Assembly (NCBI GenBank): GCA_028711445.1
Contig: JAQTSD010000016.1
Span: forward strand, 1-32,685
Reading direction: 5' to 3'
Length of the DNA: 32,685 nt
DNA from: Candidatus Peribacteraceae bacterium
Lineage (GTDB): Bacteria > Patescibacteriota > Gracilibacteria > Peribacterales > Peribacteraceae
Below are positions 1 to 32,685 of the stretch, one piece after another. Each line of letters opens with the position of its first letter. Position 1 is the stretch's first letter. The notes below the pieces were generated by a model, which saw only the letters and a program-made list of their open reading frames with translations, was not told the origin of the DNA and did no database searches. Made by a program: the position numbers and the translations under genes.

Positions 1-415
1 GACCGTAGAGGATGCCGCTGGCGGGAACGTCTCCGGTAACTCCATCCACTGGAGTATCCCCGTGCTCGGCCCGAACGCATCCCGCGTGATCACCTACCGC
101 GTCCGTATCGATCCATCGATGCGTCACGGGCAGGTTATCTCGAACACAGTGACGGTCTCGAGTCCGGATATCGCCGGCTCCCCCTCGGACACCGAGCAGG
201 TAAGTGTCATTGAGAACATGCCGCAGACGGGTCTCGGAGGCTTCATCGCCGCAGTGACGGACTCGGATAGCTTCATACGCCCGCACCAGAGGGGTGCTGC
301 AGAGACCTCCCCCCAGACAGATGCAGGAACATCTCTGCCGCTGCTCATCTGGACAAACATCATCGCCATCGGCATCTCCGGTGGCTGGCTGTTCGGGAAG
401 AGGATCCTGTTCTAA
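1..415 (+). CDS. C-terminal end of a surface protein (DUF11-like repeat, C-terminal membrane segment)
   Basis: The reading frame is open from the left edge (codons begin at base 2) to TAA at 415, about 137 residues. The first 75 or so residues look like the end of a DUF11-type beta-sandwich repeat (ITYRVRIDPSM, ISNTVTVSSPD). A linker follows that contains MPQTG and SPQTD. The last 25 or so residues are a membrane helix (LPLLIWTNIIAIGISGGWLF) with a short basic tail, GKRILF. This architecture is typical of wall- or membrane-anchored surface proteins in CPR bacteria. The MPQTG lies well before the helix, so it does not have the spacing of a classic sortase signal. The N-terminus is outside the window. 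The family-level call is secure; the function is unknown. Confidence 0.75.
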   Translation, partial: TVEDAAGGNVSGNSIHWSIPVLGPNASRVITYRVRIDPSMRHGQVISNTVTVSSPDIAGSPSDTEQVSVIENMPQTGLGGFIAAVTDSDSFIRPHQRGAAETSPQTDAGTSLPLLIWTNIIAIGISGGWLFGKRILF

Positions 416-436
416 GAAAAAAACGCTCTCATGCAT

Positions 437-470
437 ACGAAAAACCGCGGGATCACCCGCGGTTTTTCGT
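437..470 (+). terminator. Intrinsic terminator after the surface-protein gene
   Basis: A perfect 15-bp stem (437-451 with 456-470, core ACCGCGGG/CCCGCGGT) has a 4-nt loop, ATCA. The right arm carries its own T5 tract and the left arm an A5 tract, so it could work in both directions. It sits 22 nt after the TAA of the surface-protein gene. Confidence 0.85.
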
Positions 471-610
471 AGGAGGTCACATGTAACCATCGCTGTGTCG
501 ACTTTTCGATACGCCCCGCGTGACACAGCGATGAAGCTCCTCTCAGGTTTCATCCCCCTCACCCTTCACCCTTCGACTCGCTCCGGCCTTCGGCCTCCGC
601 TCGCTCAGGG
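471..610. repeat. REP-like palindromic intergenic repeat
   Basis: A perfect 12-bp inverted repeat (CATCGCTGTGTC at 488-499, GACACAGCGATG at 522-533) encloses TTTTCGATACG. It is followed by CCCTTCGACTCGC, GGCCTTCGGCC and GCTCGCTCAGGGTCAAGC near 570-618. The same TTCGATAC, CTCAGGGT and GTGTC/GACAC words recur near 15039-15118 and 30173-30259, so this looks like one copy of a dispersed family. No gene is visible in this stretch. Confidence 0.6.
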
Positions 611-1174
611 TCAAGCGCGGCGGCTTGTCGCCGCATGCTTGACAAACCCCTCTACCATCTCAGGAATCTTTTCCAGCGCGACATTCACCGCTTGCATCTC
701 CTCTTTCGATGGAACACTCAAGACCCACGCAGCGAGATCCGCACCGGCTGGTTGTGTGCCGAGACCGATCCGAATGCGCGCGAACGCCTCGCCAATCGCC
801 TCCACGATGGATTTGAGACCGTTGTGGGTCCCCGGTCCGCCCATCTTGCGCAACCGCAGTTCCCCGAGCGGCAAGTCCACATCATCGCAGAGGACGAGGA
901 TCTGCTGTGCCGGCGTGAGTTTATAGAAGTCCATCACCTTGCGCACGGACTCGCCCGAACGGTTCATGAACGTCTGAGGCTTGAGAAGGAGGACCTCCAC
1001 CGCACCGATGCGCGCCTCACACGAGAGCGCTAGAAACTTCTGATGCCCCCTCCACTTCCCCTCCCCGAAACGCTTTTCGAGAAGATCTGCCGCCCGGAAC
1101 CCGGCATTGTGCCGCGTCTGCTCATAGCTCGCACCGGGGTTACCGAGGCCAACGATCACAAACGCAGGACGCAT
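611..1174 (-). CDS. pth: Peptidyl-tRNA hydrolase
   Basis: A 187-aa protein, the normal length for bacterial Pth, which releases tRNA from peptidyl-tRNAs that drop off the ribosome. The N-terminal signature GLGNPGASYEQTRHNAGF is intact, with Asn12 and the catalytic-type His22. FMNRSG (69-74), DDVDLPLGELRLR (97-109) and GGPGTHNGLKSI are also present, so every family hallmark is seen. The start at 1174 is supported by a -10 box TACACT (1181-1186) exactly 6 nt upstream and by the lack of any ribosome-binding site, which suggests a leaderless message. The gene stands alone and transcribes toward the REP-like element at 471-610. Confidence 0.95.
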   Translation of the reverse strand: MRPAFVIVGLGNPGASYEQTRHNAGFRAADLLEKRFGEGKWRGHQKFLALSCEARIGAVEVLLLKPQTFMNRSGESVRKVMDFYKLTPAQQILVLCDDVDLPLGELRLRKMGGPGTHNGLKSIVEAIGEAFARIRIGLGTQPAGADLAAWVLSVPSKEEMQAVNVALEKIPEMVEGFVKHAATSRRA

Positions 1175-1210
1175 GGCGGAAGTGTAGCGCAGATAAAAGA
1201 GGGATGGTAA
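1175..1210 (-). promoter_or_regulatory. Leaderless promoter of pth
   Basis: Read on the minus strand: TTACCA (1205-1210), an 18-nt spacer, TACACT (1181-1186), then 6 nt to the ATG. Transcription would start at or next to the start codon. Confidence 0.55.
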
Positions 1211-1215
1211 TTCCT

Positions 1216-1596
1216 CTATAAACCCTCCAGCGCTCTCCCAATCGCACTCACAGCCTCCTGGACCTGCGCAGAAGTGACGGTACTCCCCGGTTCGTGCGCG
1301 ATGCGGTTCCTCAGCTTGTGCGCGCGCCAGACGGCATCGATGTTCCTCATTCTCGGTTCGGCTGCTTTGAGCTTATCGCCCAATGAACCGCGATACCTGA
1401 GAACCGTAAGCGCTCCATCGAGAATCGCATCCGCCTCCATCACGCGTCGTGCCGGGTCGGGAATCGCAAGCATCGCCGTCCACTGAGATCGAATCCGGGC
1501 GCGCGCGGCGGCAGGGAGCGCACGCCGCCTCAGAGCCCAAAACATCCCGACGAGGACAAGGAGCGCGAGGCCGACGAGGAGTGCAAACCACACCAT
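1216..1596 (-). CDS. Single-pass membrane protein with HEPN-like RX4H motif
   Basis: A 126-aa protein. Residues 2-21 form one strongly hydrophobic helix, followed by an RRR stop-transfer patch, so the rest is probably cytoplasmic. The remainder is helical and ends with RNRIAHEPG (96-104), in which R96 and H101 fit the RX4-6H motif of HEPN domains. Many HEPN proteins are RNases, but single motifs of this kind also occur in non-catalytic helical domains. The start lies 4 nt after the stop of the PH-domain gene, so the two are cotranscribed and probably work together at the membrane. I do not recognise a named family; the HEPN relation is inference. Confidence 0.7.
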   Translation of the reverse strand: MVWFALLVGLALLVLVGMFWALRRRALPAAARARIRSQWTAMLAIPDPARRVMEADAILDGALTVLRYRGSLGDKLKAAEPRMRNIDAVWRAHKLRNRIAHEPGSTVTSAQVQEAVSAIGRALEGL

Positions 1597-1600
1597 AGAC

Positions 1601-2203
1601 TCATTTGGAGACGCGACTCTTCACCTCCCTGAGCTGCAATTCCTGCACCACCATCTCGGCGAGCAATTCCTGCACATGTTTGGAATTCTTCATATTCTTC
1701 GAGTGAAGATACTCTTCCATACACGTGAGAATGAGTGACTCGATCTTCCGCGGCCTAGCAACGTGATCCATGGAGATGGTGCTGCCCGTGGAAATCTTCT
1801 CCACACTGATGGTCCCGTAACGCAGGCATGTACCTAGGACTCCATTAATCTCATAGCTCACTCCCTGAATGTCGCTGTAGAGGATGCGCGTGGACTCGCG
1901 ATGAAACGTCCCGAACCACTCCACGTCGATAATGCCGTGATCCGTGATGACCCATGCATCGAGGTAATAGTCGAAGAAATTGCGCATCCACCAGACGAGG
2001 GTGAGCACGCTCAAACCCGCGACGATGTAGAACATCGTCAGGAACGGAACGGCATAGAGGACCACCCAACACGCAACGAACGTGACTGTTGGCCAGAAGA
2101 GACCCTTGAGCCCGAGAACCCAATGTTTGTGCACGATCATTTTGATCGTCTCATCCTCTTCGATGTGTTGCTTGAAGAGGGCAGTATCCAGAAAACGGAA
2201 CAT
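1601..2203 (-). CDS. Membrane protein with bacterial PH (YdbT/bPH2-like) domain
   Basis: A 200-aa protein from the chosen start. Two hydrophobic segments (about residues 33-50 and 53-72) form a hairpin. A bPH-type beta domain follows: WVITDHGIIDVEWFGTFHRE (84-103), then SDIQGVSYEINGVLG and YGTISVEKISTGSTISMD. The C-terminal 50 residues are helical and charged. Such proteins are common, poorly understood bacterial membrane proteins. A start six codons upstream (2221) is possible, but a -10 box TACACT at 2210-2215 lies exactly 6 nt before the ATG at 2203 and would fall inside the longer frame. It forms an operon with the HEPN-like gene 4 nt downstream. Confidence 0.85.
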   Translation of the reverse strand: MFRFLDTALFKQHIEEDETIKMIVHKHWVLGLKGLFWPTVTFVACWVVLYAVPFLTMFYIVAGLSVLTLVWWMRNFFDYYLDAWVITDHGIIDVEWFGTFHRESTRILYSDIQGVSYEINGVLGTCLRYGTISVEKISTGSTISMDHVARPRKIESLILTCMEEYLHSKNMKNSKHVQELLAEMVVQELQLREVKSRVSK

Positions 2204-2215
2204 GCGGCCAGTGTA
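2204..2215 (-). promoter_or_regulatory. Leaderless -10 box of the PH-domain gene
   Basis: TACACT at 2210-2215 on the minus strand, 6 nt before the ATG at 2203. The hexamer and spacing are identical to pth. No convincing -35 box is seen. Confidence 0.5.
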
Positions 2216-2275
2216 ACGCAAAACGAGGGAAAGCGGATAGCATCAATCACTTTATTGCTTCTTAATGTCCTCCCC

Positions 2276-2311
2276 TGTACAGTCGTCCGCCAAACACTTA
2301 CGATGCCCCCC
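2276..2311 (+). promoter_or_regulatory. Leaderless promoter of lepB
   Basis: TGTACA (2276-2281), a 17-nt spacer, TACGAT (2299-2304), then 7 nt to ATG 2312. This geometry puts transcription start on the ATG or one base before it. Confidence 0.6.
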
Positions 2312-2920
2312 ATGACGGAAGGAAAATTCGCCCTCTGGTACAACATCCTCGATGTTCTCATCAACATCGTCATCATTGTGGCAATCGTGGCGGGGATCCG
2401 CACCTTCCTCGTCTCCCCGTTCCAAGTGGAAGGCAACTCGATGCTCGATACTCTCGAACACAAGGAGTACATCGTCATCAACAAATTCACCTACTTCACC
2501 GGCTCACCGAAGCGCGGAGACGTGGTGGTCTTCCGGCCACCGAACGATCTGAGCAAGCACTACGTGAAGCGCGTCATCGGACTGCCGGGGGACGCGGTCA
2601 TCCTGCGCGGCGGACTTGTGTTCATCCGTCCAGCGGATTCGGACGAAGAGATCAAACTCGAAGAGCCGTACCTAAACGACCGCAACGCCGGCCGCACCTA
2701 CCAGCATCCGCCCTCGGGCGGCAATGAAGCGGAGATACGGTACGACGTCCCGGAGGGCGAGTACTTCCTCCTCGGCGACAACCGCCAGGGAAGCCTCGAT
2801 TCCCGCAGCTTCACTCCAAGCCACTTCGTCACCGAAGATACTATCAAGGGGCGCGTCTGGTTCATCGCTCTCCCCTTGAGCCGTATTCACGTTCTTACGA
2901 AGCCGGACTATGGGTTCTAA
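2312..2920 (+). CDS. lepB: Signal peptidase I
   Basis: A 202-aa type I signal peptidase, a membrane protease that removes signal peptides from exported proteins. One N-terminal membrane helix (about 10-29) is followed by GNSML with the nucleophile Ser43. Next come RGDVVVFRPP and HYVKRVIGLPGD with the general-base Lys86, and then GDNRQGSLDSR. All catalytic boxes are intact. The frame stays open far upstream to 1901, but the conserved protein begins here: the ATG at 2312 sits 7 nt after a -10 box TACGAT. An ATG three codons earlier (2303) would overlap that box. It is divergent from the PH-domain gene. Confidence 0.93.
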   Translation: MTEGKFALWYNILDVLINIVIIVAIVAGIRTFLVSPFQVEGNSMLDTLEHKEYIVINKFTYFTGSPKRGDVVVFRPPNDLSKHYVKRVIGLPGDAVILRGGLVFIRPADSDEEIKLEEPYLNDRNAGRTYQHPPSGGNEAEIRYDVPEGEYFLLGDNRQGSLDSRSFTPSHFVTEDTIKGRVWFIALPLSRIHVLTKPDYGF

Positions 2921-2934
2921 AAGCCGAATTTCGC

Positions 2935-2962
2935 TTGCACCCGCCGGGAGAGCGCCTACAAT
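2935..2962 (+). promoter_or_regulatory. Promoter of the secE-nusG operon
   Basis: TTGCAC (2935-2940), a 16-nt spacer, TACAAT (2957-2962). Transcription would start near 2969, giving a leader of about 33 nt. The leader opens with CCCC-GGGA-GGGG (2971-2982) followed by five T residues. Confidence 0.65.
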
Positions 2963-3001
2963 GGCCCTGTCCCCGGGAGGGGTTTTTCAAGAAGCATCCC
3001 T

Positions 3002-3193
3002 ATGAACGCTATCGCCCGCTACATCAGAGAATCCCTCGAAGAACTCCGCCACGTGCGTTGGCCGACGCGTCAGCAGGCTGTGCGCCTGTCCGTCATCGTG
3101 CTCGTGTTCGTCGCCGGATCCGCGGTGCTCTTCGGAGCCATTGACTTCGCCCTCGCACAACTCGTGCGCCTCCTCCTTTCCTTCACCTACTGA
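3002..3193 (+). CDS. secE: Preprotein translocase subunit SecE
   Basis: A 63-aa protein with the minimal bacterial SecE layout. The amphipathic helix RESLEELRHVRWPTRQQAV (9-27) contains the conserved VRWPT motif, and one membrane helix follows (about 29-55). SecE clamps SecY in the translocon. No Shine-Dalgarno is seen before the ATG. The gene overlaps no neighbour and is followed 6 nt later by nusG, the classic bacterial pairing, although the rplK-rplA genes that usually follow are missing here. No tRNA-Trp precedes it. Confidence 0.93.
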   Translation: MNAIARYIRESLEELRHVRWPTRQQAVRLSVIVLVFVAGSAVLFGAIDFALAQLVRLLLSFTY

Positions 3194-3199
3194 CAACCC

Positions 3200-3745
3200 A
3201 TGGGTAAGCAAGATCCCAATGCCGGACGGAACTGGTACGTCGTGCACACCTATGCAGGGTACGAGGACAGTGTGCGCGAAGCCCTCAAACAACGCGTCGA
3301 GTCTTTCGGCATGCAAGACTACATCTTCGATGTGCAGGTTCCCAAGGAGAAGCAGCTCACCTTCCGCAAGGGCGAACCGATCGAGGAGGAGAAGAAGCTC
3401 TTCCCCGGCTACGTGCTCGTGGACATGACCGTGACGGATGAGAGCTGGTACCTCGTGCGCAACACACCGAATGTCACGGGCTTTGTGGGCTCCGGCAACA
3501 TTCCCGTTCCGGTGACCCCCGAGGAATTCGGTGTCATCGAGCGGAGAGTCGGCGAACAGGAGGCGAAGTTTAAGAGCGACTTCCAAGTGGGCGACCTCGT
3601 CGTGATCATCGACGGGCCGTTCAAGAACTACGAAGGAACAGTGGATTCTGTTGATGTAAATAAGGGCAAGCTCACTGTCATGGTCCTGATCTTCGACCGC
3701 GAGACACCGGTGGAATTGGACTTCACGCAGGTGAAAAAGAAGTAG
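3200..3745 (+). CDS. nusG: Transcription termination/antitermination factor NusG
   Basis: A 181-aa protein of normal NusG length. The NGN domain starts with NWYVVHTYAGYEDSVREAL (about 11-29) and includes KLFPGYVLVDM and TPNVTGFVG, the RNA-polymerase binding surface. A C-terminal KOW domain begins at FQVGDLVVIIDGPFKNYEG, with DVNKGKLTVMVLIFDRETPV after it. NusG couples RNA polymerase to pausing, termination and the ribosome. The ATG follows the secE stop by 6 nt with no Shine-Dalgarno. The next gene, acyP, has its own promoter. Confidence 0.95.
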   Translation: MGKQDPNAGRNWYVVHTYAGYEDSVREALKQRVESFGMQDYIFDVQVPKEKQLTFRKGEPIEEEKKLFPGYVLVDMTVTDESWYLVRNTPNVTGFVGSGNIPVPVTPEEFGVIERRVGEQEAKFKSDFQVGDLVVIIDGPFKNYEGTVDSVDVNKGKLTVMVLIFDRETPVELDFTQVKKK

Positions 3746-3828
3746 TCTCGGCTGCGAAAAAAGGAAACCCATACTCCTTGCTCCACATGCCCTATCATCA
3801 AGAGCGCCCGTTCCCCGGCGCGGTGATC

Positions 3829-3856
3829 TTGAAAATATTGCAAGAACGCCTACAGT
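3829..3856 (+). promoter_or_regulatory. Probable promoter of acyP
   Basis: TTGAAA (3829-3834), a 16-nt spacer, TACAGT (3851-3856). Predicted start near 3863, inside the octanucleotide repeat. Confidence 0.45.
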
Positions 3857-3861
3857 TTCCC

Positions 3862-3893
3862 CGTACTCTCGTAATCCCGTATTTCCGTACTCT
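3862..3893 (+). repeat. Octanucleotide tandem repeat before acyP
   Basis: Four 8-nt units: CGTACTCT, CGTAATCC, CGTATTTC and CGTACTCT. They end 3 nt before the acyP ATG, so they would form nearly the whole leader of that mRNA. Confidence 0.6.
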
Positions 3894-3896
3894 CCC

Positions 3897-4172
3897 ATGC
3901 CCGCCGTCGCCAAGCTTTTCAAAATCACTGGCCACGTCCAAGGAGTCTTCTTCCGGGCAAATGCACGCTCGCGGGCACGCACGTGGGGAATCGTCGGCTG
4001 GATCCGCAACAATCCCGACGGCACCGTGGAAGTTTTCGCCCAGGGATCCGAAGACTCTCTCAAGAAGATGGAAGAGTGGTGCAAGACCGGCCCGCCGGCA
4101 GCCGTCGTAGAATCGGTCACCGCTCTGGATGCAAAACCAGCAGCCTACAAGGAGTTTGAAGCGATCCAATGA
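3897..4172 (+). CDS. acyP: Acylphosphatase
   Basis: A 91-aa protein of the usual acylphosphatase size, hydrolysing carboxyl-phosphate bonds. The active-site signature GHVQGVFFRANAR (about 12-24) carries the phosphate-binding loop and catalytic Arg. GWIRNNPDGTVEVFAQG (about 34-50) contains the conserved Asn. The helix-strand order matches the family. No Shine-Dalgarno is seen, and octanucleotide repeats fill the leader. It converges with murJ, the two stops lying 8 bp apart with no obvious terminator between them. Confidence 0.93.
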   Translation: MPAVAKLFKITGHVQGVFFRANARSRARTWGIVGWIRNNPDGTVEVFAQGSEDSLKKMEEWCKTGPPAAVVESVTALDAKPAAYKEFEAIQ

Positions 4173-4180
4173 GAATGTGC

Positions 4181-5500
4181 TTAGAATTCTTTCTGCACCT
4201 CCCTCGTTTCCCGTGGAAGGAGCAATACGAGTCCTACCATTTCTGCAATGTGTCCGAGCGTGTAGCCAAGCGCGATGGAGTAGACGCCGAAGCGAGAGCT
4301 CAGGGTCCATGCCGCCGCGATGGCGATTGCCCCGTTCACGACGGTGAGCACTGCGGGAATCGTGGTGTGTTTGGCGGCGAAGAACGCCCGCGTGAAGAGG
4401 TGGTTCAAGCTCTCGAACGGGATGCTCACCGCATAGAGAATGAGGCACGTGAGGAATGCGGATACGTAGAGCGGAGCCAGGTGAATGAGCCAAACGGCGA
4501 GAGGAGTCGCGACGACGAGAGCGATCGCGCCGGAAATGGTGAAGAGAAGCATGAAGAGGATGCCCCTATGCATGTAGATCCAGAACCTCTGCCACTGTGC
4601 TTTCGCCGCAGCCTGGCTCAGAGGCGAGAAGAGCGACAGTGCGAGCGCCAGTCCCGTCACGCCGACGACGACGGACTGAAAGTTGCGCGCGTACGCGTTG
4701 ATCGCGACGGAGCCCGTCGAGAGACCTGAGGCGACGCGGTCGAACACAAGCAGTTCCAATTGCAATCCTCCGAGGGCGAGCATGCGCGGGACCATGAGCA
4801 ACCCCATTTCCTTGAGATCGGGATGCCACCACTGAAACCCCATGCGATACCCCGCAACCACAATCGCGAGCAGCCGCAGGAGTGCGTACGCGACCGCGCC
4901 GCAGAGTGTCCCGATGATCGGACCGTACGGACCGATGAGAGGCGTCAAAAACACGGTTCCGAGAATCGTTCCCAGTGTGTAAACGACCGGAGTGAGGCCA
5001 TAGACCCAGAAACGCTGGATGGTGTTCAGATATTGTCCGTAGGCATTTCCGAAGACGAAGAGAAAATTGGTGAGAAGGGCGATGCGGGCGAAGGAGGTGT
5101 AGAGAGCGAGACTCTCCCCCGTGAACTGCGTGAAGAGCGGCGCGATCCACGGGAACACGATAGCAAGTACGAGCGCCATCACGCCAAAGACGATGGCCGC
5201 CACGATAACGACCCCGTTTAAGAGCTCCGACATGCGCCGGTGGTCCTCATCCGCCCAGTATCGCGCGAGGAGCGGCACGAGCGCCACGGAGAAGCCGGCC
5301 ATGATGAAGATCTGGAAGAGCAGATCGCTCGGCCGGAAAGCCGCGATGTAGACATCCACGATACCGAGTCCCGGGAACGTCCGGTTGAGGAGATTGTCCC
5401 GGATGAGACCGGCGAACGATGCCAGAAACTGGGTGACGGCGAGGACGGCCGCACCCCCGAGGATGCGATCCTGGGCGAGAACAGGAAGGCGCAAGCGCAT
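4181..5500 (-). CDS. murJ: Lipid II flippase MurJ (MviN family)
   Basis: A 439-aa polytopic protein with about 12-14 hydrophobic segments. Hallmarks are the N-terminal FAGLIRDNLLNRTFPGLG (Arg/Asp-rich first loop), ALVPLLARYW, IALLTNFLFVFGNAYGQYLN and the C-terminal FESLNHLFTRAFFAAKHT, which matches the MurJ 'RaFYA..dt' motif. MurJ flips lipid-linked peptidoglycan precursor across the membrane. It is about 70 residues shorter than the E. coli protein, mostly at the C-terminus. The ATG is preceded by TACCCT and 6 nt, so the mRNA is probably leaderless. Together with murC and the ftsB-like gene it implies peptidoglycan synthesis. Confidence 0.92.
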   Translation of the reverse strand: MRLRLPVLAQDRILGGAAVLAVTQFLASFAGLIRDNLLNRTFPGLGIVDVYIAAFRPSDLLFQIFIMAGFSVALVPLLARYWADEDHRRMSELLNGVVIVAAIVFGVMALVLAIVFPWIAPLFTQFTGESLALYTSFARIALLTNFLFVFGNAYGQYLNTIQRFWVYGLTPVVYTLGTILGTVFLTPLIGPYGPIIGTLCGAVAYALLRLLAIVVAGYRMGFQWWHPDLKEMGLLMVPRMLALGGLQLELLVFDRVASGLSTGSVAINAYARNFQSVVVGVTGLALALSLFSPLSQAAAKAQWQRFWIYMHRGILFMLLFTISGAIALVVATPLAVWLIHLAPLYVSAFLTCLILYAVSIPFESLNHLFTRAFFAAKHTTIPAVLTVVNGAIAIAAAWTLSSRFGVYSIALGYTLGHIAEMVGLVLLLPRETREVQKEF

Positions 5501-5534
5501 GGGCCAAGGGTAGCGTAACGAAAAGGAAGGGCAA
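5501..5534 (-). promoter_or_regulatory. Leaderless promoter of murJ
   Basis: Minus strand: TTGCCC (5529-5534), a 16-nt spacer, TACCCT (5507-5512), 6 nt, ATG. It lies back-to-back with the promoter of the structured RNA. Confidence 0.5.
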
Positions 5535-5538
5535 CCGT

Positions 5539-5567
5539 TTGACCGTGAGACTTCTTCTACGCATAAT
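5539..5567 (+). promoter_or_regulatory. Promoter of the structured RNA
   Basis: TTGACC (5539-5544), a 17-nt spacer, CATAAT (5562-5567). Predicted transcription start is near 5574, just before the first hairpin. Confidence 0.7.
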
Positions 5568-5573
5568 TACCTC

Positions 5574-5907
5574 GAGGCAGCGGGTCACCCTGTCTGCCAC
5601 AACTTGTCGGAGGAGACTTCCCTTAAGAACCTGTGCGGCCCATCACACCACAGCCGAAACAGGTTATGGGAAGACCACGTGCGGAACACGTCCCATACGA
5701 CGTGATCGCGGGCGAACCCGCGACCTGACGGGAGATAGATAAGACGCTCCCTCGCTTCGCACTCCTCTCCTCCGCCCGGGGATCCCGGGAAGTGGTTGGT
5801 TCCACAGTGGAACCAGAAGCAGGGAATTGGCCCTCCCTGCAAACGTCGCACGATGGCATCGAACTTGATGTTGCCATGGCGATACGCCACTTCCCGGGGG
5901 CTTTTTC
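5574..5907 (+). ncRNA. Unassigned structured RNA, about 330 nt, with its own promoter and terminator
   Basis: This stretch between murJ and purL holds no credible protein but is dense in helices. It begins with a 5' hairpin GGCAG/CTGCC. A perfect 9-bp long-range helix pairs 5608-5616 (CGGAGGAGA) with 5766-5774. Nested inside are CTTCCC/GGGAAG (5617-5622/5668-5673), AACCTGT/ACAGGTT (5628-5634/5659-5665), CGGC/GCCG, ACGTG/CACGT (5677-5681/5687-5691), TCGCGGG-CGAA-CCCGCGA (5706-5723) and GGGAG/CTCCC (5730-5734/5747-5751). A 3' domain is closed by a perfect 12-bp stem (5784-5795/5887-5898) holding three hairpins and followed by GGCTTTTTC. It lacks the conserved boxes of RNase P RNA, tmRNA, SRP RNA and purine riboswitches as I know them. 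A purL leader element is the main alternative, but purL appears to have its own promoter. Confidence 0.65.
5887..5907 (+). terminator. 3' end of the structured RNA
   Basis: The 3' arm CCACTTCCCGGG (5887-5898) of a perfect long stem is followed by GGC and T5 (5902-5906). This is the likely Rho-independent end of the RNA, 51 nt before the purL ATG. Confidence 0.55.
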
Positions 5908-5919
5908 TTAAAGATGAAG

Positions 5920-5948
5920 TTCTCATCGATACGCTCATGCTGCATAAT
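5920..5948 (+). promoter_or_regulatory. Promoter of purL
   Basis: TTCTCA (5920-5925), a 17-nt spacer, CATAAT (5943-5948). The ATG at 5958 is 9 nt further, implying a leader of 2-3 nt. Confidence 0.45.
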
Positions 5949-5957
5949 GCGAATGCG

Positions 5958-8447
5958 ATGAAGAAAGTATCTGCTCCAGCGGCTTCCGTGCTCGCATTCT
6001 CAAAGATGAATGACAGCGAGGTGAAGGCGGCGCTCACGGAGCATCGCATCGGCCTCACCGTTTCCGAAGCGCGCAAGGTTTCGACGATGCTCAAGCGCGA
6101 TCCGACCGTGGTGGAAGCTGTCATCTGGGGGATCCAGGGGAGCGAGCACTGCAGCTACAAATCTTCGCGAAGGTTCTTAAAGACCCTCCTCACGAAAGGC
6201 CAACATGTTATTCTCGGTCCGGGCGAAGACAGCGGTATCGTCGCGATCACCGATGCACCGAAAGGCGAGCGTTGGGGGTTCGTCGTCTCCCACGAGTCGC
6301 ACAATCACCCGTCACAGATCGTCCCGTTCGAAGGGGCGGCCACGGGCATCGGCGGTGTGGTGAGAGATGTCGTGTGCATGGGCGCACGGGTAATCGGTTG
6401 TATGGATAATCTCCGCCTCGGAGACTTGCAGACGGAGGAATCGACGGCAATCGCGAAAGAAGTCGCTCGCGGCATTGCCGGCTACGGCAATCCTCTGGGC
6501 ATCCCGAACCTCGGCGGGGATACGGTTTTCGACGCCTCGTACAACTCGAATTGTCTCGTGAACGCCATCGCCTTCGGGATCGTGAAGGAAAACGAAATCA
6601 TTCATAGCACGGTGCCCGAGGAGGCAGGCAAAGTAGGCTATGACATCATCATCGTCGGCAAGCCGACCGATTTTAGCGGCTTCGGCGGTGCGAGTTTCGC
6701 GAGCAGCTCGATGGAAGAGGATAAGCGCGAAGCCAATGCGGGCGCCGTGCAGGAGCCAAACCCTTTCCTCGAGCGGCACTTGCTCGCTTCCACCTACGCG
6801 CTCTTCGACTGGCTTGTGAAAACGGGCAATCTCCCGCGCGTGAGTTTCAAGGATCTCGGCGCCGGCGGCGTGGTGTGTGCGAGCGTCGAACAGGTGGCGG
6901 ACCGCGGCTTCGGCGCGGAAGTGGAGCTCGCCGACGTTCATGTCTCCGTTACCGGCCTCCCGGCAGAAGTGATCGCCTGCGCCGAGACGCAGGAACGCTT
7001 CTGCTGGATCTGCCATCCCGACCTCACTGCCCACATTCTCGATCACTACAACAAGGATTGGGATCTGCCATCCATTGCCGAAAACGCGCGTGCAAGCCGC
7101 ATCGGCTCTGTGACGGAAACGGGCGTCTATCACCTCACTTACCGCGGCGAAACCGTCTGTGAAGCGAAAGCACTCGATATCACCTGTGGTCTCCAATACG
7201 TGCGACCAACGAAACCTCGTCCGTCACCGAAAGCGGAACCCCTGATCCGCTGCGAGGGTGACAGGATGGAGGTGCAGCTGCCGGGTAGGTCCTTCAAGAC
7301 ACGCCTCTCTGATGTCTTTCATGCTCTCCTCTCCCACCCGTCCTACGGCTCTCCTTCGCCGGTCATCCGTCACTACGACAAGGATATCATCGGCATCTCT
7401 GTCATCGAAGCAGGTGAGGCGGATGCCGGCGTCATCGCTCCGCTGCGCGATCTGCCAAGTTTCATCCACGTCGGCACGCACCCGGGATGGGATGTGCGCG
7501 AGGAAGATCGCTTCCGGGGCGTGGCGGTGTCCGCGGACGGCCGAGGCCGCTATGGAAGGATTTCTCCATATCTGCAGGGATTCAATGCCGCAGTGGAAGC
7601 GATGCGCAACGTTGCCGCTGTCGGCGCCATCCCGCGGGCCCTCACCGACTGCCTCAACTACGGCAATCCCGAAATTCCCGAGCAGCTTTGGGAACTCGAA
7701 GAGGGTGTGCGCGGCATCGGCGATGCTGCTGCCAGCATAACCATGCGCGGCGAGCACGTACCCGTGATCTCAGGGAATGTGAGTCTCTACAATGGTCGCC
7801 CGGATGGGAGCGCCATTGACCCCACCGCCGTCGTCTGCTGCATCGGTATCCTCCCGGATGCACGCAAGGCCGTCACGATGCAACTGAAATCCGCCGACTC
7901 GCTCTTGCTTATGGTCGGTGATCGTCGTGATGAGTGCGGCGGCGGCGCGTACTACGAAGTACTCGAGTCCCTTGCCGGCACCGCGCACGATCAACTGCTC
8001 GGCTTCAGAGTACCCACTCCCGATCCGACAGAACTGTCACGCCAGATCGAACTGGTAACGTCACTCACTGATGAAGGAATGCTGCGATCTTGTCACGATA
8101 TTTCGGATGGCGGGCTCCTCCTCGCGCTCTTCGAAATGACGCTCCCTCAGCGCAAAATCGGCGGATCGATCGGCGTAAACGTGGATCTCGCTGCGCTCGA
8201 AAGCGACCTGCGCTCTGACACCCTCCTCTTCAGCGAAACGGGTGGATTCCTCCTTGAGATCGACCGGAGAAACGAGCAAATCATTCGCAAGCGAGCTTCC
8301 GCCTTGAAAATCTCCATCTGCACGATCGGCTCGACTCTGGCCACCCCCACTCTGCGCGTAAATCACGGACCAACCACTCTCCTAAACGAAGATCTGGGAG
8401 AAACCTTAAAAATATGGAATCTTGCATTGAAATCGAGATTTGAATGA
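5958..8447 (+). CDS. purL: Phosphoribosylformylglycinamidine synthase, PurL
   Basis: An 829-aa enzyme from the chosen start. It makes formylglycinamidine ribonucleotide from FGAR, ATP and ammonia in purine synthesis. Hallmarks are GSEHCSYKSSR, ILGPGEDSG, SHESHNHPSQIVPFEGAATGIGG (metal/FGAR binding, in pieces), the glycine-rich GFGGASFAS, DLGAGGVVCAS, GNPEIPEQLWEL, ISGNVSLYNG and the C-terminal CHDISDGGL. It is the small PurL type without a fused glutaminase domain, so PurQ and PurS partners would be encoded elsewhere. It is somewhat longer than the usual 740 or so residues. The frame stays open to 5796, but that part overlaps the structured RNA and lacks PurL homology. No other pur gene lies nearby. 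Confidence 0.93.
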   Translation: MKKVSAPAASVLAFSKMNDSEVKAALTEHRIGLTVSEARKVSTMLKRDPTVVEAVIWGIQGSEHCSYKSSRRFLKTLLTKGQHVILGPGEDSGIVAITDAPKGERWGFVVSHESHNHPSQIVPFEGAATGIGGVVRDVVCMGARVIGCMDNLRLGDLQTEESTAIAKEVARGIAGYGNPLGIPNLGGDTVFDASYNSNCLVNAIAFGIVKENEIIHSTVPEEAGKVGYDIIIVGKPTDFSGFGGASFASSSMEEDKREANAGAVQEPNPFLERHLLASTYALFDWLVKTGNLPRVSFKDLGAGGVVCASVEQVADRGFGAEVELADVHVSVTGLPAEVIACAETQERFCWICHPDLTAHILDHYNKDWDLPSIAENARASRIGSVTETGVYHLTYRGETVCEAKALDITCGLQYVRPTKPRPSPKAEPLIRCEGDRMEVQLPGRSFKTRLSDVFHALLSHPSYGSPSPVIRHYDKDIIGISVIEAGEADAGVIAPLRDLPSFIHVGTHPGWDVREEDRFRGVAVSADGRGRYGRISPYLQGFNAAVEAMRNVAAVGAIPRALTDCLNYGNPEIPEQLWELEEGVRGIGDAAASITMRGEHVPVISGNVSLYNGRPDGSAIDPTAVVCCIGILPDARKAVTMQLKSADSLLLMVGDRRDECGGGAYYEVLESLAGTAHDQLLGFRVPTPDPTELSRQIELVTSLTDEGMLRSCHDISDGGLLLALFEMTLPQRKIGGSIGVNVDLAALESDLRSDTLLFSETGGFLLEIDRRNEQIIRKRASALKISICTIGSTLATPTLRVNHGPTTLLNEDLGETLKIWNLALKSRFE

Positions 8448-8459
8448 GTTTATTACATA

Positions 8460-8488
8460 TTGACATAATAACATCTATATGATTTAAT
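8460..8488 (+). promoter_or_regulatory. Strong promoter of the LPQTG surface-protein gene
   Basis: TTGACA (8460-8465), a 17-nt spacer, TTTAAT (8483-8488), set in an AT-rich island. Start near 8495. An upstream in-frame ATG (8487) overlaps the -10 box and cannot be the initiator. Confidence 0.8.
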
Positions 8489-8516
8489 GAGTCCTTTTGT
8501 CATTTCCTCTTTTTGT

Positions 8517-9680
8517 ATGCGACTGCTCGCTCAACATCTCGCTCTCAAGATGGTCTTGGGTTCCCTCACGATTGCCCTCGGTCTTTCTCTGACCTCGAGT
8601 ACATCCGCATTCGGTGGATCAATGACGATCAACCAAATCAGTCCGACAACTGCCATCGGCAGCTGGAATCTTACGAAGCCGAACGGATCGGTCCTTCACA
8701 ATCAACAGCAAGTGAGCAGCCTCGTGACACCGATTGCCGCCGGAACCTATACATTGACCGTCACCCCTCCTGCAACAGCACAGACGCAGATCGTCGCCAA
8801 AGACGGTGCAGATACTCTCCGTTCTGTGGAAGATGTGACCATGTCGTTCCTTGTCACAGAAGGAGCCACGATCACCATTACGATCACCTACAGCTTCACG
8901 GGAACTATTACCGTCGATAGCAATATCCCTAACGTTCCGTTTGTGATCCGCGGAGAAGCGGATGTCATCACCTACTCCGGGTCGACGCCTGCTGTCTATC
9001 GAGCCGTTCCGTCTCAGGAATACACCGTCAGCTACAGCACAGTGGAAGGTTGTGTCACACCACGCAACCAGACACGCGCTCTGAGAGCAGATTACAAGAT
9101 CACCTTCTTCGGTGACTATCGCTGTGATTTCCCCGTGGATACCGGTGCCATCCAAACCCCCGTTGCCGAGCCTCAAGCCCCCATCGTGAAGAAACAAGAG
9201 CAAAAACTTGTACAGATCTCCCTCACAGCCAACCAAACAGAAGTCGCTCCAGGCGGCACGGTCCGCTACCGGCTCAGCGTTCGGAATCTCAGCCGCACCA
9301 CCTTGGATGATCTCGCAGTTTCCGTGCAATTCGATCCGTCGGTAATGTCCGTTTCCACTCCTGTCAATCGCGAAGGTGAAGTCCGGAGTAATCTGGTTTT
9401 ATGGACGATCCCCGCGATCTTCGCAGGCCAGACATGGAGTACAGAATTCGGAGGTACTGCAGCAAATGACCTTCAGGCCGGAACCCAACTTGAGCTGACC
9501 GCCCGCGTGGCAGGCACCGGCTTGGTCGAATCCGGCACGCCGGTTGCCAGCCTGACACACACAATCGGTGTCGCCCTGCTCCCACAGACAGGAATGCACG
9601 CGGACATTCTCTTCCTGCTTTTGTCCGCAATAGGAGCGTGCCTACTCACACTAATCCGGAACAGCAAGAATGCAGCGTAA
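8517..9680 (+). CDS. Secreted surface protein: PEGA-like module, DUF11 repeat, LPQTG anchor
   Basis: A 387-aa protein. Residues 1-32 are a signal peptide (MRLLAQHLALKM followed by a hydrophobic core ending near STSAFG). Residues 35-205 or so form a beta-rich module (QISPTTAIGSWNLTKP, GTITVDSNIPNVPFVIRG, VEGCVTP), PEGA-like in its second half, with a Cys pair. A DUF11-like repeat follows (ISLTANQTEVAPGGTVRYRL, about 238 on). The end is LPQTG (355-359), a hydrophobic helix and the tail RNSKNAA, exactly the sortase-signal layout. No sortase is in the window. The N-terminal module is shared with the next gene. The role is probably a wall-attached surface protein; its ligand is unknown. Confidence 0.82.
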   Translation: MRLLAQHLALKMVLGSLTIALGLSLTSSTSAFGGSMTINQISPTTAIGSWNLTKPNGSVLHNQQQVSSLVTPIAAGTYTLTVTPPATAQTQIVAKDGADTLRSVEDVTMSFLVTEGATITITITYSFTGTITVDSNIPNVPFVIRGEADVITYSGSTPAVYRAVPSQEYTVSYSTVEGCVTPRNQTRALRADYKITFFGDYRCDFPVDTGAIQTPVAEPQAPIVKKQEQKLVQISLTANQTEVAPGGTVRYRLSVRNLSRTTLDDLAVSVQFDPSVMSVSTPVNREGEVRSNLVLWTIPAIFAGQTWSTEFGGTAANDLQAGTQLELTARVAGTGLVESGTPVASLTHTIGVALLPQTGMHADILFLLLSAIGACLLTLIRNSKNAA

Positions 9681-9706
9681 AGATTTCACTGAGTAATCTC
9701 ATGAGG

Positions 9707-9735
9707 CGCGGCAGCATAAAGATCTGCCGCGTTTT
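9707..9735 (+). terminator. Intrinsic terminator after the LPQTG surface-protein gene
   Basis: An 8-bp stem CGCGGCAG (9707-9714)/CTGCCGCG (9724-9731) with a 9-nt loop is followed by TTTT. Confidence 0.85.
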
Positions 9736-9841
9736 CGTATTTGAAAAGAAAAACTCCCCCACCCGCTTCACTGCACACGGTCAATTGCATGTGAAAAGGG
9801 AAATGGCCAAAGTGTAGTATCGATTCCCTTCCCTCCTCTCT

Positions 9842-11143
9842 ATGAGACTGTTTCGAGCATCGACCTTCCTGATTCTTTCTGCACTTGCGATTACCGGATC
9901 GTCGGCCACCTTCGCAGCCTCCGATGATACCCTCATACTGGGAACCGGCGAAGGGACTGTCATCATTCAACAAGTCTCTCCCATTGAAGGAATTTTTGGA
10001 GAATGGACACTCATTAAACCATTCAATAAGAGTGAGAAAAATACGGGAACATATTACGAAGACCCCAAAGCCCCCACTGGCAGCTACACAATTGTTGCAA
10101 GCCCTCCCGAAGGAGCCAAAGCAAATGTGGAGGTGTTCCTTGACGATGTCTCCATCTCCATCTCCGATTATCCGCAAGCGTCTTTCACTCTCTCTGCCGG
10201 ACAAAAAATGCGCGTCGTGGTGACGTACATCTTCACGCAAGTCGGTACTGTTACCGTCATGAGTGAACCAGCAGGACTGAACTTCACCCTCAGAGGCCCG
10301 AACGGCCGAGTCCTCACAGGCATCACGCCAGCATTCTATCCGAGCATGCCACAAGGCCTCTATACTGCCGACTTCGAAAAGATCGAGGGATGTGTTTCGC
10401 CACCCCCCCAATCCAACCGCCTCATCAAAGGAGGACGCATCAGCCTCTCCATTCAAGTGGCTTGCGCCAACCTTGCAGAAACCTCCCAAGAACAAGATCG
10501 ACAAAAATCACTTAAATTCGTGAGCGTGACAGTCGATGGAACACTGGTCACCTACAAAGATGTTCCGACGAGTGCATGGTTCGCACTTTTCGTACATAAG
10601 ATGATCGCGACGGGCATCTCCACCGGCTATCGTAATGCACAGGGCACACTGACGGGCATGTACGGTCCGGAAAACGAAGTGACGCTCGGTGAGCTCGCCA
10701 AGATCGCACACAGAGTCGTCGGGATCGATGAAACGGAGACCCGCACGCAGACGGGCAATGCGCTAGCGAAAGACACATGGTCAGCCCCATTTTTCGCTTC
10801 AGCGGAAACGCATGGCTGGCTCATCTACCAAAACCCTCGCTCGGATCCCGCCCGTCCCGTAACGCGCGCAGAGGTAGTGGCTACGCTCCTGCAAGCGTTC
10901 GATGTACCCGTGAGGTGGCCCAAGGGCAAGATGTTCACGGATATCGCTATGGATACGAAATTTAGCAACTGCATCGAGACAGCGGCGACGGACGGCCTCG
11001 TCTCCGGCTTCCCCGTCGGCGAAGGAAGTGCCTTGAGCGCTTTCCGACCTGACCAGCTGGTGAATCGTGCAGAACTGGCAAAAATCGTCAGCCTCGCCAT
11101 CGATCTCTACGGCAAGAACTCGCCGGATTTCCAGCCGGAATAA
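9842..11143 (+). CDS. Secreted protein: PEGA-like module plus SLH domains
   Basis: A 433-aa protein. A signal peptide (MRLFRASTFLILSALAITG, cleavage near ATFAAS) leads into a module paralogous to the previous gene: QVSPIEGIFGEWTLIKP, GTVTVMSEPAGLNFTLRG (PEGA-like) and IEGCVSPP with a second Cys. From about residue 235 it carries surface-layer homology repeats: YKDVPTSAWFALFVHKMIA with VTLGELAKIAHRVVG, then VTRAEVVATLLQAF, and FTDIAMDTKFSNCIETAA with VNRAELAKIVSLAI. SLH domains bind secondary wall polymers, often pyruvylated ones; a pyruvyl transferase homologue lies at 17011. A TAGTAT box at 9815-9820 may be its -10. It converges with murC, the stops lying 9 bp apart. Confidence 0.85.
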   Translation: MRLFRASTFLILSALAITGSSATFAASDDTLILGTGEGTVIIQQVSPIEGIFGEWTLIKPFNKSEKNTGTYYEDPKAPTGSYTIVASPPEGAKANVEVFLDDVSISISDYPQASFTLSAGQKMRVVVTYIFTQVGTVTVMSEPAGLNFTLRGPNGRVLTGITPAFYPSMPQGLYTADFEKIEGCVSPPPQSNRLIKGGRISLSIQVACANLAETSQEQDRQKSLKFVSVTVDGTLVTYKDVPTSAWFALFVHKMIATGISTGYRNAQGTLTGMYGPENEVTLGELAKIAHRVVGIDETETRTQTGNALAKDTWSAPFFASAETHGWLIYQNPRSDPARPVTRAEVVATLLQAFDVPVRWPKGKMFTDIAMDTKFSNCIETAATDGLVSGFPVGEGSALSAFRPDQLVNRAELAKIVSLAIDLYGKNSPDFQPE

Positions 11144-11152
11144 GCCTGCTCA

Positions 11153-12433
11153 TCACGTCCCGACCAAACCGCTCGCGAGATTGGTAATATCACCAGCTCC
11201 CAAGAAAAGGAGTACATCGTGCGGTTGCAGGAGATCACTGCGCAGTCGCTGTTCTACGGCACCCAATGAACCACCAAGGAGTGCGGAGACGCCACTCCCC
11301 TTCTCGATGTCCTGCACGAATTTCTTCAAATCGACTCGTGCAGTTTCCACGTCTTTCCGCGCTTCATAGACATCGGTAATGATCACGAGATCCGCACTGG
11401 AAAACGCCTTCGTGAAAGCACCGTATAGCTTGAGTGTCCGATCATGCATGTGCGGCTGAAACACCACAACAATGCGTCGTTTCCCGTATGCCTCGCGCAG
11501 CGCCTCGATCGTGGCACGCACTTCCGTGGGGTGGTGACCATAATCATCTACGATAATGATATCGTCTCCAATCGTTCCTTTCACCTCCATGCGACGCCAG
11601 CAGCCTGCGTACCCCTTGAGTGCCCGCTGCGTAGTATCGCGGTCGAGCGCGAGCGCATCCGACAGACCAAGAACCAGTTGGGCGTTGCGCCGCATGTGTG
11701 CACCCGGGACCGAGAGCATGGGAAGAGGGAGGCCGTCCACATCAACGTTACGACGGTGTGCCTGTTGAACGATCACCGCACAATCGGAATCACCCATGTG
11801 CGTGAGGACGACGCCATCTGCAGGGAGGAGATCGATGAAGTCGATGAATGCCTGTCGATAGTCTTCCATGGAACGGAAGGCATCGAAGTGATCTCCATCC
11901 GCGGTCGTGAGGAGAATGATGTCAGGAGAGAGGTGCAGGAACGACCGCCGGTACTCGCAGGCCTCAAGGAGAAAAAGATCGCTCGTCCCTTTACGCCAAT
12001 TGCGACCACCAAGCTCTCGAAGTTTCGTTCCCACGATGATGGTTGGATCGAGACCGGCTTCGAGAAGAACCCGTGCGCTCATGGCCGTCGTCGAGGATTT
12101 CCCATGCGTGCCGCAGACAGCAACAACGCGATACTCGCGCGAGAGATCGCCAAGAGCCGCAAAGTAGGATTGGTTGGGAATCTTCAGTTCAGTGGCTCTA
12201 AGCCGTTCCGGCGCATCTGCGGGAATCGCTTCGGAGTACACAAAAAGATCTGCGTCTTTTGGCACCGCCGACCCATCTTGGGCGAGGGTCACAGTGATCC
12301 CCTGTGAACGTAGATCGGCGATGAGCGCACTCTCCGTATGATCGCTGCCGGATACGCTCTGCCCCCGGGACTGTTGAAGCGCCGCGTATGCACTCAAGCC
12401 GATGCCGCCGATGCCGCTGCAGTAAATCTTCAC
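11153..12433 (-). CDS. murC: UDP-N-acetylmuramate--L-alanine ligase
   Basis: A 426-aa Mur ligase that adds the first amino acid to UDP-MurNAc. The N-terminal Rossmann loop is VKIYCSGIGGIGLSAYA (1-17). The ATP P-loop is GTHGKSSTT (108-116). LEACEYRRSFLHLSP and the signature VDDYGHHPTEVRATIEAL are intact, and the C-terminal domain includes FQPHMHDRT. The GTG at 12433 is preferred over the longer frame to 12472 because a TATACT box (12440-12445) sits exactly 6 nt upstream, inside the longer frame, and the protein then begins right at the Rossmann strand. It is divergent from the ftsB-like gene. Confidence 0.93.
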   Translation of the reverse strand: MKIYCSGIGGIGLSAYAALQQSRGQSVSGSDHTESALIADLRSQGITVTLAQDGSAVPKDADLFVYSEAIPADAPERLRATELKIPNQSYFAALGDLSREYRVVAVCGTHGKSSTTAMSARVLLEAGLDPTIIVGTKLRELGGRNWRKGTSDLFLLEACEYRRSFLHLSPDIILLTTADGDHFDAFRSMEDYRQAFIDFIDLLPADGVVLTHMGDSDCAVIVQQAHRRNVDVDGLPLPMLSVPGAHMRRNAQLVLGLSDALALDRDTTQRALKGYAGCWRRMEVKGTIGDDIIIVDDYGHHPTEVRATIEALREAYGKRRIVVVFQPHMHDRTLKLYGAFTKAFSSADLVIITDVYEARKDVETARVDLKKFVQDIEKGSGVSALLGGSLGAVEQRLRSDLLQPHDVLLFLGAGDITNLASGLVGT

Positions 12434-12493
12434 GAAAGAAGTATACAAGGCACTCCCTACTCCCTCCACCAAGAAACGAGTAATCTATGCCGC
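12434..12493. promoter_or_regulatory. Back-to-back leaderless promoters, murC and ftsB-like gene
   Basis: Only 60 bp separate the two GTG starts. Minus strand: TATACT (12440-12445), then 6 nt to the murC GTG. Plus strand: TAATCT (12481-12486), then 7 nt to the GTG at 12494. No clear -35 boxes are seen. Confidence 0.5.
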
Positions 12494-12940
12494 GTGCCCT
12501 ACCAGAATATCGAACCTGTCAGCAAGCAGCTCACCATCGTGGTGGGTCTGACAGTCGTCGGATTTATGGCATTCGGTCTCGCGCTCTCTTACTACCGCAA
12601 CATTCTGTTCGACCAGCGCCTCGAAACGATCCGGGGGCAAAACAATCTCTTAAAGCAGGACATGGTTCTCGGATACCGGAGTCTTGAGTACTACCGTTCC
12701 AGCCAATATAAGGACAAATATGCGAAGGAGAATCTCGGCCTGCTCAATCCCGGAGAGAAGGTTCTCATCTTGAAGAAACAGACAATGCCGCTTTTGGCGG
12801 AAGATCTTGAGGCGACAGCTGCCTCTGCCCAGCGTGAAGCGGCCTTCTTCGAACACCTGCGTGTAATCCCCATCCTCGAACACTGGAGCCTGTATCTCTT
12901 CCACCGCGACAAAGTGGAAGAGTTGAAGAAGGGACTTTAG
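12494..12940 (+). CDS. Septum formation initiator (FtsB/DivIC family)
   Basis: A 148-aa bitopic protein. A short cytoplasmic start (VPYQNIEPVSKQ) leads into a membrane helix LTIVVGLTVVGFMAFGLAL (about 13-31), then a helical coiled-coil-like stretch and the family motif YAKENLGLLNPGEKVLILK, matching the FtsB/DivIC 'G.v.pgE.v..i' pattern. Such proteins bridge FtsL and the septal peptidoglycan synthase complex. It has a longer C-terminal tail than FtsB. The start is uncertain: the frame is open to 12338, but that part is antisense to murC. The GTG at 12494 fits a -10-like box 7 nt upstream. Confidence 0.82.
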   Translation: MPYQNIEPVSKQLTIVVGLTVVGFMAFGLALSYYRNILFDQRLETIRGQNNLLKQDMVLGYRSLEYYRSSQYKDKYAKENLGLLNPGEKVLILKKQTMPLLAEDLEATAASAQREAAFFEHLRVIPILEHWSLYLFHRDKVEELKKGL

Positions 12941-13008
12941 TCATGAGAAGCAAACCTACAATTTTTCTCTCGTGGCTCTCTTTTTCCTTAATTGCGCTCC
13001 AACCATGG

Positions 13009-13040
13009 GTTCCGGTGAAGCCACGCACGGCTTCACGAAC
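13009..13040 (+). terminator. Possible terminator of the ftsB-like gene
   Basis: GTGAAGCC (13015-13022) pairs with GGCTTCAC (13029-13036), extended by GTTC/GAAC. An AT-rich TTATATATAAT follows rather than a pure T run, so it is weak. The rest of 12941-13082 shows no gene. Confidence 0.4.
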
Positions 13041-13082
13041 TTATATATAATAGCCTGCAATGTTCCCGGACGCCGCATAAAT

Positions 13083-13105
13083 AAAACAGGCGCTTGCGGC
13101 GCCTG
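13083..13105 (-). terminator. Terminator of the initiator tRNA gene
   Basis: Minus strand: CAGGCGC-CGCAA-GCGCCTG (13087-13105) followed by TTTTAT. It lies 16 nt beyond the CCA end of the tRNA. Confidence 0.8.
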
Positions 13106-13120
13106 CGGCATTTATGTACA

Positions 13121-13197
<77 letters not shown>

Positions 13198-13209
13198 ACG
13201 TGCAGAGAT

Positions 13210-13260
13210 ATCATGCATTAGAAAGATTTTTCTTGCAAGGAAAAGGAAGATCAGTATAGT
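13210..13260. promoter_or_regulatory. Bidirectional promoter sharing one palindromic -35 (TTGCAA)
   Basis: The self-complementary TTGCAA at 13233-13238 has a rightward partner TATAGT (13255-13260, 16-nt spacer) for rpmA. It also has a leftward partner CATGAT (13210-13215, 17-nt spacer) for tRNA-fMet. Both give starts a few nt before the gene. Confidence 0.65.
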
Positions 13261-13269
13261 ACCTCCGCT

Positions 13270-13554
13270 ATGGCTCATAAGAAGGCTGGCGGTTCTACCG
13301 CAAACGGCAGAGATAGCGTCGCCAAGCGGCGCGGCGTGAAGCGCTTCGGCGGGCAAATCGTATCCGCAGGGGAGATCATCGTGCGCCAGAAGGGTCTCAA
13401 ATTCCACCCCGGAAACACCACCCATCTCGGCAAGGATTGGACGATCCACGCATCGATTGACGGAGTCGTCTGCTTCTCCGAACGCCGCAAGGAGAAGTTC
13501 AATGGACGCATCGAACGCTGTACTTTCGTGCACATCGAACCGGTCAAAAAGTAA
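13270..13554 (+). CDS. rpmA: 50S ribosomal protein L27
   Basis: A 94-aa protein of normal L27 length. The N-terminus [16 protein letters not shown] reaches the peptidyl-transferase centre. [22 protein letters not shown] (in parts) and [17 protein letters not shown] are the family core. It begins directly as MAHKK, without the cleavable extension found in Firmicutes. The TATAGT box ends 9 nt before the ATG, so the leader would be only 2-3 nt. There is no rplU next door, although rplU-rpmA is the usual pair. Confidence 0.96.
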
Positions 13555-13650
13555 GAGCCTGAGGAATCAGATGGTTCGGAGAAGTGAGAGGAGGAACGTT
13601 TATTTCTTGAATCTTCTGACTCCACTGTTTCCTCCCGAACGTCACCGGAG

Positions 13651-13662
13651 TACGATCTCGTC
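13651..13662 (+). promoter_or_regulatory. Leaderless -10 box of the gene at 13663
   Basis: TACGAT (13651-13656), 6 nt, then ATG 13663. A weak TTTCCT lies at -35 distance (13628-13633). Confidence 0.5.
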
Positions 13663-14361
13663 ATGTCAGACATGCCACTTGGTCCTGAAAGTTTTGCCCC
13701 CGGCGAGAGCGCAGGCGGCGCACCCGAACAACTGAGCGAGGAAGCAAAACAGCGCTTCGCGGCTGCGGCTGCCGGTATGCAACAGATCCGCCGCGAGGAG
13801 AGGAAGTCGAAAAAACGTGACGATCAAGTGGCCCGTGCCATCGTCCAGTTTCTCGGCACCGACGAGCACGCACACCTCTTCGTTCTCATTTCGCGCCTCG
13901 TCGCTCGCGACTGCCCGAGCATCTTCATTCTCGCCATTGTCTCCCTCATCCATAACGGATGTTTGGAGACCGTCCGCGAGTACCTGAAAGACACCACCCA
14001 GGCCACAGGCCAACAGACAGTGGACGAGACCATGGCACTTATGAAAGGAGGCGAATTGGACGTACAGACGAACCGCACGCTCGTAGAGTGGATCACACGA
14101 ATGCAGCTCGTGCTGTCGCTCACACCGGAGCAAATCCTCCTGAGGCTCATGATCGATGACAAGAATGTGGATGGCACCGTGCTGCAACTCGCAACATTTG
14201 TTCTGCAGGAATTCTTCGCCAAGCGTAAGCGCCAAATTTCCTTCGAGCGCATTCAGCCGCTTACGGCGAGTATCCTGCAAACAGTCTTCCAGCCGTTCAT
14301 CGGCGGTGTCCGTAAGATCCTCCTCGCCCGCGCGCAGGAAGGGGCTCAGGAGGAGGAATAG
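13663..14361 (+). CDS. Helical cytoplasmic hypothetical protein
   Basis: A 232-aa protein I do not recognise. There is no signal peptide. A disordered, Ala/Gly/Glu-rich start (about 1-35) is followed by a basic patch RREERKSKKRDD (about 43-54). The rest is predicted all-helical, with hydrophobic helices such as LFVLISRLVARDCPSIFILA and ILQTVFQPFIGGVRKILLA that look more like buried or amphipathic helices than membrane spans. The tail is acidic. Codon use resembles its neighbours, and the frame is supported by the leaderless -10 box, so it is a real gene. It may be lineage-specific. Confidence 0.75.
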   Translation: MSDMPLGPESFAPGESAGGAPEQLSEEAKQRFAAAAAGMQQIRREERKSKKRDDQVARAIVQFLGTDEHAHLFVLISRLVARDCPSIFILAIVSLIHNGCLETVREYLKDTTQATGQQTVDETMALMKGGELDVQTNRTLVEWITRMQLVLSLTPEQILLRLMIDDKNVDGTVLQLATFVLQEFFAKRKRQISFERIQPLTASILQTVFQPFIGGVRKILLARAQEGAQEEE

Positions 14362-14382
14362 AAATTGAAAAATGTTCCATTT

Positions 14383-14925
14383 TCATCCGAATGGGAACTC
14401 TTGGAGCAGCGTCTGTTTCACTCCATTCACTTCCGCGTAGAGCCGCAAGCGATCTATGGGAATCACGAGCGTCACGCCTCCGAGTGTTTTCATGACTTTC
14501 TTCTTCACGACATTGAACCGCTGCGGATGACGCACACGCGCCAGCGTGATGTGCGGTGCGAAGGGCTCTCTGCTCGACCACGGACAGGATTTCTTGAGCC
14601 GTGCCAATTCGTCGGAGAACGCAACTTGCAAGAAGAGCACACGATCTTCCCCACGGGAGCCGAAAGTTCCCGCCTCCGTGACATTGAAGACAAAGGGCGC
14701 GGCAGCCGCAGCGATCTTCTCCGCCTGCGCTACGATACCCTGCATCTCCAGCTCAAGTACGGACGGCCAGAAGAAGAGCGTCAGATGGGGGGATTGCGGA
14801 TTCTGAAAACTTAAAGATTCGCCATAGGGCTTGAGCTCCTCCTGCAACGACTGAAAGTGCCACTTCGCAGGTCCCTCAAGCGGGAGGGCGAGAAAGACGG
14901 AATGGAGGGGGAAAATCAATTCCAC
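14383..14925 (-). CDS. thpR: RNA 2',3'-cyclic phosphodiesterase (2H family, ThpR/LigT)
   Basis: A 180-aa protein. Two HxTx motifs define the 2H phosphoesterase fold: PHLTLFF (about residues 44-50) and PHITLARVRHP (about 121-131). The N-terminal strand VFLALPLEG is typical of ThpR. The enzyme opens 2',3'-cyclic phosphates in RNA or ligates tRNA halves in vitro; the physiological substrate is unclear. The GTG at 14925 is chosen because a consensus TATAAT (14933-14938) lies 7 nt upstream and within the longer frame that reaches 14994. It converges with the hypothetical gene at 13663. Confidence 0.85.
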   Translation of the reverse strand: MELIFPLHSVFLALPLEGPAKWHFQSLQEELKPYGESLSFQNPQSPHLTLFFWPSVLELEMQGIVAQAEKIAAAAAPFVFNVTEAGTFGSRGEDRVLFLQVAFSDELARLKKSCPWSSREPFAPHITLARVRHPQRFNVVKKKVMKTLGGVTLVIPIDRLRLYAEVNGVKQTLLQEFPFG

Positions 14926-14938
14926 ATATCTGATTATA
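14926..14938 (-). promoter_or_regulatory. Leaderless -10 box of the 2H phosphoesterase gene
   Basis: Consensus TATAAT at 14933-14938 (minus strand), 7 nt before the GTG at 14925. A TGGACA lies upstream at 14959-14964, but with a 20-nt spacer. Confidence 0.55.
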
Positions 14939-15038
14939 ACGTTAACTTCCATCGATAGTGTCCATGATTTTTCGAGTGGGTGGGTCCCGCGCACTATGGG
15001 AGTGAAATTGAGCGCTCATACAAAATGACATCATATAA

Positions 15039-15118
15039 GCCACAAATGTGTCAGTCTGAGCGTAGTCGAAGACTCGACCATTTGTGGCGCAGAGACCATT
15101 CGACAGTGCTCAAGGTGA
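15039..15118. repeat. REP-like palindromic repeat
   Basis: A perfect 10-bp inverted repeat GCCACAAATG (15039-15048)/CATTTGTGGC (15079-15088) encloses GTCTGAGCGTAGTCGAAGAC. A GTGTCA/TGACAC pair spans the whole element. It shares the CTGAGC...TCGAAG and GGTGACAC words with 471-610 and 30173-30259. No gene is seen in 14939-15136. Confidence 0.65.
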
Positions 15119-15136
15119 CACGCTGAACACAGATAC

Positions 15137-16957
15137 CTACCGCTTAAGGACACTCAAAAATGCTTCTTGTGTCAGTGTCACCTTCCCCATTTGCTTCATC
15201 CTCTTCTTTCCCTTCTTCTGCTTCTCCAGGAGCTTGCGTTTGCGCGTGACATCCCCACCATAGAGATACCCCGTGACATCCTTGCGGAACGCCGGCAATG
15301 TCTCGCGGGCGACGATCTTCGCACCAATCGCCGCCTGGATGGGAATCTGGAACTGCTGCTTGGGAAGAACCTCTTTCAGTTTCCTACAAACGATGGCTCC
15401 CACATGGTGGGCTTCGGAGCGATGCACGATCGTAGAGAGCGCATCGGCGCTCTCCCCGAGAAGCAGAACCTGCAATTTAACCAGATCTCCCGCTCGATAC
15501 CCCGCTGGCTCGTAGCTCATGGAACCGTACCCGGATGTCGCGGATTTGAGCAGATCAAAGAAGTCGAGCACGATTGCCTGTAACGGCACTTCGAAGTGCA
15601 GAAGTGCGCGCTCTGCATCGAGGTACTCGAGCGAGAGATAAATCCCCCGCCGATCGCCCACGAGCGTCATGGCTGCGCCGATGTCCTGAGCACGACTGAC
15701 GATCTCGAGTCTCACCCATGGTTCGCGCACTTCTTTGATATACGAAGGATCCGGAAAATCCGCAGGGTTGGAAATCCGTGCAGTATCTGGTTCGTCTTTT
15801 TTAAGGATGCTGCTACGCACTACTTCCGCAGGCCGCCGCACACCGAGTTGCACCTCATAGAGCACGCTTGGTGCCGTGATCACGAGATCACAATTATGCT
15901 CCCGTTCGAGGCGTTCTTGCACGATATCCATATGAAGAAGCCCCAAAAAACCGCACCGGAAACCGTTGCCGAGTGCTGCATTGCGTTCCGGCTCAAACTT
16001 GAGAGATGCGTCATTGAGGGACAACTTCTCGAGAGCCTCCCGCAGCTGTGGATAATCATCCGCTTCGGATGGATACAGACCTGCGAAGACCATCGGCTGC
16101 ACCTCCTTGTATCCCGGAAGAGGTACAAGGTTACCCGCAGAAGCAACAGTGTCTCCCGTTCGCACACGTCTCACATCCTTCTCCCCCGTAACGATATATC
16201 CGATCTCCCCTTCATTAAGTTCGCCATCCGACACATACTTCGGCGCGAAGTGACCGAGATCGAGAATTTCCGCTTCGGATTTCGTGCCAAGAAGCATGAC
16301 TTTTTGCCCCTTCTTAAATACCCCTTCCATCACCCGCACATACGCCACCGCACCACGATACGTATCCATCACCGCATCGAAAATCAGCGCTCGCGCATTA
16401 CCAGAAGAGAGATGCTGATGATGCACAGGGGGCGGTGTATGATCAATGACCGCCTGCAACACCTGCGCCACTCCCCTGCCCTCCTTCGCGGAAATACGTA
16501 GGATATCTTTCCGCTGGCAGCCGAGAAGCTTGACCACTTCCTCCTCCACGCGCTCAGGGTCGGCTGCGGGAAGATCGATCTTATTGAGGACAGGAATGAT
16601 CGTAAGATTGTGCTCCATCGCCATCGTGAGCACAGCGAGTGTCTGCGCCTGGATGCCCTGCGAGGCATCCACGAGGAGAATGGCCCCCTCACAGGCAGCG
16701 AGTGACCGGCTTACTTCATAGCGAAAATCCGTATGGCCGGGCGTATCGATGAGGTTAAGTTGTGCTCCTTGAAACCGCATACGGACCGGTGTCAGCTTGA
16801 TCGTGATGCCACGCTCGCGCTCAAGATCCATCATATCGAGTAACTGTTCCTTCATCTCACGCATCGGCAGCGTCCCCGTCATCTCGATCATTCGGTCAGC
16901 CAACGTGGACTTCCCATGGTCGATATGCGCGATGATGCAGAAGTTTCTTATTTCCAT
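15137..16957 (-). CDS. lepA: Elongation factor 4 (LepA)
   Basis: A 606-aa translational GTPase of standard LepA length. The P-loop is AHIDHGKST (10-18), switch II is DTPGHTDF and the base-specificity motif is NKID. The LepA-specific C-terminal region is present: GYGSMSYEPAGYRAGDLVKL and, at the very end, GGDVTRKRKLLEKQKKGKKR. LepA acts on ribosomes during initiation or elongation stress and back-translocates tRNAs in vitro. A TAGGAT box lies 9 nt before the ATG, so the leader would be very short. The upstream gene ends 53 nt away in the same direction. Confidence 0.96.
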   Translation of the reverse strand: MEIRNFCIIAHIDHGKSTLADRMIEMTGTLPMREMKEQLLDMMDLERERGITIKLTPVRMRFQGAQLNLIDTPGHTDFRYEVSRSLAACEGAILLVDASQGIQAQTLAVLTMAMEHNLTIIPVLNKIDLPAADPERVEEEVVKLLGCQRKDILRISAKEGRGVAQVLQAVIDHTPPPVHHQHLSSGNARALIFDAVMDTYRGAVAYVRVMEGVFKKGQKVMLLGTKSEAEILDLGHFAPKYVSDGELNEGEIGYIVTGEKDVRRVRTGDTVASAGNLVPLPGYKEVQPMVFAGLYPSEADDYPQLREALEKLSLNDASLKFEPERNAALGNGFRCGFLGLLHMDIVQERLEREHNCDLVITAPSVLYEVQLGVRRPAEVVRSSILKKDEPDTARISNPADFPDPSYIKEVREPWVRLEIVSRAQDIGAAMTLVGDRRGIYLSLEYLDAERALLHFEVPLQAIVLDFFDLLKSATSGYGSMSYEPAGYRAGDLVKLQVLLLGESADALSTIVHRSEAHHVGAIVCRKLKEVLPKQQFQIPIQAAIGAKIVARETLPAFRKDVTGYLYGGDVTRKRKLLEKQKKGKKRMKQMGKVTLTQEAFLSVLKR

Positions 16958-17010
16958 GCCGCATCCATCCTAAAGGTCGCACGTGCTTTGCTCCAGCGAT
17001 TTAGAAGGCA

Positions 17011-17979
17011 TTAACCCCCCGGAGAACGAAGTGCCGAACGTAATACATCTTCCGCATCGCGCACCAACGCTATGAGTGTGGCTCGATCGAGCGACTGAGT
17101 GGCAAACTGACGAAGAGCCGATAGTTTGTCATCTGTCTCCTGAGGAACGATCGATACGGGTTTCCCCAGGGCAAGGGCAACCAGTGCTCCATGGTAACGC
17201 TGACAAAGCACCTGCGACCCCGAAGCGACTGCCAGCACCAAATCCCGAAGCGTCCGAATGGGGAGGACGGTTGCCCGCACACCGATGTGTGATCGTAGCT
17301 TTTCGCAGAGACGTTCCTCATCGGAATTGTCGGGCTGAAGCGAGAGGATGAGAACCCGATCGAACTGCCTTTCCTTGAAAGAATCAGTGGCCTGTTTAAG
17401 GAAGGAGACATTGGAATTCCTACGAGGAATAATAATGAACACATTTTTTGGATCACGATCAACTTTTTTCTCATTTATAAGCGAAATAACAGGATCAAAT
17501 GTTAGTATAATTTTTTTATTCATCCTCCAGTGTTTTATACGTTCAAACGAGTGAAGATCTCGTACGGAAACCGTGACGGAAGAAGCTACGACCGATCGGG
17601 CAAGCCATTCTCCCAAAGACGTACGAAACGGTCCGATTCCCTGAAAGGCCAGATGTACCTGCTTCTTAAACAATCGTGCAATGAACGCATGCCACCACCA
17701 CAGTATGCACGCATACACGGACTCGATATCCGTAAAGAGCGTCCCCCCACCGAAGACCACACCATCACTTCTGTATAAGGCATGAAGTGTCCTCCACCAC
17801 GGATGCAGTAATGATCGTACACCGAGAGGAAAGCGCGGCATCTCCCCCTTCCGAGGATGCGCAGAGAGGATCGTCCAGTTCACATCGGGATACGAGTGAA
17901 GGAAATACTCTTTCAACGCTTCATCGCCGATATTGCCTACACCGTAATTACCAATGAGAAGATACCGCATCTTACGCAT
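17011..17979 (-). CDS. Polysaccharide pyruvyl transferase family protein (CsaB-like)
   Basis: A 322-aa protein from MRKMRYLLIGNYGVGNIGDEAL. The glycine-rich NYGVGNIGDEAL is the family's N-terminal signature. GVVFGGGTLFTDIES (about 95-109) and the C-terminal SQVLCQRYHGALVALALGKP carry the conserved His loop, in agreement with WcaK/CsaB proteins. CsaB adds pyruvate to wall polymers, creating the ligand for SLH domains, and an SLH protein is encoded at 9842. A second ATG at 17970 is possible. The frame extends upstream to 18099 only as a shadow of rplS. The middle of the gene (17410-17530) is notably AT-rich. Confidence 0.85.
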   Translation of the reverse strand: MRKMRYLLIGNYGVGNIGDEALKEYFLHSYPDVNWTILSAHPRKGEMPRFPLGVRSLLHPWWRTLHALYRSDGVVFGGGTLFTDIESVYACILWWWHAFIARLFKKQVHLAFQGIGPFRTSLGEWLARSVVASSVTVSVRDLHSFERIKHWRMNKKIILTFDPVISLINEKKVDRDPKNVFIIIPRRNSNVSFLKQATDSFKERQFDRVLILSLQPDNSDEERLCEKLRSHIGVRATVLPIRTLRDLVLAVASGSQVLCQRYHGALVALALGKPVSIVPQETDDKLSALRQFATQSLDRATLIALVRDAEDVLRSALRSPGG

Positions 17980-17995
17980 GATACCAAAGATGTTC

Positions 17996-18436
17996 TCATG
18001 CAGCCTTCTCTTCGGTCTTTTCCTCCGTCGACTCCTGAGGAGCTTCTGGTTCCTTCTGTACTGCAATGGCAAATTCGTCCGCCGTGGTGAACCGCTCACT
18101 CATACGCGCAGCCTTTCCCTGTCGACCACGCAGGAAGAAGAGCTTAGCCCTACGTACCTTTGCGACTTTCTTCACATCGATCTTCTCGATCATCGGTGAC
18201 TGGAGCGCAAATATTCGCTCCACTCCGACGCCTGAAGCGATCCTACGGACGGTGAACGTTGCATCGGCAACAGTCATCCCTCTATGAACGGCGATCACCA
18301 GGCCTTCGAAGATCTGCACACGCTCTTTCTCCCCCTCCTGAATACGCTCATGTACACGCACGGTATAGCCCGCTTTGAGCTCGGGACGTTTCTTGGCTTG
18401 GAGAGCCGATTGATCACGAAGGGCTGCTTTCACCAT
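17996..18436 (-). CDS. rplS: 50S ribosomal protein L19
   Basis: A 146-aa protein. The L19 core runs from [20 protein letters not shown] through [32 protein letters not shown] and [20 protein letters not shown]19 sits at the 30S-50S interface. A tail of about 35 residues, rich in Glu, Thr and Ala ([12 protein letters not shown]), extends beyond the usual end. The frame continues upstream to 18682, but those 82 residues have no L19 character and lie over a repeat element, so the ATG at 18436 is used. A promoter sits 11 nt upstream. The pyruvyl transferase gene follows after 16 nt. Confidence 0.95.
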
Positions 18437-18447
18437 AAGTCCGCGGC

Positions 18448-18476
18448 ATGGTACAGAGATTGATAGTTGAAGTAAA
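18448..18476 (-). promoter_or_regulatory. Promoter of rplS
   Basis: Minus strand: TTTACT (18471-18476), a 17-nt spacer, TACCAT (18448-18453). The leader would be about 4-5 nt. Confidence 0.5.
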
Positions 18477-18593
18477 GGAATTGGATCAAATTTCCCTTCT
18501 TGTTTTGCATCAGCTATACGATAGCACGCAATGACGCGGGACCAGCGGTTTTGTGGGTTGGAACAGCGATCCTGATTACGAGCGGTTTCAGCT

Positions 18594-18662
18594 CCAAATG
18601 CGAAGCATCGCAAAAATGCGGAGAAGGATGAGGAGGGGCCATTTTTGCAGCGGAGCATTTGG
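18594..18662. repeat. Nested inverted repeat element
   Basis: Outer arms CCAAATGC (18594-18601)/GCATTTGG (18655-18662) and inner arms GCAAAAATG (18610-18618)/CATTTTTGC (18640-18648) are both perfect. No coding gene is seen in 18477-18743, which this element and the next one largely fill. Confidence 0.65.
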
Positions 18663-18705
18663 CTCGGCTGATCCGCGAGCAATCACGGAGCGAAGCTTTT
18701 TTCTG

Positions 18706-18736
18706 TTTCTTTCTTTTTGTAGCCAAAAGAAAGAAA
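18706..18736 (-). terminator. AT-rich inverted repeat downstream of the HTH gene
   Basis: A 12-bp perfect stem TTTCTTTCTTTT (18706-18717)/AAAAGAAAGAAA (18725-18736) with a 7-nt loop lies 7 nt beyond the stop of the minus-strand HTH gene. It is GC-poor, so its terminator role is uncertain. Confidence 0.4.
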
Positions 18737-18743
18737 AGGTGCA

Positions 18744-19331
18744 CTACTTCTCCTTTGCTTCCTCAATCTGCTTTTGTATGAGATTGTGCACGAGCAAATG
18801 CCGCGGGTCATTGAGGATTTCCGTGATGAAGCGATCCCGCAGGCTCAAGCGATAGAGGAAATCTGCCTGCGAGAAGATGGAGTACTTCACGTTCTTGAGA
18901 TTGGGATCTTGCAGAAGCAGGGCTTCGATCATCTCCTTTTTGATATCCCCCACCACGAGGAGATCCACCTTGCTTTCCGTTCCCACAAAATTGCCGGCCA
19001 GCAGAACCAGATCCACGCCGGGGAGCTTCTTCAGACTCGCGACAATCGGGCTCTCTGCCTGCACTTCTTTGGCGAAGATATTGCGAAGCTCTGGATAGAG
19101 GGGGAACTCCTGATCTACCCGATAGTATTTCTTGCGATTCTTGTGCCGTGCCTTCACGAGGCCGATGCGGCGAAGATTTTCGAGCTCTCTGCGAATAGAG
19201 TTGATCTGTTCATGAAGCAAGCGCGTGAGTTCACGAATGAAGTACTCCTCATCCTGATGAAGGAGAAACGTACTCAGGAGCTTCACCCGAGTCTGTGAGC
19301 TGAACAGTGATTTAAGAATCACCGAAGACAT
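18744..19331 (-). CDS. Winged-helix regulator fused to a nucleotidyltransferase-like domain
   Basis: A 195-aa protein. Residues 1-75 or so form a winged helix (LFSSQTRVKLLSTFLLHQ, then YFIRELTRLLHEQINSIRRE as the recognition region, and LVKARHKNRKKYYRVD as the wing). Residues 95-190 resemble an MNT-type nucleotidyltransferase fold (VDLVLLAGNFVG, VDLLVVGD), but the usual G-S loop is G-N and only one acidic pair is visible, so catalysis is doubtful. The proteins I know with this layout are predicted regulators. An in-frame GTG two codons upstream (19337) is an alternative start. A repeat-containing promoter lies directly upstream. Confidence 0.75.
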   Translation of the reverse strand: MSSVILKSLFSSQTRVKLLSTFLLHQDEEYFIRELTRLLHEQINSIRRELENLRRIGLVKARHKNRKKYYRVDQEFPLYPELRNIFAKEVQAESPIVASLKKLPGVDLVLLAGNFVGTESKVDLLVVGDIKKEMIEALLLQDPNLKNVKYSIFSQADFLYRLSLRDRFITEILNDPRHLLVHNLIQKQIEEAKEK

Positions 19332-19339
19332 GTTCACAA

Positions 19340-19369
19340 ACTGTACTCATGTACTCACAGATAGCGCAA
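19340..19369 (-). promoter_or_regulatory. Promoter with operator-like repeats, HTH gene
   Basis: Minus strand: TTGCGC (19364-19369), an 18-nt spacer, TACAGT (19340-19345), 8 nt to the ATG. The spacer and -10 contain direct repeats GTACTC (19343-19348 and 19351-19356 on the plus strand) flanked by CTGT/ACAG, a plausible autoregulatory site. Confidence 0.45.
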
Positions 19370-19380
19370 GAAAGTTGATC

Positions 19381-19480
19381 AATATAATGAATAATTATTG
19401 TGATCAGAAATTTAGGCTTTAATTAGATTAAATCTATAATTTATTGTCATTAATTACTTGTTCCAATGAACAATAATTAT
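19381..19480. repeat. AT-rich intergenic island with distant inverted arms
   Basis: ATAATTATTG (19391-19400) and CAATAATTAT (19471-19480) form a perfect 10-bp inverted repeat around an AT-rich core. The whole of 19370-19560 is far more AT-rich than the genes on either side, and no gene is visible in it. Confidence 0.5.
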
Positions 19481-19569
19481 ACTCAACTTTGTACTACTAT
19501 TGTGTCCTAATATATCTTTCATCTCCTGGAGCGCCCGGAGCGCTCATATGGAGAGAAATAGGCATCGAA

Positions 19570-19605
19570 TTGAGCAAAGATAAGATTTATGGTATGATGT
19601 TTTGA
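19570..19605 (+). promoter_or_regulatory. Leaderless promoter of the VirB6-like gene
   Basis: TTGAGC (19570-19575), a 17-nt spacer, TATGAT (19593-19598), then 7 nt to ATG 19606. Confidence 0.65.
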
Positions 19606-21354
19606 ATGTCTAAACAAAGAATCATTTTTGGAGGACTCGCCACCTGTCTTCTTGCATGGCTCATTGCATCGCATAATTTTGAAGGGGTCGCTATTACACA
19701 CGCACATGCGCAAGCAGCCACCAGTACGTCTACTGCTTCGGGAGTGATAGCTATACTGGCTCCCGTTATCGCTATCCTACAATACGTGCTCTTCATCATG
19801 GTACGTATGATGGAGTACCTCCTCGACCCAAAACTCACCATTGAATTTCTCAGTGCATCCGGCGGTACCAATCCCCTTCTCAGTCTCTGGCAGATTTCAC
19901 GTAATCTGACAAATGTCTGTTTCGCTTTCATTCTCATCATTGGCGCCGTCTATACCATCATCATGGGGGATAGCTCGCTCATCAAACAATCCGCCGTTCG
20001 GTTTGTCGTTATGGTCGTCCTCGTGAACTTTTCGTGGTTCATCCCACGCGTCACACTGGACGCGGCCAATGTGCTCGCTTCCTCCATTTATGCGATACCA
20101 AATGCGACATCCATTCCCTGTAGAGCTCCGGATCCGACCAATCCATCTAATCCCCCTGGCCCCTGTGTGGACTGGGATCAAGTGATGTTCAATCCAAGCG
20201 TGGAAGACCTTTCTGATTGCACTGATGTGAACGGTGGGACGTCCCTGCTGGGAGGCGCTATCTGTTACACAACGAAGGCGTACGACCCCAATGTCTCCAG
20301 TATCCTCGTCGGGATGTTCCTCAATCACGCAAATGCCGCAAACCTCTCAACGGTTGCTGCGACTTTTGATGCTGCACCAGAAGGTGCGACTCTCCCCGAA
20401 CAGGTCATCAACCTCCTGAAGCTCACCATCCAAGTCGGCTTTCGGTTCGTACTCTTAATCGGGCTCTTCTTCCCGATTCTAGCAATGTTCATCGCTTTCA
20501 TCGCCCGTATTCCCATCCTCTGGCTCACCATCGGATTCATGCCGTTCGCATTCATCGGTTTCGTCGTGGGCGACAAGATGGGGAACCTCAACTCGAAGAA
20601 GATCTGGGACACGTTCCTCTCCGCGGCATTCCTCCCCGCCATCGTTGCTATTCCCCTCGCAGCGGGTTTCATTCTCATGAATGCCGGCATGACGTGGTGG
20701 AACTCCCCTCCTCCGACCGCCGCGCAACTGGGGGCGCAATTCAGCCTCCCCTTCATCAATGGTATCTCCACGATGTGGCAGCTTCTCTGGATGATCATGA
20801 CCTTCGGCGTGCTCTGGATCGGCACGTTCACGGCGCTCGAAAGCTTCTCTTGGACGACGAATATCACCCGCAGCATCCGAGCATACGGAAAGGATTTCGG
20901 GAAGCTGGCACTCGCGGCGCCACTGGCGGTCCCGCTGCCCGTACCGGGCGGCAATCTGCTCCTCGCACCCGGAACGATGCTCAATAGGATACGACAGAGA
21001 ATCTATGGACCACCGGGGGGCGCAGCCGGAGCTGCAGGAGCGGCGGGCGGCAGCACTCCCGTGGATACGGGCAATCGGATGAAGACGAACATCGGCGTCG
21101 GCAGCCTGCCAAACTTCCAAGCGAACGTCATCAACAAAATCAATGCGGATGCGGCACACGCCACCAATCCCCTCGACGATGTCGCGATGCGCGAGCTCAT
21201 CCGACAGGTAAAAGCTGCCGGCGGAGACCACCGCAACTTCGATCATGTGAGAACTGCCTCAGAAACCGCTATGGGAATCGGCAACGGTCTCCTCAACACC
21301 CCGCAAATGCGCACGAAGTTCAATCAGTGGCTCGCCTCAAACCCCACAGCCTAA
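19606..21354 (+). CDS. Polytopic membrane protein, VirB6/TrbL-like (type IV secretion-related)
   Basis: A 582-aa protein. A hydrophobic start (8-22) ending near HAHAQA looks like a signal peptide. Membrane segments follow at about 46-72, 101-120, 128-147, 277-300, 302-322, 335-358 and 390-412. A large loop (about 150-265) has four cysteines (172, 187, 205, 220), likely outside the membrane and disulfide-bonded. The C-terminal 150 or so residues are soluble and Gly/Ala-rich (GGAAGAAGAAGG) with a helical end. This resembles the VirB6/TrbL-like proteins of CPR genomes, which are usually linked to type IV pili or DNA uptake machinery. No VirB4 or other partner is in the window, so the role is inference. 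Confidence 0.65.
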   Translation: MSKQRIIFGGLATCLLAWLIASHNFEGVAITHAHAQAATSTSTASGVIAILAPVIAILQYVLFIMVRMMEYLLDPKLTIEFLSASGGTNPLLSLWQISRNLTNVCFAFILIIGAVYTIIMGDSSLIKQSAVRFVVMVVLVNFSWFIPRVTLDAANVLASSIYAIPNATSIPCRAPDPTNPSNPPGPCVDWDQVMFNPSVEDLSDCTDVNGGTSLLGGAICYTTKAYDPNVSSILVGMFLNHANAANLSTVAATFDAAPEGATLPEQVINLLKLTIQVGFRFVLLIGLFFPILAMFIAFIARIPILWLTIGFMPFAFIGFVVGDKMGNLNSKKIWDTFLSAAFLPAIVAIPLAAGFILMNAGMTWWNSPPPTAAQLGAQFSLPFINGISTMWQLLWMIMTFGVLWIGTFTALESFSWTTNITRSIRAYGKDFGKLALAAPLAVPLPVPGGNLLLAPGTMLNRIRQRIYGPPGGAAGAAGAAGGSTPVDTGNRMKTNIGVGSLPNFQANVINKINADAAHATNPLDDVAMRELIRQVKAAGGDHRNFDHVRTASETAMGIGNGLLNTPQMRTKFNQWLASNPTA

Positions 21355-21360
21355 GAACCT

Positions 21361-23640
21361 CTAGCTTTCTTTTCTCTTCAGCTCTTTCACGTACACCTCG
21401 AGGATATCTCCCTCCACGATGAGGGTGGAGGTTTCGACGCGCAGACCGCACTCGGAGCCTTCCTTGGCCTCCTTGATATCCTTTTCCGCATGTTTAAGCG
21501 AGGTGATACGACCGGTACCTGCCTCCTGACCGCCCCGCTGAAGCCGGAACGGTAAACGTTTGATCGTACCATCGAGAACGCGACCTCCGACAATCTGCTC
21601 GGACTTCTTGGTAAGAAAAACCGCCTTGATCTCGAGGTGCCCGAGAATGTTCTCTTCTTCTTCAGGCTTCACGAGTCCTTTCACGAGTGCCTCGACGTCG
21701 TCGAGCAATTGATAGACGACATCGTAGTGCTTCACCTCCACACCCTCGCGCTCTGCAGTCCTGAGAACGCTCGCTTCCATGGGTGCATTGAATGCGAGCA
21801 CAATGCCGTCGCTGGCAGCCGCCATCATGACATCTGTCTCCGTTACGGCTCCGATGGCCGCATGGATGACCTTCACGCCCACCTGCTCGCCCGACAGCCG
21901 ATCGAGTGCATCCTTGATGGCTTCCAGTGCACCCTGCGTATCGGCCTTGAGCACAATCTTGAGCTGCTTCACTTTACCTTCGCTCAAACGGCTAACCAGA
22001 TCCACAAACCGTCGTTTGGCCTGCTGCTCACCTTTCTGTCGCACTGCCTGCGCAAGCGACCGCGCTTGCTGTTCGGAGGACATCACCTGCAGGATATCGC
22101 CTACCCGCGGCACATGATCGAAGCCGGAAACCCGTACGGCCCCCGAAGGAGGCACCTCGCTGAAACGTTGCCCGTGTGCATCCGTCATTGCCCGCACCTT
22201 GCCCATCATTTTTCCGCAAACGAAGACATCCCCAGCCCGGAGTGTCCCTGTGTTCACCACCACCGTCGCAAGTGCGCCGAGAGATTTGTCGAGGTGACTC
22301 TCGATAACCGTCGCCACAGCTGACCGGAAAGGATTGGCCTTGAATTCCGCAATTTCCGCCGTGAGGACGATGGCATCAAGAAGATCAGTAATTCCCTGCT
22401 TCGTTTTGGCACTCACAGGGATGATGGGGGTCTTGCCTCCCCACTCTTCCGGCTGCAATCCCTGCGCGGAAAGCTCGCCTTTCACGCGGTCGGGGTCGGC
22501 ATGCTCCTTATCGATCTTATTGAGAGCCACGAGAATGGGCACACCTGCCTCCTTGGCATGATTGATCGCCTCGACGGTTGTAGGCTTCACTCCTTCGTCC
22601 GCCGCCACGACGATGATTGCAATGTCCGTCGCCTGCGCTCCGCGGGCACGCATGGCCGTGAATGCCTCATGTCCGGGCGTATCGAGGAAAGTAATTTTGT
22701 GCACTTCCTTCGAGCCTGCAGGAACGTGTTCCACTTGGTAGGCACCGATCTGTTGTGTAATGCCACCGGCTTCCCCCGTCACAACATCGGTTGAGCGGAC
22801 GGCATCGAGAATGGAAGTCTTCCCGTGGTCCACATGCCCCATGACGACAACGATTGGCGGACGTTTGACGAGATTCTCCGGCTCATCCCTCAGAAGCTCT
22901 TTTAGATTGCGAGACAGCAGATCCTCCGCCGAAGCGATTCCCTGCTCTTTGGCAACCTCCACATGGAGCTCAGCCGCCACAATAGCCGCCGTATCGTAGT
23001 CAATGGTCTGATTGATCGTGGCCATGACGCCGTTCTTCATGAGCGTCTGCATCACCTTTGGCACCTGAATCCCTGTCTTCTCAGCAAACTCTTTCACTGA
23101 AACGTGCGCGGGCAGCGACACCACGGCCCCTTCCTTGCTCTTGATCTGCTCCTGATGACCCTGCGCAGACTGTTTCTTCTTGAGCGCGATTGCTTGCGCT
23201 CGTTCCTCACGGAGCCGCTCTTCCTCCTCTTCGCGCGTGAGACGAGGCTTACCGAGCGCTTCTTGCTGATCACGAATCGCCTGCTTGGGAACGTCTTCGA
23301 GCGAAAGTTTCCGCAATACATTGAGCCCTTCCTTAGACGGAACTGCGGCTGTCGCTGGCGGATCCGATTGCTGCGCATTTTCCACCGAAGCCTCCTGTTC
23401 CCGAGGTACAGGTGCCCCGCCGTTCTCTTCCTCTTCATCATCCTGACCCGCCTCAAGACCAAGCGTCGCGAAATCGACCGGGATATTGTGCTTGCGGGCG
23501 ATGAACCGAATGATGCCCTGCGCGAGATTATCGGGGACTTCACGGTCCGTCGGCTTTACGCCGAAATTGACCTGTTCGAGCTCGTGGCGCAACTGCTGTC
23601 CGGTCATACCCAATGCTTTTGCAACCCGTACGAGGCGCAT
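21361..23640 (-). CDS. infB: Translation initiation factor IF-2
   Basis: A 759-aa GTPase that brings initiator tRNA to the ribosome. An N-terminal IF2-N domain ([17 protein letters not shown]) leads into a charged linker ([19 protein letters not shown]) and a second IF2-N ([19 protein letters not shown]). The G domain follows: P-loop GHVDHGKTS, switch [13 protein letters not shown] and NKID. Domains II-IV end in FECGLR-type sequence ([10 protein letters not shown]). All expected domains are present. Its promoter is probably TTGTGA (23701-23706), 16 nt, TAGACT (23679-23684), in the 84-nt gap after nrnA. It converges with the VirB6-like gene, the stops lying 6 bp apart. Confidence 0.96.
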
Positions 23641-23724
23641 GAAACTTCAAGAGGAGATAAGGCCAAAGAAGCGCACATAGTCTATCAAAGAGCGCAAAGA
23701 TCACAAGTAAAAGAGTCCCTTCCC

Positions 23725-25068
23725 TCACTCCTCCAACTGCTTCACTACATCCTCCGAGGTACCCGCTTCTCCTTTCTTTCCGATTTGCTGAACGATATCC
23801 ATTCCCTTCTTTTGTTTGACCCCATTGGAACTGCTTTTCTTCTGAGGTTCAATCGAACGAGCAGCTGGAGATGAGATTCGGGGTGAAGCGATCGGCTGCT
23901 CCCCTTCCTCGCGCTGGAGGCGCATGCTCTCCTTGAGCTCCTGCACACACTTGAGAACCTGCAACTGGAAATTGTCGAAGGAAGAGACGCGAAATCCTGC
24001 GGCACGCGGGTGCCCGCCTCCTCCGTAGAGTTGTGCAGCCAACCGATTGGCATCGATGGCAGCAGATGACCGCATGCTCGCCTTGAGACCTCCCTCCTCC
24101 AGCTCCGTGAAGAGCACGTGCACATCGGCATTCGGCACGGTGGAGATGAGCTCGTCTAGGATACCACTCGTCTCCTTGCTCTCGGCTTCCATCTCCGCAA
24201 GATCCTCCCGACTGATCGCCGACCAGACAATGCGCGCAGCTTCATCCGACTGGATGCGGTTAAGGGCCCGACCCCAGATCCGCAAGGTACTCAAGGGCTT
24301 GGTCTTGTAGACGTTCTTGATAATCTCCTGCTGACGCGCACCCATTTCGAGGAGCTCCGCAGCCACTTCGAGGGAGTGCGGCGTCGTGTTCGGATTCTGG
24401 AAGCTACGCGTGTCCGTGATGAGTCCCGTGAGGAGCAGTGTGGCGATATCGTCGGTGAGGAGGCCACGCCAGCTGGGAACCTGCGTAAACCAACGGTAGA
24501 GCACTTCCGTGGCACTCGCTGCGGTCGGATCAATAAGCTGAAGCTGACCGAAGCGCGTATTGGAAATGTGATGATCGACATTGAGGACGGGCACCGACGA
24601 GAAGAGATCGATATGATCGGTGTAGAGCGATCCGAGCAGGTGTAAGTCCGCGCAGTCGACTACCACGATGAAGTCGTACTTTTGCTCCCCCTCACTCAAA
24701 GAAATATTCTGCGGGCGGATCGATCCGCGTTTCGGCACGACGATGATGTTTACTTTGCGGTCCTCCACGGTGTAGCGCAGTTTGTCGACCTCCACCCCCT
24801 CCTCAAGATGCACCGTCACGACGAAATTCTGCGACGCGTCGATCTCGCGATCGAGCTTCTCGAAACCAGGGAGGAACTTGAGCGACTCCGGAGGGGTGTC
24901 CGGACAGATGACCGTCACCTCCTTGCCCAGTGCACGGAAGATCTCGTAGCAGGAGAGGGCGCTGGATAACCCATCCGGATCGATATTTTCATGCGAGACG
25001 ATGAGCAGGCGCTGGTGGGCATTCACCGCTGCAGTTGCGGCCGAGAGTTCTGTTTGAGAGAGGGTCAT
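23725..25068 (-). CDS. DHH-family phosphoesterase (NrnA-like oligoribonuclease/pAp phosphatase)
   Basis: A 447-aa protein. The first metal motif is SHENIDPDGLSSAL (25-38, a variant of the usual SH..PDGD), and the second is VVDCAD (about 136-141). The namesake motif is NVDHHISNTRFG (163-174), and the DHHA1 substrate motif is YGGGGHPRAAGF near residue 350. NrnA degrades nanoRNAs and pAp. There is an insertion of about 45 residues before VVDCAD (YTVEDRKVNIIVVPKRG) and a long basic Ser-rich tail (PQKKSSSNGVKQKKG), both unusual for NrnA, so the substrate could differ. It lies upstream of infB; nrnA-like genes often sit next to infB-rbfA. Confidence 0.85.
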   Translation of the reverse strand: MTLSQTELSAATAAVNAHQRLLIVSHENIDPDGLSSALSCYEIFRALGKEVTVICPDTPPESLKFLPGFEKLDREIDASQNFVVTVHLEEGVEVDKLRYTVEDRKVNIIVVPKRGSIRPQNISLSEGEQKYDFIVVVDCADLHLLGSLYTDHIDLFSSVPVLNVDHHISNTRFGQLQLIDPTAASATEVLYRWFTQVPSWRGLLTDDIATLLLTGLITDTRSFQNPNTTPHSLEVAAELLEMGARQQEIIKNVYKTKPLSTLRIWGRALNRIQSDEAARIVWSAISREDLAEMEAESKETSGILDELISTVPNADVHVLFTELEEGGLKASMRSSAAIDANRLAAQLYGGGGHPRAAGFRVSSFDNFQLQVLKCVQELKESMRLQREEGEQPIASPRISSPAARSIEPQKKSSSNGVKQKKGMDIVQQIGKKGEAGTSEDVVKQLEE

Positions 25069-25090
25069 GTCATCATGGACGTAACATAAT

Positions 25091-25119
25091 ACTATAACAT
25101 AGTTTCATGATAATTGCAA
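25091..25119 (-). promoter_or_regulatory. Promoter of the nrnA-like gene
   Basis: Minus strand: TTGCAA (25114-25119), a 17-nt spacer, TATAGT (25091-25096), leader about 16 nt. Confidence 0.65.
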
Positions 25120-25328
25120 TATTCTATTCCCTTAAAGGAACCCATGTAAGCAAGTTCTCCGCCTCCTGACAAGCGCTCCGTACACAAACGAAAAAGGATG
25201 GCTGAGTCGCCGCATCTTTCAGAAGTTGGTCGGGGCGACCGGGCTTCCTTCGTCAGGCTCAGGATAAACTTCTCGTCCAGTCTCCCGCAGATCACATCAA
25301 TTTCAATATTTGTTCACGCAATTCCTCT

Positions 25329-25420
25329 GGTCGACCTCCGGCAGCGCAACCCGCACTGCGGGAGACCATGAGCGAGCGAAACGAGTCGAATGGTCGACCT
25401 TTGGCAGTTCAACTCGAACG
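25329..25420. repeat. Imperfect direct repeat, 63-nt period
   Basis: GGTCGACCTCCGGCAG and onward (from 25329) recurs as GGTCGACCTTTGGCAG (from 25392), about 28 nt per copy. It lies just downstream of tRNA-Pro on that gene's strand. No gene is supported in 25120-25453, which also holds a CTTCGTCAGGCTCAGGAT word reminiscent of the REP-like family. Confidence 0.55.
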
Positions 25421-25453
25421 ACCATCACGGCGTAGTCCGCAGACGAAGCCGGA

Positions 25454-25530
25454 TGGTCGGGGCGACTGGACTCGAACCAGCGACCTCTTGCACCCCATGC
25501 AAGCGTTCTAGCCAACTGAACTACGCCCCG
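25454..25530 (-). tRNA. tRNA-Pro (GGG)
   Basis: A 77-nt cloverleaf on the minus strand. The acceptor is CGGGGCG/CGCCCCG with ACCA encoded. The anticodon arm is CTTGC-ATGGGGT-GCAAG, anticodon GGG, with the same ATGGGGT loop as E. coli tRNA-Pro(GGG). The T-arm is CTGGTTCGAGTCCAG. A TATACT box (25541-25546) lies 10 nt upstream. Confidence 0.93.
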
Positions 25531-25540
25531 ACTGCGGCGG

Positions 25541-25568
25541 AGTATAGCAGTGCTATCATGATGCACGC
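25541..25568. promoter_or_regulatory. Divergent promoter region, tRNA-Pro and small membrane protein
   Basis: Leftward TATACT (25541-25546) serves the tRNA. Rightward TATCAT (25554-25559) ends 9 nt before the ATG at 25569. Convincing -35 boxes are not seen. Confidence 0.4.
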
Positions 25569-25820
25569 ATGGAGAATCTCGAAGGAAGGATCTCAGCCAT
25601 CGAAGATCGCAACAGCCGCGTAGAAGCGGAGAAAGCGTGGGAAGTAAGCTGGTGCAGACGCACGGCAGTCACGCTGCTGACGTACATCATCGCATCACTC
25701 TTCCTGTGGCTCATCGACAATGAGTATTTCTGGTTGAACGCGGGCGTGCCTGCGCTCGGCTACCTCCTCTCGACATTATCGCTCCCGTGGATGAAGAGGT
25801 GGTGGATGCGGAAGGGTTAG
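25569..25820 (+). CDS. Small two-helix membrane protein
   Basis: An 83-aa protein. A charged, coiled-coil-like start ([25 protein letters not shown]) is followed by two membrane helices (about 34-50 and 57-72), the second ending in [12 protein letters not shown]. Short proteins with this exact plan (ME.LE.RI...E.R...E..KAWE) recur in bacteria, including CPR genomes, but have no assigned function. Its 3' end overlaps that of eno (minus strand) by 4 bp, as the two genes converge. Confidence 0.75.
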
Positions 25821-27085
25821 AACGGCGACTCGTAGCGCGCCTTCTTCCCCAGCTGCTCTTCGATCCTGAGCAGCTGATTGTACTTGCAGACTCTCTCGCT
25901 CCTCGAAGCGGATCCCGTCTTGATCTGCCCGGTCTTGAGTCCAACCGCGAGGTGCGCGATGAAGGTATCCTCCGTTTCGCCGCTGCGGTGACTGACGACG
26001 GCTTTCCATCCGGCATCCTGCGTCATGCGAATGGCATCGACCGTCTCGGAGACGGTACCGATCTGGTTTAACTTGATAAGAACGGCTGTGGCGGCCTTCT
26101 GATCAATCCCCTGCTTGATCCGCATCGTGTTTGTCACGAAGAGATCGTCCCCGACGAGCTGCACATGATCCCCGAGAGCCCGGCGCATCGCAGCGAACCC
26201 GTCCCAGTCATCCTCGCTGTGAGAATCCTCAATACTCACGATCGGATAACGCTTCACAAGATCCTGATAATAACCCGTCAGCCCTTCGGAGGAGAGAACC
26301 TTGCCATCTACTTCGTAGGTCTCCTTGGACGTATGAAACTCAGAAGCAGCTACGTCGATAGCAAGCATGACCTTACCCGTATATCCAGCTTCCTTGATCG
26401 CCTGCTGCAAGAGTGAGAAAGCTTCCGACGCATCCTTCACACGCGGCGCGAAGCCGCCTTCATCCCCGACAGCCGTCACGTGACCAGCTGCTGCGAGGAT
26501 CTTCTTCAGTGTATGGAATGTCTCCACACCGGCACGCAGCGCATCGGAGAAACTCGAAAATCCAACAGGGACGATCATGCATTCCTGAAATTTAAGTCCA
26601 CTATCGGCATGCTTACCACCGTTAAGCACATTCATGAGCGGCACCGGAAGCAGATCGGGATCCTTCGTCCCGAAATGATTTGCAAGCGACTGCCAGAGAG
26701 GCTTCTTCTCGCTTCCTGCCCGCGCACGGCAAACAGCCATAGAAACACCAAGGATCGTATTCGCCCCCAGCTTGGACTTGTTGGATGTGCCATCGAGATC
26801 GATCATTGTTTGATCGATGGCGCGCTGATCATCCGCAGACTTCCCCATGAGCGCCGGCGCGAGGATGTCTGTGACATTCTTCACGGCCTTCAACACTGAC
26901 TTCCCTCCGTAGAACTTCTTGTCACCATCGCGCAATTCCAACGCCTCGTGGCTCCCCGTGGAAGCACCCGAGGGCACGGCGCTGCGCCCGAATGACCCGT
27001 CGGACAGTTCGCACTCCACCTCGACCGTCGGATAGCCGCGGGAATCAAGAATCTGGCGAGCTCGAATGGAAGTAATTGTCGACAT
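25817..27085 (-). CDS. eno: Enolase
   Basis: A 422-aa enzyme converting 2-phosphoglycerate to phosphoenolpyruvate. It starts [19 protein letters not shown], with the classic DSRG motif. Further hallmarks are [16 protein letters not shown], the metal-binding [20 protein letters not shown] and GDDLFVTN, the catalytic Lys in [11 protein letters not shown] and [16 protein letters not shown]. An adjacent ATG at 27088 is equally possible. The frame reaches 27175, but the extra codons run through a heptanucleotide repeat and the predicted promoter. It converges with the small membrane protein. Confidence 0.96.
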
Positions 27086-27110
27086 CATTGAGAGAGGAAG
27101 AAACACTCTC

Positions 27111-27143
27111 ATCTTAAATGGGAAATGGGAAATGGGAAATGGG
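27111..27143 (-). promoter_or_regulatory. Predicted eno promoter overlapping a heptanucleotide repeat
   Basis: Minus strand: TTTCCC (27134-27139), a 17-nt spacer, TAAGAT (27111-27116), leader about 17 nt. The -35 and the spacer consist of CCCATTT units. Confidence 0.4.
27116..27143. repeat. Perfect heptanucleotide tandem repeat
   Basis: Four perfect AAATGGG units lie just upstream of eno. Degenerate heptads of the same type occur at 27172-27207 (CATTTTT, CATTTTG, CATTTTC, AATTTTC, CATTCCC) and 30100-30123. Confidence 0.8.
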
Positions 27144-27191
27144 ATGTCACAATGAACTCGTCGAACCCTTCGCATTTTTCATTTTGCATTT

Positions 27192-28085
27192 TCAATTTTC
27201 CATTCCCCTGTTCCTCATCCGATGATGAAGAACCGCTCCGTACAACCCCGCCATCGTGAGAGCGAGGATCGCCGCAAGATCCGGCCCGGACTTCGGCAAA
27301 CTGGAAGGAAGAGAAGAGGCAGAGCCGATGGCGATCTCCGGCCCCGTCTTGGCAGCAGAGATCTGCGCTCCCGACGCAATGATCGTATCGGCGTCTCTCT
27401 GGCCTTCTTCGTCTGCCCGCGCCGCAATTCTCAAACGCCGGCGCTCGAAGACTCGCAAGCGATTACGCCAGCGTTCCTCCGTGACATCTTGAGAATGCTC
27501 CAGCGTCTTCTCGGAAGGCGGCTGCCCAGCAAGCGATGTGCGAGCCCCTGATCCGGTGATCCGCTCCCCCGCCACTTGCCACCAACTGCCACTCCAAAGA
27601 ACAGAAGCGAGCTGACGATCGACCTGCCACTCCATCGTTTCACTTGTAATCGCCAATGCAACGTACGGAAGCAGGATTGCGAGGAGAAGTACAATACGCG
27701 AGCCGCGACGCCGGATGACATGCAATGAGAACCACAGAAGGAATACGATCCCCAGAATAACGAGCGGAAGTGCGCCGCCCCACGTAATCCCCTGTATCCA
27801 TGACGCGTACAGAGGCAGGAAGAAAGCAACGAGCTGCAACGCAAACCACACAAAAACCATGAAGGCGGGAAACCAATGCAACCACCGGAAGGCATGATCC
27901 GCGCGATTTACGCGCATGAGTCGCGCGAGACTCAGGGGATACGCAATCGTGAGCACAAGGAAAATCCCACACGGCAGAATCCCCGCTGGGAGATCAGGAA
28001 GCGTGGCGAGGAGCAACCCCGTCAGTGCAATGATCACACCGAGGAGGAAGACGAGAAACGTCTCTGTCGCATGTTTGAGCGGCAT
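27192..28085 (-). CDS. Polytopic membrane protein with a C-terminal LPKSG-helix tail
   Basis: A 297-aa protein I do not recognise. About five membrane helices lie in residues 8-150 (for example TFLVFLLGVIIALTGLLLAT and GSRIVLLLAILLPYVALAI). A soluble, charged stretch follows (about 165-255; RWRNRLRVFERRRLRIAARA). The end is LPKSG (263-267), a hydrophobic helix and the basic tail HHRMRNRG, like a sortase-type signal on an otherwise integral membrane protein. It may be an envelope protein of this lineage. A CATCAT box lies 7 nt before the ATG. Confidence 0.7.
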   Translation of the reverse strand: MPLKHATETFLVFLLGVIIALTGLLLATLPDLPAGILPCGIFLVLTIAYPLSLARLMRVNRADHAFRWLHWFPAFMVFVWFALQLVAFFLPLYASWIQGITWGGALPLVILGIVFLLWFSLHVIRRRGSRIVLLLAILLPYVALAITSETMEWQVDRQLASVLWSGSWWQVAGERITGSGARTSLAGQPPSEKTLEHSQDVTEERWRNRLRVFERRRLRIAARADEEGQRDADTIIASGAQISAAKTGPEIAIGSASSLPSSLPKSGPDLAAILALTMAGLYGAVLHHRMRNRGMEN

Positions 28086-28118
28086 AGGACAGATGATGTT
28101 CCTTGTTTATCTCACAGG

Positions 28119-28161
28119 TGTCAAGCACCTTCCTGCCTCTCCGAATGACAGGAAATTGACA
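28119..28161. promoter_or_regulatory. Palindromic region with two outward-facing TTGACA boxes
   Basis: TGTCAA (28119-28124) and TTGACA (28156-28161) are inverted arms. Inner arms are TTCCTG (28130-28135)/CAGGAA (28149-28154). The left arm reads TTGACA toward the gene ending at 27192, with GAACAT at a 17-nt spacing. No gene is visible in 28086-28314 apart from this and an ACCTTTTT/AAAAAGGT inverted repeat at 28275-28310. Confidence 0.45.
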
Positions 28162-28314
28162 GATAGAAAAATCTCAAGTCTCATATCATAAATATTGACC
28201 CTGCGGCGCCCCTGCGAGCTGCCGTCGTACGACTGGATCAAGAATATCAAAAGGAATAATGATGAGCTATCGAAACCTTTTTGGGGCATTTTTTCAGTTA
28301 TGAAAAAGGTGGCT

Positions 28315-28719
28315 TCACCGCTTCTTCTTGTGCGGCAGATACTTGTCGCGAATATCTTGGGATACCTGTGTGGGAATGGTCGCATAGTAGCGATTCTTGA
28401 AAGAGAAGACTTGAAACACGATGTATGCAAGCGCAGAGAGCCCCCAGATGAGCCACCACAGGCGCATGGAGACGAACTGCACCTGCTCAACACGCGAAAC
28501 TGCGAGCACAATGCCGACGATGCCAAACCAGAGACAGGTCGACGACCATGAACGACTCAGGCGCTTGAGGACAGGATTGACAAGCCCCCTTCTCCAGAAC
28601 TTCAGGGTGAAGGAGAGCAGTACAAGCACGCCACAGATGACAAAGATAGCCACCACTTTTGGATTGTCGTAGCTGGCACCGCCCGGATTGGGCCAGAAGA
28701 GGTAGGACAACAGGGGCAT
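28315..28719 (-). CDS. Small membrane protein, three to four helices
   Basis: A 134-aa protein. Hydrophobic helices are KVVAIFVICGVLVLLSFTLK (about 21-40), STCLWFGIVGIVLAVSRV (about 59-76) and LWWLIWGLSALAYIVFQVF (about 87-105). The tail is basic (RDKYLPHKKKR). I recognise the layout as a conserved CPR hypothetical but know no function. It starts 21 nt after the stop of the gene at 28741, so the two are probably an operon. Confidence 0.7.
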   Translation of the reverse strand: MPLLSYLFWPNPGGASYDNPKVVAIFVICGVLVLLSFTLKFWRRGLVNPVLKRLSRSWSSTCLWFGIVGIVLAVSRVEQVQFVSMRLWWLIWGLSALAYIVFQVFSFKNRYYATIPTQVSQDIRDKYLPHKKKR

Positions 28720-28740
28720 GAAAGATGGGGGAGGACGAAA

Positions 28741-29094
28741 TTATGCGTCAGCTTTCGTCGGTTTCTTTCCTTGTGACTTTCTAGCAGGCACATCGACAAG
28801 CATCGAACGGAGGAGCCGTTCAAGCTCACGCTCTCTCACGGTCCGCGGTGGACGAATGAGCAGGTAAAGAAGGAAACCAACGCCCGGAAGAACGGCGACG
28901 ATGAGGATACACAGGAGCATATACGGAAACGAGTTCGTCCTAAGCAAAATATCGCGCGTTGTATAGAAGACGAGGAAGACTGCAATCGTGCCAAGAACGA
29001 TCATCGTCATCTGCAATGAACGCAAAACAGGGTCAGCGGCAAGAAATGTCAACCATGGATCGAGGTAAGAGAGAAGGATGGGTGGAAGAGTCAT
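28741..29094 (-). CDS. Small membrane protein, PLDc_N-like
   Basis: A 117-aa protein with two membrane helices (about 28-46 and 58-81). The second reads VAVLPGVGFLLYLLIRPPRT, which resembles the PLDc_N two-helix module ('lPl.G...YLl.RP'). A charged helical tail ends in KSQGKKPTKADA. A TATACT box (29103-29108) ends 8 nt before the ATG, implying a leader of 1-2 nt. Likely operon with the following gene. Function unknown. Confidence 0.68.
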   Translation of the reverse strand: MTLPPILLSYLDPWLTFLAADPVLRSLQMTMIVLGTIAVFLVFYTTRDILLRTNSFPYMLLCILIVAVLPGVGFLLYLLIRPPRTVRERELERLLRSMLVDVPARKSQGKKPTKADA

Positions 29095-29150
29095 CGGCGG
29101 GGAGTATAGAGAAAGAATGTATGAGAGGAAACAGTCAAAGTTTCCTGTGT

Positions 29151-30074
29151 TTACAAGTGCGGATACCTCCTTCTGTGTACGAGCACGTATACCACCGTCG
29201 CAAGCAATGCGAGAACGGCGAGGAATTGGCTGAACCTAAGCTCGAAGGTCGCCATCGGTACATGCGTGCGCCAGAAGAGGTATCCACCGAACACACCGAT
29301 AAGAACCGTTTCATACACAATCATACCAACGCGCGAAAGCGCGAGTTCCACGGCCGCGAACACACCGAGGCTCACAAAGAGCGCAAAAAGCACAACGAAA
29401 TCCAGCTTCGTCGCGAAGACAAAGATGGAGAAATCTCCACGGAAAGACTCGAAGAAGAAAGTGGCGAGACTCGCCAACATGATGCCTGCGAGTGTCTCCG
29501 CTCCGGCACGGCCGGAATACTTTCGTACAATGAGTAAGACGAATGTGAGGATAAAATAGAAAAGTGCATAGTAGAGCTGCACCGGATGGATAGGCACGGT
29601 GTAACGCACATTGATCGCATCATACGTCACACCCCAGAAAATATCCGTCGGCTTGCCGTAAGCATGGCCCGCAGCGAACTCCCCAAGCCAGCTGAACGCC
29701 AGACCGAACGTCATCGCAGGCAGCAGCACATCGAGCCATTGAAGGAACGTAGAGCGATACGTACGCGTTACCCACCAAAGCATGAGAGCGATGCCAATCG
29801 CTCCTCCGAGAAAGCTGAAACCCCCGTCCCACACGATGAAAAACCGCAGCAGCTCGCGCTTGTAGACCCAATACTCATTCAGAATCGCAATCAGCCGTCC
29901 GCCTACGAGAAAGGCAAACAGGTACTTCCACGCATTCTCACGCAGGTGCTGGAGCGAGAGATTTGCGCTGCGGGCGAGCCGCAGGAAGAATTCCACAGAC
30001 ACCCAGATGCCGATGAGGAGAAAGACGACCCTCGTCCAGATGAGAAACGGGCCGATCTGAAAGGCCTCAAACAT
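29151..30074 (-). CDS. Prolipoprotein diacylglyceryl transferase homologue (Lgt family, altered signature)
   Basis: A 307-aa polytopic protein with Lgt topology. Conserved pieces are VGGRLIAILNEYW, DGGFSFLGGAIG (83-94), the IHPVQLYYALFYF motif (162-174; family HP.QLYE) and FFESFRGD (207-214; family EFFR.pD). The central Lgt signature 'GRIGNFINGE..G' reads SWLGEFAAGHAYGK (128-141), so the equivalents of the E. coli Arg143 and Asn146 are Trp and Glu, and His103 of 'HGG' is Leu. It may be a diverged or inactive Lgt. A TACACT box lies 7 nt before the ATG. Confidence 0.75.
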   Translation of the reverse strand: MFEAFQIGPFLIWTRVVFLLIGIWVSVEFFLRLARSANLSLQHLRENAWKYLFAFLVGGRLIAILNEYWVYKRELLRFFIVWDGGFSFLGGAIGIALMLWWVTRTYRSTFLQWLDVLLPAMTFGLAFSWLGEFAAGHAYGKPTDIFWGVTYDAINVRYTVPIHPVQLYYALFYFILTFVLLIVRKYSGRAGAETLAGIMLASLATFFFESFRGDFSIFVFATKLDFVVLFALFVSLGVFAAVELALSRVGMIVYETVLIGVFGGYLFWRTHVPMATFELRFSQFLAVLALLATVVYVLVHRRRYPHL

Positions 30075-30087
30075 CCGCAGCAGTGTA
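30075..30087 (-). promoter_or_regulatory. Leaderless -10 box of the lgt-like gene
   Basis: TACACT (30082-30087, minus strand), then 7 nt to the ATG at 30074. TTTTCC at -35 distance (30105-30110) is part of a heptad repeat. Confidence 0.5.
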
Positions 30088-30132
30088 ACAGAACGGAAAG
30101 AAATGGAAAATGGGGAATGGAAGATATGTCAT

Positions 30133-30274
30133 GGCGAGGGGGCCTCGCACCGCTCCAAAGTCATCCTAAGTGCCGCCGTGTCCACTCTTCGATACATTCT
30201 TCGCTCGGCACAAAGTGCCTCGTGAAGAATGCTCAGGGTGACACGGCGGTGTATCGAAGGACGGTGCGAAGCAC
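30133..30274. repeat. Cluster of REP-like palindromes
   Basis: CCGCCGTGTC (30173-30182)/GACACGGCGG (30240-30249) encloses ATTCTTC/GAAGAAT (30196-30202/30224-30230) and GGCAC/GTGCC. CTTCGATAC (30187-30195) also matches GTATCGAAG (30251-30259), outside the first stem. Further hairpins are GCGAGG-GGG-CCTCGC and GGTGC-GAA-GCACC. It fills the space between thrS and the lgt-like gene; no coding gene is seen in 30088-30286. Confidence 0.75.
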
Positions 30275-30286
30275 CACAACCTCCCA

Positions 30287-32101
30287 TTACCCAATCGAGT
30301 ACCTCAGCCTCCTCTCCGCGATGTCCTCCACTGTCTTCTTCACGAATTCCTTCACCGGAATCGTCACCTGCTCCTTGCTCAAGACATTGCGCACAGAGAC
30401 AGCATGATCCTTCACCTCCTTGTCGCCGACAACGAGCAGGTACGGAATGCGTTGCTTCTCCCCCTCGCGAATGCGCTTGCCCAGTGATTCCGTTGAATCG
30501 AAATACTCCGCGCGGATGCCGTGCTCCTTCAATCCGGCGGCGATCTTCAGAGCTGCATCCTCGTGGGGCTGCGCAACGGGCAGGATCGCGGCCTGCACGG
30601 GAGCGAGCCAGAGCGGGAAATGCCCGGCGAAGTGCTCAATGAGGAAACCGATCATGCGCTCGTGCGTCGAGAGCGGAGCACGATGGATGCACAGCGGTAC
30701 CTTCTCCGATCCGTCCTTATCGATGTATTTCAGCCCAACCTTGCCGGGGACGTCAAAGTCCACCTGATTCGTCGCAAGCGTGAACTCGCGGCCAATGGCG
30801 CTCCAGACCTCCACGTCGATCTTCGGACCGTAGAACGCGGCTTCGTTCGGCACCTCGACCACCTCGCACTTGGACTTCTTCATCACCTCACGCACGAGCG
30901 CCTCCGTCTTGCACCAGAGCTCCGGGGCATCAACGTATTTTTTGCCCAGCTCGGCAGGATCGTGGAGGGAGAGCCGCATGACGTATTTCTCGATCCCGAA
31001 GATCTTGAAGTATGTGAGATAAAGATTGATGACAGCGAGGAACTCTGACTCGAACTGCTCCTCGGTGCAGTAGATGTGAGCATCGTTCATAGAGAGCGAC
31101 CGCACGCGCATGAGACCAAAGAGCGCCCCGCTATCCTCATAGCGATAGCAATGCCCGTACTCCGCGAGCCGCATGGGAAGATCACGGTAGCTGCGCGGCC
31201 GCGAAGCGAAGATTTCATGATGATGCGGGCAGTTCATCGGTTTCAGGTAGTACTCTTCCTCTCCATCCAGCTGCATCGGGGGGAACATCGACTGACGATA
31301 GTGTGCAAGATGTCCCGTCCGCTCGTAGAGCTTACCCTTGGCAATATGCGGCGTGCGCACTCTGAGGTACCCGCCGGCGGTCTCCGTCTCCTTGGCAAGC
31401 GTCTCGATTGCATCGGCGATGATCGTGCCCTTCGGCGTCCAGAGGGGTAAACCCGGTCCAACCATCTCGGAGAACGCAAAGAGATCGAGTTCCTTGCCAA
31501 GTTTTCGATGATCGCGTTTCTTCGCCTCTTCCATCATCTGCAGATGCTCCTCGAGGGCGGCCTTGTTTTTGAATGCCGCAACATAGATCCGTGTGAGCTG
31601 AGGATTTTTCTCATTACCGCGCCAGTAAGCGCCGGCGAGAGAGGTGATCTTGAAGGCGTCCGGTGGAATGGAGCGCACGTTCGTCACATGTCCGCCCCTG
31701 CATAGATCCGTGAACATCTCTTCACCTTTCGTGTTCACGGAGATGTAGTGCGTCACCTCGACCTCGCCCTCCTTCACAAGATCCTCGACGAGCTCGACCT
31801 TGAACGGCTGGCCGTGCTTCTTCCAGTACGCGATGGACTCCGACGGAAGGTGCGTCTCGACTTTGAAGGTCTGCCCCTCTGCGATGATCCGACGCATCTC
31901 TTTCTCGATCACAGGGAAATCCGCATCCGAGATGGGCTCAGAGAAGAGGAAATCGTAGTAGCACCCGGTATCGATCGGTGGCCCGATGGTGATCTGCGTA
32001 GAGGGCCAGAGCTTCTGTACCGCCTGCGCGAGAACGTGCGCGAGAGAGTGGCGCAGCGCGTAGAGATCGTCCACCGGTTGTTCCTTCTTCGTTTTGGACA
32101 T
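30287..32101 (-). CDS. thrS: Threonyl-tRNA synthetase (no TGS domain)
   Basis: A 604-aa class II synthetase. The editing domain starts almost at once, with RHSLAHVLAQAV (HxxxH, about 17-28) and CRGGH (CxxxH) for hydrolysis of Ser-tRNA-Thr. The catalytic domain has MNCPHHHEIF (zinc Cys), RLAEYGHCYRYE (zinc His) and CIHRAPLSTHERMIG (zinc His and motif 3). An anticodon-binding domain follows. The N-terminal TGS domain of E. coli ThrRS (about 60 residues) is absent. The ATG at 32101 is preceded by TACGCT and exactly 6 nt. Confidence 0.96.
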   Translation of the reverse strand: MSKTKKEQPVDDLYALRHSLAHVLAQAVQKLWPSTQITIGPPIDTGCYYDFLFSEPISDADFPVIEKEMRRIIAEGQTFKVETHLPSESIAYWKKHGQPFKVELVEDLVKEGEVEVTHYISVNTKGEEMFTDLCRGGHVTNVRSIPPDAFKITSLAGAYWRGNEKNPQLTRIYVAAFKNKAALEEHLQMMEEAKKRDHRKLGKELDLFAFSEMVGPGLPLWTPKGTIIADAIETLAKETETAGGYLRVRTPHIAKGKLYERTGHLAHYRQSMFPPMQLDGEEEYYLKPMNCPHHHEIFASRPRSYRDLPMRLAEYGHCYRYEDSGALFGLMRVRSLSMNDAHIYCTEEQFESEFLAVINLYLTYFKIFGIEKYVMRLSLHDPAELGKKYVDAPELWCKTEALVREVMKKSKCEVVEVPNEAAFYGPKIDVEVWSAIGREFTLATNQVDFDVPGKVGLKYIDKDGSEKVPLCIHRAPLSTHERMIGFLIEHFAGHFPLWLAPVQAAILPVAQPHEDAALKIAAGLKEHGIRAEYFDSTESLGKRIREGEKQRIPYLLVVGDKEVKDHAVSVRNVLSKEQVTIPVKEFVKKTVEDIAERRLRYSIG

Positions 32102-32113
32102 GGCAAGAGCGTA
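32102..32113 (-). promoter_or_regulatory. Leaderless -10 box of thrS
   Basis: TACGCT (32108-32113, minus strand), 6 nt, ATG. No leader means no room for a T-box or an operator-type leader control of thrS. Confidence 0.5.
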
Positions 32114-32149
32114 TCAGAGGAAGGAAGGGACTGAAAGCGAAGGGGCATC

Positions 32150-32183
32150 AAAACACCGCGCCAACCCCGTAGGGCCAGCGCGG
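32150..32183 (-). terminator. Intrinsic terminator of the small gene at 32202
   Basis: Minus strand: a 12-bp stem (32156-32167 with 32172-32183, including three wobble pairs) is capped by TACG on a C-G pair, a stable UNCG-type tetraloop, and followed by TGTTTTG. Confidence 0.75.
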
Positions 32184-32201
32184 CGAGAACCTCGCCCTCC
32201 G

Positions 32202-32483
32202 TCATGCAGCAACCTGCACGGGAAGGTAGAGGAATCCAGTTCGATCGGACGTCATGTAATGTCCATGTACAAGCGTCCCTGCTGGCATCACATAGCCGGT
32301 GACACACCAGCTCTGGTAACTTCCGTCCTCCAGTTCGATCTTGACGATACGAACTCGGATCTGGACACGATGAGTGCCCACCATAATGGTGAACGTAACC
32401 TCCTTTCCCTTCTTAAGAGACTCGAAGAGCCCATCGATGCAGGGACCCTGTACAACAGGACACTGACGCGCTTTTGGTGTCAT
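32202..32483 (-). CDS. Small beta-rich protein of unknown function
   Basis: A 93-aa protein starting MTPKARQCPVVQGPCIDGLF. It has three cysteines, two of them close together (Cys8, Cys15). Alternating hydrophobic strands follow (KEVTFTIMVGTHRVQIRVRI, then VKIELEDGSYQSWCVTGYV and GFLYLPVQVAA), suggesting a small beta barrel or sandwich. No signal peptide or membrane helix is seen. The frame reaches 32567, but the ATG at 32483 has a perfect AAAGGAGG (32490-32497) 6 nt upstream, the only strong Shine-Dalgarno in the window. I do not recognise the family. Confidence 0.75.
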   Translation of the reverse strand: MTPKARQCPVVQGPCIDGLFESLKKGKEVTFTIMVGTHRVQIRVRIVKIELEDGSYQSWCVTGYVMPAGTLVHGHYMTSDRTGFLYLPVQVAA

Positions 32484-32589
32484 ACGACACCTCCTTTGAA
32501 AAGGAAGGAACTGGGTGAAGCAGTACGAGGCGCCGCTTCGTTCCGCCGTTCGGCCTTGCGACCGCACCTATCCCATACAGGTAGGAATT
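32484..32589 (-). promoter_or_regulatory. Structured leader with sequestered Shine-Dalgarno
   Basis: The leader is about 105 nt. Just before the ATG, CTTCCTT (32501-32507) pairs with AAGGAGG (32490-32496) around the loop TTCA, burying the ribosome-binding site. Upstream are GC-rich segments able to form GGTGC/GCGCC and CGG/CCG stems. This suggests control of translation initiation. Confidence 0.55.
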
Positions 32590-32595
32590 AATGTA

Positions 32596-32623
32596 ATTAT
32601 TACATTCTTATATGTTTTGTCAA
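32596..32623 (-). promoter_or_regulatory. Promoter of the small gene at 32202
   Basis: Minus strand: consensus TTGACA (32618-32623), a 16-nt spacer, AATAAT (32596-32601), in an AT-rich island. The TTGACA overlaps the stop codon of the gene entering from the right edge. Confidence 0.75.
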
Positions 32624-32685
32624 TTACTCCCTGCTACCTTCATATCCAGTGCATTTTTCAGCGCTGAACCAAGCGTGCGTGCGGC
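32620..32685 (-). CDS. Possible C-terminal end of a minus-strand gene
   Basis: The frame reads 21 residues from the right edge (ending LKNALDMKVAGSN) to TGA at 32620-32622. Another minus frame is also open (ending CTGYEGSRE, stop near 32624), so the frame choice is uncertain. Too short to identify. Confidence 0.3.
   Translation of the reverse strand, partial: AARTLGSALKNALDMKVAGSN

Follow-up and report, generated by a model that had tools for sequence, protein, structure and literature searches.

A structured RNA gene between murJ and purL of Candidatus Peribacteraceae, probably a stand-alone and lineage-restricted noncoding RNA

The gap between murJ and purL in the genome of a Candidatus Peribacteraceae bacterium holds a gene for a structured RNA, at positions 5574..5907 of the + strand (predicted transcript ~334 nt). 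All positions refer to the window, that is, the whole stretch of 32,685 nucleotides that was analysed. The assignment is based on the folding energy of the region, on homologues in two other genomes, on compensatory changes and on a permutation of the variable letters. We favor, with a probability of about 0.68, the view that this is a stand-alone, lineage-restricted structured ncRNA of ~330 nt acting in trans; the trans action itself is a probable feature.

The host genome (G000) comprises 1.25 Mb in 45 contigs, with a completeness of 99.7%. Judging from purL, its nearest named relative is the Candidatus Peribacteria MAG DMXL01000001.1 (91% identical purL), followed by a Candidatus Peribacteraceae MAG. 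The RNA is flanked by the divergently oriented murJ (lipid II flippase; 4181..5500, - strand; Pfam PF03023, E 2e-44) and by purL (FGAM synthase large subunit; 5958..8447, + strand; Pfam AIRS, AIRS_C and FGAR-AT linker). A sigma-70-type promoter, TTGACC-N17-CATAAT, precedes it at 5539..5567 (+ strand), with the -35 box at 5539-5544, a 17-nt spacer and the -10 box at 5562-5567. This promoter, already proposed in an earlier sequence-only reading of the same DNA, matches the consensus in 10 of 12 letters, and two promoter-like sites occur in 700 nt, vs 0.1 expected. Its position is kept in the two homologous loci described below, as TTGACC..CATAAT in G001 and as TTGACA..AAAAAT in G007, in place despite the diverged flanking letters. 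The T5 tract that the sequence-only reading placed after a 12-bp stem was likewise found, at 5902..5906 (+ strand), and TTTTT also occurs 3' of the corresponding helix (P8) in both homologues, consistent with an intrinsic terminator. By consensus and positional conservation, the RNA thus appears to have its own promoter and terminator, like an independent ncRNA gene.

The + strand of 5574-5907 was predicted to fold with an MFE of -158.9 kcal/mol, whereas dinucleotide-shuffled versions averaged -117.8 ± 5.4 (z -7.6, 0/100). The complementary strand folds less strongly (z -4.4), so that the RNA probably corresponds to the + strand, as promoter and terminator also indicate. When 198 segments of 330 nt were scanned over both strands of the window, the RNA gave the lowest value (z -7.9; next, -5.9) against a background with mean z -0.3 and sd 1.5. 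The second-lowest segment, 19164-19493 on the - strand (z -5.9), is partly AT-rich intergenic DNA and has no Rfam match. Elsewhere in the window, positions 354-683 also fold strongly (z -6.0, + strand), with two hairpins that are probably terminators, one of 16 bp (CGAAAAACCGCGGG/CCCGCGGUUUUUCG) and a long one with CAUCGCUGUGUC.

The two long helices pointed out by the sequence-only reading are both part of the MFE structure: the 9-bp helix 5608-5616/5766-5774 (CGGAGGAGA/UCUCCUCCG) with a mean pair probability of 0.98, and the 12-bp stem 5784-5795/5887-5898 (CCCGGGAAGUGG/CCACUUCCCGGG) with one of 0.94. The description of at least six perfect hairpins inside the former had to be corrected, since there are seven helices and four hairpin loops.

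All helices lie on the + strand. The structure starts with a 5'-terminal hairpin, P1 (5576..5598), whose base, GGCAG..CUGCC, is invariant and is followed on the 3' side by an invariant CACAA; its upper 4 bp are swapped for four compensatory pairs in G007. In domain I (5608..5774), taken from the MFE structure and found with the same topology when the G007 RNA was folded independently, P2 (5608-5616/5766-5774) closes P3 (5617-5622/5668-5673) and P4 (5679-5685/5756-5762). Two extensions of P3, 5628-5634/5659-5665 and 5636-5639/5653-5656, are absent in G007. P4 encloses the hairpins P5 (5687-5692/5699-5704), P6 (5706-5712/5717-5723) and P7 (5730-5734/5747-5751), and P4-P7 are mostly replaced by compensatory pairs in G007. 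Domain II (5783..5899), supported by both MFE and alignment, is a four-way junction and the most conserved part of the RNA. Its closing helix, P8 (5783-5796/5886-5899), doubles as the terminator stem and contains P9 (5797-5804/5808-5815), P10 (5819-5825/5834-5840) and P11 (about 5845-5858/5872-5883). In the three-sequence alignment, invariant or near-invariant unpaired letters cluster at 5816..5844, namely GAA (5816-5818), the P10 loop RAAYUGGCC and AAAC (5841-5844), which makes this stretch a candidate contact surface.

Comparison of the murJ-purL gap among relatives, a check proposed along with the sequence-only reading, returned two homologues. Searched at the DNA level, 40 relatives yielded a copy in G001, from the same genus (95% identical), and a 3'-domain match in G007, from another genus; over the whole RNA, the G007 copy is 62% identical and, at about 298 nt predicted, shorter. 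Both copies are flanked by murJ (-) and purL (+) and retain promoter and T5. Folded alone, the G007 RNA gave a z of -5.3 and the same topology as G000, so that the two have in common P1, P2 closing P3 and P4, P4 closing P5-P7, and P8 closing P9-P11.

For a pair-by-pair count between G000 and G007 we used a structural alignment made by hand, helix by helix, with P2 and P11 excluded for their ambiguous register. Forty of the 64 pairs are unchanged, 2 are changed on one side, 22 are changed on both sides, and none has become non-standard. Even when RNAalifold was run on the raw MAFFT alignment, in which P4-P6 are misplaced, 10 pairs were still found to be changed on both sides. As an alignment control, we also permuted only those G007 letters that differ from G000, shuffling them among their own columns. 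Starting at -145.8, the energy rose to -112.7 on average (z -5.3, 0/300 as good), a cost of about 33 kcal/mol, and the reciprocal permutation gave a z of -5.4, whereas ten purL and murJ segments from the same two genomes, treated as controls, gave z values from +0.65 to -2.8. Between G000 and G001 there are 14 substitutions. With them, the energy on the G000 structure is -157.4, a value less favorable in 98.5% of random placements, and 2 pairs are broken vs 4.1 expected, a difference that is not significant by itself.

The structure has therefore been kept by compensatory change, on a comparison of three sequences that amount to effectively two independent ones, and we conclude from these alignments that selection acts on the base pairing of the murJ-purL RNA. 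The original argument that so many long pairings in a short gap point to a real RNA is supported by the fold (z -7.6), by the syntenic homologues and by the compensatory changes.

To follow the distribution of the RNA, we built a covariance model, R1, on domain II. It matched G000, G001 and G007 only, both among 74 genomes of the order and among 353 genomes of the class, and G000 and G001 only in a 380-genome sample of the phylum; the large searches used stricter filters, by which weak matches may be lost. No match was found in phage and plasmid collections, and a phage or plasmid origin was rejected on that ground. As far as these searches reach, the RNA appears restricted to two Candidatus Peribacteraceae genera. 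A DNA search based on the G007 copy retrieved the known homologue plus short matches, many of which fell in copies of a palindromic, C/T-rich dispersed repeat.

The murJ-purL stretches of G010 and G020 reached 10 and 7 bits with R1, respectively, through the terminator stem only, and we do not claim homology for them. Both genomes hold structured stretches in this neighborhood. In G010, a candidate small RNA lies beside murJ (L017:826-975; z -5.3), with a -10 box TACAAT, an 11-bp GAAA hairpin and a long terminator stem, CCCUGGAGAAG..CUUCUCCAGGG, followed by T5. In G020, a stretch between murJ and purL (L030:1273-1425; z -5.0) is structured and has a terminator, without an Rfam match.

If the RNA is a separate unit, RNA polymerase would start near 5574 and stop near 5907, and the released RNA, presumably stable, would act in trans. 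The unpaired GAA, RAAYUGGCC and AAAC of domain II, together with the invariant CACAA 3' of P1, would most likely be where a protein or RNA partner binds, with the RNA serving as a scaffold or regulator. Some resemblance can be seen to the large structured bacterial ncRNAs OLE, GOLLD and ROOL, which form RNA-only homo-oligomers (PMC12286853). Like these, the murJ-purL RNA appears to be stand-alone, with an elaborate fold and a conserved multi-branch structure. It differs from them in having no Rfam covariance match and no phage or plasmid match and in being known from only two CPR genera so far; and at about 330 nt it is smaller than OLE, with its about 600 nt (PMC9723947). A more speculative idea, to which we give a minor but real chance, is that this is a new RNA class, which either arose in Peribacteraceae or evolved beyond recognition elsewhere, possibly an RNP or a multimeric RNA machine working in a 1.25-Mb genome, and that the neighboring genera (G010, G020) may hold unrecognisable counterparts in their murJ-purL gap.

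Among competing explanations, the one that fares best, albeit an unlikely one, is a cis-acting purL attenuator or riboswitch, in which the domain II terminator would gate read-through from the promoter at 5539. The RNA does lie directly upstream of purL in 3/3 genomes, its intrinsic terminator ends 50 nt before the purL start codon and, as in riboswitch and T-box leaders, a structured RNA with such a terminator precedes a purine gene. Unlike in those leaders, no antiterminator is conserved, no Rfam riboswitch model matches, and a promoter of purL itself is predicted right at the start codon. The latter (TTCTCA-N17-CATAAT, with a TG-extended -10; 5920..5948, + strand) is separate from the RNA promoter and downstream of the RNA terminator, leaving 9 nt between its -10 box and the start codon at 5958. 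In the purL upstream regions L013-L037, CATAAT- or CATACT-type -10 boxes lie 8-20 nt ahead of the purL start in many genera, and they are found at this distance in many members of the family that do not have the RNA, suggesting that purL transcripts in this family may be near-leaderless or carry a short leader. Boxes so close to the start codon suggest that the RNA is a unit separate from purL. Furthermore, dozens of family members carry purL without any such leader, and murJ adjoins purL in several relatives lacking the RNA, meaning that the synteny is not specific.

A possible antiterminator is offered by an invariant CUUCCC/GGGAAG common to P3 and P8, through which the 5' strands of the two helices (P3-5'/P8-5') may pair; this pairing is in fact the MFE of the G007 RNA truncated before the terminator strand. 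In G000, however, the alternative is ~15 kcal/mol worse than the truncated-RNA MFE, which argues against a conserved switch, and we rejected this antiterminator, the one candidate switch examined, as strongly disfavoured there; no terminator/antiterminator switch was thus found to be kept. Of the two options left by the sequence-only reading, a novel or lineage-specific ncRNA and a large purL leader, the former stands, given the lack of an Rfam match, the compensatory changes and the narrow distribution, while the latter has become improbable because purL has its own predicted promoter, as it does in relatives without the RNA.

The size and compactness of the RNA recall several established classes, and we estimate as very improbable that it is a diverged 6S RNA, SRP RNA, RNase P RNA, tmRNA, T-box or other known RNA, a notion that has mostly been refuted already. 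Searches against Rfam 15, one of the checks proposed earlier, matched no family with the G000 RNA at gathering or relaxed thresholds, nor with the G007 copy, relaxed E-value included; the reported absence of RNase P RNA, tmRNA and SRP RNA features was borne out, as none of these models match. RNase P RNA (RF00010) and tmRNA (RF00023) do resemble our RNA in length and in their compact multi-helix fold, but neither model matches it, and both genes occupy other loci of this genome (RNaseP_bact_a at G000:C12:8607-8981; tmRNA at G000:C20:29765-30174), implying that it is not a diverged form of either. With 6S RNA (RF00013) it has in common an intergenic location, a structured nature and its own predicted promoter, plus a pur link proposed in the sequence-only reading. 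We rejected this candidate, too: the 6S model does not match, the fold lacks the shape of a single long hairpin opened by a central bubble, and 6S-like RNAs are found at other loci of the sister species (G001:C2) and of G007 (G007:C8), while the 6S search in the G000 genome gave nothing at threshold.

For SRP RNA (RF00169, RF01854), a consideration in favor is that neither model detected one in six Peribacteraceae genomes (G000, G001, G005, G007, G012, G022), in which a relaxed domain IV signature pattern also gave nothing convincing. The candidate was nonetheless rejected, since the murJ-purL RNA gives no match and lacks the domain IV signature (GGAA loop, AGCAG side), and relatives without detectable SRP RNA do not have this RNA either. 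The SRP RNA of these six genomes, as an observation apart, is either lost or very diverged. T-box and hammerhead look-alikes seen by eye (GGGUGGAUCCGCG in G007; CUGAYGG) were dropped as not conserved or coreless. A literature search found no description of the murJ-purL RNA. As no known family fits, we regard it as a new family within an established general kind, the stand-alone structured bacterial ncRNA.

It is equally hard to credit that the region is a short gene, for a small protein or with a dual function. A frame in domain II, VVGSxVEPEAGNWP, is common to G000 and G007, with differences at third positions except in one codon. Half of the third-position changes, on the other hand, are two compensatory pairs of P9, leaving ~4 independent in-phase events (by our estimate, a chance of ~1 in 27), and the frame diverges straight after this peptide in G007 through a 2-nt insertion; neither start nor stop is common. 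The RNA sequences of G000, G001 and G007 do not all share an ORF that agrees in frame and peptide, and small ORFs were rejected as not conserved across the three.

Similarly remote is the idea of a DNA element, whether palindromic or mobile, or of an elaborate terminator that serves no RNA function: dispersed palindromic repeats do exist in Peribacteraceae and a 25-nt piece of the G007 RNA resembles one, yet the RNA is single copy within its own genome (DNA search), matches no phage or plasmid, has a promoter at its 5' end and shows a nested multi-branched structure with compensatory changes. The dispersed repeat itself, CCCCCTCTCC..GGAGAGGGGGCTAGGGGGAGAGG, is found in many Peribacteraceae genomes, at L051-L055 and at numerous further loci of the order.

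Patescibacteria have streamlined genomes, and where G000 carries a 330-nt RNA gene, no more than a short spacer is present in related genera. In such a genome, an RNA maintained under selection is likely useful to the cell. The murJ-purL RNA, absent from Rfam, could seed a new family, and it illustrates how the ncRNA content of the CPR is under-sampled.
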